A DNA stretch of 64,000 nt from contig JAAXHG010000015.1 of NCBI GenBank assembly GCA_012270995.1, positions 60,945 to 124,944 of the forward strand, written 5' to 3'. Below, one piece after another: positions 1-64,000 of this stretch (position 1 is its first letter; each line of letters begins with the position of its first letter). Position numbers and translations under genes: made by a program. The notes under the pieces were generated by a model. The model had not been told where the DNA came from. It saw nothing but the letters and a program-made list of their open reading frames with translations, and made no database searches. Origin of the DNA: Vicinamibacteraceae bacterium. GTDB lineage: Bacteria; Acidobacteriota; Thermoanaerobaculia; Multivoradales; Multivoraceae.

Positions 1-3
1 CGT

Positions 4-1503
4 CTACGAACCCAGGCGCTCGACCTCGTAGACCACCCGACCGGACACGTCGCGGTGTCTCAGGACGATCCGCGGCCGCTCGTCGACCCAGTCGACGTCG
101 ACGCTGAGAAACCCGCCGCCGACGCGGTGGAAGCGGTGGTACTCCGGATCATCGCCCGGCGTGCCGCCGGCGTGGGCGTCGCTGGCCGGGCCGACCGAGA
201 ACTCGTCGAGTCCCGTCTCCGGGTGGACCGAGTGGTACTGCCAATGGCGGTCGCCGACGATGACCAGGAAGCTGTCGCCCAGGTTGGCGCGGAACCACCC
301 GCGGACCGCGTCACCTTCGTGGCTGAAGGCGGCGTTGGCGTGGTTGTCGGCCTTGTTGCTCCGGTCCGGACCGACGATCGGAGTCGGCGAGACGAGGACC
401 TTCCAGTCCGCGTCGCTCGCGAGCAGGGAGTCCCGCAGCCAGCGCCACTGTTCGGTTCCCCAGATCGTCTTGAGCGGACCGTCCGGCATGTCGTTGGGTG
501 ACCGGAAGTCCCGGCCTTCGACCAGCCAGAGCTGCAGCCCCTTGCCCCAGCGAACGGTCCGGTAGGGGCGTTCCGGCGCCGGCATCTGCTCGACGAAGAC
601 CGCCTGGCCCTCCTCGAACGTCATCGGCGCGGAGATGCCCGGTTCGATCCCGGGCCAGGAGTCGTTTCGCAGGAGATCGTGGTCGTCCTTGAGCCAGTAG
701 CCGGGCACCGAACGCAGGAACGACGCGATCGCGGGCAGCGTGAACATCCGCTGCCAGTGGTAGCGGGCGAGTTCGACGGAGGTCGCGCGCGGCGACTCGT
801 TGTCGTAGTAGACGTTGTCGCCGATCGACAGGTAGAAGTCCGGCGGGCCGGCGGCCATCGAGGGGTAGATGCGGAAGCCGTCCGGGCGGTCGCGGCGGCC
901 GTAGTACTGGCAGGTCATCGCTGCAAACCGCACGGGCGACCGCTCGTCGGAGGCCGGCGCCGTGCGGAAGGTCGCGGTCTCGATCGCCGTCGCGGGCGCG
1001 TCCGGATCAAGGGCCGCAGGCCGCGCCTCGACCGTGACCAGGTAGCGAGTGTTCGGAGTCAGGCCGTCGAACGCCGCCTGGTGGGTGAAGTCGCGTGCGG
1101 CCCCAGTAGGGCGCCAGCCGGCGATCCGTCTCGCCGGGATGCCGCCTGCCTCGCCTGCCGGCGCTGCCGGCCGCAGCACGACCCGCACTTCGCCCGCCAC
1201 GCCCGGCACGGCGCCTTCGAGGGACGACACGTCGACGCCAGGCGCCAGCGTCACTACCGGCCGGCCCGAGATCTCCGCTCCTGAACGCCGCTGCGGCTCG
1301 GCCGTCGTCCGCGTCCAGACCACCGCCGAGGTCGCCCCGACCTCCCCCACGCGAACGCCGCTGGCGAGGAACACCGCGTCCGCGGCGTCGCCGGTCGGCT
1401 GCGCGGCCGCCGCGCCGGCCAACAGGACGAGCGCGACGAATGACCGAATCAGCCGCAGCCCAACACTCCCCCGTCGACGGTGAAGGTCTGGCCCGTGGTC
1501 CAC
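4..1503 (-). CDS. PhoD-like alkaline phosphatase / metallophosphoesterase, secreted
   Basis: A PhoD-type phosphatase acting on phosphoesters outside the cytoplasm. After a hydrophobic signal segment (SFVALVLLAGAAAAQ) comes a PhoD N-terminal domain (VGEVGATSAVVWTRT). The catalytic part carries metal-binding motifs GDNVYYDNE, KDDHDLLRND and VGDRHWQYH. The ORF track extends it to 1968, but that upstream part is antisense-free shadow inside the SDR gene. I place the start at GTG 1503, overlapping the end of the SDR gene on the same strand, which suggests translational coupling. No ATG lies near the signal peptide, so the exact start is uncertain. The stop TAG lies at the very left edge, so the gene is complete. 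Confidence 0.85.
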   Translation of the reverse strand: MDHGPDLHRRRGSVGLRLIRSFVALVLLAGAAAAQPTGDAADAVFLASGVRVGEVGATSAVVWTRTTAEPQRRSGAEISGRPVVTLAPGVDVSSLEGAVPGVAGEVRVVLRPAAPAGEAGGIPARRIAGWRPTGAARDFTHQAAFDGLTPNTRYLVTVEARPAALDPDAPATAIETATFRTAPASDERSPVRFAAMTCQYYGRRDRPDGFRIYPSMAAGPPDFYLSIGDNVYYDNESPRATSVELARYHWQRMFTLPAIASFLRSVPGYWLKDDHDLLRNDSWPGIEPGISAPMTFEEGQAVFVEQMPAPERPYRTVRWGKGLQLWLVEGRDFRSPNDMPDGPLKTIWGTEQWRWLRDSLLASDADWKVLVSPTPIVGPDRSNKADNHANAAFSHEGDAVRGWFRANLGDSFLVIVGDRHWQYHSVHPETGLDEFSVGPASDAHAGGTPGDDPEYHRFHRVGGGFLSVDVDWVDERPRIVLRHRDVSGRVVYEVERLGS

Positions 1504-2216
1504 GAACCCGCACGCGAGGCGAGGTAGACCGCGATGCCCGCGCAGTCGACCGGCTCGCCTAGGCGCCGGAGCGGTGTTCTTCCGGCGACCGCCTTCTCGC
1601 GTTCCGGGTCTTCCCAAAGTGCGCGGGCGAAGTCCGTCTTCACCAGTCCCGGGCAGACCGCGTTGACGCGGATGTTGTCGGGACCGAACTCGGCCGCGAG
1701 GTTCCGCGCGAGCTGCATGTCCGCCGCCTTGGAGATCGCGTAGGCGCCGAGCACCGCGTTGCCCCGAAAGCCGCCGACCGAGGACACGATGACGATCGAT
1801 CCGTCCTTGCGCTCCTGCATCTCGGGAATCACCATCTGGCACAGCCAGTGGACGCTCCGGATGTTGACCTCCATCACTTTGTCGAACGCCGAGTCCGGAA
1901 TGCCCAGGCTCGATCCGTAGTACGGATTGACCGCGGCGTTGACGACGAGATTGTCGATCTTCCCCCAACGCTCGCGGGTCGCCGCGACCAGCCGTTCCAA
2001 CTGATCCTTGTGGCCGACGTGGCAGGGGTGCGCGATCGCCTCGCCGCCGCTCTCGTTGATCGCGGCCGCGACCGCGTCGCAGGCGTCCGCCTTGCGGCTC
2101 GAGATGACCACCTTCGAGCCGAAGGCGGCCAGGGCTTCGGCCATCGCCTTGCCGATGCCCTTCGTCGATCCGGTGATGACGCTCACCCGGCCGGTGAGGT
2201 CGAAGAGATCCTTCAT
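1449..2216 (-). CDS. SDR family NAD(P)-dependent oxidoreductase
   Basis: A classical short-chain dehydrogenase of 255 residues, the usual family length. It shows the glycine-rich cofactor motif TGSTKGIGKA near residues 12-21, the NAAV motif near 90, the catalytic serine in IVSSVGG, and the catalytic YAISK motif. The C-terminus ends with the usual TGQTFTVDGG. It probably oxidises a hydroxyl or reduces a keto group on a small substrate, which the sequence does not reveal. The 3' end overlaps the PhoD-like gene by about 55 nt on the same strand. It is divergent from the aminotransferase gene, with about 70 nt between them for two promoters. Confidence 0.9.
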   Translation of the reverse strand: MKDLFDLTGRVSVITGSTKGIGKAMAEALAAFGSKVVISSRKADACDAVAAAINESGGEAIAHPCHVGHKDQLERLVAATRERWGKIDNLVVNAAVNPYYGSSLGIPDSAFDKVMEVNIRSVHWLCQMVIPEMQERKDGSIVIVSSVGGFRGNAVLGAYAISKAADMQLARNLAAEFGPDNIRVNAVCPGLVKTDFARALWEDPEREKAVAGRTPLRRLGEPVDCAGIAVYLASRAGSWTTGQTFTVDGGVLGCG

Positions 2217-2285
2217 TGTGCAGTCTCCTTGCCTGGCAGTTGTAAGGCGGCAGAGGGTAACACCGCTGCTACAGTGCGCGCCGCA

Positions 2286-3449
2286 ATGAGCGAACCAGGA
2301 ACAGCGTCAGCAACGGCCACCGACCCGATCCCGATGCGGGTCGGCATGACCGCGCCCGAAGCGTTCCCGGCCGCTGAGATGGCCGAGGCGGCCGGCCGCG
2401 CCATCCTCGACATCGGGAAGGACTTCGCGTTCTACCCCGGCGATCTCGGCCATCCCGGTCTGCGCGAGGTGCTTGCCCGGCGCGAGGCGGACCGCGAGGG
2501 CGCCGACTTCGACCCCGACGAGATCGCGCTGACCAACGGCTCCATGCAGGCGGTGACGATGGTCGGCAGGGTGCTGCTGGAAGAGCCGGGCGACGTCGTG
2601 ATCACGGAGGAGACGACCTATTCGGGCACCCTCGGCGCCTACCGGGGGCTCGGCTACCGGCTGGTCGGCGTGCCGCTCGACGAGCACGGAATGGACATCG
2701 GCGAACTCCGCCGGACACTGGAGAGCCTGACCACGGCCGGTGAGAAGCCGCGCTTCATCTACACGCTGCCGACCTACCACAACCCGACCGGCGCCGTGAT
2801 GCCCCGCGAACGCCGACTCGAGATGATCGAGGTCGCGCACGAGTTCGACGTCCTCCTGGTCGAGGACAACTGCTACGCCGACGTCCACTACGACGACGCG
2901 CCGCGGCCGCCGCGGAGTCTCTACACGCTGGCGAACGGAGAGGGCGTCGTCTACATCGGCTCGCTCTCCAAGATCCTCGGCGCCGGCGTCCGCATCGGAT
3001 ATCTCCTGACCAGACAGCCCCTGCAGCAGCGGTTCCTCGACCAGCGTTTCGACGCCGGCCAGAGCACGCTGTCCTCAAGCATCGTGGCGGAACTGCTACG
3101 GGGTCGGCTGCCCGCGCAGATCGAGCGCAACAACGCCGCCCTGCTGCCGAAGCGCGACGCGTTGCTGGCCGCACTCGCCGAGCAGCTCGGCGGCATCTGC
3201 ACCTGGCGCAAGCCGGCCGGCGCCATGTTCCTCTGGGTCGGTCTGCCCGAAGAAGTGGACCGCGAAGCGCTGTTCGCGCTGAGCGAGCAGCGCGGCCTCG
3301 AGTACGGCCACGGCGCCGCCTACCACGCAGGCGGCGAAGACGTACCGTTCCTGCGTCTGGCGTACGCCTGTCCCTCCGTCGGCAGGATCCGGGAAGGTGT
3401 CGAGTTGCTGGCCGGCTGCCTCCGGCAACTCGCGCCGGGGCGGTTCTGA
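2286..3449 (+). CDS. PLP-dependent aminotransferase, class I/II (2-aminoadipate aminotransferase-like)
   Basis: A fold-type I PLP aminotransferase of 387 residues. The ORF track starts at 1848, inside the SDR gene; ATG 2286 is the sensible start because the family N-terminus (MRVGMTAPEAFP) follows soon after. Visible motifs are TNGSMQAV, the TLPTYHNPTGAVM stretch that contacts PLP, LVEDNCYADVHY with the aspartate that pairs with the pyridine nitrogen, and the Schiff-base lysine in GSLSKILGAGVRIGY near residue 226. It resembles the LysN/MocR-type aminotransferase branch without the GntR domain. The amino donor and acceptor cannot be told from sequence. Confidence 0.88.
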   Translation: MSEPGTASATATDPIPMRVGMTAPEAFPAAEMAEAAGRAILDIGKDFAFYPGDLGHPGLREVLARREADREGADFDPDEIALTNGSMQAVTMVGRVLLEEPGDVVITEETTYSGTLGAYRGLGYRLVGVPLDEHGMDIGELRRTLESLTTAGEKPRFIYTLPTYHNPTGAVMPRERRLEMIEVAHEFDVLLVEDNCYADVHYDDAPRPPRSLYTLANGEGVVYIGSLSKILGAGVRIGYLLTRQPLQQRFLDQRFDAGQSTLSSSIVAELLRGRLPAQIERNNAALLPKRDALLAALAEQLGGICTWRKPAGAMFLWVGLPEEVDREALFALSEQRGLEYGHGAAYHAGGEDVPFLRLAYACPSVGRIREGVELLAGCLRQLAPGRF

Positions 3450-3493
3450 GACGATCGGCGCTCGCATGGAACCGACCGCTGGCGCAGCGGCCG

Positions 3494-3724
3494 CTAGCCG
3501 AGCAGGTCGGGCAGGTAGCGGAACAGCAGCGCAAGCAGGCTTCCGCCGCCCAAGAGCCGCCAGAGCAGTCGCGTTTCTCCCCTCGCCGTCTCCGTACGCA
3601 TCCGCTCCATCTCGACGCGCAGTTCCGCGTTCCCGGCCCGGATGTCCCCGCGCAGCGCCTCCAGCGCGCTGTCCAGGTCGGCGCGAGTGACCGGTTCATG
3701 CGGCATCGGCTCCGGCATGCTCAT
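3494..3724 (-). CDS. small coiled-coil protein with C-terminal membrane anchor
   Basis: A 76-residue protein if started at the ATG giving MSMPEPMPHEP; the track's longer form starts at 3796. A charged helical segment (DLDSALEALRGDIRAGNAELRVEMERMRTE) looks like a short coiled coil, and the C-terminus (LLGGGSLLALLFRYLPDLL) is one membrane segment. Small proteins with this layout are widespread and unnamed. It is convergent to the aminotransferase gene. I do not recognise a function. Confidence 0.6.
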   Translation of the reverse strand: MSMPEPMPHEPVTRADLDSALEALRGDIRAGNAELRVEMERMRTETARGETRLLWRLLGGGSLLALLFRYLPDLLG

Positions 3725-3872
3725 CGACGAAACTCTAGCAAAGGAGGCCTTCGTCGGTTCACCGTCCACGATCCCCGGTGACCGGCCTGCACCCACGGCC
3801 GCATCCCGAGGTCGGAGGGCGGCCGCCGGGTAGACTCCTCATGCACCGCCAACTGCCTGAGGTCCAGGGAAC

Positions 3873-6800
3873 TTGCCGCGACGTTCGACACCCGCCGCTA
3901 CCGACGCCGTCGCCTCGATCGCGCACCGGGCGAAGCGGAAGAACCTGCCGCCCTCCGGCATCGAGTCGCACGGCGAACTCCGTGAAGAGGCTGCCGTCGC
4001 GTACTGGCACAACCCTCACCTGCCGCCGCGGCTGGTCTCCTCCCCCGACCCTTCCGCCGCCGACCGCCTGCGGGACGTGCTCGCCGAAGCCCGACATCGA
4101 GCCCTGAAGGAGGACGAGGTCCGCGCGCTAGACCAGGCGATCAAGCAGCACGAACCCTGGCTCGAATGGAGCGGGAAGCGGGAACGCCCCTGGTTCGAGG
4201 TCGATCCGGTGGCCCTGCACCTGCACGAACGGGTGTCCACCGAGGCGATTCTCCGGGGCCTGGCCCGCAAGGACGTCAACCGCAGCTTGTTCGCCGATCC
4301 GCAACTCGACTACGCAAAGGCCGTGCAGTTCTATCGGCACGACGTCGACTGGTCGAACCGGATGATCCTCGGCGACTCGCTGCAGGTCATGGCGAGCCTC
4401 GCGCGGCGCGAGGACCTGGCGGGCAAGGTCCAGATGATCTATGTCGATCCGCCGTACGGCCAGATGTTCAAGTCGAACTTTCAGCCGCAGTTAGGTCAGA
4501 TGAAGGTGGAAGACAAGGAGAAGGACTTCACCCGAGAGCCCGAAACGATCCGGGCCTATCGCGACACTTGGACTCTCGGCGTTCACTCCTACCTCGCCTA
4601 CCTGCGCGATCGCCTGGCGATGATGCGCGAGCTACTTGCTGACACAGGCAGCATCTTCGTGCAAATCAGCGACGAGAATGTACACCGGGTCCGATGTCTG
4701 ATGGACGAGGTGTTCGGGCCGGACAACTTCTGTGCCGTGATCGCGTTTGTGAAGACCAGCGGCGTCTCTCAGGCTTTTCTTCCAGATCGATTCGACCAAC
4801 TTCTCTGGTTCGCGAAGGAAAAGCCCCAAGCGCGAACAGCCTACAGACAGCTCTTCCTAGACAAGAGTTTTCGTGCCGGCACTGCCTCCACGTACACTTG
4901 GCTCGAGTTGCCCGATTCATCGAGACGCGGCATGAATAGGGCAGAAAAGGACGGCGACACCGAGGTGCCCGACGGTGCGGCCTTCTACAAGGCCGACAAC
5001 ATCACCTCTCAGGGCAACGCCGAGATTCCGTTCCAGTATGCCGGCAGAGAGTACAGACAAGCGTGGAAGACCAACCCCGAGGGCATGCGGCGTCTGGCTT
5101 CCTCCAATCGCCTGCATATCGCTCGCAACAGTCTACAGTACGTCCGATACTTGTCGGACTTTCCGGCTGTTCCCGTAACGAAGCTATGGAGCGACACGGG
5201 CACCGGGAGCTTCACGGACGAGAAGATCTATAGCGTTCAGACCGCGAATCGCGTCATCGAGCGCTGCATACTGATGACGACCGATCCCGGCGACCTCGTG
5301 CTCGATCCGACGTGCGGCAGCGGCACGACCGCCTACGTCGCGGAGCAGTGGGGCCGCCGCTGGATCACGATCGACACGTCCCGCGTCGCCCTGACCCTGG
5401 CCAAGCACCGGCTGATGACGGCGAAGTTCGACTACTACCAACTCCGGGAACTGGAAGCCGAGGACATGGCCCGCAATCCCGGCGGGCCCTGGATTTCCGG
5501 CGTGGACGAGTTCGGCCAGGCCACAGGGGACCCGAGGACCTTCAAGTGCATGCGGGTGCCGCACATCACGCTGCGGAGCATTGCGCGCAACGCATCGCTC
5601 GATCCGATCTTCGAGAAGCACGAGCCGATCGTCGAAGCGGCGCTGGAGCGACTGAACGACGAGTTGGAGACGGTTTCCGCCGAGTTGAAGGCGGATCTGG
5701 TCGCGAAACTCGTCGAGAAGCACCGGCGGGAGGGCGCGCGGGCGGTCAACGACGGCGACGTCCGGCGTTGGCTGCTTCCCGGCGCTTCAGCGGACACTCT
5801 CAGGCCGGCGCCAGCCCGGAAGGGACTCAAGGCGCTGACCGCCGCGCAGGTCGAGAAGTACAGGCGCCGGATCCCCGAGAAGGCTTGGCGCGAGTGGGAG
5901 GTTCCTTTCGACCCGGACCCGGACTGGCCGGCGGCGCTCCGGGAGGCGCTCCACGACTATCGCGAAGCCTGGCGGTCCAAGATGGCCGAGGTGAACGCGT
6001 GCATCGATGCCGAGGCCGAGTCCGAGGAACTCGTGGACCAGCCGGAGATCGTCAGGGGGACCGTGCGGGTGGCCGGCCCGTTCACGATGGAGGGCGTCAT
6101 CGCCCGGGAAGAAGGGCCGGACAGCCCGATTGGAGGCGCTCCGGGGGAGCTTGAGGTCTTCGACGCGGAAGAGGCCGGGGTCACCGCCGCCAACGCCGAA
6201 GCTCACCTCGACAAGGTGCTTCGGCTCCTCAAGGCGACCGGCGTCGACTTCGCGGGCAACAGGCGGATGAAATTCGCGGAAATGGAACCCCAGTCCGGGC
6301 CGACGGGGATTCACGCGGAAGGCGCCTGGGAAAACGGCGCGAACATTGCCCGCCGGGTCGGGGTCAGCATCGGCCCGGAGGCCGGAAACGTCTCGTCCCT
6401 GCAGGTCGAGGAGGCGGTCAGGGCGGCGAACCGCGCAGGCTACGACGATCTGGTGTTCGCCGGTTTCGGGTTCGACTCCGCCGCCCAGGAGGCGATAGAA
6501 GACTCCAGCCATCCGAAGATGCGCCTGCACATGGCGCTGATCAACCCCGACGTGGCGATGGACGACCTGCTGCGAACGCAACCCGGTAGTCAGATCTTCA
6601 CGGTGTTCTCCGCCCCGCGCGTCAAAGGCCCGATCCCACGGGGCGACGGGCAGTACACCGTTGCCGTCGAGGGAATGGACGTTTACGACCCGGTGAAGAG
6701 CACGCTCCATCCCACGGACAAGAGCCGCATAGCCGCGTGGTTCCTCGACACGGACTACGATGGCAGGACGTTCTGCATCTGCCAGGCCTTCTTCCCGGAC

Positions 6801-7016
6801 AAGAAGAAGTGGTCCAAGCTCGCCAAGGCGCTCGGCGACGCCGGCATGGTGGAACGCGGCGCCTTCCAGGCGCTGAGCGGTCTCGAGAGCCTTCCGTTCG
6901 AGCGGCCCGCCCGCCTGCCCCCGCACCGGGACTGGCGCGTCGCCGTCAAGGTAATCGACCCTCGCGGCAACGAGGGCCTGCGCGTGGCGACGGTCTCCGA
7001 CTGGCTCGGTCACTGA
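3873..7016 (+). CDS. mod: type III restriction-modification system methyltransferase (Mod)
   Basis: A beta-class DNA adenine methyltransferase of 1047 residues. The catalytic DPPY motif (YVDPPYGQMF, near residue 192) precedes the SAM-binding motif (DPTCGSGTTAYVAEQWG, near 477), the order typical of type III Mod proteins. The stretch between them is the target-recognition region. A long C-terminal part (about residues 600-1047) is not methyltransferase fold and probably contacts Res. The start appears to be TTG 3873, a few bases after an AGGGA ribosome-binding site. The region from about 4,600 to 5,230 is visibly lower in GC and richer in A/T-ending codons than the flanks, as expected for an exchanged recognition domain. 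The res gene follows after 15 nt. Confidence 0.9.
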   Translation: MPRRSTPAATDAVASIAHRAKRKNLPPSGIESHGELREEAAVAYWHNPHLPPRLVSSPDPSAADRLRDVLAEARHRALKEDEVRALDQAIKQHEPWLEWSGKRERPWFEVDPVALHLHERVSTEAILRGLARKDVNRSLFADPQLDYAKAVQFYRHDVDWSNRMILGDSLQVMASLARREDLAGKVQMIYVDPPYGQMFKSNFQPQLGQMKVEDKEKDFTREPETIRAYRDTWTLGVHSYLAYLRDRLAMMRELLADTGSIFVQISDENVHRVRCLMDEVFGPDNFCAVIAFVKTSGVSQAFLPDRFDQLLWFAKEKPQARTAYRQLFLDKSFRAGTASTYTWLELPDSSRRGMNRAEKDGDTEVPDGAAFYKADNITSQGNAEIPFQYAGREYRQAWKTNPEGMRRLASSNRLHIARNSLQYVRYLSDFPAVPVTKLWSDTGTGSFTDEKIYSVQTANRVIERCILMTTDPGDLVLDPTCGSGTTAYVAEQWGRRWITIDTSRVALTLAKHRLMTAKFDYYQLRELEAEDMARNPGGPWISGVDEFGQATGDPRTFKCMRVPHITLRSIARNASLDPIFEKHEPIVEAALERLNDELETVSAELKADLVAKLVEKHRREGARAVNDGDVRRWLLPGASADTLRPAPARKGLKALTAAQVEKYRRRIPEKAWREWEVPFDPDPDWPAALREALHDYREAWRSKMAEVNACIDAEAESEELVDQPEIVRGTVRVAGPFTMEGVIAREEGPDSPIGGAPGELEVFDAEEAGVTAANAEAHLDKVLRLLKATGVDFAGNRRMKFAEMEPQSGPTGIHAEGAWENGANIARRVGVSIGPEAGNVSSLQVEEAVRAANRAGYDDLVFAGFGFDSAAQEAIEDSSHPKMRLHMALINPDVAMDDLLRTQPGSQIFTVFSAPRVKGPIPRGDGQYTVAVEGMDVYDPVKSTLHPTDKSRIAAWFLDTDYDGRTFCICQAFFPDKKKWSKLAKALGDAGMVERGAFQALSGLESLPFERPARLPPHRDWRVAVKVIDPRGNEGLRVATVSDWLGH

Positions 7017-7031
7017 ACCCGGACGCGCCCG

Positions 7032-10000
7032 ATGCCCAGCCAGCCTCCGCTCCCGATCCGGCCGGTCGAGAATCCGATTCTCTGTTCGCCCTACCTCGAA
7101 CCCGACCGGCACTGGCTGTACGACACGACGACCGGCCTGCCGTCGAAGATGAACGGACGACGGGAGGCCAGCTACTGGTTCAAGAGCCAGAGGACCGGCA
7201 GCAGTCAGCAGACGTTGCTGGCCGAAGAAGAGCGCGACGACCTGCCTCTGGTGAACGCGCTCCGCGCGGACGTCAAGCGGTGGCGAGCCGCCAACTGGCC
7301 GGGGGCGTCGGCAACCACGAGGAAACTGCTTCGCCACTGGCGGCGCGACGACCGGCCCCGCCGCCTGTTCTTCTGCCAACTGGAGGCGGTGGAGACGATC
7401 CTCTACCTCCAGGAGATCCTCGCGCTCGGCAAGCGCACGCGGTGGCGGCCCCAGCTCACCAAGGATGACTTCCGGGCGCTGGCGAAAGGCCGAAACCCCA
7501 GACCGGACGAGTGGAAGGCCGCGGTCGCCCAGCATCCGAAGCTGGTGGACGTACCCCACGATCCGGGCCTTGAGCCCATCGTGCGCTACGCGTGCAAGAT
7601 GGCGACCGGTGCCGGCAAGACAGTCGTCATGGCCATGTTGATCGCCTGGGCGTTCTGCAACCGGGGGACCAAGCCGGGGGACCCCCGCTATCCCCGAAGA
7701 GCGCTCGTCGTCTGTCCGAACCTCACGATCAGGGAGCGGCTGGCCGTTCTGCGGCCAAGCGACCGCGACAACTACTACCAGAAGTTCGATCTCGTACCGT
7801 CGTCCCTGCGGCCGGAACTCGCCAAGGGCAAGGTACTGGTGACGAACTGGCACGTCCTCCAACCCGAGTCGCCCGAAGTTCGGCTCGGCGGACTCGCTGT
7901 GGGCAATCTGGGTAAAGAGACTCCCGAGGCTTTCGCTCGCGCCCGGCTGGGCGACCTGTGGGCGGACGAACCGCTCATCGTGCTGAACGACGAGGGTCAC
8001 CACGCCTACCGCCCGGCGCCCGCGGCTGCCGACGCGAAGCCCACGGCCGAGGAAAAGAAGGAACGGGAGCAGGCCACCGTCTGGGTGGACGGCCTGGACA
8101 GGATCAACGCCGCGTGCGGCATCGGCTTCTGCGTGGACCTGTCCGCGACGCCCTTCTACATCCAGGGCAGCGGCTATCCCGAGGGATCGCCGTTCCCGTG
8201 GATCGTCAGCGACTTCGGCCTGGTCGACGCGATCGAGAGCGGCATCACGAAGATCCCCCGTCTGCCGTCGATGGACAACACGGGCCGGCCAGACCCGAAG
8301 TACTTTCGATTGTGGGACCATGTCGTCAGCGGCCTCGACGCCGGCGACCGCCTTCCCGGCCGCAAGCCGAAGCCGGAGGCCGTCTACAGGCGAGCCGAGG
8401 ACGCCCTTCTGACGCTCGCCGGTCAATGGCGCGAACGCTTCCGGCAAATGAAAGAAGCGGCGCCGGGCCAGGAGCGTACGCCTCCGGTGATGATCGTCGT
8501 CTGCGACAACACGAACGTCGCGGAGCACTTCCACCGCGTGATTTCCGGGGAACGACTGGAGAAGCCCGTTCCCGACGGATCCGAAGAAAAGCCGGCCGGA
8601 AAGACGAAGGCCACGAAGGTCCGAGGCACCGGGCTCCCCGGCTTCGAGGAACTCTGGAACACGCCGGCAGCCGAGTTCACGATGCGGATCGACTCCAAGC
8701 TTCTCGCGGAGGCCGAGAACGGGTCCGGGAGCGCCACCCGCAAGCAAGCCGCCGAGGAACTGCGTCGGACCGTATCGACCGTGGGCAAACCGGGCGAGCC
8801 CGGCGAGCACATCCGCTGCGTCGTCAGCGTCAACATGCTGAGCGAGGGTTGGGACGCTAACAACGTCACGCAGATCCTGGGTCTTCGGGCTTTCCACAGC
8901 CAGTTGCTCTGTGAACAGGTCGTCGGTCGCGGCCTGCGGCGGATGGACTACACGCCCGATCCCAAGACCGGCCTGCTGACGCCGGAGTACGTCGACATCT
9001 TCGGCATACCGTTCTCTCTCATTCCCTTCAAGGGCCGCCAGCCCGGCCGCGGCGCCGGCGACGACGACCGGCCCAAGCACGAAGTCCTGGCGGTTCCCGA
9101 GCGGAGGGACCTCGAGATCCGCTTCCCCGTGGTTGAGGGCTACGTCACGGTGCTTGACCGCAGGCGCGTCGCCTGCACGGTGGAGGAGGTCGAGCGAACC
9201 GCCCTGAACCCCTGGGACACTCCGACGGCAACGGTCATACGACCGGAAGTCGCCTACAAGGTGGGCAGTTCCTCGCACTACGCTTCCGGCTTCGAATCCG
9301 CGGAAGCGACCCGAGAGCATTACTACGAGTCCGTTCATCCGCAGACGATCGAGTTCGCCATCGCCGAGGCCGTTACCAGGGAGTTGACCGAGGCGGCCCA
9401 CCCGGGAAAGGAGGAGCTGCGGACGGAGTGCCGTCAGACGCTGTTTCCTCAAGCCATGCGCATCGTCAAGGAGTACATCCACACGCGGGTGGACCTCAAC
9501 GGGATGAATGCCCGCGACATCGGCCTGCAGGTCTATGCGCAGCGCATCGTGAATCTCCTGGTTTCGGCGATCAGGCCAGACACGGCGGCCGGAGAGGCGC
9601 CGGAGTTGCCCCGACTCAACCGCTACCAACCGTTCGGCTCCACCGCCAGCGTTCACTTCAAGACGACGAAACCCGTTCAGGCCACGACCGCGAGCCACGT
9701 CAACTACGTCGCCTGCGACACGGAGAGTTGGGAACAGGCCGCCATGTTCCAGTTGGAGGAACTGGCCAGGCGGGGAGTCGTTCGGGGCTACGCCCGCAAC
9801 GACGGTCTGGACTTCTCCATTCCGTACGACCGAAACGGCTACTCCGCCGCCTACGAACCGGATTTCATCGTCGAACTGGAGGATGGGAGCTACGTGGTTG
9901 TGGAGATCAAGGGCTACGAACGGCCCGACGCCGGCCTCAAGCACGAAGCCGCCAAACGCTGGGCGCGAGCCGTCAGCCACTGGCGGCAGTTGGGTGACTG

Positions 10001-10217
10001 GGAGTTCCTCGTCTGCCGAGAACCCCAGCGCCTGGGCGACGAGATCAGTCGCATGCACGCCGCCCGCAAGGAGCGCCTCCGCGAGACAGCCGCCCGCCTT
10101 CACGCTGAGGCCAGGGAGGACGAGCGATGCCTTCGGGCGGCGGGCTGGAAGAAGAAGGACTTTGCCAACGCACTGGTCGGGATGCTCGACGAACCGGACC
10201 AGCCGTGGAGGCCCTGA
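7032..10217 (+). CDS. res: type III restriction enzyme, Res subunit (SF2 helicase-nuclease)
   Basis: A 1061-residue restriction subunit that acts with Mod to translocate on and cut unmodified DNA. It has a Walker A motif (MATGAGKTVVMAM, near residue 195), a DEAH-box variant (LNDEGHHAY), motif III (DLSATPFY) and motif VI (EQVVGRGLRRMDY). The C-terminal nuclease shows a PD-(D/E)xK pattern: EPDFIVELEDGSYVVVEIKGYE. The order helicase then nuclease and the length match type III Res. It lies 15 nt after mod and its 3' end overlaps the PIN gene, so the three genes are probably one transcript. Confidence 0.9.
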   Translation: MPSQPPLPIRPVENPILCSPYLEPDRHWLYDTTTGLPSKMNGRREASYWFKSQRTGSSQQTLLAEEERDDLPLVNALRADVKRWRAANWPGASATTRKLLRHWRRDDRPRRLFFCQLEAVETILYLQEILALGKRTRWRPQLTKDDFRALAKGRNPRPDEWKAAVAQHPKLVDVPHDPGLEPIVRYACKMATGAGKTVVMAMLIAWAFCNRGTKPGDPRYPRRALVVCPNLTIRERLAVLRPSDRDNYYQKFDLVPSSLRPELAKGKVLVTNWHVLQPESPEVRLGGLAVGNLGKETPEAFARARLGDLWADEPLIVLNDEGHHAYRPAPAAADAKPTAEEKKEREQATVWVDGLDRINAACGIGFCVDLSATPFYIQGSGYPEGSPFPWIVSDFGLVDAIESGITKIPRLPSMDNTGRPDPKYFRLWDHVVSGLDAGDRLPGRKPKPEAVYRRAEDALLTLAGQWRERFRQMKEAAPGQERTPPVMIVVCDNTNVAEHFHRVISGERLEKPVPDGSEEKPAGKTKATKVRGTGLPGFEELWNTPAAEFTMRIDSKLLAEAENGSGSATRKQAAEELRRTVSTVGKPGEPGEHIRCVVSVNMLSEGWDANNVTQILGLRAFHSQLLCEQVVGRGLRRMDYTPDPKTGLLTPEYVDIFGIPFSLIPFKGRQPGRGAGDDDRPKHEVLAVPERRDLEIRFPVVEGYVTVLDRRRVACTVEEVERTALNPWDTPTATVIRPEVAYKVGSSSHYASGFESAEATREHYYESVHPQTIEFAIAEAVTRELTEAAHPGKEELRTECRQTLFPQAMRIVKEYIHTRVDLNGMNARDIGLQVYAQRIVNLLVSAIRPDTAAGEAPELPRLNRYQPFGSTASVHFKTTKPVQATTASHVNYVACDTESWEQAAMFQLEELARRGVVRGYARNDGLDFSIPYDRNGYSAAYEPDFIVELEDGSYVVVEIKGYERPDAGLKHEAAKRWARAVSHWRQLGDWEFLVCREPQRLGDEISRMHAARKERLRETAARLHAEAREDERCLRAAGWKKKDFANALVGMLDEPDQPWRP

Positions 10218-10678
10218 AGGCCGCCGGCCTACGCCTGGTTCTCGACACCAACCAGATTGTCGGCGCCGGTTCTCGGTGGCTGGTGTTCGGACGCGGCTAC
10301 TTGCAGTCCAACCCGCACGTCCGACTGCTGCGCCTGACCGCCACGGAACACACCGGCCTGTATTGCGACGAGATCATCGACGAGTACTTGGAGAAGCTGC
10401 TTCAACGCGGGCATCCCCCAGACCGGGCGAGAAGACTGACCGCCTACATTCGAGGCGCCTTCGAAGCCGTTCGGTTGGTCTCAACCCAGGCGCCCTTCCG
10501 GCCTCGGGACCCTGACGACGAAGTGTTCCTGCTCTGCGCGATCGACGGCGACGCGGACTATCTCGTGTCCGAAGACCGCGATCTCCTGGAGCTCGGCGAC
10601 CGCTATGCGCGTCCAGTCATCGCGCGATGCGATGCCGTGCTCAGCGATCTCGAATCCCGGCGGCACTTGGCCGAGTGA
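10205..10678 (+). CDS. PIN-domain protein (putative toxin component, COG1569-like)
   Basis: A 157-residue PIN-domain ribonuclease-like protein. Acidic residues expected for the metal site are present: LVLDTNQIV at the N-terminus, DPDDEVFLLCAI, and DYLVSEDRDLLEL. I choose GTG 10205 because the domain begins immediately after it and it overlaps the last codons of res by 13 nt; the track start at 10127 runs through res. No antitoxin gene is adjacent. It may be an orphan toxin, or a nuclease accessory to the type III system. The placement in the R-M transcript is seen; the function is inference. Confidence 0.75.
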   Translation: MEALKAAGLRLVLDTNQIVGAGSRWLVFGRGYLQSNPHVRLLRLTATEHTGLYCDEIIDEYLEKLLQRGHPPDRARRLTAYIRGAFEAVRLVSTQAPFRPRDPDDEVFLLCAIDGDADYLVSEDRDLLELGDRYARPVIARCDAVLSDLESRRHLAE

Positions 10679-10703
10679 ATACGACGACGAAAAGCCATGC
10701 GGT

Positions 10704-12041
10704 TCAGTCCACGTAACCCAGCGCCCTGAGCCGGCGGCGCACGTCCTCGTCGAGCTGGTCGTCCTCGATCTCTTCGGCGGATTCGACTTCGTCGACCAGG
10801 TTCCGCTCGGTCAACAGGCCGAGCATCCGCTCCACGACCTCCGGCCGGTCGGCGGCAAGGTCCTCCAGCTCGCTGGGATCCACCTGCAGGTCGAAGAGCA
10901 TCGGCTCCGTTCCCTGGGACGGCGACTGCGGCAGTACGAGCTTGTAGCGGCCGCGGATCACGGCGGCGGCCCGGTGGCCGTCCACGTCGAGGTGGGTGTA
11001 GACATCCGGCGGATCGTCGCCGCGGCGGCGGGGCGTCAGCAGGTCGCGGCCGTCGGTGGGCGGCGCCTCGATGCCGAGGTAACCGAGCAGTGTCGGCAGG
11101 ACGTCGATGTGCTGCGCCGGCTCCTCCACGCGCCCCGCCGGCACCCCGGGCAGGCGCATGACGAGGGGAACGCGCAGCACCTCCTCGTACAGCGAGAGCC
11201 CGTGCTCCCAGCGGCCGTGCTCCGCGAACTCCTCGCCGTGGTCGGAGACGTAGATCACCGCCGTGTCGTCGATCAGCCCGCGGTCCTCCAGATCGTCGAG
11301 CAAGTCGCCGAAGGCACGGTCGTTCTGGGCCACCTCGGCGTCGTACAACCGCGAGAGCGCCTCGGCGGTCCCCGGCCCGGGCGCCACCTCGCCGCGGTTC
11401 AACTGCAGCAGGTAGCGAACGGTCCGGTAGTGCTCGGGCGCGCCGCCGGCCTCGAACATCTCCTCGAACTCCGGCGCGGGATCGTAGGGCCCGTGGGGAT
11501 CGATCGCGTGCAGGAAGAGAAAGAAGGGCTGTTCACTCCCCTCCCGCTCATCCAGCCATAGCCGCACCCGGTCGAGCATCGTCTCGTCGCGCTCGCGGTC
11601 TTCGCTGCGGAAGCGGGAGAACCCCTGTGCGAAGCCGAACGCGCGGCTGACGTTCGGATTGCGGACCAGACCCAGGCCCTCGTAGCCGTTGGCGGCCAGG
11701 ATCTCGGCCAGGGTCTCCGCGTCCTCGGGCAGCACGGAACGGCGGCCGACGGTGCGATGCGCCGGCGGCAGCAGGCCGGTGAACAGGGAGGCGACCGCCG
11801 GCCGCGTCCACGACGACTGGGCGTAGGCGTTCTCGAACAGGACGGCGCCCGCCGCGAACGCGTCGAGCCGCGGCGACGTCGGCTTCTCGTACCCGTAGGC
11901 GCCGAGGCGGTCCGCGCGGACAGTGTCCACGACGTAGAGCACGATGTTCGGCCGCCGTGGCTCGGACGTCGCGTCCGGCAGCCCGGCGCCGCAGGCGGCC
12001 AGCACCGTCGCCAGCGCCGGTCCACACAGGAGACGGAACAT
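10704..12041 (-). CDS. sulfatase-like hydrolase / alkaline phosphatase superfamily lipoprotein
   Basis: A 445-residue member of the alkaline phosphatase superfamily. The start at ATG 12041 gives a lipoprotein signal peptide with lipobox LAAC. The metal-binding motif NIVLYVVDTVRADRLG follows, then the nucleophile segment SSWTRPAVASLFTG and the second metal motif YVSDHGEEFAEHG. In true sulfatases the nucleophile is Cys or Ser in CxPxR; aligned on ASLxTG, this protein has Thr79 there. It therefore probably is not matured by formylglycine-generating enzyme and may be a phosphodiesterase or transferase rather than a sulfatase. It is convergent with the PIN gene, only 25 nt away. Confidence 0.82.
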   Translation of the reverse strand: MFRLLCGPALATVLAACGAGLPDATSEPRRPNIVLYVVDTVRADRLGAYGYEKPTSPRLDAFAAGAVLFENAYAQSSWTRPAVASLFTGLLPPAHRTVGRRSVLPEDAETLAEILAANGYEGLGLVRNPNVSRAFGFAQGFSRFRSEDRERDETMLDRVRLWLDEREGSEQPFFLFLHAIDPHGPYDPAPEFEEMFEAGGAPEHYRTVRYLLQLNRGEVAPGPGTAEALSRLYDAEVAQNDRAFGDLLDDLEDRGLIDDTAVIYVSDHGEEFAEHGRWEHGLSLYEEVLRVPLVMRLPGVPAGRVEEPAQHIDVLPTLLGYLGIEAPPTDGRDLLTPRRRGDDPPDVYTHLDVDGHRAAAVIRGRYKLVLPQSPSQGTEPMLFDLQVDPSELEDLAADRPEVVERMLGLLTERNLVDEVESAEEIEDDQLDEDVRRRLRALGYVD

Positions 12042-12107
12042 GGAACGAGCGTCGCTCACGAGGCAGCCGAACCGTAGCAAGTCCGCTCCTGTTACCCTCC
12101 GCCCGCC

Positions 12108-12842
12108 ATGAACTCAACGACCGCGCTCGCTTCCCCGCTGGCAGCCGGCCTCGCCCTCGTGACGGGCCTGGTCGGCGTGCTCGGCGCCCGCTTCGACCTG
12201 ATCGCTCCCATCGCCGGCTTCGGCCTGTTCGCTTTCCTGATGCCCCTGGGCGCCGCGCTCGCCCTGCTCCTCGGCCTGATCGGCGTGCTCCGGACGAGGT
12301 CCCGGCAGCGTCGGGGAGGCGCTTCGCAGGCCTGGGGCGGCGTCCTCCTCTCGACAGTGATCATCGGCTGGGTCTTCGTGCTCAGCTACGGCACGACCCA
12401 GGCGCCGCCGATCCACGACATCACGACGAACATCGACGATCCGCCTACCTTCGTTGCGGCGGCGACCGAGGACAGTCGTGGCAGAGGCTTCGCCTACCCG
12501 AGCGGAGGCGCGGGCGTCCCGGATCTCCAGCGGCAGGGCTACCCGGACCTGGGCACGCTGCACCTGGACATCTCACGGCAGGAGGCGCTCTGGCGCGTCC
12601 GGCACACGGCCGAAGACATGGGCTGGGAGTTGATCCGAGGCGACGACGAGAGCGGCGAGGTCGAGTTCGCAGACGCGACCCCGTGGTTCCACTTCGTCGA
12701 CTTCGTCGCGGTCCGGGTCCGGGCCGAGGGGGCCGGCGCGGCCGTCGATGTTCGTTCCGTTTCCCAGGTCGGAGGCGGCGACCTGGGCGAGAACGCGGAC
12801 CGCATTCGACGCTTTCTCGACCGGCTCGGCCACGTCCACTGA
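12108..12842 (+). CDS. DUF1499 domain membrane protein
   Basis: A 244-residue protein with three hydrophobic segments in the first 100 residues (LAAGLALVTGLVGVLGA, IAGFGLFAFLMPLGAAL, GVLLSTVIIGWVFVLSY), followed by a soluble domain. That domain begins HDITTNIDDPPTF and ends with DVRSVSQVGGGDLGENADRIRRFLDRL. The two motifs are the hallmark of DUF1499, a family of unknown function often found in envelope proteins. It is divergent from the sulfatase-like gene. A short GC-rich hairpin overlaps its stop codon. Confidence 0.85.
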   Translation: MNSTTALASPLAAGLALVTGLVGVLGARFDLIAPIAGFGLFAFLMPLGAALALLLGLIGVLRTRSRQRRGGASQAWGGVLLSTVIIGWVFVLSYGTTQAPPIHDITTNIDDPPTFVAAATEDSRGRGFAYPSGGAGVPDLQRQGYPDLGTLHLDISRQEALWRVRHTAEDMGWELIRGDDESGEVEFADATPWFHFVDFVAVRVRAEGAGAAVDVRSVSQVGGGDLGENADRIRRFLDRLGHVH

Positions 12843-12860
12843 GCGGCTACGATACCGCTC
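12841..12860 (+). terminator. weak hairpin at the end of the DUF1499 gene
   Basis: GAGCGG and CCGCTC arms enclose an 8-nt loop and are followed by CCTTCC rather than a T run. It may be a weak terminator or a pause before the FadJ-type gene. Confidence 0.25.
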
Positions 12861-12922
12861 CCTTCCGTACAACTATCCAAAGTGAAATCAACGGCGCGCC
12901 CGCGCCAGGAGAGAATCGAAGC

Positions 12923-15013
12923 ATGACCGCACTCACCGACATGGTCGACTACGAAGTCCGCGGCGAGGTCGCCCTGATCGTGATCGACAACCCGCCCGTC
13001 AACGCGCTCAGCCACGGCGTGCGGGCCGGCATGGTCGAAGGACTGGCGAGAGCCGAGGCAGATGATGACGTGGCCGCGGTGCTCCTGGTCTGCAAGGGCC
13101 GCACGTTCATCGCCGGCGCCGACATCACCGAGTTCGGCAAGCCGATGAAGGAGCCCGGGCTCAACGAGGCGATCGAGGCGATGGAGCATGCGACCAAGCC
13201 GGTCATCGCCTCGATCCACGGCACCGCGCTCGGCGGCGGCCTGGAGACGGCGATGGCCTGTCACTACCGGGTGGGAGTCGCGTCGGCCAAGTTCGGTCAG
13301 CCCGAGGTCAAGTTGGGAATCCTGCCGGGCGCGGGCGGCACGCAGCGGCTGCCCCGACTGGTCGGCTATCCGAAGGCGCTCGAGATGTGCGTGATCGGCA
13401 ACCCGATCGGCGCCGCGGAAGCGCTGGAGGGCGGCCTGATCGACGAAATCGTAGACGACGTGTTCGAGGGCGGCGTGGCCTTCGCGGAGAAGGTGATCGC
13501 GGAGGACCGGCCGCTCAGGAAGATCCGCGACCTCGAGGAGAAGGTCAACGAGGCACGGGCCAATCGGGAGGAGATCTTCGACGGCTTCCGGCGCAAGATC
13601 GCCCGCCGCACCCGCGGCTTCGAGGCGCCGGAGGCGAACGTGCGAGCGATCGAGGCCGGCCTCGACATGTCCTTCGACGAAGCGCTCGACTACGAGCGGA
13701 AGCTGTTCGGCGAGCTCATGTCGGGCAAGCAGTCGATCGCCCAGCGCTACTACTTCTTCGCCGAGCGCGAGGCTGCCAAGGTGCCCGACGTACCGCGCGA
13801 CACCCAGATGCGCAAGATCGCGAAGGTCGGCGTCCTCGGCTGCGGCACGATGGGCGGCGGCATCTCGATGAACTTCGCCAACCGCGGCATCGGCGTGACG
13901 ATCGTCGAGGCCGAGCAGAACCGGCTCGACCACGGCTTCGGCGTCATCCGCAAGAACTACGAACGGACCGCCAGCCGCGGCCGCATGACGATGGAACAGG
14001 TCGACCAGTGCATGGGCCTGCTCAACGGCGTGACCGATCGCGAAGCGCTCGCCGACTGCGACCTGGTGATCGAGGCCGTGTTCGAGAACATGGATCTGAA
14101 GAAGGAGATCTTCGCCAGCCTCGACCGGATCGTGAAACCGGGCGCGGTACTGGCCACGAACACCTCGGCGCTCGACGTGAACGAGATCGCCGCCGCCACC
14201 AGCCGGCCCGAGGACGTGATCGGCATGCACTTCTTCTCGCCGGCCAACATCATGCGCCTGCTCGAGGTCGTGCGCGGCGAGAAGACGGCCAAGGACGTGA
14301 TCCACACCGCGATGACGATCTCCAAGCAGATCGGCAAGGTGCCGGTGCTGGTCGGCGTCTGCCGCGGCTTCGTCGGCAACCGGATCCTGTTCCAGCGCCA
14401 GCAGCAGGCGCAGCAGATCATCCTGGAGGGCGCGAAGTACTACGACGTGGACCGTGTCCTGTACGACTTCGGCTTCCCGATGGGCCCGTTCGCGATGAGC
14501 GACCTGGCCGGCCTCGACATCGGCTGGAACGAAAAGGAGTCGGCATCCCGGGACATCCGCGAGATCCTCTGCGAATCCGGCCGGCGCGGCCAGAAGAACG
14601 GCCGCGGCTACTACGTCTACGACCAGGAGACGCGCGCCTCCGCGCCCGACCCCGAGGTCGAGCGGATCATCAGCGACTTCGGCTCCGCCAGGGGCATTGC
14701 ACAGCGCGAAGTCGGCGAGGAGGAGATCCTTGAACGCTGCCTCTACCCGATGGTGAACGAGGGAGCGAAGATCCTGGAGGAAGGGATCGCGATCCGGCCG
14801 TCCGACGTCGACGTGATCTGGGTCAACGGCTACGGCTGGCCGGTGTACCGCGGCGGCCCGATGCACTGGGGCGACAGCGTCGGTCTCGGGAAGATCGCCG
14901 GCCGGATGCGTGAGTTCGCCGCCGAGAGCGGGGACGAGTTCTGGCAACCGTCGGCACTGCTCGCTGACCTGGCCGACGCCGGCAAGAGCTTCAGCGACTG
15001 GAGAGCCGGCTGA
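12923..15013 (+). CDS. FadJ/FadB-type bifunctional enoyl-CoA hydratase / 3-hydroxyacyl-CoA dehydrogenase
   Basis: A 696-residue multifunctional beta-oxidation enzyme. The N-terminal crotonase domain contains the oxyanion-hole motifs GRTFIAGADITEF and GTALGGGLE and the catalytic PEVKLGILPGAGG. The dehydrogenase domain begins around residue 300 with the NAD motif VGVLGCGTMGGGISM and contains the catalytic GMHFFSPANIM histidine. The C-terminal domain ends with NGYGWPVYRGGPMHW. ATG 12923 follows an AGGAGAG ribosome-binding site; the track's start at 11957 is read-through. The stop codon overlaps the next gene as CTGA. The enzyme converts enoyl-CoA to 3-ketoacyl-CoA; no thiolase lies in the window. 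Confidence 0.93.
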   Translation: MTALTDMVDYEVRGEVALIVIDNPPVNALSHGVRAGMVEGLARAEADDDVAAVLLVCKGRTFIAGADITEFGKPMKEPGLNEAIEAMEHATKPVIASIHGTALGGGLETAMACHYRVGVASAKFGQPEVKLGILPGAGGTQRLPRLVGYPKALEMCVIGNPIGAAEALEGGLIDEIVDDVFEGGVAFAEKVIAEDRPLRKIRDLEEKVNEARANREEIFDGFRRKIARRTRGFEAPEANVRAIEAGLDMSFDEALDYERKLFGELMSGKQSIAQRYYFFAEREAAKVPDVPRDTQMRKIAKVGVLGCGTMGGGISMNFANRGIGVTIVEAEQNRLDHGFGVIRKNYERTASRGRMTMEQVDQCMGLLNGVTDREALADCDLVIEAVFENMDLKKEIFASLDRIVKPGAVLATNTSALDVNEIAAATSRPEDVIGMHFFSPANIMRLLEVVRGEKTAKDVIHTAMTISKQIGKVPVLVGVCRGFVGNRILFQRQQQAQQIILEGAKYYDVDRVLYDFGFPMGPFAMSDLAGLDIGWNEKESASRDIREILCESGRRGQKNGRGYYVYDQETRASAPDPEVERIISDFGSARGIAQREVGEEEILERCLYPMVNEGAKILEEGIAIRPSDVDVIWVNGYGWPVYRGGPMHWGDSVGLGKIAGRMREFAAESGDEFWQPSALLADLADAGKSFSDWRAG

Positions 15014-15963
15014 GGGAGACCCGCATCGAGATCGGGCTGACCCCCTGGGTCAACCACCTGGGAGACGAGGCGGCCGCGATCGCCGATCAGGCTGAATTCG
15101 CCGACCAGCTCGGCTTCCACTCCCTGTTCCTGCCGGAGAGCCACTTCACCGGCGCCGCCGCCTGCCCCTCGCCCATCGTCGTTCTCGCCGCAGCCGCCGC
15201 GAGGACGACGACCCTGCGGTTGGGGACGACCTCCTATCTGCTCCCGGTCCGCAACCCGTTCCAGGCCGCCGAGGAGGTCGCCGTTCTCGACCGCCTCTCG
15301 AATGGGCGGGTCATCCTCGGCCTTGGCCGCGGTTTCCGTCCGGCCCTCTTCGCCGCCTTCGGCGTCGATCCACGCACCAAGCGCCAGCAGTTCGCCCGAT
15401 CCCTTGACCTGATGCTGCGCGCCTGGGCGGGCGAGGCGATCGAGGTCGGCGAGGGAGACGCGCGCCGTCCGATCCGGCTGGCGCCTCTGCCGGTCCAGAA
15501 GCCACACCCGGAACTTTGGGTTGCGGCCTTCGGCCCGCTGGCACTAAAGCAGGCCGGTGAACTGGGGCTGCCCTACCTGTCGTCGCCGCTGGAGACGATC
15601 GACCGTCTCGTCCGCAACCACCAGCTCCACCGAGACGCCCTGCCGGAGGGCGTCCCCCGGCCCATCGTGCCGGTCATGCGCACCGTGTTCGTCTCGGACA
15701 ACCCGCAGACCCGTGCGCGCGTTACCTCCGCCCTGACCGCTCAGGCGATCCGCATGGCGCGCGCAGGCAGCCGCCTGGTGCCGGAGGAGGAACTGGCCCG
15801 GATCGAAACCTGGGCCATCGTCGGCAACCAGGACGAAGTCCGCGCCGGCCTGGACCGCTACCGGGAGCGAATCGGAATGACCCACGTCATCGCCCGCTGC
15901 GGAGTACCCGAAGCGGCACGCGGGGAGATCGAAGACTCGATCCGGCTGCTGGCGCAGCTCTAG
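15010..15963 (+). CDS. LLM class flavin-dependent oxidoreductase
   Basis: A luciferase-like TIM-barrel oxidoreductase. The track lists only 15220-15963, but the same frame upstream reads IEIGLTPWVNHLGDEAA, the typical family N-terminus. No ATG, GTG or TTG precedes it. CTG 15010 overlaps the TGA stop of the previous gene as CTGA, so I place the start there, giving 317 residues, the usual family length. Motifs seen are NGRVILGLGRGF and PHPELWVAAFGP. It probably uses FMN or F420 and is co-expressed with the beta-oxidation enzyme. The non-AUG start is inference. Confidence 0.78.
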   Translation: MRETRIEIGLTPWVNHLGDEAAAIADQAEFADQLGFHSLFLPESHFTGAAACPSPIVVLAAAAARTTTLRLGTTSYLLPVRNPFQAAEEVAVLDRLSNGRVILGLGRGFRPALFAAFGVDPRTKRQQFARSLDLMLRAWAGEAIEVGEGDARRPIRLAPLPVQKPHPELWVAAFGPLALKQAGELGLPYLSSPLETIDRLVRNHQLHRDALPEGVPRPIVPVMRTVFVSDNPQTRARVTSALTAQAIRMARAGSRLVPEEELARIETWAIVGNQDEVRAGLDRYRERIGMTHVIARCGVPEAARGEIEDSIRLLAQL

Positions 15964-16194
15964 CCCGTGGCAGAAGTCCGCGTCGCACCGAGAGCGGTCA
16001 GGCGCCCGTCCAGCAAGGCGCGATGAGGGAGCATACCGGGCTGTATTCGACCGAAGAGCAACGATGCTGGGCGGGATTCATGGCCGCTCGAATGCAGCGC
16101 GACTTCTGCCTCGGACTTGCATGGAACTACTGTTCCCTGCGCGACAGCGCAGCCTGACGGCTGCGAACGCTGCTAGGGGTGAACGCCCCCACCG

Positions 16195-16770
16195 CTACGA
16201 CTCGCAGGCATCGGGAAACGCGGAGGAGTCCGTAAGCGCCGGGTGTCCCTTCGCGAGAACATTCCCCTGGTAGTCCTCATCCGACTCGCCGGGCATCTGA
16301 GCCCGCCTGCTATGCGGCGCAAAGGTGTAGGTCTTCGCGTTGACCTGCGTGTCCGGCAGGGTCGTATCCCGAACGACCAACTCCATGCCGAGGTCGCTGG
16401 CCGAGGCTGCGTAGACCCAGTGATGATCGTTGAAGGTGCAGCCGTCCAGCACCTTCAGCAGCACCTCCCAGTTGTTGTAGTCGAAGAAGTAGAACAGGCC
16501 GGAATCGCTGGTTCGGGGTCGCGCCACCTTGGCCTGGCCTGTCCTGCCATCGGGCGTCATCCACTCCAGGGTCGCTTCGTAGCGCCCATCCCGCAAGCAC
16601 ATTACCGTGTCACTCTGGACGCAACCGCCGCTCTGCGAGCCGTTCGAGACTTCGAGATCCGACGCCGGCACGTTCGCTTCGCCGGCCTGCAGCGGAACCG
16701 CGAGAAACAGCAACGAGATGATCCGAACAGTCACGTCCAGCACTCTAGCGGCTGATCCGATCCCTGACAA
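16195..16770 (-). CDS. secreted protein of a recurrent beta-rich family
   Basis: A 191-residue protein with a hydrophobic N-terminus (VRIISLLFLAVPLQA) that looks like a signal peptide. The mature part shows MCLRDGRYEATLEW, SGLFYFFDYNNWEVLLKVLDGC and HHWVYAASASDLGMELVVRDT. I recall this pattern as a repeat module found in many secreted proteins of Acidobacteria-like genomes, often attached to larger exoproteins. Here it stands alone. No catalytic motif is evident and no function is assigned. It may start at an internal Met or Val rather than the listed ATG. Confidence 0.6.
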   Translation of the reverse strand: MSGIGSAARVLDVTVRIISLLFLAVPLQAGEANVPASDLEVSNGSQSGGCVQSDTVMCLRDGRYEATLEWMTPDGRTGQAKVARPRTSDSGLFYFFDYNNWEVLLKVLDGCTFNDHHWVYAASASDLGMELVVRDTTLPDTQVNAKTYTFAPHSRRAQMPGESDEDYQGNVLAKGHPALTDSSAFPDACES

Positions 16771-16880
16771 TACGCGCGTTTCGTCGCTCCGCTAGGATGC
16801 CGTCTTCGTCACCAAGCTGGCCGCGTTTGCTACATCGCGCCGCGACCACAGCCCGAGTTCGGGCATCAAGGGGAGAGATC

Positions 16881-18479
16881 ATGACCGTTCACCGCTTCCG
16901 GGGCGCCGTCCTGCTCGTGGCCGCCACGAGCTTCTTCGCAGTCGGCTTCCTGACTGCTTCGAATGCGAACGCCGCTGGCGGCTCCGCCGTCGTCGGGATC
17001 GACACCGGTTCGCTCCGGGGCGAGCTCCTCGACGAGGCCAGCGGCCTGACCGTGTACCGCGGTATCCCGTTCGCGGCGCCCCCTGTCGGCGAACGGCGCT
17101 GGAAGGCCCCCCAGACGGTGGCGAAGTGGGAGGGCGTGCGCGACGCGAAGGAGTTCGGCGCGATCTGCCCGCAGGCCCCGGTCTTGGCGATGGTGACCGG
17201 AGAGACCCTGCCGGAGACGTCGGAGGATTGTCTGTTCCTGAACGTGTGGACGGCGACCGGGGAAGGCGACAAACCGCTGCCGGTGATGGTCTGGATCCAC
17301 GGAGGTGGCCTGAGCCTCGGTTGGAGTAACCAGATCGGCTATGACGGCGCCGCCTTCGCTGGCAAGAGCGTCGTCCTGGTCTCGATCAACTACCGGCTCG
17401 GGCCGCTCGGCTACCTCGCGCACCCCGCGCTGTCCAAGGAAGCCGGCGAGTCCGGCAACTACGGCTTCCTCGATCAGATCGCGGCGCTCCAGTGGGTCGA
17501 ACGGAATATCGCCAGCTTCGGCGGCGATCCGGACAACGTGACGATCTTCGGCGAGTCCGCCGGCGGCACGAGCGTCCACGCGTTGATGGCAAGCCCGCTC
17601 GCTGCCGGCCTGATCCACCGGGCGATCGCTGAGAGTCCCTGGGTTACGGACACGAACATCCGCCCGCTCCGGGGAGAGAACGGACTGCACGACAGCGCCG
17701 AGGATGTCGGCGTCGCCTGGGCGACGACAATGCTCGGCGACGACGCAAAACAGACGGCCGAGGCGTTGCGCGCACTCGACGCCGGCACGATCATCACCAG
17801 GACTGCCCAGGGCGGCGCGCTCGGCGGCTACGAACCGCACGTCACTTACGGCACGGCCTTCATGCCCGAGTCGAGCGAAGACCGCTACACGGCCGGGAAA
17901 CAGAACGACATCCCCCTGATCGCCGGCACGAACCGCAACGAGGGCACGATGTTCATGGCCTTCCAGCCGATCACCGATCGGGCTGACTTCCTCGAAACGC
18001 TGAAGGGCGTTTACGGCGATCAGGCCGAGGAAGTGGCGAAGCTCTACCCTTCGAAGAGCACCGAGGAACTCAAGGTGCAGCACGACCGCTTCATCACCGA
18101 CACCTGGTTCCTGCGCGGCACGCGCCGGATGCTGCTCGGTATGGACAAGGTGTCGTCACCCGCCTTCCAGTACTTCTTCACCCGGGTGAACCCGGAGAAC
18201 CCGGCCTGGGGGGCTCATCACGCGGCCGAACTGGGCTACGTCTTCAACACGCTACAGGGCGAGAACTACGACGAGACCGACGACCGGCTGGCGGCGCTGA
18301 TGATCGACTACTGGGTCCAGTTCGCCCGCACCGGCGACCCGAACGGCGGTGGCCGGCCGGCATGGCCCCAGTTCGACGGAAAGAAGCAGGCCTATCTCGA
18401 ACTCGGAGACGAGGTGAAGACAGGGACCGCGCTGGAACGGGACATCAACGACCGCCTGGAAGCGATTCGCCGGCAGTAG
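16881..18479 (+). CDS. type B carboxylesterase, secreted
   Basis: A 532-residue carboxylesterase of the para-nitrobenzyl esterase group. ATG 16881 follows an AGGGGAGAG ribosome-binding site; a signal peptide (VLLVAATSFFAVGFLTASNANA) follows. The catalytic serine is in FGESAGGTS near residue 224, the oxyanion hole in VWIHGGGLSLG, the acid in NRNEGTMFM near 353, and the histidine in AHHAAELGYVF near 447. It hydrolyses ester bonds outside the cytoplasm; the substrate is unknown. The MFS transporter gene starts 38 nt downstream, so the pair may release and import a product. Confidence 0.9.
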   Translation: MTVHRFRGAVLLVAATSFFAVGFLTASNANAAGGSAVVGIDTGSLRGELLDEASGLTVYRGIPFAAPPVGERRWKAPQTVAKWEGVRDAKEFGAICPQAPVLAMVTGETLPETSEDCLFLNVWTATGEGDKPLPVMVWIHGGGLSLGWSNQIGYDGAAFAGKSVVLVSINYRLGPLGYLAHPALSKEAGESGNYGFLDQIAALQWVERNIASFGGDPDNVTIFGESAGGTSVHALMASPLAAGLIHRAIAESPWVTDTNIRPLRGENGLHDSAEDVGVAWATTMLGDDAKQTAEALRALDAGTIITRTAQGGALGGYEPHVTYGTAFMPESSEDRYTAGKQNDIPLIAGTNRNEGTMFMAFQPITDRADFLETLKGVYGDQAEEVAKLYPSKSTEELKVQHDRFITDTWFLRGTRRMLLGMDKVSSPAFQYFFTRVNPENPAWGAHHAAELGYVFNTLQGENYDETDDRLAALMIDYWVQFARTGDPNGGGRPAWPQFDGKKQAYLELGDEVKTGTALERDINDRLEAIRRQ

Positions 18480-18517
18480 GCGTCGACCAGATTCACCTGA
18501 GACAGAAGGAAGCGTCC

Positions 18518-19792
18518 CTGAGCAACGAACGCCGCTTCCTCGGCTGGCACATGATCGGGCTCGGCTCGGTCTGCTACGGCCTGGCCATCTCGCCGATGTA
18601 CTACTGCTGGGGCTTCTTCCTGCCCGAGATGCAGGAAGACCTCGGCATGAACGACACCCAGGGCGGCCTCATCTTCAGCGTCTTCAGCTGGATCTACCAC
18701 GGACTCGGGCCGGTGGCCGGCTTCGCCATCGGACGCTGGGGAATCCGGTCGATGATGAGCCTCGGCGCCGTGGTCGCAGTCGTCGCCTTCTGGCTCATGA
18801 GCCGGGTCGAGTCGTTCGCCGACGCCATGTTCGCGTACGCCGTGCTCGGCGGTATCGCGATCGGCTTCGGCACCATCCTCGCGGCCCAGTCGCTGGCCTC
18901 GAACTGGTTCATCCGCTACCGCTCGCGGGCGATGGCCTTGATTCTCGCCGGCGGTGCCGTGGTCGGCTACTTCACGCTCAGGTACTTCGCTCCGGGAATA
19001 CTCGAGGTCGCGGACTGGCGTACGGGCTGGCTGATCATCGCCGGCATCTCCGCCCTTGTGGTCATCCTCGCCGCCCTCTTCATGCGAGGCGAGCCTGAGC
19101 GAATCGGGCAAGAACCGGATGGAATCGTCAAGGCCAATGAACCCGAGAGCGACGCTCCATCCGGCCCGACCGGCCGCGGCGAATGGACCGCACCGCTCGC
19201 CCTGCGCACGTCCCAGTTCTACGTTCTGATCGGTCTTTCCATCGCCTACGGCGTGCCCTGGGGCATCATCGCCGTCTTCGGCCGCCACCATCTCGATGCT
19301 CTCGGCTTCACCACCGCGATGGCGGGTTCGATCCTGGGCGCCCGCGTGCTGGTCAGCCTGTTCGGCCGTCTCAGCGCCTTCGCTGGCGACTTCATGACGC
19401 CGCAACGGCTGCTCGGCCTCGTCCTGATTCTGGAGGGTGTCGGCTGCGCGCTGTTCATCGTCGCGAACACCGAGCTGATCGCCTACCTGTCCATGGTCCT
19501 GATCGGACTCGGCTTCGGCGCGGCCTACGTCTGTATCCCGGTCGTCTACTCGGCCTTCTATGGCCGCCGCGCCTTCGCCACGACGGTCGGCACCCGCTTT
19601 GCGATCACCGGTCTGATCTCCCCAGCGGCTCCGACCCTGGCCGGAATGCTCTCGGACTGGTCAGACTCCCACGTGCTGACCCTGTCGATCCTGTCCGGGC
19701 TCTGCTTCGTCGGATCCCTGGTCGCCTTCGGCCTGCGCGCGCCCTCGCTCGAGGCACGCCCGATCGCACCGACGGCCACGAGTTCCCTCTGA
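18518..19792 (+). CDS. MFS transporter (oxalate/formate antiporter-like)
   Basis: A 424-residue major facilitator with about twelve hydrophobic segments, beginning WHMIGLGSVCYGLAISPMYY and ending before SLEARPIAPTA. A charged central loop (RIGQEPDGIVKANEPESD) separates two six-helix halves. The track start at 18362 lies in the esterase gene. An AGAAGGA ribosome-binding site sits 7 nt before CTG 18518, which opens the reading frame as (M)SNERRFLGWHM; I take this non-AUG codon as the probable start. The alternative is ATG at WHM. The substrate is unknown; co-location with the esterase suggests a carboxylate. Confidence 0.82.
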   Translation: MSNERRFLGWHMIGLGSVCYGLAISPMYYCWGFFLPEMQEDLGMNDTQGGLIFSVFSWIYHGLGPVAGFAIGRWGIRSMMSLGAVVAVVAFWLMSRVESFADAMFAYAVLGGIAIGFGTILAAQSLASNWFIRYRSRAMALILAGGAVVGYFTLRYFAPGILEVADWRTGWLIIAGISALVVILAALFMRGEPERIGQEPDGIVKANEPESDAPSGPTGRGEWTAPLALRTSQFYVLIGLSIAYGVPWGIIAVFGRHHLDALGFTTAMAGSILGARVLVSLFGRLSAFAGDFMTPQRLLGLVLILEGVGCALFIVANTELIAYLSMVLIGLGFGAAYVCIPVVYSAFYGRRAFATTVGTRFAITGLISPAAPTLAGMLSDWSDSHVLTLSILSGLCFVGSLVAFGLRAPSLEARPIAPTATSSL

Positions 19793-19806
19793 CGACGTCG
19801 CCGGCC

Positions 19807-20277
19807 CTACTTCGGTCGGCCCGTACCGCGGCCGATGGTCGGCCGCGTCCCATGGAGCGGATTTCTCCAACGCAGGCCCTCGAAGCGAGCGAAGTCGCCG
19901 TCGCACGACACGAGACACGCATCGTGCGTGATGGCGCAAGCCGCGAGGTGCGCATCCGTCGTCAGGTTGGCCGCCGTGCCCGCATCCTCGATCAGGTCCC
20001 GAAGCACCCGCCAGTGGTCGGGTTTCTCCGTAACTGTCGTGACAACGTCCACGGCCAGCCACCTCTCCACCCGTTCAAGCACTTCGTCCGCCGTCAACGG
20101 CGCCGGATACACCCGCGCATTCGTCGCGATTCGCAGGAAGCCCAGCAAAACGACCCACGGCAGCCCGACGGACTCGTCTCCGCTCAGCGCGTCTTCCCAC
20201 CACCGCCGGATGGACTCGTGGTGCTCGGCGTCCTCGTTGACCGCGTACAGGAGCACGTTCACGTCGACGATGACCAC
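19807..20277 (-). CDS. VapC-type PIN-domain toxin
   Basis: A 156-residue PIN-domain RNase. It opens with the metal-binding VIVDVNVLLYAVN, has a mid-protein helix region (SVGLPWVVLLGFLRIATN) and ends with TDAHLAACAI and LVSCDGDFARFEGLRW, the usual second and third acidic clusters of VapC toxins. It would cleave RNA when freed from antitoxin. The antitoxin gene lies 7 nt upstream on the same strand, forming a normal antitoxin-first operon. Confidence 0.88.
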   Translation of the reverse strand: MVIVDVNVLLYAVNEDAEHHESIRRWWEDALSGDESVGLPWVVLLGFLRIATNARVYPAPLTADEVLERVERWLAVDVVTTVTEKPDHWRVLRDLIEDAGTAANLTTDAHLAACAITHDACLVSCDGDFARFEGLRWRNPLHGTRPTIGRGTGRPK

Positions 20278-20284
20278 GGGGCCG

Positions 20285-20548
20285 TCACTTCCTCACCGCC
20301 AGCTTGCGCAGGATCTCCTCGTCCTCGAGCGCGGCGGCGAGCGAGAGCGCCTTGTCCAGCTCGAATCGCGGCCTGCCCATGCGCGTGGTTGCTTCCCGAA
20401 ACATCGGCCGCCCGGCGACAGTCGACTCCGCGGCCAGACCGGACCGCAGCAGCCGGTTGAGCATGCGAGTCATGCTCAGACCCTCGGCTTCCGAAGACGC
20501 TCGGAGGGCCTCCATGAGGTCGTCGTCGATTCGCACGGTGCTTCGCAT
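20285..20548 (-). CDS. ribbon-helix-helix antitoxin (VapB-type)
   Basis: An 87-residue antitoxin. It begins MRSTVRIDDDLMEALR, a ribbon-helix-helix DNA-binding strand and helix, and continues MTRMLNRLLRSGL. The C-terminal half should wrap the PIN toxin. The track's longer form from 20590 adds 14 unlikely residues; ATG 20548 has an excellent ribosome-binding site (CAGGAGGT). Two palindromes sit just upstream, as expected for autoregulation. Confidence 0.85.
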   Translation of the reverse strand: MRSTVRIDDDLMEALRASSEAEGLSMTRMLNRLLRSGLAAESTVAGRPMFREATTRMGRPRFELDKALSLAAALEDEEILRKLAVRK

Positions 20549-20570
20549 GATGTCATGACCTCCTGTATAT

Positions 20571-20586
20571 TGATGCCGCGACATCA
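20571..20586. promoter_or_regulatory. palindromic operator upstream of the vapBC-like pair
   Basis: TGATGCCGCGACATCA is a 16-nt palindrome with a single mismatched pair, next to an AT-rich ATATAC on the minus strand that could be a -10 box. A second near-palindrome (CATGATGTCATG) spans the antitoxin start. Together they look like the sites of the RHH antitoxin. Confidence 0.5.
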
Positions 20587-20689
20587 CCACGTCGTCAAGT
20601 GGTTGTCAAGCGGCACGCTTGCACGGCTGCCTGCGACGGCCGCTGGCAAGAACCCCGGGTGGCGCGCTCCACGCCACCCCGTGAACCAA

Positions 20690-20720
20690 GTCCGACGCGC
20701 CCGTCACCGGGCGCACGGAC
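20690..20720 (-). terminator. strong hairpin downstream of the DUF2911-like gene
   Basis: A GCGCCCG/CGGGCGC stem with a four-base loop is extended by outer GTCCG/CGGAC arms. On the minus strand it is followed by TTGGTTC, a weak T-rich tail. It lies between the minus-strand secreted-protein genes and the toxin-antitoxin pair and probably stops leftward transcription. The remaining spacer (20587-20776) shows no other gene. Confidence 0.5.
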
Positions 20721-20776
20721 GACACCCCCGGCGCATCGAGTGTGAGACCAACTCGTGCGCTGAGCCCGCGCCGCCG

Positions 20777-21451
20777 CTAGTAGCCGGCCGCGGCGACCGT
20801 CGTCCGCCAGAGGTGTTCACCCCAGGACAGCCTGAGCGTCCCGGGAGTGTCGCCTTCGGGCGGCTCGATCTCGATCGTCAGGCGCGGCTTCCCGCCCTCA
20901 ACGATCGAGTGCTCAAGCCGGATCTCGCCCACGTCCTTCGCCGGATCGCGCATCGTGCCCCAGACGTCCGGCTCGTGGTTCACGATCAATACCCACTGAC
21001 CGTCGTCGTCGAGGCGGAGCCACAGGCTGTAGAGACCCGCGAAGCCGGGTGAGACGTTGCCGGCCGGCACCTCGAGGTCGCCGACCACGATGTCAGCCTC
21101 CGTGCGCAGCTTGATCGCGGCCGCGGTCTGAAACTCGAACAGACCCTGTTCGTGTTCCCGCAACGCCTCCCAGTCCACACCGAGGAGCGGCAGCCTTCCG
21201 GCGTTCACCTCGACCATGCCGCCGCCGACCTCGGCCCTGTCGATCGAACGCGTCGCGTCGACCAACAGCGCGAAGGCGTTGGTCAGGCCCGAGGCGTCGA
21301 GCTTGCGACCCTCTCCCTCCTTCGAGGGTTTCTCGATGACTTTCTCGGTCTCGGCGAACTGACCCGCCGCAGGCGCCCCAAACGCCGCTGCCGAGAGCAG
21401 CAGGACGGCAGCGACCGAAGGCAGCCGCCACCACCCGCGCAAACCGGTCAT
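20777..21451 (-). CDS. secreted DUF2911-like protein
   Basis: A 224-residue secreted protein with signal peptide (SVAAVLLLSAAAFGAPAAG). The second half reads KLRTEADIVVGDLEVPAGNVSPGFAGLYSLWL, then WVLIVNHEPDVWG, matching the pattern of DUF2911 proteins in which a pseudo-immunoglobulin domain is followed by a conserved 'ilN' strand. Function is unknown. It lies 10 nt after the cytochrome c/monooxygenase-like gene on the same strand, so the two are probably co-transcribed. Confidence 0.6.
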   Translation of the reverse strand: MTGLRGWWRLPSVAAVLLLSAAAFGAPAAGQFAETEKVIEKPSKEGEGRKLDASGLTNAFALLVDATRSIDRAEVGGGMVEVNAGRLPLLGVDWEALREHEQGLFEFQTAAAIKLRTEADIVVGDLEVPAGNVSPGFAGLYSLWLRLDDDGQWVLIVNHEPDVWGTMRDPAKDVGEIRLEHSIVEGGKPRLTIEIEPPEGDTPGTLRLSWGEHLWRTTVAAAGY

Positions 21452-21461
21452 TCCCGCCTAC

Positions 21462-22793
21462 CTACTCCCCGCCGCCGGTGCTCTGAATCGAGGCGACTCC
21501 GAGCCGCAGCGCGACCGGATCGACCGGCTCGACCGGTGCCCAGGCCACGAAGCCGAGCATCATCTCGTCGGTCGTGGCCGTGCCGTTGACGACGTTGTCC
21601 GCCGGGTCGAAGCCGCGCTCCTCGCCGCGCTCGGGCGAGTTCTCGAACCACATCGAGACCTCAACCCGGGTGCCGGCGGGGATCGTCTTCGGCTTCTTGT
21701 ACTGGTACGTCGTCTGCCATTCCTGGTCGTAGTTCGGCACGTCGAGAAGCACCTCGGTCGTGCCGTCGGGGTAGAAGGCGTCGTAGCGCACCGCGACCGA
21801 CCGCAGGTGGGCGTGGGGCCACAGGGCCAGGATGTCGGTCTCGACCGGGAAGACCCGCGCCGCGCCGACCTTCCAGCGGTCGTGGCCGGGCGGAATCTCG
21901 AAGGTCAGATTGCCGATCGAGTCGAACTTGACCTCGCGCAGCTCGCTCTCCGGAGCGTCGGCGAACACGAAGCCGATCTCGGACCGGTCGTGGAAGCCGC
22001 TGCCCTCGCCGGCCTCCTTGTTGTAGTGCATCGAGAACTCGATCGTCGAGCCGGGCTCGAGCTTCATCGCGTAGCCGGGCTCCATCAGGTGGCTCTCGGC
22101 GCCCAGCGCGATGCAGCCCAGCGAACTGTCGCTGAACTTGCCGAGTGCCGTCGCGCCGCCCGGAGGCCGGATGCTCGCGCACATGTGGTGAACGTCGCTG
22201 CCGCCGACCTTGAACTCGACGCCGCGGACCCAGACCGGCGCCGGCAGCATCTCTTCGGTCAGTTCGGTCTCGAAGTTGATGTTGATGTCGGCGATGTCGT
22301 CCGCCACCCAGTACTCCTCGGGCATCGCAACGACCAGATCCGGGCGCCCGAGCGACCAGCCGCCGGAGCCTTCCTCGACGAACTTCTTCGGCGGCGGCGC
22401 ATCGGCCGCGTCGCCGGCGGGCGAACCGCCGCGGACCCAGGCCAGGACCGTCTCGATCTCGTCGTCCGACATCACCCGCTCATGGTGGAACTGTCCACGG
22501 GTCGCCTCGGTCGCGAACCAGGGCGGCATGGAGCGGTTCTCGACCGCGCGTGCGATGGAGCGCGACCAGGGCCGTGTCTGCTGGTAGGTCATCAGGGGCA
22601 TTGGCGCGATCATGCCGCCGATGTTCTCGCCCTCACCCTCCGGCCGGTGACAGGTCTGGCAGTTCTCCTGCAAGACCGGGAGGACGTCGGCGTAGAAGGT
22701 GGGCGTGTCGGCGTCGGCCGCCAGACCAAGGCCGGGAACGGCAACGGCGGCGACGAGCATGAGCAGGATGGGACGCGAGGTCTGGGTCTTCAT
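21462..22793 (-). CDS. cytochrome c / copper ascorbate-dependent monooxygenase-like secreted protein
   Basis: A 443-residue exported protein. ATG 22793 gives a signal peptide (PILLMLVAAVAVPGLGLAA); the track's start at 23030 is upstream shadow. A c-type heme domain follows, with ENCQTCHRPEGEGENIGGM near residue 45. The larger C-terminal part has histidine motifs VHHMC, FSMHYN and LWPHAHL spaced as in PHM/DBM-like copper monooxygenases. This architecture (heme c then monooxygenase-like domains) recurs in Acidobacteria and Planctomycetes. It probably oxidises a small substrate in the periplasm, which is inference. The gene is divergent from the DUF3604 gene. Confidence 0.75.
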   Translation of the reverse strand: MKTQTSRPILLMLVAAVAVPGLGLAADADTPTFYADVLPVLQENCQTCHRPEGEGENIGGMIAPMPLMTYQQTRPWSRSIARAVENRSMPPWFATEATRGQFHHERVMSDDEIETVLAWVRGGSPAGDAADAPPPKKFVEEGSGGWSLGRPDLVVAMPEEYWVADDIADININFETELTEEMLPAPVWVRGVEFKVGGSDVHHMCASIRPPGGATALGKFSDSSLGCIALGAESHLMEPGYAMKLEPGSTIEFSMHYNKEAGEGSGFHDRSEIGFVFADAPESELREVKFDSIGNLTFEIPPGHDRWKVGAARVFPVETDILALWPHAHLRSVAVRYDAFYPDGTTEVLLDVPNYDQEWQTTYQYKKPKTIPAGTRVEVSMWFENSPERGEERGFDPADNVVNGTATTDEMMLGFVAWAPVEPVDPVALRLGVASIQSTGGGE

Positions 22794-22962
22794 CTTCGTA
22801 TGCTCCCGTTGTTGCGGAACGCTACGCCCGCTGTCGACGACCAGGGAACGCCTGGCGGCTCGGATCCTTGGTCGGTGCTCAGTAAGTGTACCCGAACGGG
22901 GCTGGCGTATTCTGGGCCACCAACGATCAATCGACGAGATCAAGCGAAGGGAGGTCACCGAC

Positions 22963-24783
22963 ATGCGGAAGGTGCTCACCAACTCAGCCGGAATTCCAGG
23001 AACCGTCGTTTTCCTGATGTTCTGCGGCACCTTCGCCGCAACCGGCCAGGAAGCCGACCGCCGCGCTCTGTTCGGCGACCTCCACGTTCACACCCGCTAC
23101 TCGTTCGACGCCTTCATCTTCGGCACCCGCACGACGCCCGACGACGCCTACGAGTTCGCCAAGGGCAAGGCAATCGAGCACCCCGGCGGGTTCGAACTCC
23201 AGCTCGACCGGCCGCTCGACTTCCTCGCCGTGACCGACCACGCGAACTACCTGGGCATGCTGGAGGCGATGTCCCAGCCCGACCACCCGCTGTCGAAGCT
23301 CGACCGCGCGGCCGACTTCACCCAGGCACGCACGATCGCAGAGAAGCGGAGCGCCTTCCGCAACGGCGCCTACGTGCGGGAACATCGCGACGTGGACGTC
23401 GTCCGTTCGGCCTGGAGGCGGACGGTCGAAGCGGCCGAGCGCCACAACGACCCGGGCAACTTCACGACGTTCTCAGCCTACGAGTACACCTCGAGCCGCG
23501 ACGGCGGAAACCTCCACCGCAACGTGATCTTCAGGGACAGCTCGGTTCCCGACTACCCGTTCGGCCGCCTCGACTCAGCGAACCCGGAGGACCTCTGGGC
23601 GTGGATGGACGATCTCAGATCGCGCGGCATCGAGGCGCTGGCCATCCCCCACAACTCGAACGGCTCCGACGGCCACATGTTCCAACTCGTCAACTTCGCG
23701 GGCGAGCCGATCGACGCCGCCTACGCCGAGAGCCGGATGCGGAACGAACCCCTGGTCGAGGTCACCCAGGTCAAGGGCACGTCCGACACCCACCCCTTCC
23801 TTTCGCCCAACGACGAGTGGGCGGACTTCGAGATCATGCCCTACCGGATCGCCCAGTGGAACAAGTCGAGGCCGCGCGGCTCCTACGTCCGCGACGCCTA
23901 TCAGCGCGGCCTCAGGCTCCAGGCCGAACGCCGCGTGAACCCGTACCGATTCGGCCTGGTGGGCGCCAGCGACACCCACAACGGCGGCGCCTCGCTCGAC
24001 GAGTCGAACTTCGTCGCCAAGGTCGGCATCCTGGACGCGACGGCCGAGTTGCGCGGCTCGGTGCCGATGGCGTCGGAGGAAGGCGTGACGGCCTACAACG
24101 ACACCTACTTCAAGACCTGGAGCGCCTCCGGCCTTGCCGGCGTCTGGGCCGAGGAGAACACCCGGGAGTCGATCTACGGCGCGTTCCGCCGCAAGGAGAC
24201 CTTCGCCACCAGCGGGCCCCGGATCGTCGTCCGCTTCTTCGCCGGCAACTACCCAGACGACATCACGATGCGCGACGACGCGGTCGAAGTGGCGTACGCG
24301 GAAGGCGTTCCGATGGGCGGCGAACTGCCGGCCGGATCAGCCGCAGCCGCGGCGCCGCGGTTCCTCGTCTGGGCGCTCCAGGACCCGCTCGGTACGCCGC
24401 TTCAGCGGGTTCAGGTGATCAAGGGCTGGAGCGAAGGTGGACAGGCGATGGAACAGGTGTTCGACGTCGCCTGCTCGGACGGCGGCACGCCCGATCCCGA
24501 GACGCACCGCTGCCCGGACAACGGCGCCGAGGTCGACCTCTCCGACTGCAGCATCACACCGGACACGGGAGCCTCGGAACTCGTCGCTCTCTGGCAGGAC
24601 CCCGGATTCGAAGCCGGCCAGCACGCCTTCTACTACCTCCGGGCCCTTGAAAACCCGACCTGCCGCTGGTCGACCTGGGATGCCGTCAAGGCCGGCGTCG
24701 ATCCGAGGCCCGAGTTGCAGGCGACGATCCAGGAACGCGCCTGGTCGTCACCGATCTGGGTCGGTGGCCCCGCTAACCAGTAG
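22963..24783 (+). CDS. DUF3604 family protein (PHP-like metal hydrolase fold)
   Basis: A 606-residue exported protein. ATG 22963 lies 8 nt after GGGAGGT. The signal peptide (GTVVFLMFCGTFAATGQ) is followed by FGDLHVHTRYSFDAF, a PHP-like HxH metal motif that is the hallmark of DUF3604. Further conserved stretches are FLAVTDHANYLG, IPHNSNGSDG and VGASDTHNGGAS. These give a plausible multi-histidine metal site. Members are widespread in marine bacteria and of unknown substrate. The track ORF begins much earlier only by read-through. Confidence 0.88.
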   Translation: MRKVLTNSAGIPGTVVFLMFCGTFAATGQEADRRALFGDLHVHTRYSFDAFIFGTRTTPDDAYEFAKGKAIEHPGGFELQLDRPLDFLAVTDHANYLGMLEAMSQPDHPLSKLDRAADFTQARTIAEKRSAFRNGAYVREHRDVDVVRSAWRRTVEAAERHNDPGNFTTFSAYEYTSSRDGGNLHRNVIFRDSSVPDYPFGRLDSANPEDLWAWMDDLRSRGIEALAIPHNSNGSDGHMFQLVNFAGEPIDAAYAESRMRNEPLVEVTQVKGTSDTHPFLSPNDEWADFEIMPYRIAQWNKSRPRGSYVRDAYQRGLRLQAERRVNPYRFGLVGASDTHNGGASLDESNFVAKVGILDATAELRGSVPMASEEGVTAYNDTYFKTWSASGLAGVWAEENTRESIYGAFRRKETFATSGPRIVVRFFAGNYPDDITMRDDAVEVAYAEGVPMGGELPAGSAAAAAPRFLVWALQDPLGTPLQRVQVIKGWSEGGQAMEQVFDVACSDGGTPDPETHRCPDNGAEVDLSDCSITPDTGASELVALWQDPGFEAGQHAFYYLRALENPTCRWSTWDAVKAGVDPRPELQATIQERAWSSPIWVGGPANQ

Positions 24784-24871
24784 CAGCGCGGCGAGTTCGA
24801 CGGGCCCTCGACCCCGGCTTCGCGAAGTTGCTCGCCGCCCCTGGCCCGCAGGTGCCCACTGAGCCCCGGTG

Positions 24872-24877
24872 TATACT
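24872..24877 (+). promoter_or_regulatory. candidate -10 box for the porin gene
   Basis: TATACT preceded directly by TG lies about 50 nt before the porin start. A 17-nt spacer leads back to CAGGTG, a poor -35. The spacer between the DUF3604 and porin genes holds no other gene. Confidence 0.35.
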
Positions 24878-24927
24878 CCCGCCACCGTCGGAGTTCCGAA
24901 TCTCCCCCCAAAGTGCCGACCTCGATC

Positions 24928-26178
24928 ATGCGCAAGTGTCTGATTCTGCTTGCGCTGGCGGCGTTCGCCGGCGCGTGGCCGGCGCTCTCGCAAGACGAAG
25001 ACCAGGGCTCGGCGCCGGAATCCGCGACCTTCGGACAGGCCATCCGCGACGCGGACGTCTCGCTCGGTCTCCGCTACCGCGTCGAGCAGTCCGACGACGA
25101 CGCCTTCGACGACGACGCACTCGCTTCGACCCTGCGCACGACCCTCAAGCTGGAGACCAAGGCCTTTCGCGGTTTCTCCTTCCTGCTGGAAGCGGAGGAT
25201 GTGACCCCCGTCGGCAACGACCGCACCTACCGCAACCTCGGCCATGGCAGCCTCGACAACGGCGTCCGCGACCGGCCGGTCATCGCCGATCCCGCGCTCA
25301 CCGCGATCAACCAGGCGGCGGCTCGCCTGGAGCGGGGGCCGGTGGCCTTCACGGTCGGCCGGACCGAGCTTCTGATCGGCGACCAGCGCTTCGTCGGCGC
25401 GGTCGGCTGGCGCCAGCACCACCAGGCCTTCGACGCCGCCGCCCTCGACGCGCAGATGCGCGCCGACTGGTCGCTGCGCTACGCGTTCCTGAAGCGGGCC
25501 CACCGGATCACCGGCGCCGAGGAGGCGATGGGTTCGCACCTGATCTACGTTTCCGGACCGGCGGGTCCCGGCGACCTGGCCCTCTTCGGCTACCTTCTGG
25601 ACTACGAACGGCCCGGCGCCGCAGCCAACTCGACATCCAACTGGGGCGCCAGCTACAACGGCTCGCACGACGCCGGCGCGGCCTCCGTCCTGTGGGAACT
25701 CCAGTACGTCGTGCAGTCGGACTGGGCGGACCACCCCGGCAGCGTCGACCTCGACTACCAGAAGACCGGAATCGGCTTCACGCGCGGCGACGTCAGCGTG
25801 CGCGCGGTGCGCGAGGCGCTCGACGGCGACGGTACCTACGGGTTCCGCACCCCGCTGGCCACCCTGCACGGCTTCAACGGCTGGACCGACAAGTTCCTCG
25901 GCACTCCCGGCAACGGGCTGGTCGACGTGTACCTGCGCCTCGACCACAACCTGGACACCTGGAACTGGACGGTCCGCTGGCACCAGTTCCGTTCAGCGGT
26001 CGGCAGCATGGACTACGGCACCGAAATCGACGCGATGGCGGTGTGGAACACCCCCTGGAAGCAGGACTTCGGCATCAAGCTGGCGCAGTACAACGCGGAC
26101 GAGTGGAGCACGGACACGTTCAAGGTCTGGGTCTGGACGTCCTGGAACGTCAACCTGCGATCCGCAGGCGGCCGCTGA
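24928..26178 (+). CDS. outer-membrane beta-barrel protein (alginate-export/porin-like)
   Basis: A 416-residue protein started at ATG 24928 (MRKCLILLALAAFAGAWPALS signal peptide). The mature part alternates aromatic and polar residues as in a beta barrel: VSLGLRYRVEQSDDD, TTLKLETKAFRGFSFLLEAEDV, AFTVGRTELLIGDQRFVGAVGWRQ, and it ends with a strand, KVWVWTSWNVNL. The pattern RTELLIGDQRFVG and WRQ is typical of alginate-export family barrels. It would provide outer-membrane passage for a solute. The 3' end overlaps the convergent aconitase X small-subunit gene by 29 nt. Confidence 0.7.
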   Translation: MRKCLILLALAAFAGAWPALSQDEDQGSAPESATFGQAIRDADVSLGLRYRVEQSDDDAFDDDALASTLRTTLKLETKAFRGFSFLLEAEDVTPVGNDRTYRNLGHGSLDNGVRDRPVIADPALTAINQAAARLERGPVAFTVGRTELLIGDQRFVGAVGWRQHHQAFDAAALDAQMRADWSLRYAFLKRAHRITGAEEAMGSHLIYVSGPAGPGDLALFGYLLDYERPGAAANSTSNWGASYNGSHDAGAASVLWELQYVVQSDWADHPGSVDLDYQKTGIGFTRGDVSVRAVREALDGDGTYGFRTPLATLHGFNGWTDKFLGTPGNGLVDVYLRLDHNLDTWNWTVRWHQFRSAVGSMDYGTEIDAMAVWNTPWKQDFGIKLAQYNADEWSTDTFKVWVWTSWNVNLRSAGGR

Positions 26179-26572
26179 CGTCGACCGCGGCTTCGGCCCC
26201 TTCCGGCAGGGCATCCCAGTCCGCGGGGGCCAGCACCAGCACCGGCGGCGACTGTTCGTAGAGTTCGCGAGCCACCGTCGCGCCGAGGGCGAGGATTCCG
26301 TCGAGTTCCCGCAGGACGACGGCCGCCGGCGCCGTACCGAGGCGTACTCCCTCGAGCAGGACCGAGCTCGAACTGCTCGATCCGCGGCCGTAGGGCATCA
26401 CGAGGACGCGGCCGGCGACGCTCTCTCCGCACCGCGGGTGACGCCGATCGATGATCCGCCCGGTCACCGGATCGACGCCGCCCCAGAACGACAGCGGCTC
26501 CTCGAGCCGCAGCACCGTGCCGGCGCCGGCGCCGGCCACCAGGGGCCGGCCCTCACACTCCACTACGCTCAT
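26150..26572 (-). CDS. aconitase X swivel-domain subunit (DUF126)
   Basis: A 140-residue protein matching the small swivel subunit of two-component aconitase X enzymes. Conserved stretches are LSFWGGVDPVTGRIIDRRHP, AGRVLVMPYGRGSSSSSSVLLE and APAAVVLRELDGILALGATVARE. ATG 26572 overlaps the stop of the large subunit as ATGA, so I prefer it to the track start two codons earlier. With the large subunit it would form a dehydratase; known members act on cis-3-hydroxy-L-proline or mevalonate 5-phosphate. Confidence 0.85.
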   Translation of the reverse strand: MSVVECEGRPLVAGAGAGTVLRLEEPLSFWGGVDPVTGRIIDRRHPRCGESVAGRVLVMPYGRGSSSSSSVLLEGVRLGTAPAAVVLRELDGILALGATVARELYEQSPPVLVLAPADWDALPEGAEAAVDVSGRLRIAG

Positions 26573-27885
26573 GGCCACAACGCCGGATCACGCCACAGCC
26601 TGCCGTGATGAGCCGAGCGAATGCACTCGGCCAAACTCCCGAAGACGACGTCGAAGCCGACGTTGCCGGGCGCGTAGTGCGCAAACTTGCCCGAGTTCGT
26701 CATCAGCACGCCACCGGCCGGCGTACGCAGGATCGGCGCCACGACGACGCAGGTGTCGACGACGACGCGGACACCGATGTCGCGCAGCCGCTCGAGAATC
26801 CCTTGCCGCTTGAGGAAGTCGAGCGAGAGCCGGTTCGTGCAGACGACGAACTCGACCCCGGCCGAGGGCGGATGGCGCTCGACGAGCGGCAGCAGCTCAG
26901 CGAACTCGCGCGAAGAGAAGTGCGGGCTGCCCAGAGCCACGACATCGATCGCCACGTCTCCGCCGGCGCCGGGAGTCGAAGCCGCAACCGCGGGGAGCGT
27001 GGACAGACTGCGGAGCCCGGCGTGCAGATCATCCACGGTGACCTCGACCCACTCCTCGGCTTCGCGGCCACCGAGCGCCGTCTCCAAGGTCGGAGCCTCC
27101 GGGGTGATGCCGACCGCGTGAAAGAGCGCCACCGCGCCCGACGAGGCCGCTGCCGCGCCCAACGCCTTCAGGCCGTCTTCGTCCGCATCCTCCAGGCCGA
27201 GCAGCACGGGCACCCGATTGCCGCAGCGTTCCCCGACCAGGTAACCGATCGCCGGCAGCAGCCAGGCCGCGGACCGAAGAGCACGCGGCAACGAGCGCAG
27301 GTCGAAGACGATCTGGCCACGCCGGTTCTCCTCCAGGTGCAATCCGACCGCCGGCGCCCGCCCGGTGATCGCCGCGCAGATGTCGATGAAGTCGCCGTAA
27401 CGGTGGGTGCGCGCACCGAGCACGGAGTTCGCGAACACGATCGCGTTGCTCTCGGCCCAGGCAACCTGCTGCCCAAACGAGGGGCGGGGCGTCGTCTGGT
27501 ACGGGGCACAGGTCCAGATCGTGCGGCAGCCCATCGCCTCGTAGCACTCCATCAGTCGCACCGCCTTGGCACGGCGTTCTGCCGTGCCGGCGAACTCCTC
27601 CGGATGCAGCAGGTCGAGGCCACCGACGTTCAACGTCGTAGGCACGCACACACGAGCGCCGCCTGCAACAAGGAGCTCCGCGAAGTCGACGCCCGAATCT
27701 CCGTGGTACAGGCAACCGTCGATGTGGGCGCCCTCGATGTCGAGCAGCCGCTCCGCGCCGTAGACCCCCGCCATCGTGACCAGGATGCGCATGGCGACCG
27801 CAGTCGCCTCGCCGAAGTCGCCGGCAAGCATGGCCCGGTCGCGGTCGCTCAGCTCGACCGTTTCGGGCGTGGTCGCGGCGGCCAT
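26569..27885 (-). CDS. aconitase X catalytic subunit (DUF521)
   Basis: A 438-residue protein of the aconitase X catalytic family. Typical stretches are IEGAHIDGCLYHGDSGVDFAE, VPTTLNVGGLDLLHP, CAPYQTTPRPSFGQQVAWAESNAIVFANSVLGARTHRYGD (cut here only in description) and VVDTCVVVAPIL. Cysteines near CAPY and DTC fit the iron-sulfur or metal site of the family. It is translationally coupled to the swivel subunit. The likely reaction is dehydration of a hydroxy acid such as cis-3-hydroxy-L-proline; neighbouring genes do not fix the substrate. Confidence 0.87.
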   Translation of the reverse strand: MAAATTPETVELSDRDRAMLAGDFGEATAVAMRILVTMAGVYGAERLLDIEGAHIDGCLYHGDSGVDFAELLVAGGARVCVPTTLNVGGLDLLHPEEFAGTAERRAKAVRLMECYEAMGCRTIWTCAPYQTTPRPSFGQQVAWAESNAIVFANSVLGARTHRYGDFIDICAAITGRAPAVGLHLEENRRGQIVFDLRSLPRALRSAAWLLPAIGYLVGERCGNRVPVLLGLEDADEDGLKALGAAAASSGAVALFHAVGITPEAPTLETALGGREAEEWVEVTVDDLHAGLRSLSTLPAVAASTPGAGGDVAIDVVALGSPHFSSREFAELLPLVERHPPSAGVEFVVCTNRLSLDFLKRQGILERLRDIGVRVVVDTCVVVAPILRTPAGGVLMTNSGKFAHYAPGNVGFDVVFGSLAECIRSAHHGRLWRDPALWP

Positions 27886-27959
27886 GGGCAGTCAGTGTAG
27901 CTATGGGTACACTCGCGGCTCTTCCAGGGAATCCGAGCAACGCACTAACGAGGAAACCA

Positions 27960-27983
27960 GGGCGCCGGCCTGTTTCGGCGCCC
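27960..27983 (+). promoter_or_regulatory. 5'-leader hairpin before the acyl-CoA ligase
   Basis: GGGCGCCG and CGGCGCCC form a perfect 8-bp stem around an 8-nt loop (GCCTGTTT). The stem ends 14 nt before the ATG and just before the GGAGAGGG ribosome-binding site, so it could influence translation or mark a processed leader. Confidence 0.4.
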
Positions 27984-27997
27984 GCGGAGAGGGCCGC

Positions 27998-29578
27998 ATG
28001 GCGATCGACCTCGAACTACAGGAACGACTGATGGCGGCAGCGCCCTACGGCATGGGCGTCGCGGTTCACGCCGACGTGGCTCCGGACCGGATGGGCGTGC
28101 TGTCGAAGTTCGGCGGCCGCACGCTCGGCGAGCTGAACGCGAACGCCAACCGGCTCGCCCGCGTCCTGCGAGCCCACGGGGTCGGCCCCGACAAGGGCGT
28201 CGCCCTGCTGTGCCGGAACCGGCCCGAGTTCATCGACACGATTGCCGCCTGCTCGCGCTCCGGCGCCCGCATGACGCCGATCAACTGGCACGGGACTCCC
28301 GATGAAGTCGCCTACATCGTCGACAACTGCGAGGCGCTCGTGCTGATCGCCGACGAGGCCTTCGCACCGGCCGTGGCCGCGGCCCAGGCCGCCTCGAGCC
28401 ACCTGCGCCTGACGTTGGCTGTCGGGGACGAGATCGACGGCGCAGAACCCTACGACGAAGCGCTCGCCGCGGAGGACGGCTCGAACATCGACAACCCGAT
28501 CCTCGGGGCGCCGATGCTCTACACGTCCGGCACCACCGGCCATCCCAAGGGCGTCTACCGCAAGGCGAACCCGACGCCGACGCCGTTCCTGCTGGCAGTC
28601 CGCGAGTCGGGCGACTTCGAGCCCGAGACGGACTGTTCGCTCGTCACCGGACCGCTCTACCACGCCGCGCCCCTGGGTCTAAACCTGGCGATGCCGATGG
28701 GCGCCGGCGTCGGTTCGGTGCTGATGGACAAGTGGGATGCCGAGGACACGCTCGCCCTCATCGACCGCCACCGGGTTACCCACACGCACATGGTGGCGAC
28801 GATGTTCCATCGCATGCTCGCGCTGCCGCCGGAGGTCAGGGAGCGTTACGACGTCTCCTCCATGCGCTGGCTCTGCCACGGAGCGGCGCCGACCCCGGTC
28901 CACGTCAAGCACCAGATCATCGAATGGTTCGGACCGGTGGTCTGGGAGTACTACGCCGCGACCGAGGGCGGCACGTTCTGGGTGGACTCGAAGGAGTGGC
29001 TCAAGAAGCCCGGCAGCGTCGGCCGCACGGTCGAGGGAACGAGGTACAAGGTGCTCGACGACGGCGGCGAACCGGTGCCGGACGGCGCCACCGGCACGGT
29101 GTACTTCGAGGCGCCCCAGAACAGCTTCGTCTACTTCAAGGCGCCCGAGAAGACCGCCTCCGCCTACCGGGACGACTACTTCACGATGGGCGACATGGGC
29201 TACGTCGACGAGGACGGCTACCTGTTCCTGACCGGCCGGTCGGCGGAGACGATCATCGCCGGCGGCGTCAACATCTACCCGCAGGAGATCGACGACGTGC
29301 TCCAGCAGCACCCCGCGGTCTACGAGGTCTGCACCGTCGGCGTGCCCCATGATGAGTGGGGCGAAAGCGTCAAGTCGGTCGTCGAGGTCGACCAGGACTA
29401 CGAAGCCGGCGACGAACTGGCGGAAGAACTTCTGGCCTGGTGCCGCGAGAACCTGCCCGACTTCAAGCGCCCCCGCTCGATCGACTTCGCCACGGACCTT
29501 CCGAGAATGCCCACGGGCAAGATCCAGCGCGGCCTCGTCCGCGCGCCGTACTGGAAGGGCCGCGAGCGCCAGATCTGA
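27998..29578 (+). CDS. acyl-CoA synthetase / AMP-dependent ligase
   Basis: A 526-residue ANL-superfamily ligase that activates a carboxylic acid to its CoA thioester. ATG 27998 follows GGAGAGGG; the earlier track start is read-through. Motifs in order: the phosphate-binding loop MLYTSGTTGHPKGVYRK near residue 175, EYYAATEGGTFWV, the hinge MGDMGYVDEDGYLFLTGR, and the acyl-adenylate lysine in MPTGKIQRGLV near the C-terminus. The C-terminal domain GGVNIYPQEIDDVLQQHPAV is typical. It is followed by a quinone oxidoreductase gene and an LLM gene, suggesting one catabolic operon. Confidence 0.92.
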   Translation: MAIDLELQERLMAAAPYGMGVAVHADVAPDRMGVLSKFGGRTLGELNANANRLARVLRAHGVGPDKGVALLCRNRPEFIDTIAACSRSGARMTPINWHGTPDEVAYIVDNCEALVLIADEAFAPAVAAAQAASSHLRLTLAVGDEIDGAEPYDEALAAEDGSNIDNPILGAPMLYTSGTTGHPKGVYRKANPTPTPFLLAVRESGDFEPETDCSLVTGPLYHAAPLGLNLAMPMGAGVGSVLMDKWDAEDTLALIDRHRVTHTHMVATMFHRMLALPPEVRERYDVSSMRWLCHGAAPTPVHVKHQIIEWFGPVVWEYYAATEGGTFWVDSKEWLKKPGSVGRTVEGTRYKVLDDGGEPVPDGATGTVYFEAPQNSFVYFKAPEKTASAYRDDYFTMGDMGYVDEDGYLFLTGRSAETIIAGGVNIYPQEIDDVLQQHPAVYEVCTVGVPHDEWGESVKSVVEVDQDYEAGDELAEELLAWCRENLPDFKRPRSIDFATDLPRMPTGKIQRGLVRAPYWKGRERQI

Positions 29579-29611
29579 CAGACGATTCACCACCACATCT
29601 CAGAGGCAACC

Positions 29612-30586
29612 ATGAAGGCAGTTGTATGCAGCGAATTCGGTCCCCCGGAGAACCTGACGATCGAGGAACTTCCCGATCCGGTTCCCGGGCCGAGTGAGGT
29701 CGTCGTCGACATCCACGCGGCGGCGATCACCTGGCCCGACACGCTGATCATCGAGAACCGGTACCAGTTCCGGGGAGAGCCGCCGTTCGTCGTCGGCGGT
29801 GAGGTGGGCGGCAGGATCGCGGCCGTGGGGCCCGATGTAAACGGCCTGGCAGTCGGCGACGACGTGGTCGGCGGCGGCGGCACCGGCGGTTTCGCCGAGC
29901 AGGTGCTGCTCAAGGCGTCCCAGGTGCGCAAGCTGCCGCCGGGGCTCGGCCACGCGGAGGCCACGGGTTACGGCTACGCCTACGGCACCGGCCACTACGC
30001 GCTGAAGTACCGCGGCAACCTCAAGCCCGGCGAGACGCTCCTCGTGCTCGGCGCCGCCGGCGGCGTCGGCCTTGCCGCCCTGGAGCTGGGCAAGGTAATG
30101 GGCGCCAGGGTGATCGCAGCCGCTTCGAGCGAGGAGAAGCTGGCGCTCTGCCGCGCGCGCGGCGCCGACGAGACGATCAACTACGCCGAGGAGGACCTGA
30201 AGAACCGGGCCAAGGAGCTGACGGACGGCAAGGGCGTCGACCTCGTCTACGACGCGGTCGGCGGCGACTACGCCGAGGCGGCGCTCCGCGCCACGAACTG
30301 GCGCGGCCGGTTCCTGGTCATCGGCTTCACCGCCGGCATTCCGCGCATGCCGCTCAACCTCACGCTGCTCAAGGGCTGCGACATCGTCGGCGTGTTCTGG
30401 GGCGCCTCGAGAATGCGCGAGCCGGAGATCTTCGAAACGACGCGGGTCGAAACGGAGGCCCTCGCCGCCTCTGGAAAGATCCAGCCGTACATCTCACGCC
30501 GGTATCCCCTGGAAGAGGTGCCGCAGGTGCTTCGCGACATGATGGACCGCAAGATCATCGGCAAGATGGTCATGCAACGCTCCTAG
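29612..30586 (+). CDS. NADPH:quinone oxidoreductase family protein (MDR/zinc-independent)
   Basis: A 324-residue medium-chain reductase. It begins MKAVVCSEFGPPENLTIEE, has the Rossmann motif LLVLGAAGGVGLAALELGK near residue 150 and the conserved YDAVGGDYAEAALR. The zinc ligands of alcohol dehydrogenases are absent, as in quinone or enoyl reductases. The ribosome-binding site is AGAGG, 7 nt before ATG. It lies 33 nt after the acyl-CoA ligase and probably reduces a conjugated ketone or enoyl thioester. Confidence 0.9.
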   Translation: MKAVVCSEFGPPENLTIEELPDPVPGPSEVVVDIHAAAITWPDTLIIENRYQFRGEPPFVVGGEVGGRIAAVGPDVNGLAVGDDVVGGGGTGGFAEQVLLKASQVRKLPPGLGHAEATGYGYAYGTGHYALKYRGNLKPGETLLVLGAAGGVGLAALELGKVMGARVIAAASSEEKLALCRARGADETINYAEEDLKNRAKELTDGKGVDLVYDAVGGDYAEAALRATNWRGRFLVIGFTAGIPRMPLNLTLLKGCDIVGVFWGASRMREPEIFETTRVETEALAASGKIQPYISRRYPLEEVPQVLRDMMDRKIIGKMVMQRS

Positions 30587-30599
30587 TGGAGATCGGGAG

Positions 30600-31526
30600 A
30601 TGAAGTTCGGCGCACAGGTCACCGTCTACCGCAACACTTGGGACAGCGTTCGGGAGGTGGCCGAGCTGCTCGACCAGGGCCCCTGGGACAGCATCTGGTA
30701 CGCCGACCACTACCTACCGCCACCCGGAATCAAGGAAGAGGAACACCTCGCGGCGCAGGAGGCCTTCACCGTCGCCGCCGCGACCGCGAGCATCACGAAG
30801 AACCTGAAGATCGGTCACCTGGTTCTCGGCAACACGTACCGGAATCCCGGCCTGGTCGCCAAGATGGCCGGCACCCTGGACCACATCTGCTACGGCCGCT
30901 TCGTGCTCGGCATCGGCGCCGCCTGGTTCCAGCGGGAGCACGAGGCCTACGGCTGGACCTTCCCGTCGATGAAGGAGCGCCAGGACCGCTTCGAGGAGGC
31001 GGTCGAACTGATCCGGGCCCTGTTCCGGTCCAGCGAGCCGGTCGACTTCCGGGGCGAGTACTACCAACTCGACTCGGCGCCGCTCTCTCCCGGCTGTTAT
31101 GACGCACCCATCCCGATCCTGATCGGCGGCACCGGCGAGAAACGGACGCTGCGCACCCTGGCCCGGCACGGCGACGTGATGAACCTCGACGGCTGGGCCC
31201 GCGGACCGATGACCCGCGAGTACTTCCGGCACAAGGTCGCCGTCGTCAACCGGCACTGCGACGACGCGGGCCGCGATCCCGGCGAGATCCGGCACACGGT
31301 GCTGATGCCGACCTTCGTGACGGACGACGAGGCCGCCGCCGGGCGTTTCATCACCGCCCGCGGCCTCGGCGAAGGCACCGCGGCCGGCCCGAAGAGCTAC
31401 GTCATCGACCGCATCGGCGAGATGATCGAGGCCGGCGCCCACGAGATCATGATCGGCGGCATCCCGACGCACCGTCTCGACCACTACCAGCTCGTCGCGG
31501 AAGAGATCATCCCCGCCTTCGACTGA
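30600..31526 (+). CDS. LLM class F420-dependent oxidoreductase
   Basis: A 308-residue luciferase-like oxidoreductase of the F420-dependent branch. Recognisable stretches are SIWYADHYLPPPG, LKIGHLVLGNTYRNPGLVAKM, GRFVLGIGAAWFQREHEAYG and PIPILIGGTGEKRTLR. ATG 30600 follows CGGGAG. It lies 13 nt after the quinone oxidoreductase gene, so ligase, reductase and LLM genes form an operon. The substrate is unknown. Confidence 0.9.
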   Translation: MKFGAQVTVYRNTWDSVREVAELLDQGPWDSIWYADHYLPPPGIKEEEHLAAQEAFTVAAATASITKNLKIGHLVLGNTYRNPGLVAKMAGTLDHICYGRFVLGIGAAWFQREHEAYGWTFPSMKERQDRFEEAVELIRALFRSSEPVDFRGEYYQLDSAPLSPGCYDAPIPILIGGTGEKRTLRTLARHGDVMNLDGWARGPMTREYFRHKVAVVNRHCDDAGRDPGEIRHTVLMPTFVTDDEAAAGRFITARGLGEGTAAGPKSYVIDRIGEMIEAGAHEIMIGGIPTHRLDHYQLVAEEIIPAFD

Positions 31527-31569
31527 AACCGATGTCCGCCGAAGACTGCCTCCGCTCCTCCCGGGAACG

Positions 31570-31584
31570 CGGGCGTCTCGCCCG
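31570..31584 (+). terminator. short GC hairpin after the LLM gene
   Basis: CGGGCG and CGCCCG enclose TCT 44 nt after the stop codon. No T run follows, so its role as a terminator is weakly supported. Confidence 0.3.
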
Positions 31585-31633
31585 AGCTGTGCGATGACGT
31601 CGTCGAGCCAACGCTTCACCGAAACGGATCATT

Positions 31634-31663
31634 TTGGACAAACCGTCCATTTCGCACTAATCT
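31634..31663 (+). promoter_or_regulatory. promoter with overlapping palindrome for the Phd/PIN pair
   Basis: TTGGAC (31634-31639) and TAATCT (31658-31663) are separated by 18 nt. A perfect inverted repeat TGGAC-AAACC-GTCCA (31635-31649) overlaps the -35 box, where a Phd-type repressor would block polymerase. The AT content here is clearly above the surroundings. Confidence 0.55.
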
Positions 31664-31687
31664 CGGTATCGCGAAGGAGGTGTCACC

Positions 31688-31957
31688 GTGCGAACCGTCA
31701 GCGCAACCGAGGCGAAGCAGAGATTCGCGGCCATCCTCGACGCGGCTCAGCACGAACCCATCATGGTCCGGCGGCAGAAGCGCGAGGTGGCCGTGGTGCT
31801 GTCGCCACGAGACTACGAGCGCCTGCGCTCGCTGAACCTGCGGGAGCTCGAGGAGTACTGCCAGCGCATCGGAGCCCAGGCTGCCGAGCGAGGGCTGACC
31901 GAGGAGAAACTCGCCGAGATCCTGGACGATGGCGACGACGAAGCGGATCGTCGTTGA
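31688..31957 (+). CDS. Phd/YefM family antitoxin
   Basis: An 89-residue antitoxin beginning with GTG after a strong AAGGAGGTG ribosome-binding site. The N-terminus (TVSATEAKQRFAAILDAAQHEPIMV) and RREVAVVLSPRDYERL-type strand are the Phd/YefM DNA-binding fold. The acidic C-terminus (LAEILDDGDDEAD) should neutralise the toxin. It overlaps the PIN toxin gene by 29 nt. Confidence 0.85.
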   Translation: MRTVSATEAKQRFAAILDAAQHEPIMVRRQKREVAVVLSPRDYERLRSLNLRELEEYCQRIGAQAAERGLTEEKLAEILDDGDDEADRR

Positions 31958-32342
31958 CACGAACCTCCTCGTCAGCCGGCTGCTGCTTCCCGACTCGGTT
32001 CCGGGTCAGGCGGTGCGGAAGGCGGAGCGGACGGGGGTCGTCCTCGCTTCCCGGGCAACCCTCGACGAGCTGTCGGACGTTCTCAGCCGACGGAAGCTCG
32101 ACCGCTACGTCAGCGTCGACCAGCGCCGAAAGTACGTTCGACGGCTGCTGGGAACCGTCGAGATGGTGACGGTCCAGCACGTCGTGCGCGCCAGCCGGGA
32201 TGCCGGCGACACCAAGTTCCTCGAGTTGGCCCTGAGCGGGGGCGCGACCCTGATTCTGACGGAAGACGCGGTTCTCCTGGTGTTGAACCCGTTTCGCGGC
32301 ATCGCCATCCGGACGGCGAGCGATTACATGTCGGCCGACTGA
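31929..32342 (+). CDS. PIN-domain toxin (COG1569-like)
   Basis: A 137-residue PIN-domain protein. It begins RIVVDTNLLVSRLLLP and contains SRATLDELSDVLSR and DTKFLELALSGGATLILTEDAVLLVLNP. In related proteins the last motif reads TGDKDLL; here it is TEDAVLL, so one acidic residue is replaced by Val while the first Asp is kept. Activity may therefore be reduced. The partner antitoxin overlaps upstream. It is convergent with the NHL lipoprotein gene. Confidence 0.85.
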   Translation: MATTKRIVVDTNLLVSRLLLPDSVPGQAVRKAERTGVVLASRATLDELSDVLSRRKLDRYVSVDQRRKYVRRLLGTVEMVTVQHVVRASRDAGDTKFLELALSGGATLILTEDAVLLVLNPFRGIAIRTASDYMSAD

Positions 32343-32372
32343 GGCTTCCGATCCTTGCCGGCCCGCGCCCGG

Positions 32373-33620
32373 CTATTCCGAAGGCCAGGGAGTGCCGAGA
32401 TCCTCCTCCGGCACCGGGCGCATCCCCAGGTTGACGAACTTCTGCAGCCGCTTCCCCTCGTAGGTCTCGGTCGTGTAGATGTTGCCCTTCGAGTCCGTGG
32501 CGATGCTGTGGACGGCGAAGAACTGGCCCGGCTGGCGGCCGCCGTCGCCGAAGGCGTAGAGCACCCCCATGCTCGCGCGCTCGATCACGTAGACCTTCAT
32601 GTTCTGGCCGTCGGCGAGGTAGAGGAACTTCTGCTCCTCGTCCGGCGAGAAGGCGACGTCCCAGGTCGAGCCCTGGGAGAGGGTCTCGGGCGCGATGAAG
32701 ACCTCGTTCACGAAGGTGCCGTCGGCCTGGAAGACCTGGATGCGGTCGGCGGCTCGGTCGCAGACGTAGAGCAGGCCGTCGGCGGAGATGTCGGCGCAGT
32801 GGATCGGGCCGCGGAACTGGGTCGCCGGCGGATCACCGGGCACGTACTGCCCCAGGTCCAGCTCGTCGTCGGGCGCCTCGCCGTAGGCGCCCCAATAGCG
32901 CTTGAACTCGCCGGTGTCGGCGTCGATCACGACGACCCGGCGGTTGAAGTAGCCGTCGGCGACGTAGATCTCGTTCGCCTCCGGGTCGACCGACAGCTTC
33001 GCCACCCGGCCGAAGTTCTCCATGTCGTGGCTGTTGCGCACGAAGCGCGGCTCGTCTTCGCCGGCACCCTCGTTGACGAGGGCGTTCGCCTTCCCCACCT
33101 GCATGAGGAACTGACCGTCCCGGGTGAACTTCAGCGCGTGGGAATCGCCGCCCCCGTTGCCGCCGATCCACACGTTGTCCATGTGGTCGACGAGGATGCC
33201 GTGGTTCGACGCCGGCCACTCGTACTCGCCGGTCTCGCTCGGACCGCCCCAGTGGCCGACCAGGTTGCCGTCCGGATCGAACTCCAGCACCGGCGGTGCC
33301 GGGATGCAGCACTCGGAGAGCGGCGGATCCTGCGCGGCGCCGATCTCGTTGATCGCGCCGAACGCGTTCGGTGTGTTCCGATGGACGATCCAGACGTGGT
33401 CGCGGGAGTCGACGGCAACGCCGACCGCCGGGCCCAGGATCCAGTGGTTCGGCAGCGGCCGCGGCCAGAACGGGTCGACCTCGAAGCGTGGCGCCATCGA
33501 GCCGTCGCCGGCGGCATCGCCCGAGTCCCCGGGACCACCGCAGGCACCCACGGCGATGGCGACGATCGCCGCCCAAGCGAGAGCGGAGCGTGAAACGAAG
33601 GACGGAGAGTTCCAAGGCAT
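32373..33620 (-). CDS. NHL-repeat lipoprotein (peptidyl-amidating-lyase-like beta propeller)
   Basis: A 415-residue exported beta-propeller. ATG 33620 follows GGGAGG and gives a lipoprotein signal peptide (WAAIVAIAVGACGG). NHL-like repeats recur: FDPDGNLVGHWGG, GNGGGDSHALKFTRDGQFLMQVG, VADGYFNRRVVVIDADTGEFKRYWG, VCDRAADRIQVFQADGTF, and SKGNIYTTETYEGKRLQKFV. The arrangement resembles the lyase domain of peptidylglycine amidating enzymes, but many bacterial members have no known substrate. The upstream ORF-track extension is shadow. Confidence 0.82.
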   Translation of the reverse strand: MPWNSPSFVSRSALAWAAIVAIAVGACGGPGDSGDAAGDGSMAPRFEVDPFWPRPLPNHWILGPAVGVAVDSRDHVWIVHRNTPNAFGAINEIGAAQDPPLSECCIPAPPVLEFDPDGNLVGHWGGPSETGEYEWPASNHGILVDHMDNVWIGGNGGGDSHALKFTRDGQFLMQVGKANALVNEGAGEDEPRFVRNSHDMENFGRVAKLSVDPEANEIYVADGYFNRRVVVIDADTGEFKRYWGAYGEAPDDELDLGQYVPGDPPATQFRGPIHCADISADGLLYVCDRAADRIQVFQADGTFVNEVFIAPETLSQGSTWDVAFSPDEEQKFLYLADGQNMKVYVIERASMGVLYAFGDGGRQPGQFFAVHSIATDSKGNIYTTETYEGKRLQKFVNLGMRPVPEEDLGTPWPSE

Positions 33621-33723
33621 CGTCGGCCTCCCGTTCGAATCGGTTACGTGAGCGACCGCCGGCGCACAGAACACCGTCGTCCGCTGGATCGCGTGCGGCC
33701 TCGGCGCAGGCAGTGTACATCCC

Positions 33724-33758
33724 GTCGCGGCCCGGCCCCGGGGCCGGGTGTCCGCGAC
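33724..33758. repeat. very strong GC palindrome between divergent genes
   Basis: CCCGGCCCCGGGGCCGGG is a perfect 18-nt palindrome flanked by GTCGCGG and CCGCGAC, giving about 16 paired bases with a 3-nt bulge. It sits in the 271-nt spacer between the NHL lipoprotein and SEC-C genes. The rest of the spacer shows no gene or clear promoter. Confidence 0.6.
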
Positions 33759-33891
33759 CGCGGGGAGGTCGGCGCGCCGCCAACGGCGGCTGGCGATTCC
33801 GCGGCTGCGGAAGCCAGGGCGCTCCGCCTGCAAGCACTACGCGGACCGATTGATCGCCACTGTACCGCGGGCGCTAAGATGCGCGGCACGA

Positions 33892-36363
33892 ATGGGCGCG
33901 GATGAGGAACAGGGCTCCGTACCGGAGGAGAGGCGGATCTCAGCTCCGCGCGGCAAGGGTCAATTGCGGCTCTTCCGCGCGCCCCGTCCGCTCGACGAGT
34001 GGGTCGGCGGCTTCATCCCTTTTCCCTGGAAGACCGCCGGCGACCCGGACCCGCCCAGGATAGCGGTATGGCTCGAACTGCCTGAGGGCATCGTTGTCGG
34101 GGTCGGCGCCGAATCGACCGGAAGCGACGCCCTCGTCGACGCGCTGAGCACGGCGCTGACCGAGCCTCTGACGGGTCCGCCGAGACGGCCGGAAGCGCTT
34201 CGGGTAGCCGACGACCGGGCGGCCGACGCGGTTCGGTTCGCGGTCGCCGGCGAGATCCCGGTCAGAACCGGGGCCACCCCCGAGATCGAGGACCTTCAGG
34301 AACGACTGTTCGAGGATCTCGAGGAACTTGGCGACTACGCCCCCAGCCACTTCGATGACGAGGTGTCCGCGGAAGCGTTCGAGAGGCTCTTCAGAACGAC
34401 GAGCGCACTGTTCGCGGCCGAACCGTGGTCGATCGTGGACGATGTCGAAGTGCTCCAGGTGGACATCCCGTCGCTCGACGTCAAGGGTGCTTGCGTTTCC
34501 ATCTGCGGCGCCGACGACGGTATCGGCGGTCTCATGGTCTTTCCCTCGTACGACGAGTTCAACCGCCATTGGGAGGCTGCGCTGGACTTCGACGAACGGC
34601 TGCCCAACACCGAGATGTTCGTGGAGATGAGCCTGCTCGCCTTCCACCCCGAAGCCGAAGTGCCGCCCTCCCTGCTGGCGGAGGTACGCGAGCACGGCTG
34701 GCCCATGGCGGAAGACGCATACCCTCTCGTCTCCTGCCTCGACGAGGATGGGCTTCCGCGGGAGACGACCCAGCGGGACGTCGCCGTTATCTCCGCGACG
34801 GCGTACGCCCTCGCGGAGGTCTTCAATCGGCACTGGGATCTCTTCGAGTCGCCAGGACTCCCCCGGTTCACCAGGCGCTTCCGCGACGAGGCGGGCCACC
34901 TCGTCAAGATCACTGTTCCTCACCCCATGCTCAGGGTCGAACTGGAGGACGAACCGCGCGACGACTTCGACCCGCCGGCGCCGGCGCCCTTCCGGCCGCG
35001 CGCCGCCCGCAACGCGCCATGCCCCTGCGGCAGCGGCCGCAAGTACAAGAAGTGTCACCTCCGAACCGACGAAGAGGAGCACTCCGAGGTCGCCCGCGTC
35101 ACCGCGATGCACGTCCTGGACGGCCGGCTGATCGACCGCCTCATCAGGTTCGCGCTTTCCCGGTTCGAGAACGAATGGCGACGCTACCAGAGGGACTTCC
35201 TCCGCCAGACCGCGCCCAGCGAAACGCAGTTCGCCTGGCCCTGGTCCGTCTACGGCTTCGAAGTGCGAGCCAGTACGGTGGCCGAGATCTACCGTGCAGC
35301 CCACCCGTACCGCTGCTCCGAGGCGGAGCATCGCTGGATGGATTCCCAGCGGTCGGCCTGGATGTCGGTGTGGGAGATCGAGGCTGTCGAACCCGGAAAG
35401 ACCATCGCCCTGATCGACCTGCTCTCGGGTGAGCGCCGCACGGTCCGGGAGATACGCGGCTCGCGGCACGTCGTCAAACGTCAGGCTCTGCTGGCCCGCG
35501 TCGTGGACCACGAGGGTGTCTCTCTGATGTGCGGACCTCACCCCGTGGCCCTTTCGCCCCGCGCAGCCGACGAGGTCGTGGAGCGAACGCGGCGCCGCCT
35601 CCGCCGAAAGAGCCCGGCGCCCGTGGAACGCCTCCGGGATCCGAAGATCGGACGCTACCTCATCCGCCGCTGGGAGGAGATCGTCGACGAGGCAGCCTCG
35701 GCGGCCGACGGCGGTCGAGGCGGCGGTCCGATGGACCGGTGGCCGGAGGGCCTTCGCAACATGGACGACGACTCCCTGCTGTTCACCGTGGACCACTTCG
35801 ACGTCGAGGCCGGGGAGGCGGCCGAGGTGCGGCGCCGAGTCGGCGCCCTCGAGGGAGCTCGCACCGATCGATCCGAAGACACTCCGTCGTGGGCGATCCT
35901 GCGACCGGACGACCCTGCCCGGCCCTCGGGCAGAGCCACGCTGATCGGCCGCATCGAAGTCGACGACGGCGCCGTGCGGGCCGAAACGAACTCCGTGAAC
36001 CGCGCCGACGCCCTGCGAGAGCGAATCGAGGCCGCCTGCGGGCCGCGGGTCCGGCATCGCATCCGCGAGCACAGCGACCCGCTCGCGCTGGCGCGGGAAA
36101 GGAACGTCCGTCCATCGGAGAATCCCTCGCCTGAAGAGGCCAGGCTGGTCGCCAGCTTGAAGGCGGACCACTACGCCGACTGGGCGGACCATCCGCTGCC
36201 GGCGCTGGGCGGCCGGACGCCGCGAAGGTGCATGGAGACCGCGGCCGGGCGGGCCGATGTCGACCGACTGCTCAAGGACATGGAGTATCGGGAAGAACTC
36301 ACTCCCGGACCGTCCTTCGACTTCTCCGGCCTGCGGCGCGATCTCGGACTCGAAGCCGATTGA
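33892..36363 (+). CDS. large SEC-C motif protein of unknown function
   Basis: An 823-residue cytoplasmic protein started at ATG 33892. A SEC-C zinc-binding motif (APCPCGSGRKYKKCH) lies in the middle, near residue 380, not at the terminus as in SecA. The N-terminal part includes PRIAVWLELPEGIVVGVGAEST; the C-terminal part reads HPLPALGGRTPRRCMETAAGR followed by a VDRLLKDMEY helix, a tail I have seen in other SEC-C proteins. No catalytic motif is evident. Proteins of this type may bind ribosomes or nucleic acid through the zinc motif; that is inference. The stop overlaps the HupE-like gene as TTGA. Confidence 0.7.
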   Translation: MGADEEQGSVPEERRISAPRGKGQLRLFRAPRPLDEWVGGFIPFPWKTAGDPDPPRIAVWLELPEGIVVGVGAESTGSDALVDALSTALTEPLTGPPRRPEALRVADDRAADAVRFAVAGEIPVRTGATPEIEDLQERLFEDLEELGDYAPSHFDDEVSAEAFERLFRTTSALFAAEPWSIVDDVEVLQVDIPSLDVKGACVSICGADDGIGGLMVFPSYDEFNRHWEAALDFDERLPNTEMFVEMSLLAFHPEAEVPPSLLAEVREHGWPMAEDAYPLVSCLDEDGLPRETTQRDVAVISATAYALAEVFNRHWDLFESPGLPRFTRRFRDEAGHLVKITVPHPMLRVELEDEPRDDFDPPAPAPFRPRAARNAPCPCGSGRKYKKCHLRTDEEEHSEVARVTAMHVLDGRLIDRLIRFALSRFENEWRRYQRDFLRQTAPSETQFAWPWSVYGFEVRASTVAEIYRAAHPYRCSEAEHRWMDSQRSAWMSVWEIEAVEPGKTIALIDLLSGERRTVREIRGSRHVVKRQALLARVVDHEGVSLMCGPHPVALSPRAADEVVERTRRRLRRKSPAPVERLRDPKIGRYLIRRWEEIVDEAASAADGGRGGGPMDRWPEGLRNMDDDSLLFTVDHFDVEAGEAAEVRRRVGALEGARTDRSEDTPSWAILRPDDPARPSGRATLIGRIEVDDGAVRAETNSVNRADALRERIEAACGPRVRHRIREHSDPLALARERNVRPSENPSPEEARLVASLKADHYADWADHPLPALGGRTPRRCMETAAGRADVDRLLKDMEYREELTPGPSFDFSGLRRDLGLEAD

Positions 36364-37739
36364 ACCGCGTTCGTGGCGGCTTCGGCGGTGCGCGGCTCGT
36401 CCTGCCGTTGCTCCTCCTCGTACCGCTCGGAGCGAGAGCCCACGAGGTGCCCGGCAGCGTCACGATCCAGGTGCTGGTCAAGCAGCAGGACGACCGGCTC
36501 CACGTGCTCGTGCGCACCCCCCTCGAAGCGATGCAGGAGATGCAGTTCCCGGTCGACTACCGGGGCATCCTGGACCTCGAGGCGTTACGCGCCAGCGACG
36601 TGCTCGTGGAAGCCGCCAACCGCTGGATCACGCCCAATCTGGACCTGTACGCCGGTCGAGAGGAACTGCCGACGACGACCGTCCGGGCGGTGCGCCTGTC
36701 GATCCCGTCCGACCGTTCCTTCACCGACTTCGACCGCGCGCTGGCACACATCGGGGCCGAACCCCTGCCGCCGACGACGCAGCTCGTCTGGCGACAGGCG
36801 CTTCTTGACGTTCACCTCGAGACGCCGCTCGGTGCTCACGACGCCAACGTACGGCCCCGACTCTCGATCGACCCTCGTTTCGGCCGCCTGGGCCTGCAGG
36901 TGCTCACGGTCATTCGCCATGAGTCGCCCGACGGCGATGCGCGTGCGCTTCATTTCGCCACCGAACCCGGCCGGGTCCGGCTCGACCCGAACCGGGCGCA
37001 GGCTTCGATCCACTTCATTGCGATGGGCTTCGAACACATCCTGAGCGGCCTCGACCACCTGCTCTTCCTCGTCTGCCTGGTGGCGCCGTTTCGTCGCCTG
37101 CGCCAACTCGTGCTCGTCGTGACTTCGTTCACGGTGGCCCACTCGATCACCCTGATCGCGTCCGCCGCGGGCCTGGCGCCACGCGCGCCGTGGTTCCCCA
37201 CCCTGGTCGAGGTCCTGATCGCGTTCTCGATCGTCTACATGGCCTTCGAGAACATCCTCGGAGTCGGCCAGGACCGCCGCTGGACCGCCGCCTTCGGCTT
37301 CGGCCTCGTCCACGGCTTCGGCTTCTCCTTCGCCCTCAGCGAGTCGCTCCAGTTCGCGGGCTCGCATCTCGTCACGTCGCTTCTCGCCTTCAACGTCGGC
37401 GTCGAGCTCGGCCAACTCCTCGTCCTGCTGCTGCTGATTCCCCTGCTGGACTTCGTCTTCCGCCGCCTCCCCAACGAACGGCTCGGAACAATCCTCATCT
37501 CCGCCCTCATCGTCCACACCGCCTGGCACTGGACCGGCGACCGGGGCTCGGACCTCCTGCAGTACCGTCCCCTGGCACCACTGCTCGATGCCCTGCCTCA
37601 GGGCCTTCCGCCATGGATTCTGGTGGTTGCGGCGGCCGCGGTTCCCACCGGCCAGTGGTTGCGTCGACGGCGCCCTCGCTCAGATGGGAAGCCGGCCGAT
37701 GGCCGGCAGCCGCCGCAACCGAACGGTGCGTCCAGCTGA
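36360..37739 (+). CDS. HupE/UreJ family membrane protein
   Basis: A 459-residue membrane protein. TTG 36360 overlaps the previous stop (TTGA) and is followed by a signal peptide LVLPLLLLVPLGARA; the track start at 36228 is read-through. The first 210 residues after it are an exported soluble domain (HEVPGSVTIQVLVKQQDD). The C-terminal half has six to seven helices with FIAMGFEHILSGLDHLLFL, TSFTVAHSITLIAS and GFGLVHGFGFSFALSE, whose histidines match the HupE/UreJ metal-permease signature. It may transport nickel or another metal. Confidence 0.82.
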   Translation: MNRVRGGFGGARLVLPLLLLVPLGARAHEVPGSVTIQVLVKQQDDRLHVLVRTPLEAMQEMQFPVDYRGILDLEALRASDVLVEAANRWITPNLDLYAGREELPTTTVRAVRLSIPSDRSFTDFDRALAHIGAEPLPPTTQLVWRQALLDVHLETPLGAHDANVRPRLSIDPRFGRLGLQVLTVIRHESPDGDARALHFATEPGRVRLDPNRAQASIHFIAMGFEHILSGLDHLLFLVCLVAPFRRLRQLVLVVTSFTVAHSITLIASAAGLAPRAPWFPTLVEVLIAFSIVYMAFENILGVGQDRRWTAAFGFGLVHGFGFSFALSESLQFAGSHLVTSLLAFNVGVELGQLLVLLLLIPLLDFVFRRLPNERLGTILISALIVHTAWHWTGDRGSDLLQYRPLAPLLDALPQGLPPWILVVAAAAVPTGQWLRRRRPRSDGKPADGRQPPQPNGASS

Positions 37740-37759
37740 CGACGTCCAGCCCGTTGAGG

Positions 37760-37912
37760 GGCCGGGGGATGGGTCACGGCGGGCTCTGAACGAGCGACGC
37801 ACGACGCCATGACGGGAACCGACGCCGATCCGGAGCGAGTGAAGCGAAGCGAGCGCCAGCTTCCCATCTTCCAAGAGAGCGCGAGCGGCCGTCCGTGACC
37901 CCTCCCCCGGCC
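37760..37912. repeat. 153-nt element bounded by 20-nt inverted repeats
   Basis: GGCCGGGGGATGGGTCACGG (37760-37779) and CCGTGACCCCTCCCCCGGCC (37893-37912) are inverted copies with one mismatch. A second inverted pair, AGATGGGAAGC (37682-37692) and GCTTCCCATCT (37859-37869), interleaves with it. The element fills the spacer between two convergent genes and contains no convincing ORF. It may be a non-autonomous mobile element or a structured bidirectional terminator; no target-site duplication is evident. Confidence 0.6.
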
Positions 37913-37949
37913 ACTCCGCAGACGGGTGCACGCCGCCGACGCTGCGCCG

Positions 37950-39188
37950 CTACCGCACCGCGTCGGCGAGGGCCGCGACCAAGGCCGCGCGGTGGCGGCT
38001 GTACTCCGGGTTGGTCGCGTAGGGCCAGGCGCTGTGGGTGACGATGACGATGTCGGCTGACGGGTCCATCCACAGGTACTGGCCGAAGATGCCGATGCCG
38101 GCGAAGACGCCGTCGTCGGCCAGCCACCAGAGGTAGCCGTAGCCGTCGTAGCCGTCGCTGGGAGTCGTGGACTCCTCCATCCAGCCTTCCGGCAGCACGC
38201 GCGTGCCGTCGCGCAGGACGCCGCCGTTCATCGCGAAGATCCCGATCCGGGCGTAGTCGCGGAGCGTCGCGTTGATGCAGCAGCCGCCCAGTTCGCCGCC
38301 GCCGGGCTCGTGGAGCAGCCAGTTCGCGTCGGCCTCCATGCCGAACGGGCCCCAGATCTTGTGCTCAAGGTAGGTCGAGAGGTTGTTGCCGACCGCCGCC
38401 CGCAGCACGGCGCCGGCCATGTTCGTCTCGCCGGTGTTGTAGTTGAAGACCTCGCCCGGAGGATGGAGCTCCTCGAGCCCCGCCATGTACTTCGTCTGCT
38501 CGACGATCGGCCCCGGCAACGTCGCCACGTCGGACTCGGGGTCGGCGTAGTCCTCGTTCCAGTCGACGCCTGAGGCCATATGCAGCACGTCCTTGATCGA
38601 CACTTCGTCGTAGCCGCCGCCCGAAAGCAACGGCAGGTACTTCGTGACCGGATCGTCAACGCTGCCGATGTAACCGTCGGCGATGGCGGCGCCGTAGAGC
38701 ATCGAGACGACGGACTTGGCGATCGAGAACGAGATCCAGCGGCTGTTCTCGTCGTTGCCGAGGCCGTAGCGCTCGAACAAGACCTGGTCATCCTTGACGA
38801 CCAAGAGGCCGGCGATCCTGCGATCGCGAATGTAGTCCTCGACCGTGAACGTCTCGCCCTCGACCTCGTAGGTCACCGCCGACAGGTCCCGCGGCGCCGA
38901 CGCCAGGGGGTACGGATCGTCGGAGGCCTCGAACCAGCGGGCGGCACCGACGAGGTCCGCGTTCCGGTAGCCCGCGGTCTGCTGCTCCGGCGTCCAGAAC
39001 AGCACCTGATCCCGCGGGCCCAGATTCTCCAGATCGGGATTCACCGGCTCGGCCGAGCCGGCAGACTCGGTGTCCGCGACAGGTGTCGCGCAGGCGCCGA
39101 ACGCCAGCATCATCGCGACTCCGGCGACCAACCACGAGTTGCTCCACCTTCGCGCACTCACGATCAGCTCTCTCCGCCTTCCAGACAT
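37950..39188 (-). CDS. serine hydrolase, beta-lactamase class C-like lipoprotein
   Basis: A 412-residue exported protein of the class C beta-lactamase/esterase fold. The N-terminus (WLVAGVAMMLAFGACAT) is a lipoprotein signal with lipobox FGAC. The nucleophile is in SFSIAKSVVSMLYG (SxxK), and a YNTGETNMAG segment supplies the tyrosine motif. A third motif equivalent to KTG is probably VIVTHSAWP. Such proteins act as esterases or amidases; a true beta-lactamase role is unlikely to be read from this sequence. A strong AGGAGGA ribosome-binding site precedes ATG. Confidence 0.85.
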   Translation of the reverse strand: MSGRRRELIVSARRWSNSWLVAGVAMMLAFGACATPVADTESAGSAEPVNPDLENLGPRDQVLFWTPEQQTAGYRNADLVGAARWFEASDDPYPLASAPRDLSAVTYEVEGETFTVEDYIRDRRIAGLLVVKDDQVLFERYGLGNDENSRWISFSIAKSVVSMLYGAAIADGYIGSVDDPVTKYLPLLSGGGYDEVSIKDVLHMASGVDWNEDYADPESDVATLPGPIVEQTKYMAGLEELHPPGEVFNYNTGETNMAGAVLRAAVGNNLSTYLEHKIWGPFGMEADANWLLHEPGGGELGGCCINATLRDYARIGIFAMNGGVLRDGTRVLPEGWMEESTTPSDGYDGYGYLWWLADDGVFAGIGIFGQYLWMDPSADIVIVTHSAWPYATNPEYSRHRAALVAALADAVR

Positions 39189-39277
39189 CTCATCGTCCTC
39201 CTTTGGTCGGAACGCCTGATCGTACCCCCCTACTGGCGCTCGACAGGCCGGCCCCGGTAGGCTGACTTCCGGTTGCC

Positions 39278-40354
39278 ATGAACGACGAACGATCCCCCGT
39301 CGAACCAGTTCCCGCCGCTCTCGCCTCGGTTCACTCCGCCGGCGGCGACGATGGCGTCCGTGAACTGTTCGAGGCCCGCGGCTGGACGGACGGGCTTCCC
39401 ATCACGCCGCCGACGCCGGAACGGGTGGCCGCGGCGCTCGACGCGGCGGTCATGGAGCCAGGCCAGGTGCTCGGCGTCGAGACGGTCCGCGGCCGGGCGA
39501 TCACGGCCCAGAAGGCGGCGATCAACGCGGTGATGGCCGGCTGCCGCCCCCGCGACTTCGCGGTCGTCGCCGCCGCCGTGGAAGCGATGTGCGACCCGGC
39601 CTTCCTGCTTCACGGCGCCACTTCGAGCACCGGCGGCTGCGCGGTTTTGACCATCGTGAACGGTCCGATCCGCCGGGAACTGGGCATGACCGGAACCTTC
39701 AACGCCCTGGGCGGCGCCGACCGGGCCTCGCTGGTGATCGGCCGGGCCCTGCGGCTCATCCTCCGCAACCTGCTCGGCGTGCGGCCCGGAGAACTCGACC
39801 GCTCCACCCTGGGGCATCCCGGCAAGCTCAGCTACTGCCTGGCCGAGGACGAAGAAGACTCACCCTGGCCGTCGCTGGGGGCCGACCGCGGCGCACCCGG
39901 CGGCGCCTCGACGGTGACCGTCTTCGCGGCCGGCTCGCCCCGGCAGATCATGAACGAGTGGACGACGGAACCGGAGGCGATCCTGGACACGATCGCGGCC
40001 GAGATGCGGGCGAACATGCTCCACTACTCGATCTGGGCCGGCAACCATTGCCTGGTCCTGCCCGCGCAGTTGCGGGAGCGCTTCGCCGCCGCGAAGTGGA
40101 CGAAGGCGGACATCCGCGACTACCTGCACCGCCAAGCACGGGTGCGGCGAGGGGACTGGGAACGGGTCGGCAAGGCCTCCGTGGTCAGCGATGCGAACCG
40201 GCACCAGGAGTACGCGGCGCTTCAGGCCCCCGACGACCTGTTGATCGTCGCCGCCGGGGGTCCGGCCGGCGGTTTCGCGGCGGTGATTCCGCCCTGGTTC
40301 GGCAACAAGTCGCGGGCGGTGACGGCGGGCGTCGACTTCTGCCTGGAGTGTTGA
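39278..40354 (+). CDS. conserved protein of unknown function, 358 residues
   Basis: I recognise a recurring but unnamed family. Conserved stretches are FEARGWTDGLPITPPTPERV, INAVMAGCRPRDFAVVAAAVEAM, GGCAVLTIVNGPIRRELGM and LGHPGKLSYCLAEDEEDSPWP. Several cysteines (MAGC, GGCA, SYC, and a terminal CLEC) suggest redox or metal chemistry. Relatives often sit near UGSC-type (seleno)proteins, which is recollection rather than a search result. There is no signal peptide. The gene ends 6 nt before the convergent interrupted gene. Confidence 0.6.
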   Translation: MNDERSPVEPVPAALASVHSAGGDDGVRELFEARGWTDGLPITPPTPERVAAALDAAVMEPGQVLGVETVRGRAITAQKAAINAVMAGCRPRDFAVVAAAVEAMCDPAFLLHGATSSTGGCAVLTIVNGPIRRELGMTGTFNALGGADRASLVIGRALRLILRNLLGVRPGELDRSTLGHPGKLSYCLAEDEEDSPWPSLGADRGAPGGASTVTVFAAGSPRQIMNEWTTEPEAILDTIAAEMRANMLHYSIWAGNHCLVLPAQLRERFAAAKWTKADIRDYLHRQARVRRGDWERVGKASVVSDANRHQEYAALQAPDDLLIVAAGGPAGGFAAVIPPWFGNKSRAVTAGVDFCLEC

Positions 40355-40360
40355 CGGCGA

Positions 40361-40909
40361 TCAGCTACAGGCGGCGCTGAACAGCTCGTCGAGCGCTTCC
40401 GCCGACACGGCACCCCGGACGCGTGCGCAGACCGCACCGTTCTCCAGCCGGGCAACGAAGACCGCGTCCTTCTGGTTCTCGCCTTCGCCGGTCGAACCGA
40501 CCAGGGTCCGCCACGCATCCGAGCTGTTCTCGACGATCAGGAACGACCCGTGCCGGTCCTCCGGCACCTCCCCGCGAACGCCCCGCACGACCAAACGACG
40601 GATCATCTGGGGCGCCCCGTCGAGGACGATCACCGTGTAGGCGGACCACTCCGCCGCGCGGGAATCGTCTTCCAGAGCGGCTCGCCATGCCCGGGCGCCC
40701 CCGTTTGCCGCCCGACCAAAACTGGCGACGAGCAGCGATCACAGGCCCAGGTCGGCCGGCACCACGATCTCCTGTCCCGCGAGCGTGACCGCCCGTGCCG
40801 GATCGCTCGCCGTGTCGGGGCTGTCATCGCCCAAGGCCCCGCTCCCGCCCACGGCCGCCAGGGCCAGGACCCCGGGCAGCACCGCCGCGACGAGCCGGCG
40901 GCGGCGCAT
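40361..40909 (-). pseudogene. secreted thioredoxin-fold-like protein interrupted by one in-frame TGA
   Basis: Two ORFs in the same frame read as one protein: a signal peptide and N-terminus (RRLVAAVLPGVLALAAVGGSG ending VTLAGQEIVVPADLGL), then TGA at 40741-40739, then SLLVASFGRAANGGARAWRA and on to ALDELFSAACS. The downstream part has no good start before a mid-domain Met, and the join falls at the beginning of a beta strand. ATG 40909 overlaps the methyltransferase stop as TGATG. A C-to-T change of CGA would create this TGA. It is either a recent pseudogene, an assembly error, or a read-through gene. The fold guess is weak. Confidence 0.65.
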
Positions 40910-41856
40910 CACCGCTCGCTCCTGAAGCGCATCACGCGGTACTGCTTGACGCTGGCGAAGCGGTCCGGATCGATCAGCCGGTCGAGCCGGTCCAGACGCG
41001 CGGTGAGCGGCCGCGCCAGTCGCCAACCGAAGCCGGCAAGCCGCGGCGACCGGCGCATCGTGGTCTCCCGCAACAGCTCCACCGCTCCACGCCCGAAGCG
41101 GTCCAGGATCGCCTGACCCAACCGCAGGGTGGGCAGCACGGCCGGGGTCACATCCTCGTCGACTTCGAGGACGAGACCGGCCTTCGCCGCCCCCGCCAGG
41201 AAGTCACCCAGCGGGTGACCGCTCCTCGATTGCTCCCCGCCGTTCGGACGAACGACGAAGTAGTCGCACAACAGCACGGTTCCACCGGGCACCAGAGAGC
41301 GCTCGACCGCCTCGAACAGCTCTTCGAGCCAGACGTACTGAGCCGACTCGCACAGGAACAGGAGGTCGTAGCGTCGGTCCGGCTCGAACTCCTGGAAGCG
41401 GCCGAGATGGAAACGTCGATCCGGAAGCCGCGCGGCGAACAGCTCGCCGTGGTAAGGGTCAGGCGACAGACCTTCGACGTCGTAGCCGAGCGCGGCCAGG
41501 CGTTCGGTGATCGCACCGGTGCCGCAGCCGACGTCGAGTACGGACGACACGCCAGGGGGCAGCAGTTCGAACAGCCGCTCGACCAGGCGCTCCTGGGCAC
41601 GACGCAGACCTGCCAGATCCAGCGGGTCTTCAGCGCTCCATACGCCGAAGTTCAGGTACTCCAGTCCCACGATCCGGTGCAGGCACTTGAGCGAGAAGCT
41701 CGTCTTGACCTGGCGCGGGCTGTTCGGATCGGCGGGCCGGCGGAACAACTGCCGGCCCTGGGGCGCGGACGGCCAGCGCTGAGCCGGCGGCGGAACTGAA
41801 GCGGCGTCGGCGCCCGCGTCCAGACGCCGCGACGGTGGGACGATCTTCAGGCTCAC
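40909..41856 (-). CDS. class I SAM-dependent methyltransferase
   Basis: A 315-residue methyltransferase. The SAM-binding motif is VLDVGCGTGAITERLAALG near residue 105, followed by acidic GLSPDPYHGE and the motif YDLLFLCESAQYVWLEELFE. The later part RSLVPGGTVLLCDYFV matches motifs of methyltransferases acting on small molecules or lipids. The C-terminal 100 residues are helical. It is co-transcribed with the interrupted gene downstream, so the acceptor may be an exported product. The substrate is unknown. Confidence 0.88.
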   Translation of the reverse strand: MSLKIVPPSRRLDAGADAASVPPPAQRWPSAPQGRQLFRRPADPNSPRQVKTSFSLKCLHRIVGLEYLNFGVWSAEDPLDLAGLRRAQERLVERLFELLPPGVSSVLDVGCGTGAITERLAALGYDVEGLSPDPYHGELFAARLPDRRFHLGRFQEFEPDRRYDLLFLCESAQYVWLEELFEAVERSLVPGGTVLLCDYFVVRPNGGEQSRSGHPLGDFLAGAAKAGLVLEVDEDVTPAVLPTLRLGQAILDRFGRGAVELLRETTMRRSPRLAGFGWRLARPLTARLDRLDRLIDPDRFASVKQYRVMRFRSER

Positions 41857-41959
41857 CGGTTGGGCAGTCTACAGGCCGCGATAGGGTGATTGCCTCAACG
41901 CCGGAACTTCCCTGCTTGGCCGGAGCGGCTACGCCGGATCCGTGCAACAAGGAGCAACC

Positions 41960-42262
41960 ATGAAGACGTCGCCCCTGCTCGTCACCTTGACCGTGGTGAT
42001 CGCTGCCGGCCTCCCCGCCGCGGCAGCGGAGCACCCGCTCGATCCCCTGAGCGGCAGCGAGATCTGGCGGACCCTGGTGCTGCTCCGGGACGCGGGCCAC
42101 CTCGACAGGGACACGAAGTTCTCCCAGTTAACCCTCCAGGAGCCGGCCAAGCAGGACGTGCTGGCTTGGAAGGCCGGCGATCCGATGCCGCGCAGGCCTA
42201 ACCTGGATTCGCGACAGTTCTGTCGCATCACTACTCTCAGCCGAACAGGAATGTTCGGCTGA
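41960..42262 (+). pseudogene. truncated copper amine oxidase (N-terminal fragment)
   Basis: After a strong AAGGAGCAACC ribosome-binding site, the ORF encodes a signal peptide (PLLVTLTVVIAAGLPAAAA) and then HPLDPLSGSEIWRTLVLLRD, FSQLTLQEPAKQDVLAWKAGDP, matching the N2 domain of copper amine oxidases. Identity stops near position 42195; about 20 unrelated residues follow before the stop. The normal protein is over 600 residues, so the catalytic part is missing. Two perfect hairpins begin just after the break. Confidence 0.7.
42211..42226. repeat. hairpin 1 at the amine-oxidase break
   Basis: GCGACAG-TT-CTGTCGC is a perfect 7-bp inverted repeat directly after the homologous part of the truncated amine oxidase. 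Confidence 0.6.
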
Positions 42263-42265
42263 GAG
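42234..42265. repeat. hairpin 2: perfect 14-bp stem with GGAA tetraloop
   Basis: CTCTCAGCCGAACA and TGTTCGGCTGAGAG pair perfectly around GGAA, a GNRA-type loop. No T run follows on either strand within a few bases, so a simple Rho-independent terminator is doubtful. It may be a REP-like element or the subterminal palindrome of an IS200/IS605-type insertion relic. Confidence 0.65.
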
Positions 42266-42554
42266 GGAACGTGCGGCCGTCCAGGCCCGTCTCCCAAACC
42301 AGCGCCAGGTCCCGTGCCCGCCGAGCCAATCCTTCGTTAAGTCGCACAACCGCACCGATTTCCGCCCCGCACCGCGACCTCGCATCCGCTCCGGCTCCTC
42401 CAGGCCCGCGGCCCCCGCACGATTGGCACGATTCTCGATACGGCGAAGGGGCACGCCAGGGCGTCAGTTCAGGGACCTGACCTCACCCGTGCCGCCGGGA
42501 GGAAGCACGCGCGAGACGACCAGCCGGGCGGATCAACGACTTGGAGGGACTCGT
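42266..42554. other. intergenic region upstream of amtB
   Basis: About 290 nt without a convincing ORF. It contains TTGGCACGATTCTCGATA (42423-42440), which resembles a sigma-54 promoter at -24 (TTGGCAC) but has GA instead of GC at -12. Nitrogen-control genes often use sigma-54, so the site is worth noting, but the match is incomplete. The GGAGG ribosome-binding site of amtB is at its end. Confidence 0.4.
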
Positions 42555-43895
42555 ATGAGCTTCAGAACGCGTGGCCGGACCCTGGGTCTGGGTTCGGCCC
42601 TGGGACTCACGTTGCTGCTTGCGCTCTTCGGCGCCGCCCCGGCGGCGGCGCAGGAAGGAGTCGATAGCGGCGACACGGCATGGATGCTGACCGCCAGCGC
42701 CCTGGTGTTGCTGATGACGCCGGGACTGGCCTTCTTCTACGGCGGGCTGGTCCGTCGCAAGAACATCCTCTCGATCCTCATGCAGTGCTTCCTCTGCATG
42801 GGACTCATGACGGTGCTCTGGGTCGTCGTCGGCTTCAGCCTCGCCTTCGGCTCGGACGCCCTCGGCGGCGTGATCGGCGGCGGCGACTACTTCCTGCTCG
42901 CCGGCCTGAGCCACGACGCCTGGGACGGGACGGGCATTCCCGGACCGCTCTTCATGATCTTCCAGGGCATGTTCGCCATCATCACGCCCGCCCTGATGGT
43001 CGGAGCCTTCGCCGAACGGATGAAGTTCAGCGCCATCTGCCTGTTCATGGGCGCCTGGCTGCTGGTCGTCTACGCCCCGATCTGTCACTGGGTCTGGGGC
43101 GGTTCGGAGGGCTTCTTCGGCCTCGGCGGTGACGGTGCGCTCGATTTCGCGGGCGGTACGGTCGTTCACATCAACGCTGGCGTTTCGGCCCTGGTGGCGG
43201 CGATCGTGCTCGGCCGGCGGCGTGACTATCCCGAACATGCATCTCCGCCGCACAACCTCCCCTTCGCGGTGCTCGGCACGGGCCTCCTCTGGTTTGGATG
43301 GTTCGGCTTCAACGCCGGCAGCGCCGTGGCAGCCAACGGTTCGGCCTCCAACGCCTTCGTCGTCACCCAGGTCGCTACCGCGACGGCGGCGGCCACCTGG
43401 GGCCTGATCGACTGGTTCAAGGAGTCGAAGCCCACGCTTCTGGGGGTCATCACGGGCGCTGTCGCCGGGCTCGTCGCGATTACGCCGGCCTGCGGCTCGG
43501 TCAGCGCGATCGGCGCGCTCGGCGTCGGCGCCGGCGCTTCCGTCTTCGCCTACCTTGCGGTCACCTGGCTGAAGTCGAAGCTCGGCTACGACGACTCGCT
43601 GGACGTCTTCGGCGTCCACGGTGTCGCCGGCATGTGGGGCGCGGTTGCGGCCGGTCTCTGGGCCACGGACGTGGTGCCCGGCAACGACGCGAACGGCCTC
43701 TTCTACGGCAACGCCGGACAGGTTGCGATTCAGCTCAAGGCGGTCGCCTACACCATCGTCTGGGCGGCGGTCGTGTCCTTCATCCTGCTCAAGATCGTCG
43801 ACCTGATCGTCGGCCTGCGCGTCAGCGACGACGAAGAGCGGATCGGTCTCGACCTCACCGACCACCGCGAAAACGCCTACACCCTGGTCGACTAG
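42555..43895 (+). CDS. amtB: ammonium transporter AmtB
   Basis: A 446-residue Amt/Rh channel that conducts ammonia across the inner membrane. ATG 42555 follows TTGGAGGGAC; the track start at 42423 is read-through. A signal peptide (LTLLLALFGAAPAAAQ) precedes eleven helices, as in proteobacterial AmtB. The signature TPGLAFFYGGLVRRKNIL is present, the pore twin-histidines are in GGTVVHINAGVS and FGVHGVAGMWG, and a cytoplasmic C-tail (DLTDHRENAYTLVD) can bind PII. The PII gene follows after 18 nt, the classical amtB-glnK pairing in which PII blocks the channel when nitrogen is plentiful. Confidence 0.95.
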   Translation: MSFRTRGRTLGLGSALGLTLLLALFGAAPAAAQEGVDSGDTAWMLTASALVLLMTPGLAFFYGGLVRRKNILSILMQCFLCMGLMTVLWVVVGFSLAFGSDALGGVIGGGDYFLLAGLSHDAWDGTGIPGPLFMIFQGMFAIITPALMVGAFAERMKFSAICLFMGAWLLVVYAPICHWVWGGSEGFFGLGGDGALDFAGGTVVHINAGVSALVAAIVLGRRRDYPEHASPPHNLPFAVLGTGLLWFGWFGFNAGSAVAANGSASNAFVVTQVATATAAATWGLIDWFKESKPTLLGVITGAVAGLVAITPACGSVSAIGALGVGAGASVFAYLAVTWLKSKLGYDDSLDVFGVHGVAGMWGAVAAGLWATDVVPGNDANGLFYGNAGQVAIQLKAVAYTIVWAAVVSFILLKIVDLIVGLRVSDDEERIGLDLTDHRENAYTLVD

Positions 43896-43913
43896 GGCAG
43901 AAGGAGGAATGAC

Positions 43914-44255
43914 ATGAAGTACATCGTGGCAATCGTTCAGCCCGACCGGATGCAGGAGGTTCTCGACCTCCTGGAACAGAAGGAGATTCATCTGCTGACG
44001 GTCTCCAACGTGATGGGGCGTGGCCGCCAGCGGGGGGTCTCCGAGGTCTACCGCGGTCACAAGGAGGCGGGCGCCCTGCTGCGCAAGCTGAAAATCGAAA
44101 TCGCGGTGAACGACGACTACGTCGACATCGTGATCGACGCGATCACGCAGGGCGCTCAGACCGGCCGGGTCGGCGACGGGAAGATCTTCATCCTGCCGCT
44201 CGAAGAGACGATCCGCATCCGAACCGGCGAGACGGGAAACGTCGCGATCGGGTGA
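43914..44255 (+). CDS. PII signal-transduction protein (GlnB/GlnK family), Tyr51 replaced
   Basis: A 113-residue PII protein. It aligns without gaps to E. coli GlnB over the first 60 residues: the T loop GRGRQRGVSEVYRGHKEAG keeps Tyr46 but has Glu at position 51 where GlnB has the uridylylated Tyr. The B and C loops (TGRVGDGKIFILPLEETIRIRTGE) that bind ATP and 2-oxoglutarate are intact. It should therefore sense ATP/ADP and 2-oxoglutarate but cannot be uridylylated at the usual residue. It follows amtB by 18 nt with AAGGAGGA as ribosome-binding site and is convergent to glnE. Confidence 0.95.
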   Translation: MKYIVAIVQPDRMQEVLDLLEQKEIHLLTVSNVMGRGRQRGVSEVYRGHKEAGALLRKLKIEIAVNDDYVDIVIDAITQGAQTGRVGDGKIFILPLEETIRIRTGETGNVAIG

Positions 44256-44277
44256 ACCCACCGCATCGCACGGGACG

Positions 44278-44311
44278 CGCGCGCCGGGAACCTCGTGGTT
44301 TCCGGCGCGCG
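44278..44311. terminator. bidirectional terminator between the PII gene and glnE
   Basis: CGCGCGCCGGGAACC and GGTTTCCGGCGCGCG form a 15-bp stem with one G-T mismatch around TCGT, followed by TTCTCGTTC on the plus strand. It lies between two convergent genes and can serve both. Confidence 0.75.
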
Positions 44312-44345
44312 TTCTCGTTCGGGTCGCAGCGGAGCGCGCGGCCGC

Positions 44346-47300
44346 TCAGTTGACCTGGTCGTCGAAGAGGCGCTGAAGGGCCGCCATCCGCTCCGCGATC
44401 CGGTCCCAGGCGCCATCCTCGTCCGGCAGTTGGCCAAGGCTGTGCAGCCGGCGCGCAAGGAAGCGGAACTCCCTCGTATCCGCCGGGGGAATCACGAGGT
44501 CCTTGCTGTGCCCGCGGACGATCCGCAGGCAGTTGATCACGGCCCGCAACAGCCGGTAACCCTGCTCCACCTGTTCGAACTCGTCGGCCGACAGGTGGCC
44601 GCGCTCGTGGAGCGCGTGGACCGCGTCGAGGGTGTTCGTCTGGCGCACTTCCGGGTCGCCGGCGCCGGCCGCTATCTGCCGCACCTGGACGACGTACTCG
44701 GCGTCCAGAAGGCCGCCGGCGCTGAACTTCGCGTTCGTCGTGCCGCGGGCGACGAGTTCCGACCGCTGACGGTTCCTGAGATGCCGGATCCGCGCGACGT
44801 CGTGCGGACGTGGATCGAAAACGAACTCCTGGCGGTGCGCCTCGACGCGAGCGGCAAGATCCGGGTCGCCGGCCACGGTGCGTAACCGCACCAGCGCCTG
44901 ACGTTCGTACGGATCCGCCTCCCCGTCGACGCTGTAGTACGAGACAAAGCGCTGAAACGAGGCGGCAAGCGGCGACGACGCACCGCCCGGCCGCAGCCGC
45001 CAGTCGAGTTCGAAGATTCCGTCGCGCTTGGCCCGGATCAGCCGCGCCAGCCGCTGCGCCGCCCGCTCGTAGAACTCACCCGCCTGGGCCCGCCGGGACC
45101 GTTCGGCGTCCCAGACGAACATCAACTCGATGTCCGACGCGTACCCCAGATCGCGTCCGCCCCACTTGCCGAGCGCGCACAGGCACCAGACTCCAGGCTC
45201 CGCCCCGTCGCCGGCCGTCTCGCCGACGGCTTCGGTCGCCGCCCGCGCGAGTACGACATCGGAAAGCGTCGAGAGTTCTTCGCCGAAATCGCTGAAGCGC
45301 TCGATGCGTCGCGTCAGGTGCCGCATGTCGATACGCCCGATCTCATCGTCCTTGAATCGGTTGAGGGCCTCGTCCGGCGCCTCCTGTGCTTCCAGCGCGG
45401 CTTCGAGGCGTCGCTCGAGGTCCTTCCGTCCGGCACCCAGGTCGAGGTCAGCGATGCCTTCGAGCAACGGCATCAGGTTCTCGTGCTGGCGCCGCAGGAA
45501 CTCCTCCCAGAGATACGTGCCGGCCCCCAGTACGCGCGCCAGTTCGTCGAGTGACGACGCCAGGGCCTGCGTCGGATCAGCAACCTGCTTGCAGGCCGCG
45601 TCGATCAGCGCCCCGAACTGCCGCAGGGCGAGTTGCGGGTTCGGCGCCACCGCCAGCCGCCGCGCGAACTGCTTCATCAGCGTCACCGTGAGTCGGAGAT
45701 GGTCGACGCCGATGCGGTCCTCGATCTTCCCGCCGCTCCGCGTGGTGACGAACAGGCGGTCGCGGACCTCGCCTTCAACCGTGTCGAACTCCACCTTGTC
45801 GATCCAGTAGTCGCGGGTCGAGAGAACGTTGGCGAACTCGAACAGGAACATGAAGCTGTCAGGGCTTCGGATCTCGAGGATCGTGCAGTGCTCGTCGGAC
45901 TCGTTGTCGACCGAAATCGAAATGGGAGGCATGACCTGTTCCGCATCGACGCCCGGATCGGTCACGCGGGCGGCCTCGATCACGCGCAGCGTCAGTTCCT
46001 CGTTGGCGCGCTGCGCGTCACCCTCGGCCAGCATGCCCAGAAGCCGGCTCAGGTCCCGCTCGAAATCCCTCCACGAGAAGACGCGGGAAGCGTGGACCGG
46101 CGCCGGCTGGACGTCGGCGGAGTACACGATGCGCGTGGGGCCGGGAGTCGATGGCCGCGACTTCCGGTCCTTGCGGCGACGCTGGCGGCCGCGCCGGCCA
46201 AGCGTCCGCGACGAAGGACGCCGGCCGGCCCTCCCGGGCCGCCGGTAGAACTCCATGTCCCCCGTGTCCTGGTAGGTGTAGGAACTGCCGCTCAGGATCG
46301 ACTGACCGTAGGCCGCCAGCAGGCCGCAGATCTTGGCGAACTCTCCCTGGTAGTCGTTGGCGACCACCGTCACGCGGCGAGTCGGGCCGACGTGCCGCAC
46401 GTCGACCCTGCACAGGCGCTCGCCGTCGAGTTCGTGGATCAGCTCGACGTGGCGCGCCACCTCCTCCACCGGGTGAGCGAGGAAGTAGGCGCTCTCGAGG
46501 CGCCGGAAGTGCTCATCGATGAGTTCCGCCGGCAGGTCCGGACAGCGTTCCCGCACCTGGTGCTTGCGTTCCAGGAAGTCGATCGTGTCGTCGAAGAACT
46601 CGCCGAAGATGCGGCGCACCTCGGCCGCCGTCTCCTCGTAGCGTTCGGCCAGGTAGAGCGTGCCCACCGGCTGGCCCAGGGCGAAGGCGACCCGCCACTC
46701 GAACGTCGCCCACTGCCTGGGATCGCGCGGAAGCTGGCGTACCGGCAGATCGCGCTCCAACTGCAGCACGTGCTCGACGACCCGCAGGAAGATGTAGGCC
46801 TCGCGCAACCGGTCGTACTCTTCCGGCGTGATCACGCGGTGCGCCCGCAACCGGGACATGGCCCGCAGCGTGTTCGGCGAGCGCAGGCTCTTGTTGGAGG
46901 CGCCGTGGTAGAGCTGCAGCAACTGGACGATGAACTCGATGTCGCGGATGCTGCCGGCGCCGAGCTTCACGTTGCCGACTTCCGTGCCCTTGGAACGGAG
47001 CGACTTCTCGATCATCTGCTTCATCTCGAAGACTTCGCGCAGCAGGGTCTCGGGCGGTCGATCGGGGTCGAAAACGAAACGCCGCGTGCCATCGATCAGC
47101 GCCTTGGCCGCGGCCGCGTCGCCGCCGGCAAAGCGCGCCTTGATCAGCGCCTGGAACGTCCAGTTCATGCCGTAGCGCTCGTAGAAGCGGAGGTACTGCC
47201 CCACCGTCCGCACCAGGGGGCCCATCTTCCCCTCGGGGCGCAGGCGCATGTCCACGCGGAAGACGAAACCGTCGCCCGTGTTGTCGGAGATCAGGCGAAT

Positions 47301-47843
47301 GAACTGCGGCGCCTGCCGCTGCAACCGGTGCAGGGCCTCCTGGTCGACGTCGTCCGAGGCCACGAACAGGGCGTCGATGTCCGAGCTGTAGTTGACCTCC
47401 AGGCCGCCCCACTTGCCCATCGCGATCACCGCGAACGGTTCCTTGTCCAGGCCTGTCGCATCGAGCGCCCGCTGAACGCAGACATCCGCCACCTGGGAGA
47501 TCTTCTGTGTCGTCGCGGCGAAGTCGTCGAGGCCGCTGAAGTCGGCGACCGCGACCCGGATCAGTTCCCGGTAGCGCAGGACGCGGAGCCAGCGGCGAAT
47601 GTCCTCGTCCGGCGCCGGCCGGAGCGCCGCCATGCGCTCGCGCTGCTCGTCCACCGACTCCTGCTCGACGGGAAAGAGCCCTTCATCCGCTTCCGGGTGC
47701 GCGTCGAGCCAGCGAGCGTAGGCCGGCGCGTACTCGCGCAGGATGTCGCGCTGCGCGAGCGCGAGGGTCTGCCGCGGATCCTCGGCGTCCTCGATGTCCA
47801 TGGCCGCGAAGGCCTCGATCGCTTGCTCAAGGCGCGAGTTCAC
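44346..47843 (-). CDS. glnE: glutamine synthetase adenylyltransferase/deadenylylase with ACT-like insertion
   Basis: A 1165-residue GlnE, about 200 longer than usual. GTG 47843 follows GAGGAGGAG, so it is preferred over the track start. The N-terminal nucleotidyltransferase half has GKWGGLEVNYSSDIDALFV near residue 150; the C-terminal half has GKWGGRDLGYASDIELMFV near 900. Between them lies a GlnD-like linker (YFLAHPVEEVARHVELI) and two ACT-like segments, RRVTVVANDYQGEFAKICGL near 485-525 and CTILEIRSPDSFMFLFEFAN near 650-700, separated by an Arg-rich stretch. It should add and remove AMP on glutamine synthetase; the ACT segments could bind glutamine. It is convergent with the PII gene. Confidence 0.92.
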   Translation of the reverse strand: MNSRLEQAIEAFAAMDIEDAEDPRQTLALAQRDILREYAPAYARWLDAHPEADEGLFPVEQESVDEQRERMAALRPAPDEDIRRWLRVLRYRELIRVAVADFSGLDDFAATTQKISQVADVCVQRALDATGLDKEPFAVIAMGKWGGLEVNYSSDIDALFVASDDVDQEALHRLQRQAPQFIRLISDNTGDGFVFRVDMRLRPEGKMGPLVRTVGQYLRFYERYGMNWTFQALIKARFAGGDAAAAKALIDGTRRFVFDPDRPPETLLREVFEMKQMIEKSLRSKGTEVGNVKLGAGSIRDIEFIVQLLQLYHGASNKSLRSPNTLRAMSRLRAHRVITPEEYDRLREAYIFLRVVEHVLQLERDLPVRQLPRDPRQWATFEWRVAFALGQPVGTLYLAERYEETAAEVRRIFGEFFDDTIDFLERKHQVRERCPDLPAELIDEHFRRLESAYFLAHPVEEVARHVELIHELDGERLCRVDVRHVGPTRRVTVVANDYQGEFAKICGLLAAYGQSILSGSSYTYQDTGDMEFYRRPGRAGRRPSSRTLGRRGRQRRRKDRKSRPSTPGPTRIVYSADVQPAPVHASRVFSWRDFERDLSRLLGMLAEGDAQRANEELTLRVIEAARVTDPGVDAEQVMPPISISVDNESDEHCTILEIRSPDSFMFLFEFANVLSTRDYWIDKVEFDTVEGEVRDRLFVTTRSGGKIEDRIGVDHLRLTVTLMKQFARRLAVAPNPQLALRQFGALIDAACKQVADPTQALASSLDELARVLGAGTYLWEEFLRRQHENLMPLLEGIADLDLGAGRKDLERRLEAALEAQEAPDEALNRFKDDEIGRIDMRHLTRRIERFSDFGEELSTLSDVVLARAATEAVGETAGDGAEPGVWCLCALGKWGGRDLGYASDIELMFVWDAERSRRAQAGEFYERAAQRLARLIRAKRDGIFELDWRLRPGGASSPLAASFQRFVSYYSVDGEADPYERQALVRLRTVAGDPDLAARVEAHRQEFVFDPRPHDVARIRHLRNRQRSELVARGTTNAKFSAGGLLDAEYVVQVRQIAAGAGDPEVRQTNTLDAVHALHERGHLSADEFEQVEQGYRLLRAVINCLRIVRGHSKDLVIPPADTREFRFLARRLHSLGQLPDEDGAWDRIAERMAALQRLFDDQVN

Positions 47844-47921
47844 GGCAACTCCTCCTCGTCGCTGGCCCACCGACAGCGGCGGACGGCGGAGAGAGGATGC
47901 TAACGGACGGCTCGGGGCGCC

Positions 47922-50900
47922 TCAGCCGACCGCCCAGCCCGCCGACAGCACCTCGGCCTGCTCCAGCACGGTCCGGGTCGCCTGCTCCTGCTTGTCGGGC
48001 GGGTAACCGTGCTTGCGCAGGATGCGCTTGACCAGAACGCGCAACTGCGCCCGCACGTTCTCGCGCAACGTCCAGTCGATCGTGACGTTCCGGCGAACGG
48101 TCTCGACAAGCTCGCGAGCGATATCCCGCAACGTCTCGTCGCCGAGCACCTGCACCGCGCTGTCGTTCGTCTCCAGGGCGTCGTAGAAGGCGAGTTCGTC
48201 GTCCGAGAGACCGAGCTCCTCGCCGCGGCGCTCCGCCTCTCGCAGGTCTCGCGCCAGACCGATCAGCTCCTGGATGACCTGAGCCGCTTCAATGGCCCGG
48301 TTCTGGTAGCGGCGAAGCGTCCGAGCGAGCATCTCCGAGAAGGTCCGCGCCTGAACCACGTTCTTCTTCCGCTTCGCGGCGAGCTCGCCCTTGAGCAGCT
48401 TCTGCAGTAGCTCGACCGCGAGATTGCGCCGTTTCATGCCCTGCACCTCGGACAGGAACTCCTCGGACAGGATCGAGATGTCGGGCTTCTCGAGGCCGGC
48501 CGCCGCGAAGACGTCGACCACTCCCTCCGGCGCCACGGCGCGCGAGACGATCTGCCGCAGGGCGTGGTCGAGTTCTTCTTGCGGCCGCGCATCGGACGCC
48601 GCGCGCTTCGCCAGCACCGAGCGGACGGCCTGGAAGAACTCCACGTCGTCGCGAATGCGGATCGCCTCGTCGTGGGGAACGGCGAGCGCAAACGCCTGGG
48701 TTAGTTCACGCACGGATCGGAGGCAACGCTCCTTCCCATCCTCCTGCGCCAGGACGTGCTCCTGGGCCGCCGGCAGCAAGCCAAGACGCTGGGCCGGCGC
48801 GCCGCCCGTCCACGCCGACCAGTCGAAGCCGTGGAACAAGGCGCAGCACACCTCGTGCTTCTCCAGCATGGCCCGCACTGCTTCCGCTTGGTCAACCGCG
48901 GCGCGGCCCGTGCCGCCGCTCTCGGTGTAAGTGGCCAGCGCGCGCTTGAGCTCGTGCGCCAGACCCAGGTAGTCGACGACCAGTCCTCCCGGCTTGTCCC
49001 GAAACACGCGGTTGACCCGCGCGATGGCCTGCATCAACCCATGGCCGCGCATCGGCTTGTCGAGGTACATCGTGTGCAGGCTCGGCGCGTCGAAGCCGGT
49101 CAGCCACATGTCGCGCACCAGGACCATCCGCAGCGGGTCGGACGGATCGCGGAACCGATTCGCCAACGCCTCTCGCCTCGGCTTGTTGCGGATGTGCGGC
49201 TGCCAATCGACCGGGTCGGACGCCGCGCCGGTCATCACGACCTTGAGACAGCCCCGCTCGTCCTCCGCGTGCTCCCACTCGGGCCGCAGCCGCGACAGCG
49301 CCGCGTGAAGATCGATGCAGATGCGCCGGCTCATGCAGACCACCATCGCCTTGCCCTCCATCGCCTCCAGGCGGCTCTCGAAGTGCGACACGATGTCTTC
49401 CGCGATGAGAGCCAGGCGGTCCTTGGCGCCCACTACGGCTTCGAGTTGCGCCCACTTCGTCTTCAGCTTCTCCTTCCGCTCGACCTCTTCGCCCTCGGTG
49501 ACCTCCTCGAATCCCGCATCCACGGCGGGCAGTTCTTCGTCGTCGAGCACCAGCCTGGCGAGACGGCTCTCGTAGTAGATCGGCACCGTCGCCTCGTCCT
49601 CGACCGAGCGCCGGATGTCGTAGACGCTGATGTAGTCGCCGAACACGTTCCGCGTGTTCGCGTCTTCCAGTTCGATCGGCGTGCCGGTGAAGCCGATGAA
49701 GGACGCGTTCGGCAGGGCGTCCCGCATGTGGCGGGCGTAGCCCTTGATGAACTCGTACTGGCTCCGGTGAGCCTCATCCGCGATGACGACGATGTTGCGC
49801 CGCTGGGAGAGCAACGGGTGCCGGTCGCCCTTCTGCTCCGGGAAGAACTTCTGGATGGTCGTGAACACGACGCCGCCGGCATCGACGGCAAGCCTGGAGC
49901 GGAGGTCGGCGCGGCCTGCCGCCTGGACTGGCGGCTGTCCAAGCAGATCGCGGCACCGGGAGAACGTCGCGAAGAGCTGATCGTCGAGATCGTTCCGGTC
50001 GGTGAGAACGACGACCGTGGGGTTCTCCATCGCCGGTTCGTGGACGATCCGGCCGGCGTAGAACGCCATCGTCAGGCTCTTGCCCGAACCCTGCGTGTGC
50101 CAGACGACACCGATCCGCCGGTCGCCGGGGTCCCCTCCCGGCACGCTGCCGGATGCGTAGCGCCCTCCCCCTTCCCGCAGGATCGAAGCGCCACTCCGAG
50201 GACGCCCGAGCGCCGCCGCGCGCAGCGTCTCCCTCACCGCGACCCGGACGGCATGGAACTGGTGGTAGCCCGCCATCTTCTTGACGAGCGCACCGCTGCC
50301 ATCGTCCTCCACGACCAGGAAGTCGCGCACGAGGGCCAGGAAGCGGCGCGGCTCGAACACGCCCTCGACGGCCACCTCCAACGCCGCCTGCCCGGCGGGT
50401 GCCAGTTCTTCGCCGCCGATCGTCCGCCACGGCTTGAACCACTCCCACCCGGCCGTGAGCGTGCCCAGCCTCGCCTCGACTCCATCCGACACGGCGAGCA
50501 CGGCATTGAACTCGAAGAGCGACGGGATCTCCGCCTTGTAGGTCTGAAGCTGCCGCCAGGCGCTGTACACCGTGGCGTCCTCGTCGGCCGGGTTCTTCAA
50601 CTCGACGACAGCGAGCGGCAGACCGTTCAAGAAGAGCACGATGTCCGGCCGGCGCTCGCGGCCGTCCTCCACCACCGTGAACTGGTTGACGGCAAGCCAG
50701 TCGTTGTTCGACGGCTCGCGGAAGTCGATCGGCCGCGCCTGGGCGCCCCGCACGCGGCCGGCGCCGTCCCGATACTCGACCGTGACGCCGCCGGTGCACA
50801 TCCGGTGAAGGGCCCGGTTCCGGGACTCCAGAGTCGAACCTTGCGGCCGCATGAGCCGCCGCGCCGCGTCTTCGAGCGCCGCGGCGGGCAGGTCCGCGTT

Positions 50901-51074
50901 GAGCCGCGCCAGCGCCTCGCGCAGCCGTCGCTCCAGCACCGCCGCGCCGTAGTGCCCGCGTTCCGCCGCTCGCCCTCCCGGGCCGATGTCCGGTCCGTGG
51001 GCGATCTCCCAGCCAAGGCCCTCCAGCCAGTCGAGGGCGGCGGCTTCGACTTCGGATTCGGTGACGCGAGTCAC
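47922..51074 (-). CDS. hsdR: type I restriction enzyme R subunit
   Basis: A 1050-residue motor-nuclease subunit. GTG 51074 overlaps the stop of the DUF4276 gene as GTGA; the track's start at 51341 runs into that gene. The N-terminal nuclease shows [21 protein letters not shown] (PD-ExK). The helicase has [18 protein letters not shown] near residue 330, [13 protein letters not shown] near 430, and [20 protein letters not shown]. The C-terminal helical domain ([21 protein letters not shown]) binds HsdM/S. It cuts DNA after translocation when sites are unmodified. It is the last gene of the composite operon. Confidence 0.94.
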
Positions 51075-51688
51075 GGGACGGACACTTCGCGAATCACGTC
51101 CAGGAAGACTCCGAAGCTGTGCGATCGATTCCGCTCGGGAACGAGGTGAGCCGCAATCGCGCGGGCTGCCTCTCTCTTGCGGACACCCGTGCTGAAGTAC
51201 CCATGCCGCTTCAGGATCCGCTCGAACACCTCCCAAGTCCGGGGAATGCCGTCGGGATTGCGATAGGGGCTCTGTTTCGGCGTGGCGGCCGACAGACGCG
51301 GATACGCGCCGCGGACCGCCTGCCAGTCGCCGAAGAACCACGCCTCAAGTTCCTGTACGACGACACGATTCACCAACTGCCAGGGTTCCCCGGACGCCAT
51401 GCTCCGGGTACGCAAGCCCGCGCGGGACGCCGCCGCCTCCAACTCCGCCTTGAGCGCGAGGCAATCGTCCTCGTCGCGATCCACCATGACCACGATGCGC
51501 CAGTCGGCCGGCAGCCACTTCGAGTAACCGCGCAGCCGCTCATCGAGCTTCGAGCGCAGGTCTGGTTTGCCGCGAAAGGAGTGGATGGCGAACGTGCGGT
51601 CGCGCGGCAGCAGTCGAGGCAAAAGCTCTCGAAGGAACTCCTCCATTGACGGTTCTTCGACCAGGAACTCCAGGTGGCGAACCGTCAT
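51071..51688 (-). CDS. DUF4276 (TOPRIM-like) protein paired with AAA ATPase
   Basis: A 205-residue protein. An N-terminal glutamate motif ([17 protein letters not shown]) and a downstream DxD cluster ([15 protein letters not shown]) match the TOPRIM-like pattern of DUF4276. The conserved [11 protein letters not shown] and [10 protein letters not shown] follow. Such proteins are commonly the second gene after an AAA ATPase, as here, and resemble nuclease partners in OLD- or PARIS-type defence. It overlaps the ATPase gene upstream (ATGA) and hsdR downstream (GTGA). A nuclease role is inference. Confidence 0.82.
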
Positions 51689-52935
51689 CGCCTGCTCTTC
51701 CGCTCAGCCTCCAGCGGCGCCCCTTCGTTCACGAGCGGGTCGCCCGCTCCCAAGTGCCCTTCCATCCAGAGATCGCCGAGTTTGGCGCCCTCCTCGACGA
51801 ACTCGTTGACGCCCCTCGTCCTGGAGACCAGACGAGCTTGGGTGTAGCCGGCCTCGTCCCGCCACAGGACGCGCACTTCCCTGGGCCTCAGGGCCTCCAG
51901 GAAGAACGGCGAGTGAGTCGTTATCAGCAACTGCGTGCGACCCGAGGCCGCGCGACACTCCTCCGCGAGTTCCGGGAGCAGGCGCGGATGGAGAAAGTTC
52001 TCCGGCTCCTCGACGCCGATCAGCTTGGGAGGCGCCGGGTCATGGAGAAGAGTCAGATAGGCCAGCATCTTCAGAGTGCCGTCCGAGGCGAACCGCGAAA
52101 GCACCGGCGTCGAGAACGGCGCGTCCTTGACCCTGAGCAGAAGCCGACCGTCGGCGAGGCTCTCCGCGTGCACCTTCTCGATGCGTGGAACCCGGCGGCG
52201 GAGAGTCTCGAAGATCCTCTCCAGCCGTTCGGGATGCTGCTCCCGCAGGTGCTGGATCACGTTGGCCAGATTGTCGCCCGTAGGCGAAAGCTGCTCCTCC
52301 CCGCCCGCCTCCGGGTTGCCCCTCGCCGCGTCCGCCGAGAGATACGAGAGATGCCAACTCGTGACGAACTCCCGCAGGGCGATCACCCGCGGATTCTCGG
52401 CGAGCATGCCGAGAGTGCTGACGGCCAGAACGTCCGGACCGGCGAGACTTCGAGGCACCCGCTCATCGTCACGCTCGGGCGCCTCACCGGTGATCACGAC
52501 GCCGTCTCCAAGCCTGTACTCCATGAAGTTGAACGGACGGCCCGCCCGGCCGCTTCGAGTCCAGCGGAGCCACTCGTGCGTGACGACCGGACGCCCGGCT
52601 TGCTCGTCGATCTCCAGGTGATAGGCGATCAGCGGCGACCTCGGCCGCTCCCGGTACTTCAGCTCGATGACGACCGGCCCTTCGCTGTCGCGGCTGCGCA
52701 ACTCCCGGAATCGCCCCCGCCGGTCCCAGGCCTTGCGGACGCCGCCGGTGAAGCACTCCGACAGGAAGGCGAACACGTCGAACACGGTCGACTTGCCGCT
52801 TCCGTTCGGCCCCAGCAGCACCGTCAGCGGCGTCAACTCCGACATCGTCACGTCGCGAAGAGCGCGGAAGTTCCTGACCTTCAGCCAGGTCACGCGGGGT
52901 GGTACGCGCTCTCTCATCTGCTTCCCCTCCGACAC
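51685..52935 (-). CDS. AAA family ATPase (AAA_21/OLD-like)
   Basis: A 416-residue SMC/ABC-type ATPase. It begins with [15 protein letters not shown], then Walker [20 protein letters not shown] near residue 45. Later come the signature-like [16 protein letters not shown], Walker [19 protein letters not shown] and [16 protein letters not shown]. These are the hallmarks of overcoming-lysogenisation-defect-like ATPases that pair with a TOPRIM partner. Alternative ATG 52917 is possible. It is 16 nt after hsdS and overlaps the DUF4276 gene by 4 nt, so it is an integral part of this R-M operon. Confidence 0.87.
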
Positions 52936-52951
52936 CGGCTCTCGTCAACCG

Positions 52952-54631
52952 TCACGACTTCGCTCCCGCGGATGCCTGGACGCTACCAACAGCGCTTCGG
53001 CATGGCTCGAACGACGCCGGAGACTCGCGCAGCCGGATCTCGCCGGAGACGAGCTTGGGGAGGAGCGTGTCGCGAGTGGAAGCGAGGACCCGAGCCTCCC
53101 GCTGGTTCTCGTGTAGTTGGCTCAACAGCGGCGCCGTCAACTCGGAAAACGCCGCCCGAGTACGCGCCTCCGGCAGCACCACGGCAGTGCCCAGGACGGT
53201 TGTCGGATTCACGGCCGGGTACGCCCCGCCGTCCGCCAAGCGAGCGAGGCGGGCGATATTGCCGTGGGAAGTCGCGGCGCAGTACACGATTTCTCGCCCG
53301 ATGGCGGCCTTGGGGCGCAACACCGCGAATCCCGTGCTTCCCGTCAGACCATCGCGGTCAACGAGCGCGAACGACCCGTTTCCGGGCCGCACCGTGCCCA
53401 CGATCGTGTCGCCCGGCCGCAACACCCGACGCGCCCTGCTCGGCGCCGACCCCCACGCGTGCGGCTGGACGGACTCAATAACTCCCCACTTCGTGTTCGC
53501 CAGATCAACGTAGCGAACTCCGTCCGGAGTGTTCTTCCGGCCCCACGACTCCGGATTGAGCTCTGCAACGTCGGCCAGTGTTCCAGCCCGCCAGCCCTCC
53601 GGAGTCTCGCCCATTTCGGAGTCCACCAGCCGGTCGGAGAACAGGCCGGCTACGTCTTCCGGCAATCCAGTGTCCCGGCCTTCCATCTTCGCGCGGACCG
53701 GATCGAAGTCGACGAACCAGGACTTGAACAGCGCCCGGGCCATCGCCTCCAGCGTCTCGTTCATGCGCCGGTTCAGCTCGATCTTGTCGTCCAGGGCGCC
53801 GAGGATGTGGGCGATGGCGCGCTGTTCGTCCATGGGAGGAAGTGGAATCGGGATCGTCTTCACGTAGCTCGCCGGCTGTGCGATCGAGGGAACGCCGACC
53901 TGCGAGGTGTTTGCGAGGAGCGCATGCCTTCCTTCCGCGGAAGCGAACCACAGCGCCGTGAACTCGGGGAGCATCCTCGACTCGTCACACCTGAGGTACA
54001 TCTGGCTTTGCGACACGACATAGCGCTCGTACTGAGCGTCGCGGGGGATCATGGAGACTTGGCCGATCGTGCCGCGATGGGTAAACACGATGTCTCCGGG
54101 TCCGACATTCGCGTTCGCAAGTCGGTCCGCGTGTTCCTCGCAGATGAAGTCGAAGCCAACGCCTTCGTCCAATCGCCGACCGTGCAGGTGCTTCCCGTTG
54201 ATCACGGGCACGCCCTGAGGCACATAGGTCTCCACCTTGATCGAAGAACCGAACGGCCCCATCGCCACCTTCTCGGCAATCTCCTCAACCCGGACCCGAG
54301 GCCAGTCGCCGCGACTCGGCTTCGCCAGGAGAACGACGTACTGTCCCTCAATCTCCCGATGAAACCGCTCCGGCAGCCGCGCCCAGTCGCGCGCCTCCAC
54401 CAGGAACGGGATCGTCGAATCGTGCAGCGCCTGCTGGAAGTCGGCGAGCCGCGTCAGGTCGATCTCGGCCAGTCCGGGCCCCCGGAGCACGAGGTCCAGG
54501 TCGCTGCCGTCGTGGCTGCGGCCATCGACGCGGCTGCCGTAGGCCCAGACCTCGACCTCGGGCAGGTGCTTGCAAAGCAGCGCTTCGAGCTGCTCTCGGT
54601 GGCGAGGGGAAAGCTGCAGACGTTCAGTCAC
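52952..54631 (-). CDS. hsdS: HsdS specificity subunit fused to an N-terminal minimal nucleotidyltransferase
   Basis: A 559-residue fusion starting at GTG 54631. Residues 1-105 are a minimal nucleotidyltransferase (MNT): VWAYGSRVDGRSHDGSDLDLVLRG gives GS-x10-DxD with GS at 32-33 and DxD at 44-46. From about residue 107 the protein is HsdS: VRVEEIAEKVAMGPFGSSIK begins recognition domain 1, IPIPLPPMDEQRAIAHILGA the first conserved helix, PEGWRAGTLADVAELNPESW domain 2, and the last helix ends TRDTLLPKLVSGEIRL. HsdS sets the DNA target. MNT domains of MntA AMPylate or nucleotidylate a HepT partner; an HI0074/HepT-like gene overlaps upstream by 8 nt. Confidence 0.9.
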   Translation of the reverse strand: MTERLQLSPRHREQLEALLCKHLPEVEVWAYGSRVDGRSHDGSDLDLVLRGPGLAEIDLTRLADFQQALHDSTIPFLVEARDWARLPERFHREIEGQYVVLLAKPSRGDWPRVRVEEIAEKVAMGPFGSSIKVETYVPQGVPVINGKHLHGRRLDEGVGFDFICEEHADRLANANVGPGDIVFTHRGTIGQVSMIPRDAQYERYVVSQSQMYLRCDESRMLPEFTALWFASAEGRHALLANTSQVGVPSIAQPASYVKTIPIPLPPMDEQRAIAHILGALDDKIELNRRMNETLEAMARALFKSWFVDFDPVRAKMEGRDTGLPEDVAGLFSDRLVDSEMGETPEGWRAGTLADVAELNPESWGRKNTPDGVRYVDLANTKWGVIESVQPHAWGSAPSRARRVLRPGDTIVGTVRPGNGSFALVDRDGLTGSTGFAVLRPKAAIGREIVYCAATSHGNIARLARLADGGAYPAVNPTTVLGTAVVLPEARTRAAFSELTAPLLSQLHENQREARVLASTRDTLLPKLVSGEIRLRESPASFEPCRSAVGSVQASAGAKS

Positions 54632-55067
54632 GGGGCGCGTCGTCGATCGTATCGGCGAGCGCGCTCGCGTCGTCGAGAAAGGCGCGAAGGAGGTCGACCG
54701 CCGTCGCGTCGAACGGGCCGTCGTCTTCCCGGTCGACGAGACCGTCCACGGCGCCCCGGTAGCCGAGCCATCGCTCCGTCGCCTCGACGTCGATCAGGCC
54801 GTGCTTCGCCGCGTGCCGGAAGACGTCCCGGAAGGTGAGGCGGTCCGCCTGACGATTGCTCGCGAACCACGGCCGCAGGCGCTTCTTGAGGAGTTTGCCG
54901 CTCTGTTCGAGGGCCACCTCGAAGTACTCGGCGCCTACCTCTCCGGCGAGGCGGCCCGCAGTCGCGTCCTCGGCGTCGTCGAGAGCGTCGAGGCAGACGC
55001 CCAGCCGGTCGAGCCGGCTTCTGAGGAACGTCGTGTCGATGTCCTTCGTCAGTGCCGGCATGGCCAC
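54624..55067 (-). CDS. HI0074/HepT-like nucleotidyltransferase-partner protein
   Basis: A 147-residue all-helical protein. The stretch EVALEQSGKLLKKRLRPWFA, LTFRDVFRHAAKHGLIDVEA and ERWLGYRG matches nucleotidyltransferase substrate-binding proteins (HI0074 family). In HepT toxins the next segment carries an R-x4-6-H-x-Y RNase motif; here it reads RGAVDGLVDREDDGPFDA, with no His-x-Tyr. It may thus be a structural or regulatory partner, not an active toxin. It overlaps the MNT-HsdS gene by 8 nt, the usual order for MNT/HepT pairs. Confidence 0.78.
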   Translation of the reverse strand: MAMPALTKDIDTTFLRSRLDRLGVCLDALDDAEDATAGRLAGEVGAEYFEVALEQSGKLLKKRLRPWFASNRQADRLTFRDVFRHAAKHGLIDVEATERWLGYRGAVDGLVDREDDGPFDATAVDLLRAFLDDASALADTIDDAPRD

Positions 55068-55135
55068 GCCCGCCGTCCACTGAGTGACCCCCAGCCGTAC
55101 CGTCCCCGCATGCTACAGGCCCCGCCGCGACGACT

Positions 55136-55915
55136 TCACGCGGCCAGCAGAAGCCGCTCGAATCGCTCGGGAGAGGACCAGAGAGTGACTTCGGACTGCT
55201 GCTCGACAAGCTGGAAGTCCTCCCTGCGCCAAACATCCTGCGTGTCGTCGAACAAGGAAACCAGCGTCAGCTTCTGCCGGCTCTCCCGCAAGTGGCTGAG
55301 ATCGACGCATCCGGCGACGACATGCTCGGTGATCCGCCGAGCGGCGCCACGGGAACCCGTACTGAGCAGGAAGACGAGCGCGGTTCGCTCGTCCGTGTGG
55401 GTCTCAAAGTCGACGGTCCATTGCCGACCCGACCTGCCGGTACGGCTCACAGCGCGCTCATGGGCAATGCGCCGCTCCGTCAGCCATTCATGAACCTCGT
55501 CGGAGGCACTCTGGGCGGCCCTGGTTCTCAGAGTGAACCAAAGGTCCGAGACTCGCACCGCAGCCTGTGCTACTCGTAGCACGGAGTCCCCTACTGCAGC
55601 GTCTGTCGCGACCCGCAGAACCAGTTGACCGCGTTCCAGTTCGAGGCCAAGTGTCTGGCACACGTCCCCGATCATCCTGTTCTGTTTAGGCGATCTGCGT
55701 TTACTCACGGACTGCATTCGCAGCCAACCGAGGCTCTCGCCGAAGTCGGTGATGGTCAAGCCACCGTTGCGCTGGAGGACGAACACGTCGACCACGCCGC
55801 CGTCGGGGTACATGAGCGGAGTCCGCACCCTTACGCCTTCTTCAGGAGCAGGGGAACAACTGAAGAGCGGCGGCAGGGACGTTGCGATCGACGAACAGAG
55901 CGTCTCGAAGTTCAT
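55136..55915 (-). CDS. DUF1828/DUF1829-type protein
   Basis: A 259-residue protein started at ATG 55915, which overlaps the previous stop as ATGA. The N-terminal part RVRTPLMYPDGGVVDVFVLQ then GGLTITDFGESLGWL matches DUF1828. The C-terminal part includes VDFETHTDERTALVFLLSTG and a final FERLLLA. Members are found near restriction and mobile genes and may be nucleases or DNA-associated factors, function unproven. It is followed by a 68-nt gap before the HepT-like gene. Confidence 0.75.
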   Translation of the reverse strand: MNFETLCSSIATSLPPLFSCSPAPEEGVRVRTPLMYPDGGVVDVFVLQRNGGLTITDFGESLGWLRMQSVSKRRSPKQNRMIGDVCQTLGLELERGQLVLRVATDAAVGDSVLRVAQAAVRVSDLWFTLRTRAAQSASDEVHEWLTERRIAHERAVSRTGRSGRQWTVDFETHTDERTALVFLLSTGSRGAARRITEHVVAGCVDLSHLRESRQKLTLVSLFDDTQDVWRREDFQLVEQQSEVTLWSSPERFERLLLAA

Positions 55916-56366
55916 AGAACCAGTTCCTTCTGGGCGTTCAAGGCACCCACACTTCCATCGTGAACGATCCCGGCCTCGGTGCAGAACTGGTCCCAGACTT
56001 GTCTCGGTTGATTCCAAGGAGCGGTGATGTCCCCGGGAACGTATGCCTGCTTGTCGCGACAGGCCTCCGTCCACCGATGCTTGTGCTTCTCGCCAACGAA
56101 GTTGCAATCCGGGTTGTGGTGATCGGCACCCAGGTCGAGCCCATAGATGCGACCGACCTCCCGATGAACGATCGTGTAGGACAGAGTGCCAGCCTTGGGG
56201 TTGCAACGGCCGTTGACGAAGAGCGGATAGCCGGCATCGGACAACACCTCGGCCCTGAACTCCCGCGCGGGAGAGTGATCCTCATCGTCCTGCCACTCTA
56301 CGTCGCCGACGATTCGCTTCGTTCATCAGCCAGGATCGCGTCGAACTCCTGCTGGCTGAGCGTCAC
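55912..56366 (-). pseudogene. frameshifted small gene of the R-M operon (DUF6978-like)
   Basis: GTG 56366 overlaps the hsdM stop as GTGA and opens [14 protein letters not shown]. The frame then ends at a TAG, but the -1 frame continues RIVGDVEWQDDEDHSPAREF and on through VLSDAGYPLFVNGRCNPKAG to NAQKELVL. One missing base near 56315-56325 would rejoin the frames. The pattern VGRIYGLDLGADHHNPDCN and HKHRWTEA recalls DUF6978-type proteins, tentatively. It is either inactivated or hit by a sequencing error; no slippery heptamer is seen. Confidence 0.6.
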
Positions 56367-57979
56367 GGTGTGCTGCTCCTATTCGTCGGCGTCATCCCGA
56401 ACCCCAGCGCCCGCAGGTTTTCCTCGATCGCCGCGTCCAGTCTCCTTGCCTGGGCCTGCCGGTCGCGCCACTCGCCGGCGAGGCGCGTCATCTTGTCCTC
56501 GAAGGGTTCGCCGTCGTCCTCCGGCGGCTTGAAGCCGACGTAGCGGCCCGGGGTGAGCACGTGGTCGTGCCCGCGGACTTCCTCCAGGGCGGCGCTCTTG
56601 CAGAAGCCGGGCTCGTCTTCGTAGGGCGCCGCACCCTCGCCGCCGCGCCAGGCGCGGTACGTCGCGGCGATCCGTCCGATGTCTTCGGCGGCGAGTTCGC
56701 GGTGCGTGCGGTCGACCATGCGGCCGAGTTCGCGGGCGTCGATGAACAGGATCTCACGGCCGTGAGCGTGACCGCTGCCGCCGCCGCCGTCCTCCCGGTC
56801 GCGGGCAAGAAACCACAGGCAGGCCGGTATCTGGGTGGAGTAGAAGAGCTGGCCGGGAAGAGCGACCATGCAGTCGACGAGGTTCGCCTCCACCAGGTTG
56901 GCGCGGATCTTCCCCTCGCCCGACTGGGCCGACGACATGGAACCGTTCGCGAGCACGAAGCCGGCCCTGCCTTCCGGGGCCAGGTGATGCACCATGTGCT
57001 GCACCCAGGCGAAGTTCGCGTTGCGCCTTGGCGGCACGCCGTACTTCCAGCGCTTGTCCTTCGCCAGCCGCTCGCCTCCCCAGTCCGAAACGTTGAAGGG
57101 GGGATTGGCCAGGATGTAGTCGGCCCGCAGATCCGGATGGCGGTTGTTGTGGAACGTGTCGCCCTGCTCGATCCGCCCGCTGATGCCGCGGATGGCTAAG
57201 TTCATCCGCGCCAGCCTCCAGGTCGTGTAGTTCGACTCCTGGCCGTAGATCGAGAGATCGGCCGCGGTACTCGCGGTCCGTGCGCTGTTGCCGTTGCCCG
57301 TCGCGTGAGCGCCGATGAACTCGACGGACTGCACGAACATGCCGGACGACCCGCAGCACGGGTCGTACACGCGGCCCCTGTACGGCTCCAGCATCTCCAC
57401 CAGCAGCTCGACGACGCAGCGAGGCGTGTAGAACTCCCCGCCCTTCTTGCCCTCGGCGCTCGCGAACCGGGACAGGAAGTACTCGTACACGCGGCCAAGA
57501 ACATCCCTGGAACGCGCATCCTCATCGCCCACCTGGATGTTGCTCACCATGTCGACGAGCTGCCCCAAACGCTCCTTGTCGAGCGCCGGGCGCGCGTAGT
57601 CCTTCGGCAGCACGTCCTTGAGCGACCGGTTGTCGCGCTCGATGGCAACCATCGCGTCGTCCACGAGCCGGCCAATCGAAGGCTGCCGGGCCGCCTTCTT
57701 CAGGCGCGTCCATCGCGCCTCGGGTGGCACCCAGAAGACGTTCTTGGCCCGGTACTCGTCGGGATCCTCTGGATCGGCGCCGTCGTCGCGCTCCGCCTCG
57801 AGGCTGGTTCGGGTCTCCTCAAACGCGTCCGAGATGTACTTGAGGAAGATCAAGCCGAGTACGACGTGCTTGTACTCCGCCGCGTCCATGCTGCCGCGCA
57901 GCGCGTCGGCCATCTTCCAGAGTTCGGCTTCGTAGCCGGTAACGGCGCCGGAAGCCAAGGCGGCCCCTTCTCTTGGCAT
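56363..57979 (-). CDS. hsdM: type I restriction-modification DNA methyltransferase subunit
   Basis: A 538-residue N6-adenine methyltransferase subunit. ATG 57979 follows GGAGGAC; the track start at 58009 is 10 codons earlier. The N-terminal HsdM domain reads [24 protein letters not shown]-binding [14 protein letters not shown] and catalytic [12 protein letters not shown] near residue 292 are intact. [17 protein letters not shown] is also conserved. It methylates the site chosen by HsdS and opens the operon, coupled to the next gene through GTGA. Confidence 0.95.
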
Positions 57980-58021
57980 CGATGCTTGTCCTCCGTCTCC
58001 CTGCATCAATCTCCGAACGCA

Positions 58022-58038
58022 CGGCCGTCAGACGGCCG
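58022..58038. promoter_or_regulatory. 17-nt palindrome upstream of hsdM
   Basis: CGGCCGTCAGACGGCCG is a perfect 8-bp inverted repeat about one base, 43 nt before the hsdM start. It may be an operator; no good -10 box is evident. Confidence 0.4.
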
Positions 58039-58129
58039 CCCACGGACTGACGATATCGACGCCAAGGCCCTCGGTGCCAGCGGCGGATCGAGGCTTCACG
58101 GGAAGCCCTGGCCCGGCGAGCATGTACCC

Positions 58130-58159
58130 TTGACGTACAGCGTCAATCGGCCCTAGTCT
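58130..58159 (+). promoter_or_regulatory. promoter and operator of higBA
   Basis: TTGACG (58130-58135) and TAGTCT (58154-58159) are 18 nt apart. A perfect repeat TTGACG-TACAG-CGTCAA covers the -35 box, a likely HigA site. The predicted transcript would start within a few bases of the GTG, leaving almost no leader. Confidence 0.55.
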
Positions 58160-58167
58160 TCCTGTCG

Positions 58168-58452
58168 GTGATTCTCGGCTACGGCGACCCAAAGACCAGG
58201 CGCTTCGCCGAGGGTCGATTCGTGAGGGACTTCCAAGGATTCGAGCAACAAGCCTCCAAGCGACTGGCGATTCTGGACGCCGCCCCCTCCCTCCACACGT
58301 TGAGAGGGCTGCCCAGCAACCGCCTAGAAGTCTTGCGCGGCGCCCGCAAAGGCCAGTACTCCATCCGCATCAATCGCCAGTGGCGAATCTGCTTCGAGTG
58401 GCCCGACAATCAGCCAGGACCAAGCCGCGTCGAAATCGTCGACTACCACTGA
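58168..58452 (+). CDS. HigB-type RelE/ParE-superfamily toxin
   Basis: A 94-residue toxin beginning with GTG. KTRRFAEGRFVRDF, ASKRLAILDAAPSLHTLRGL, NRLEVLRGARKGQYSIRINRQWRICFEW and a final VDYH are typical of the plasmid-maintenance killer/HigB group that cleaves mRNA on ribosomes. The toxin precedes the antitoxin, the reversed order usual for higBA. Confidence 0.92.
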   Translation: MILGYGDPKTRRFAEGRFVRDFQGFEQQASKRLAILDAAPSLHTLRGLPSNRLEVLRGARKGQYSIRINRQWRICFEWPDNQPGPSRVEIVDYH

Positions 58453-58464
58453 GGGAGCACTGAA

Positions 58465-58761
58465 ATGCTGAAGAGAGCCGTTCATCCGGGACAGGTGCTG
58501 AAGGATGAACTAGCGGAACTCGACGTTACGCCGACGGAGTTCGCGCGCCACATCGGAGTGCCGCCCAACCGCGTGAGCCAGATCATCAACGGGAAGCGTT
58601 CGATTACCGGCGACACTGCATTGCGCCTCGGCCATTGGTTCAATGTAGAGCCGCAGTTCTGGCTCAACCTGCAGGCCCACTTCGATCTCGTTCAGGCCGA
58701 CAGACGACGTGGCGCCGCCATCCGGACACTGCCGACGAGTGCGGACCTGCCGGCAGGCTGA
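58465..58761 (+). CDS. HigA-type antitoxin (XRE helix-turn-helix)
   Basis: A 98-residue antitoxin. The motif HPGQVLKDELAELDVTPTEF leads into the helix-turn-helix ARHIGVPPNRVSQIINGKRSI and the helix FNVEPQFWLNLQAHFDL. It should bind the palindrome over the promoter and neutralise HigB. It lies 12 nt after the toxin gene. Confidence 0.93.
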   Translation: MLKRAVHPGQVLKDELAELDVTPTEFARHIGVPPNRVSQIINGKRSITGDTALRLGHWFNVEPQFWLNLQAHFDLVQADRRRGAAIRTLPTSADLPAG

Positions 58762-58802
58762 CCCGGGATTCGCCCGTGTAGCGACCCCGAGTTCCATGGA
58801 GT

Positions 58803-59102
58803 TCATTCCAAGTCCCAGCCGTCGCCCTGGAACGGGATCTCGCGCTCCGGCTCCTTCTTGCGGTCGGGGAGTTCAAGCTCGATTCCGCCGCGGGGCACGT
58901 TCGCGACCAACCACTGCCCCAACGGCATCTTCGGCCTGATTCGCCGCTCCCACTCCCGCTCCGGCACCACGACGAAGGTGTTGCGCTTGCCGATCTGCTG
59001 AGGCCCTACTTCCTCGGCGAGCCGGAGAATCTCCGGCAGGCGCGCTTTCGCCTCCGCGATGGTCCAGATGCGTCCTTGTTCGGATTGGGAGCCTATGGTC
59101 AC
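58803..59102 (-). CDS. solitary Phd/YefM-like antitoxin
   Basis: A 99-residue protein started at GTG 59102 after AGGAAT. It contains WTIAEAKARLPEILRLAEEVG and GKRNTFVVVPEREWERR, a Phd fold. The C-terminus is acidic and hydrophobic. No toxin gene follows in either direction; downstream lies convergent higBA. It could be an orphan antitoxin. Confidence 0.78.
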   Translation of the reverse strand: MTIGSQSEQGRIWTIAEAKARLPEILRLAEEVGPQQIGKRNTFVVVPEREWERRIRPKMPLGQWLVANVPRGGIELELPDRKKEPEREIPFQGDGWDLE

Positions 59103-59289
59103 GAGAGATTCCTGCGAGTTGCTCGCCAGTTCGGTCCAACATAGACCAAGCCGAGACCGGCGTCCAGAACCTCGGTCATCGCGGGGGCGAGAGTTTGGGC
59201 GGCACGAGACTGGACCAGCCACCAACGAGAAGGGAGGGCGAACCGTTCACACAGCGATAGGGTTCCCGGACACTGTCAGGAGAACCGCA

Positions 59290-61722
59290 ATGACAACGAC
59301 AGCCCGCATCGCCTGCCCCGCCGCCCTGCTCGCGCTCGCCGCTTCCGTGGCGGCGCAGGTCGGCGCCGGACCTGGCGACACTGACGCCGGCGGCTATCTC
59401 ACTCCGCCGCGGGAGATCGTCGACATCCTCGACGCGCCGCCGACTCCCGGCGTGCTTGTGAGCCCGAACCGGGACGTCATCGTGCTGACGGAACGACGGA
59501 GCATGCCGCCGATCTCCTGGCAGGCGCGGCCGCTGGAGCGCCTGGCGGGCTACCGGATCGACCCGCGCAACAGCGGGCCCTGGCGGGCGCCCGAGACCTC
59601 CGCGCTGACGATCCGCCGGGTCGAAGAGGACGCGAGCGCCGAAGGCATGCGCATCGACGCGCCCCACGGCACGACGCTCGGTTGGCCGCAGTTCTCGCCC
59701 AACGGGGCCCACCTCTCCTGGGCCGTCCTCCGCGACACGGGCATCGAACTCTGGGTCATCGACGTGGCCAGCGGCAAACGGAGAGCGCTGACCTCGGCAT
59801 CGCTCAACGCGACGTGGGGGAACCCGTGCCAGTGGCTGTTCGACTCGAGCGGCGTGCTCTGCCGCTTCCGAATGCCCGGAAGGGGCGCGCCACCTTCGCC
59901 GCCGCGCCAACCCGATGGACCGAACATCCAGGAGCACGACGGACGCCTGTCGCCGGTGCGCACCTACCAGGATTTGCTCGCGAACGCGCACGACGAGGCG
60001 CTGTTCGAGTACCACTTCACGAGTCGAATCGAGACCGTCGATCTGGCCACCGGGAAGCGCAACCAGATCGGCGAACCCGGGCTCTTCATGCGCGTTTCCG
60101 GCGCTCCCGACAGCCGTCACGTGCTCGTGGAGCGGCTCCAGCGTCCCTTCTCCTGGCTGCACCCGGCGAGCCGCTTTCCGCGGTCGGTCGAGGTGTGGAC
60201 CCGGGACGACGGCAAGGTCGCGACGGTGGCGAACCTGCCGCTGGCCGACGCCGTGCCGATCGGCGGCGTTCCGACCGGACCACGCAGCCATCGCTGGAAT
60301 CCAACGAAGCCGGCGACGCTCGTCTGGAGCGAGGCGCAGGACGGCGGCGACCCGAAGGCCGAGGTTCCGCACCGCGACCATCTGTTCGCGGTCGACGCGC
60401 CGTTCGACGGCGAACCGCGGGAGCTGACCCGCACGGAACACCGCTTCACCGGCGTCGCCTGGACAGCCGACGGCACCGCCCTGGTCAACGAGTACGACCG
60501 CGAGACCCGCTGGTTCCGTACCTCCTTGCTCGATGTCGGCGGCGACGAGCCGCGGACGCTGTTCGACCGCAGCGCCGAGGACCGCTACGGCGATCCGGGC
60601 TTCCCATGGCAGCGGCCTGGGGGCGGCACCGCCAGCTCCGTGGTCTTGCAGGACGGAGACAACATCTACCTCGTCGGCCGCGGCGCCTCGCCCGAAGGCG
60701 ACCTGCCCTTCGTCGACCGTCTGAATCTCGACACCCTGGCGACGGAGCGCCTGTTCCGCAGCGAGTCCGGGACCTACGAAGCCGCGGTTGCGGTGCTTTC
60801 AGCCGACGGTGGCTCGCTCCTGACCCGCCACGAGAGCACCACGGAGCCACCCAACTACTTCGCGACGAACCTCTCGACCGGCGACCGGCGCGCCCTGACC
60901 GACTTCAGCGACCCGGCGCCGATCCTCCGTCAGGTCGAAAAGCGGCTACTGACCTACGAGCGGGAGGACGGCGTCGGCCTGTCGGCGACCCTCTACCTGC
61001 CGCCCGGCTACCAGGAGGGCGACCGGCCGCCCATGTTGCTCTGGGCCTATCCGCGCGAGTTCACGAACGTCAACGCGGCGAGCCAGGTGACCGGCTCTCC
61101 CCACCGGTTCACGACCCTGCGCGGCGCCTCGCATCTGCTGCTGCTGACCCAGGGCTACGCGATCCTGGACGGACCGGCGATGCCGATCGTAGGCTACGGC
61201 GAGACGGCGAACGACACCTACGTCGAGCAACTCGTCTCGAGCGCGAAGGCGGCCGTCGACAAGGTCGTCGAACTCGGCGTCGCCGACCCCGACCGGATCG
61301 CCGTCGGCGGCCACAGCTACGGCGCCTTCATGACCGCCAACCTGCTCGCCCACTCCGACCTGTTCGCGGCCGGCATCGCCCGCAGCGGCGCCTACAACCG
61401 TTCGCTCACCCCGTTCGGCTTCCAGAACGAACGTCGCACCTTCTGGGAAGCCCAGCACATCTACGCCGCGATGTCGCCTTTCTTCCACGCCGAGAAGGTG
61501 AACGAGCCGATCCTGCTCACCCACGGCGAGATCGACAACAACTCCGGCACCTTCCCGATCCAGTCCGAGCGCTTCTACCAGGCCCTGAAGGGTCACGGTG
61601 CCACGGTGCGCTACGTCACGATGCCTCACGAGTCCCACGGCTACGCCGCGCGGGAGTCGGTGCTACATGTCGTAGCCGAGATGCTGAACTGGTGCGACCG
61701 CTACCTGCGTAAGGGGCAGTGA
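59290..61722 (+). CDS. S9-family peptidase, glutamyl-endopeptidase-like, secreted
   Basis: An 810-residue prolyl-oligopeptidase-fold enzyme. ATG 59290 follows CAGGAGAACC and a signal peptide (CPAALLALAASVAAQ). The N-terminal beta-propeller spans roughly residues 50-530. The C-terminal hydrolase has the nucleophile in VGGHSYGAFMTANLLAHS, the aspartate in HGEIDNNSGTFPIQ and the histidine in MPHESHGYAARES. These motifs, including NRSLTPFGFQNE, closely match the plant-type glutamyl endopeptidase branch, so cleavage after Glu is likely. It probably degrades imported or periplasmic peptides. Its end overlaps the convergent lipoprotein gene by 60 nt. Confidence 0.92.
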   Translation: MTTTARIACPAALLALAASVAAQVGAGPGDTDAGGYLTPPREIVDILDAPPTPGVLVSPNRDVIVLTERRSMPPISWQARPLERLAGYRIDPRNSGPWRAPETSALTIRRVEEDASAEGMRIDAPHGTTLGWPQFSPNGAHLSWAVLRDTGIELWVIDVASGKRRALTSASLNATWGNPCQWLFDSSGVLCRFRMPGRGAPPSPPRQPDGPNIQEHDGRLSPVRTYQDLLANAHDEALFEYHFTSRIETVDLATGKRNQIGEPGLFMRVSGAPDSRHVLVERLQRPFSWLHPASRFPRSVEVWTRDDGKVATVANLPLADAVPIGGVPTGPRSHRWNPTKPATLVWSEAQDGGDPKAEVPHRDHLFAVDAPFDGEPRELTRTEHRFTGVAWTADGTALVNEYDRETRWFRTSLLDVGGDEPRTLFDRSAEDRYGDPGFPWQRPGGGTASSVVLQDGDNIYLVGRGASPEGDLPFVDRLNLDTLATERLFRSESGTYEAAVAVLSADGGSLLTRHESTTEPPNYFATNLSTGDRRALTDFSDPAPILRQVEKRLLTYEREDGVGLSATLYLPPGYQEGDRPPMLLWAYPREFTNVNAASQVTGSPHRFTTLRGASHLLLLTQGYAILDGPAMPIVGYGETANDTYVEQLVSSAKAAVDKVVELGVADPDRIAVGGHSYGAFMTANLLAHSDLFAAGIARSGAYNRSLTPFGFQNERRTFWEAQHIYAAMSPFFHAEKVNEPILLTHGEIDNNSGTFPIQSERFYQALKGHGATVRYVTMPHESHGYAARESVLHVVAEMLNWCDRYLRKGQ

Positions 61723-63114
61723 AGCAGGGCTGGGGAGCAGGGCCGCGTCGGCGGATTCCTCAATGATCCGGTCGAGCTCCAGCTCGACACTCCCCGCGTC
61801 GGGCGGCGTCTCGACCTCGCCCGTCGTCACGAGGTCGAGCAACCGGCCCTCCTCGTCGAAGGCGCGGAAGATCGATCCCTCGCCGGACAGCTCGGCCATC
61901 CAGAAGTGCGGCTCGCTCGCCGAGCGCTCGATGTACCAGCGCTCCTCGGGGTCGACGGTCCGCGCGTCCATGCCCATGCAGCCGTCGCCGAGGTAGAGCA
62001 CGCCCTCGCCCTCCCCGACTACCTCTCCGAGCCGGATCGGATGGCTGCGCTTGAGGACGTGGTCGTGGTTCTCCAGCGCCACCGTCAACCGGCCCCGATC
62101 GAAGACCTCCTCCCACGCCTCACGACCCTCGGCCGAACCCTCATAAGACCGGTGAGCCGGATAGAGAGGGACGTGGTAGAGCGCGACCCTGTTCGGCAGG
62201 TCCGCGTCGGCCTCCAGGTGCGCCGCCAGCCACGCCGCCTGGTCCTGGTAAGGCACCAGGTGACCGCTGTCGAGCACGTACAGGGCCCCCACCGAGCCCA
62301 GACCACGCCGAAAGAACGTCGCCCCGCCTTCCTCGGGGAGCCCGCCCCCGGCCTGGTTCTGGCCGAACAGCCCGAAGTAGAAAGGTGCCTTCCGTTCCGG
62401 CGGCGCCGATGCGGGAACCCCGCCGTCCCGGCCGACGTTCACCTCGTGATTGCCGATCGAAAGCACCAGGGGCACCGTGTGGCCTTCCGGCGTAACCAAC
62501 GCCTCGGTGACGTGCTCGAGCCACGTCCGCCAGCGCGGCCACCGCGAAACGAGCCCGTTCGCGTAGGCCAGGTCGCCACCGATGACGAGCATGTGCGGCG
62601 ACTGCCCCGCCGCCTGCGCCAGAAGCGCCAGCGAAAGCGGTTCCGTGCCAACGTCGCCTCCCGCCGCCAGACGCACCGGACCTTCCCGCGGCACGGTGCG
62701 GAAGCTGCGCACGTTGCCCAGGGGCCGGCCCTCGGCCGTTGTCGTGAAGTCGTAGCTGGCGCCGGGTTCCAGGTCGCGCAGTTCGAAGTGGAACACGCGA
62801 ACGCCCGGGACACCTTCAATCTCGACGGCTGTCCCCGCAACCGAGGAGGCCTGACCCTCCGTCTCCGACGGACGCCATTCGACGCTGGCCGCCCCTGGCA
62901 GTCTCTGGTCCGAGCCGTCCGCCTCGACGACCAGGTTGACGGTCATCGTCGTCGACGTGTCGCCCTGCCAGGTCAGGTGGACCGAGTGCCAGGGCGGCTC
63001 GCCGCCGGGGGCGGAACATCCCGCAACGAGGAGCGCCGCGAGAACGACGGTCGATGGCGTTGAGAGTCGCAGACGTCGAAGTCTAGCGCGGAAGAACCTA
63101 CGGTGCGGCTTCAC
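61663..63114 (-). CDS. purple acid phosphatase-like metallophosphoesterase lipoprotein
   Basis: A 483-residue lipoprotein (STVVLAALLVAGCSAP). An Fn3-like domain (VHLTWQGDTSTTMTVNLVV) is followed by the metallophosphoesterase core: AAGGDVGTE, VIGGDLAYANG, LSIGNHEVN, LYHVPLYP and a late ENHDHVLKRSHP. These match the five metal blocks of purple acid phosphatases. It should hydrolyse phosphomonoesters at the cell surface. The C-terminal tail overlaps the S9 peptidase gene on the other strand, and the 5' end overlaps the LLM gene by 17 nt. Confidence 0.87.
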   Translation of the reverse strand: MKPHRRFFRARLRRLRLSTPSTVVLAALLVAGCSAPGGEPPWHSVHLTWQGDTSTTMTVNLVVEADGSDQRLPGAASVEWRPSETEGQASSVAGTAVEIEGVPGVRVFHFELRDLEPGASYDFTTTAEGRPLGNVRSFRTVPREGPVRLAAGGDVGTEPLSLALLAQAAGQSPHMLVIGGDLAYANGLVSRWPRWRTWLEHVTEALVTPEGHTVPLVLSIGNHEVNVGRDGGVPASAPPERKAPFYFGLFGQNQAGGGLPEEGGATFFRRGLGSVGALYVLDSGHLVPYQDQAAWLAAHLEADADLPNRVALYHVPLYPAHRSYEGSAEGREAWEEVFDRGRLTVALENHDHVLKRSHPIRLGEVVGEGEGVLYLGDGCMGMDARTVDPEERWYIERSASEPHFWMAELSGEGSIFRAFDEEGRLLDLVTTGEVETPPDAGSVELELDRIIEESADAALLPSPASLPLTQVAVAPVQHLGYDM

Positions 63115-63964
63115 GGAGTTGCTCCATCACGGCCTGCGCGTTCTCGGGCCGGCCGAGGTGCAGTCCCATGCCCGGCATCGGCGCCACCGGCACGAGAACG
63201 CGGGCGACACCCAGCTCGGCGAGCGACTGCAGGCTCGACAGGTCCTCGCCGATGCCCGTGGTGATCTCGAGCGCGTCCGGGTCGCGACCGTGCTCGGCGG
63301 CCACGTCCCGAGCGAGGCAGATCAGTTCGGCCGAGGCCCCGCGCGCGGGGAAGAACCCGTCTCCCAACCGGCCCGCGCGTCGCGCCGCCGGCTTCGAGTG
63401 GCCGCCGACGATGATCGGGACGCTGCCATTGACCGGCTGCGGGCGGCAGTACGCGGCGTCGAAGTGAACGTACTCGCCGTGGTAGGTGGGACGTTCGGCG
63501 CCCCAGAGTTCGCGCATCGCCTCGACGTACTCGTCGGTCCGGCGCCCCCGATCAGCGAACGGCGCGCCGATCGCGTCGAACTCCTCCTTCAACCAGCCGA
63601 CGCCGATCCCCAGCAGGAGCCGTCCTCCGGTCAGGTGATCGAGGGTCGCGATCTGTTTGGCCGCGACCACCGGATTGTGCTGGGGCACGATCAGGATCCC
63701 GGTACCGAAGCGGATCCGCCGCGTCCGGGAGGCGACGAACGCCATCCAGATCAACGGGTCGGGCAGCGGAAAGTCGTCCCGGCCGCCGGCCATCTTGCCG
63801 TCCGGCGAATACGGATAGGCCGATTCGTACCCGCCGGGCACGACTGTGTGTTCCACCGTCCAGATCGACTCGAAGCCCGCCTCGTCCGCGGCAACTGTCA
63901 ACTCCACCGCCAGGCCCGGGTCGACGAAACGTCCCGTGTTGCAGTAGCGGAGTCCGAACTTCAT
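63098..63964 (-). CDS. LLM class F420-dependent oxidoreductase
   Basis: A 288-residue F420-dependent luciferase-like oxidoreductase. Typical stretches are KFGLRYCNTGRFVDP, GFESIWTVEHTVVPGGY, GTGILIVPQHNPVVAAKQ, GGRLLLGIGVGWLKEEFDA and PIIVGGHSKPAARRAGRLGDG. It probably reduces or oxidises an unidentified small molecule, and shares a transcript with the phosphatase gene downstream. It starts 36 nt from the right edge. Confidence 0.92.
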   Translation of the reverse strand: MKFGLRYCNTGRFVDPGLAVELTVAADEAGFESIWTVEHTVVPGGYESAYPYSPDGKMAGGRDDFPLPDPLIWMAFVASRTRRIRFGTGILIVPQHNPVVAAKQIATLDHLTGGRLLLGIGVGWLKEEFDAIGAPFADRGRRTDEYVEAMRELWGAERPTYHGEYVHFDAAYCRPQPVNGSVPIIVGGHSKPAARRAGRLGDGFFPARGASAELICLARDVAAEHGRDPDALEITTGIGEDLSSLQSLAELGVARVLVPVAPMPGMGLHLGRPENAQAVMEQLREAAP

Positions 63965-63982
63965 AGGTCGCGCAGTCTAGGG

Positions 63983-64000
63983 CCTGTTCACACTAACAGG
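63983..64000. repeat. inverted repeat at the window edge
   Basis: CCTGTT-CACACT-AACAGG is a perfect 6-bp inverted repeat ending at the last base. It may be an insertion-sequence end or a terminator continuing beyond the window. Confidence 0.3.

Follow-up and report, generated by a model that had tools for sequence, protein, structure and literature searches.

The textbook example of metabolic control by covalent modification is the bicyclic cascade formed by GlnD, PII and GlnE; in E. coli, glutamine is read by the ACT pair of GlnD and the signal passes through PII-UMP to GlnE. The window analysed here (a whole stretch of 64,000 nucleotides from a Vicinamibacteraceae bacterium) encodes a PII protein without the tyrosine that this cascade modifies. 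The 113-residue product matched the Pfam P-II family over the whole profile (PF00543, E = 3e-25; 88.9 bits against a cut-off of 25). When aligned with E. coli GlnB, taken from the K-12 genome (NC_000913.3), 53 of 112 residues were identical and no gaps were required. The two proteins agreed at Q39, Y46, R47, G48, K58, E62, G84, G87-D88-G89-K90, R101 and R103, and the effector-site residues (Q39, K58, the B loop, R101 and R103) were therefore among those kept. They differed at residue 51, where the uridylylatable tyrosine of E. coli-type GlnB and GlnK was replaced by Glu, at residue 50, which was Lys, and at residue 85, which was Arg rather than Lys. This confirmed the initial, sequence-only reading of the locus, which had reported Glu at 51 beside a conserved Tyr46, B loop and C loop. 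Since Glu51 was present in all 17 of the closest relatives (L008-L024), it is no sequencing error.

The PII gene begins 18 bases beyond the end of amtB, an order conserved in the same 17 relatives, and is convergent with a glnE gene that carries an insertion of tandem ACT domains (hereafter GlnE-ACT); the three genes were adjacent in every relative with sufficiently long sequence (Table 1). Scans for terminators, promoters and Rfam families around the locus produced no matches. A type I restriction HsdR-like gene (47922-51341, minus strand) lies directly upstream of glnE-ACT. The P-II domain, the effector-site residues, the T-loop sequence Tyr46-Arg47-Gly48 and the adjoining amtB are all features of amtB-linked GlnK and GlnB proteins; the window PII departs from these in having Glu51 for Tyr51 and in belonging to a genome without GlnD, and both departures are common to a large existing clade.

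Table 1. Features of the locus, and related free-standing proteins in other genomes
Feature	Location	Strand	Basis or remark
amtB, ammonium channel, signal peptide-like N terminus	42555..43895	+	PF00909 E = 4e-124; TIGR00836 above cut-off
PII (GlnK-type), Glu at 51	43914..44255	+	sole PII copy in genome
Glu51 codon (E. coli Tyr51 position)	44064..44066	+	ungapped alignment with E. coli GlnB
GlnE-ACT, glutamine synthetase adenylyl-removing/adenylyltransferase with GlnD-type tandem ACT	44349..47870	-	PF03710 x2, PF08335 x2, NCBIfam GlnE and GlnD models
N-terminal nucleotidyltransferase half (AR), SSDID motif intact	46587..47726	-	profile scores and tree
GlnD-like helical lead-in and ACT1	46236..46568	-	NF003467 positions 676-780; HHalign, collinear
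Basic linker between ACT domains, variable; length differs among relatives	46101..46235	-	dN/dS
GlnD-like ACT2	45711..45935	-	TIGR01693 positions 758-836; HHalign
C-terminal nucleotidyltransferase half (AT)	44349..45638	-	tree of halves
AT catalytic motif, Asp913-Ile-Glu915 (E. coli Asp701-Leu-Asp703)	45126..45134	-	Glu in 16/16 genus members
Free-standing GlnD-type ACT proteins	G061:C91:79045-79704; G136:C152:78039-78710; G008:C95:3669-4382; G057:C82:59666-60394

The host genome, with a size of 5.27 Mb and a completeness of 96.5%, contained a single PF00543 match, the Glu51 protein itself. A TIGR01693 search of the same genome found no GlnD; the only matches were one fragment of a CCA-type nucleotidyltransferase together with fragments of the adjoining GlnE. 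This absence applies to draft genomes, including same-genus drafts in three contigs (G098) and about 20 contigs (G081 and G116). The sequence-only reading had held that the GlnD switch on Tyr51 cannot act here, and this stood, there being neither a Tyr51 nor, when glnD was sought elsewhere in the genome, any GlnD; a second PII with Tyr51, accompanied by glnD, which would have made the Glu51 protein a dedicated paralogue, did not emerge. The genome has one clear type I GlnA and one GlnE, and its only close GlnA retains the adenylylation tyrosine (IYDLSPEE). That tyrosine was present in 39 of 39 GlnAs read from GlnE-positive genomes, while two of 11 GlnAs from GlnE-negative genomes had Phe at the site. 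The GlnA of the window's genus (L006; G000:C117) shared 59-66% identity with its best matches among the GlnAs from other families, and one sister-genus genome (G140) had no close GlnA; a joint gain of glnA and glnE may therefore have taken place.

A survey of 149 Acidobacteriota genomes placed the loss of Tyr51 in context. GlnD was present in 34, and each of the 33 GlnD-positive genomes whose PIIs were read had a Tyr51 PII. Among 47 PIIs from GlnD-less genomes only one aligned a Tyr at position 51, and this protein had no YRG motif; the remainder had V, L, I, M, G, D, E, A, P, R or a gap. Tyr51 and GlnD have thus been gained or lost together in the sampled Acidobacteriota, and the variety of residues at 51 indicates that loss of the tyrosine follows loss of GlnD and does not reflect selection for an acidic residue. 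A review describes Tyr51 modification as restricted, and glnD as sporadic, outside the proteobacteria and actinobacteria (PMC4285133). PIIs with Glu51 (YRGHKEAG and similar) occurred in Thermoanaerobaculia, Omnitrophota, Phycisphaerae, Lentisphaerae and other groups, and two changes on the PII tree sufficed to account for the 79 Glu51 sequences. In 77 of 78 loci (L008-L085, a few of which encode PIIs without Glu51) amtB adjoined the PII gene, the exception lying at a contig end; at both Tyr51 loci (L086 and L087) it was glnD that adjoined PII. Glu51 is therefore a shared trait of one large, amtB-linked PII clade spanning several phyla, and is ordinary for its lineage. The idea that it is a rare and special residue was rejected on these grounds, since alignment with other Acidobacteriota PIIs placed Tyr51 only where GlnD occurs and revealed many other residues at the position where GlnD is absent.

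The neighbouring GlnE-ACT, a more unusual feature that the sequence-only reading had overlooked, has the same AR-AT order of halves as E. coli GlnE (b3053): two GlnE nucleotidyltransferase domains (PF03710), each followed by a helical GlnD_UR_UTase domain (PF08335). It differs from the E. coli enzyme in a stretch of approximately 300 extra residues between the halves, within which ACT1 and ACT2 lie, and in a D-to-E replacement in the AT motif. The protein is 1174 residues long, whereas E. coli GlnE has 946 and the GlnEs of 22 other Acidobacteriota range from 893 to 1121; its exact start codon is uncertain, and its assignment also drew on an alignment of 16 proteins from the genus. In most carrier genomes, including assemblies of one and three contigs, it is a single open frame of 1169-1242 residues.

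The insert alone (residues 430-745) matched GlnD models only, at the positions of ACT1 and ACT2, in eight of eight relatives tested (best E = 1.7e-16). Compared by HHalign with an alignment of 12 GlnDs, it scored a probability of 99.2% (E = 2.4e-19) over 226 columns, and the match was collinear throughout, starting in the helices that precede ACT1 and finishing where ACT2 ends. On the strength of these profile comparisons, the insert between the GlnE halves is identified as the C-terminal end of GlnD, with lead-in, ACT1 and ACT2 in their original order. No Pfam ACT model matched the insert, and its identification as ACT domains rests on the GlnD models and HHalign. ACT1 keeps the D-x-x-G ligand loop (DYQG); the hallmark pattern of ACT2 was recognisable (ILEIRSPD...VLSTRDYWIDKVEFDT...RDRLFVTTRSGGKIED), and its ligand loop retains the Asp but has lost the Gly (PDSFMF). 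The whole protein is not a GlnD: it scored 70.8 bits against TIGR01693, where the cut-off is 519.4, its nucleotidyltransferase halves are GlnE-type, and a Pfam/NCBIfam scan found no HD domain, such that the UTase-HD-ACT-ACT order of GlnD is not reproduced. PDB sequences searched with the insert profile yielded no match. AlphaFold gave poor models both for the insert (pLDDT 53) and for the whole protein (pLDDT 49); the order of helices and strands in the low-confidence model of the insert was compatible with ACT domains, although no conclusion was drawn from it. A literature search, whose coverage mostly excluded subscription journals, returned no paper containing both 'GlnE' and 'ACT domain'.

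The identity of the two catalytic halves was established from profile scores and a tree of 56 GlnE halves. The N-terminal half scored 314 bits with an AR profile and 224 with an AT profile, and fell among AR halves in the tree. The C-terminal half scored slightly better with the AR than the AT profile (219 versus 196 bits), and profile scores and BLAST had led to its consideration as a second AR half (i.e., AR-ACT-ACT-AR); this was rejected by the tree, where it stood with all AT halves on one side of a branch supported at 100/98. The catalytic motif reads SDID in the AR half and SDIE in the AT half, whereas the 23 other GlnEs in the alignment (46 halves) all had Asp at the position of Glu915, in the AR as in the AT half. 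Comparison of glnE-ACT from the window with six relatives gave dN/dS values of 0.05-0.19 for the lead-in and ACT1, 0-0.08 for ACT2 and 0.08-0.17 for the catalytic halves (AT half, 0.09-0.17), against 0.33-0.96 for the linker between the ACT domains. Both ACT domains (dN/dS 0-0.19) are therefore under purifying selection.

The distribution of the fusion was surveyed with the insert profile in the 149 phylum genomes and in 72 genomes of the order. In the phylum it was found in seven genomes, all of them from the window's genus, and the 11 other matches were genuine GlnDs or a GlnD fragment. In the order it was present throughout the genus (21 of 21 genomes) and absent from the 51 other genomes, which represent 27 genera. 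Other genera of the class had no GlnE among the genomes sampled. Outside the genus, 24 GlnE-positive Acidobacteriota had neither GlnD nor an ACT insert (e.g., G018, G024, G036, G047, G083 and G125), which shows that GlnE does not need the insert and that the fusion is one solution rather than a necessity. Both halves of GlnE-ACT paired with E. coli and not with Acidobacteriota GlnEs (AR, 97/94; AT, 90/57), which hints that glnE-ACT was acquired from another phylum; with two long-branch halves, and E. coli as the only species from another phylum in this tree, the basis for the suggestion is thin. In other Acidobacteriota there are free-standing proteins, 266-380 residues long, whose match to GlnD was confined to its tandem ACT end, and these are possibly glutamine sensors without an enzyme.

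According to a review (PMC12702975), the two ACT domains at the C terminus of GlnD mediate its regulation by glutamine. The absence of GlnD, the single Glu51 PII, the intact target tyrosine of GlnA and the genus-wide fusion all favour a shortened cascade, in which GlnE-ACT senses glutamine itself and unmodified PII serves AmtB as a sensor of 2-oxoglutarate and ATP; this was considered the probable arrangement. With GlnD and the Tyr51 switch absent from the genus, the sole PII would be produced with AmtB and stay unmodified, responding only to 2-oxoglutarate and ATP/ADP; it would close AmtB under plentiful nitrogen, as PII usually does, and would perhaps act on GlnE too. The glutamine signal would be read inside GlnE by ACT1 and ACT2, placed between the AR and AT halves, and binding of glutamine to the pair would decide which half acts on glutamine synthetase. 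There is about an even chance that domain transfer reduced two cycles to one: GlnE would have acquired the glutamine sensor of GlnD, adenylylation of glutamine synthetase would come under direct control by glutamine, and PII, left unmodified, would be free to report 2-oxoglutarate and energy to AmtB. The 24 GlnD-less Acidobacteriota whose GlnE has no insert, and the Glu in the AT motif, count against the shortened cascade. Other observations temper the role given to glutamine. ACT2 has lost the loop glycine that ACT1 keeps, and so its ligand could differ, or the domain could be structural. E. coli GlnE itself has been reported to respond to glutamine, and what was gained by fusion of the ACT pair may therefore be of degree.

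Three other explanations were weighed against the shortened cascade. The sequence-only reading had suggested that Glu51 might imitate a modified state; as a mimic of uridylylated Tyr51 it would lock PII in a 'nitrogen-poor' state. The residue is indeed acidic and conserved throughout a large clade, but the clade shows strict linkage to amtB. Since PII is off AmtB when uridylylated, a permanent mimic of that form makes little sense in a protein so placed. Furthermore, V, L, I, M or G stands at position 51 in other PIIs from GlnD-less genomes, the adjacent residue 50 is Lys or Arg, and a single Glu is a poor substitute for bulky UMP. E. coli GlnK with the Y51A substitution still associates with and is released from AmtB normally (PMC4274968). 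Mimicry was not supported, and is regarded as very improbable.

A stronger competitor, though still an unlikely one, has unmodified PII alone regulating GlnE-ACT, with the ACT pair either sensing another amino acid or serving only for spacing or dimerisation. Many amino acids are known as ligands of ACT domains, the loss of the glycine in ACT2 could be read in this way, and GlnE occurs without ACT domains in other GlnD-less genomes; yet the module is specifically the tail of GlnD with its lead-in, and not a generic ACT domain of the kind that Pfam models would detect, and both ACT cores are conserved above the linker. The D-to-E replacement could also mean that GlnE-ACT is mainly adenylyl-removing, or is a degenerate GlnE with a weak AT half. 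Glu915 is present in all genus members aligned, in contrast to the Asp of all other GlnE halves examined, and the half's slight preference for the AR profile points the same way; its firm position among AT halves and its low dN/dS argue against degeneration, and the nucleotidyltransferase superfamily motif, Dx[DE], tolerates Glu at the second acidic position. Glu915 is thus compatible with activity, without being proof of it, and this third explanation is considered improbable.

The ACT module of GlnE-ACT has a partial parallel in the plant ACR proteins, where GlnD-like ACT domains have become detached from GlnD and are tied to nitrogen metabolism (PMC3173338, PMC12702975); the ACT repeats are free-standing in those proteins and inserted in an enzyme in GlnE-ACT. 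A PII without Tyr51 need not be odd in itself, given that Tyr51 accompanies GlnD in Acidobacteriota. A natural cascade that lacks the first cycle and has the sensor fused into the second enzyme would test the purpose of the extra cycle, and the same fusion would test where glutamine acts in GlnE.

Follow-up and report, generated by a model that had tools for sequence, protein, structure and literature searches.

ACT-GlnE, an acidobacterial GlnE carrying a GlnD-type ACT module that may sense glutamine

Gene layout of the glnE locus

The window analysed here, a stretch of 64,000 nucleotides from a member of the Acidobacteriota, contains a glnE gene with an unusually long segment between its two catalytic halves (Table 1); we call its product ACT-GlnE. 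The open reading frame (44346-47870, (-)) specifies 1174 amino acids. The GTG at 47843 is taken as the conserved start because similarity to relatives begins there, in agreement with the start chosen in an earlier, sequence-only reading of this DNA. Pfam analysis revealed two GlnE domains (PF03710), both with a GlnD_UR_UTase helical domain behind them, all above the cut-off, and both halves are matched by the E. coli ATase structures 1v4a and 3k7d. Residues 4-431 and 737-1174 share 28% identity in a self-alignment, which is the usual duplication of GlnE. By analogy with E. coli, the N-terminal half is probably the deadenylylase side and the C-terminal half the adenylyltransferase side. The acidic residues of the nucleotidyltransferase motif G..GG...YSSD.D are present in both, as D-I-D in the N-terminal half and, with a conservative change, as D-I-E in the C-terminal half, where the second acidic residue is an invariant Glu across the ACT-GlnE clade. 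The best score against the NCBIfam GlnE equivalog model (NF010707), 397 bits, misses its cut-off of 625 bits; this is the mark of a divergent subfamily falling below a naming threshold and reflects no structural feature. Judged by its domains and motifs, the protein is a GlnE-type bifunctional ATase, predicted to adenylylate and deadenylylate glutamine synthetase.

The amtB-PII pair adjoins and converges on glnE in 14 of the 15 relatives fetched, the remaining record (L013) ending just past glnE. Directly upstream of glnE (47922-58009, (-)) lies a defence island of the type I restriction-modification kind; HsdR was found beside glnE in only one fetched relative (L015).

Table 1. Features of the glnE locus, in window coordinates
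Feature	Position	Strand	Remarks
AmtB ammonium transporter	42555..43895	(+)	upstream of PII gene
PII (GlnK/GlnB)	43914..44255	(+)	only PII found in genome; T-loop EVYRGHKEAG, no Tyr51
glnE CDS with insert	44346..47843	(-)	1165 aa from GTG at 47843; ORF open upstream to 47870
C-terminal GlnE half	44346..45662	(-)	Pfam, self-alignment; YASDIELMF, D913/E915/D956
Inserted GlnD-type module	45663..46580	(-)	residues 431-736; GlnD models, hhalign, alignment
ACT2	45666..45932	(-)	residues about 647-735; SPDSFMFLFEF, without the loop glycine seen in GlnD ACT2
Rest of ACT1, beta3 and helix after it	46026..46136	(-)	residues about 579-615; model, alignment
Arg-rich variable loop	46137..46265	(-)	residues about 536-578; expands ACT1 beta2-beta3 hairpin; absent from GlnD
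ACT1 beta1-alpha1-beta2	46266..46382	(-)	residues about 497-535, VTVVANDYQGEFAKICGLLAAYGQSILSGSSYTYQD; predicted element order, alignment; loop glycine kept
GlnD-like linker before ACT1	46401..46532	(-)	residues about 447-490, EHF..L...Y......V..H..L...L; NF003467 positions 676-780
N-terminal GlnE half	46581..47813	(-)	Pfam, 1v4a match; YSSDIDALF, D164, D166, D207 intact
HsdR; HsdS; HsdM	47922; 52952; 56363	(-)	type I restriction-modification genes
HEC-01-like AAA ATPase/partner pair	51071-52935	(-)	embedded between Hsd genes
PDC-M24B-like gene	within 47922-58009	(-)	embedded between Hsd genes

Identity of the inserted module

The halves of ACT-GlnE are separated by 306 residues, compared with 31-93 in 23 ordinary GlnE proteins of Acidobacteriota. 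The sequence-only reading had put the protein about 200 residues above the typical length. It is indeed longer, but that figure has to be replaced: the insert alone accounts for 306 residues, and the total of 1174 amino acids, against 902-1121 in ordinary Acidobacteriota GlnE, is only about 50-270 in excess, which is less than the insert because the N-terminal half is shorter.

When the insert was scanned by itself in nine sequences (that of the window and eight relatives), all nine matched GlnD models, and only models of the GlnD family rose above noise (best E-value=6e-15 for the sequence of the window, in two separate stretches). Alignment with hhalign to a profile of the last 300 residues in ten Acidobacteriota GlnD proteins gave 98.5% (E-value=3e-15, 107 bits), rising to 99.3% (E-value=2.5e-20) with three divergent relatives added. 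As controls, the N-terminal part of GlnD scored 19 bits, 40 column shuffles gave 20 bits or less, and ordinary GlnE linkers reached 0.15% against the GlnD C-terminal profile. The alignment is colinear through the segment between HD and ACT1, ACT1, the inter-ACT helix and ACT2, at about 20-25% identity. Pfam ACT models gave no match to the insert, so the ACT assignment is drawn from GlnD homology together with the predicted ACT topology. At the level of sequence homology, the insert is confirmed as the C-terminal module of GlnD (linker, ACT1 and ACT2) lying inside GlnE; the GlnD-like linker and two ACT-like segments that had been read from the letters are borne out by colinearity, hhalign and the GlnD models alike.

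AlphaFold, supplied with nine similar sequences, predicted the insert at a mean pLDDT of 54, with elements in the order beta-alpha-beta-(loop)-beta, then beta-alpha-beta-beta. ACT2 with the helices that follow it was modelled at pLDDT 64 and pTM 0.56, as beta-beta-alpha-beta-beta-alpha. The best Foldseek matches of the ACT2 model are plant ACT-like domains (probability 1.00, E-value=2e-3), and the large glutamate dehydrogenase ranks high as well. An ACT fold of ACT2 is thus supported by a model of modest confidence (pLDDT 64). Over the insert as a whole (pLDDT 54-64), the ferredoxin-like fold expected by the sequence-only reading is probable for ACT2, whose best match is ACT-like, and putative for ACT1. 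A sequence search for a solved GlnD ACT structure found none. An origin from ACT domains of the glutamate dehydrogenase type, raised by the weak fold matches to the large enzyme, was rejected, as the sequence models match only GlnD and no Pfam glutamate dehydrogenase ACT model matches the insert.

The loop that expands the ACT1 hairpin is an Arg-rich insertion of 30-50 residues, present also in distant relatives belonging to family f6 of the same class. We considered an artefact or frameshift as its source and rejected this, because 15 further records have the same unbroken frame and ACT1 aligns to GlnD on both sides of the loop. In the genus of the window, the glycine of the beta1-alpha1 loop is kept in ACT1 (NDYQGEF); in ACT2 it is replaced in every aligned member (DSFMF, against D..G[LF] in GlnD and f6). 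The f6 relatives keep both loop glycines (D[YF]PGEL and DT[AV]GF).

Pairwise dN/dS values between the window GlnE and eight relatives, calculated by segment, were 0.02-0.10 for ACT2, 0.04-0.25 for the ACT1 core, 0.07-0.16 for the catalytic halves and 0.20-0.54 for the Arg-rich loop. Both ACT cores are under purifying selection, as strongly kept as the enzyme, and only the Arg-rich loop in ACT1 drifts.

Distribution and origin of the fusion

The close relatives (83-95% identity) come from metagenome-assembled Acidobacteriota genomes with Thermoanaerobaculia or Holophagales labels, one of them Candidatus Multivorans. The distribution given here refers to the phylum Acidobacteriota, which was surveyed by single-protein searches. 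In the window's genus (g1) the fused GlnE is present in each of the 21 genomes sampled, including one that is a single contig (G184), and it occurs also in three genera of f6 (G354, G371 and G377). The f6 inserts are 32-33% identical to that of the window over their whole length, and one alignment gave 37% identity over nearly the whole protein. The remaining genomes sampled from the class, as far as listed, showed neither a GlnE nor the insert; elsewhere in the sampled Acidobacteriota, GlnE is of the ordinary form. The insert had no relatives in viral contigs, and plasmids yielded only ordinary GlnE, plus GlnD matching ACT2.

In a tree of both halves with the insert columns removed, the g1 proteins and the three f6 sequences formed one clade (100/100) inside Acidobacteriota GlnE, so that a single fusion event is likely. 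They were not grouped in a tree of the N-terminal half alone, where support was weak. The simplest reading of these sequences, and a likely one, is one fusion followed by loss or transfer.

The search for GlnD also raised two frames of about 1000 amino acids in family f15 (L065 and L066, in genomes G082 and G223), which proved unrelated to the insert. They show weak similarity to the GlnD nucleotidyltransferase (TIGR01693 positions 28-292) and no GlnE match, and possibly represent an undescribed family of large nucleotidyltransferases.

Components of the nitrogen circuit

A search of the window's genome with GlnD models revealed no GlnD gene; the only matches, all weak, were to this GlnE and to a CCA/poly(A)-polymerase-like protein, in its HD domain. 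Nor was GlnD found in the other genus members tested, the single-contig genome included. The PII gene next door had been described as encoding a non-uridylylatable protein, and the product indeed has no Tyr at position 51; the same T-loop type occurs in every genus member read. The genus has one GlnE and a single glutamine synthetase of type I, whose loop reads DIYDLSPEE. With no GlnD and a single PII lacking Tyr51, the classical PII-UMP relay cannot work in this genus, which holds neither the Tyr51 PII nor the uridylylating GlnD that define the classical GlnD-PII-GlnE cascade. Such a loop would allow adenylylation but is not diagnostic of it, since the closest solved structure, 3ng0, carries the same motif. 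This is a cyanobacterial enzyme, and adenylylation of glutamine synthetase is not known from cyanobacteria.

The three f6 genomes differ in this respect. G377 has no GlnD, and its three PII proteins among those listed all lack Tyr51. G371 contains a catalytically intact GlnD alongside ACT-GlnE and is the genome in which a Tyr51 PII was seen; replacement therefore cannot be the whole reason for which the module evolved. ACT-GlnE is thus found together with the classical cascade in one lineage and stands alone in two. G354 carries a full-length GlnD homolog (L104:2471-5386, (-)) in which both catalytic sites are changed, with SSVGL for SD[IV]D[LV] in the nucleotidyltransferase and LLHVIGK for LLHDIGK in the HD domain, and both ACT domains are kept. 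Its motifs suggest that it may be a sensor-only pseudoenzyme beside ACT-GlnE.

Two further genera of the window's family (G152 and G306) possess a PII with the T-loop QVYRSHKEAGSLLRK, again without Tyr51, and have no GlnE, no GlnE insert and no GlnD. Since these GlnE-less genera share the non-Tyr51 PII, the fusion did not bring about the change in PII, and a tie between the two, which we had considered, is weakened.

Proposed function of ACT-GlnE

In bacteria, control of glutamine synthetase is a two-cycle cascade, GlnD-PII-GlnE. ACT-GlnE appears to unite in one polypeptide the sensor of the first cycle and the effector of the second, in organisms that have lost the remainder of the first cycle. 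In the enterobacterial ATase, glutamine and unmodified PII favour adenylylation, and deadenylylation needs PII-UMP (PMC6316151). GlnD is considered to sense glutamine with its ACT domains (PMC3173338). Without GlnD and without Tyr51 there is no PII-UMP, so something else must release the deadenylylation half, and the inserted module would be the obvious candidate. From the sequences, direct sensing of glutamine by ACT-GlnE is the most likely reading, and we think it likely. The fuller proposal, that the GlnD sensor module, inserted once between the halves, reads glutamine directly and also sets the catalytic balance, we hold to be an even call. The ACT pair would bind an effector (most likely glutamine), and the presence or absence of this ligand would set the balance between the two flanking halves: at high glutamine, glutamine synthetase would be adenylylated and so inactivated, and at low glutamine deadenylylated. 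The non-uridylylatable PII would contribute at most a 2-oxoglutarate/ATP/ADP input and control of AmtB, and the ACT module would take over the on/off signal carried by PII-UMP in E. coli.

The loss of the ACT2 glycine leaves at most one canonical site in the window's genus, and combined with the large ACT1 hairpin insertion it means that the ligand site may be remodelled or dead. Perhaps ACT1 is the working site in this genus, ACT2 has become its structural partner, and the fused module stands in for the entire uridylyltransferase/PII-UMP cycle, with glutamine sensing, adenylylation and deadenylylation united in one protein; we put this forward tentatively, as somewhat short of an even call.

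The main rival is that the module is no ligand sensor and acts structurally or through protein-protein contacts (orienting the halves, dimerisation, or docking of PII or glutamine synthetase), glutamine being read by the C-terminal half as in the E. coli ATase. The replaced ACT2 glycine in all genus members aligned and the Arg-rich loop invading the ACT1 hairpin would suit such a role, and ACT2 is the most conserved segment despite its changed ligand loop, as expected of a packing surface. However, f6 keeps both glycines and the window's genus that of ACT1, and with GlnD absent, no further glutamine sensor acting ahead of GlnE is known; we regard this rival as possible but unlikely.

That the module senses another amino acid or several in combination (glutamate, alanine or branched-chain), giving feedback from a different nitrogen pool, seems improbable. 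ACT domains do have diverse ligands (PMC3173338), and both pockets differ from those of GlnD in the window's genus; yet the closest homolog is the GlnD sensor module, no other ACT family scores beyond noise, and glutamine synthetase is the substrate of the host enzyme. Far more doubtful still is a merged GlnE/GlnD that also nucleotidylates PII in place of the uridylyltransferase. Such a protein is suggested by the presence of the GlnD regulatory tail where GlnD itself is absent, but it has no HD (uridylyl-removing) domain, both its nucleotidyltransferase halves are of the GlnE type and match the E. coli ATase structures, and the target Tyr51 is missing from PII. An assembly or binning artefact joining two genes, to be considered with metagenome-assembled genomes, is refuted: 15 independent records from other genomes read through in the same frame, and the fusion occurs in the single-contig genome and in a second family.

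Comparison with known systems

ACT-GlnE resembles the ATase of 1v4a and 3k7d in its two tandem nucleotidyltransferase and helical halves and its catalytic motifs, and it falls within Acidobacteriota GlnE on the tree; it differs from ordinary GlnE in the 306-residue linker-ACT-ACT module between the halves and in its shorter N-terminus. The module shares colinear linker-ACT1-ACT2 homology with GlnD, but it sits inside GlnE instead of behind an HD domain, has the 30-50 residue loop in the ACT1 hairpin and, in the window's genus, has lost the ACT2 glycine. The GlnD architecture, with nucleotidyltransferase, HD and ACT-ACT in one protein, is not present, the HD domain being missing.

We found no paper in the open-access literature that mentions GlnE together with an ACT domain. 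Direct activation by glutamine is an old property of the ordinary enterobacterial ATase (PMC6316151), so that the novelty would lie not in a GlnE which senses glutamine itself, as the sequence-only reading had suggested, but in one that does so through a GlnD ACT module. If direct sensing through the module is correct, ACT-GlnE would be a natural one-protein version of the cascade. As a candidate ligand-gated adenylyltransferase, it would serve the study of nitrogen control in symbionts for which metagenomes are the main source of knowledge. It also allows the function of the GlnD ACT domains to be tested apart from the uridylyltransferase.

The plant ACR proteins (ACR11 and others) are free ACT repeats resembling GlnD that are linked to glutamine synthetase and proposed to be glutamine sensors (PMC3173338). 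Like ACT-GlnE, they have a GlnD-type ACT pair detached from the uridylyltransferase, but they are free-standing, whereas the pair of ACT-GlnE is fused to the catalytic modifier of glutamine synthetase. Free-standing frames also occur in Acidobacteriota: those of 266-304 amino acids in G066, G148, G099, G172 and G008 match only the linker-ACT-ACT module of GlnD. The donor in fusions of this kind may have been a relative of these GlnD-type ACT repeat proteins.
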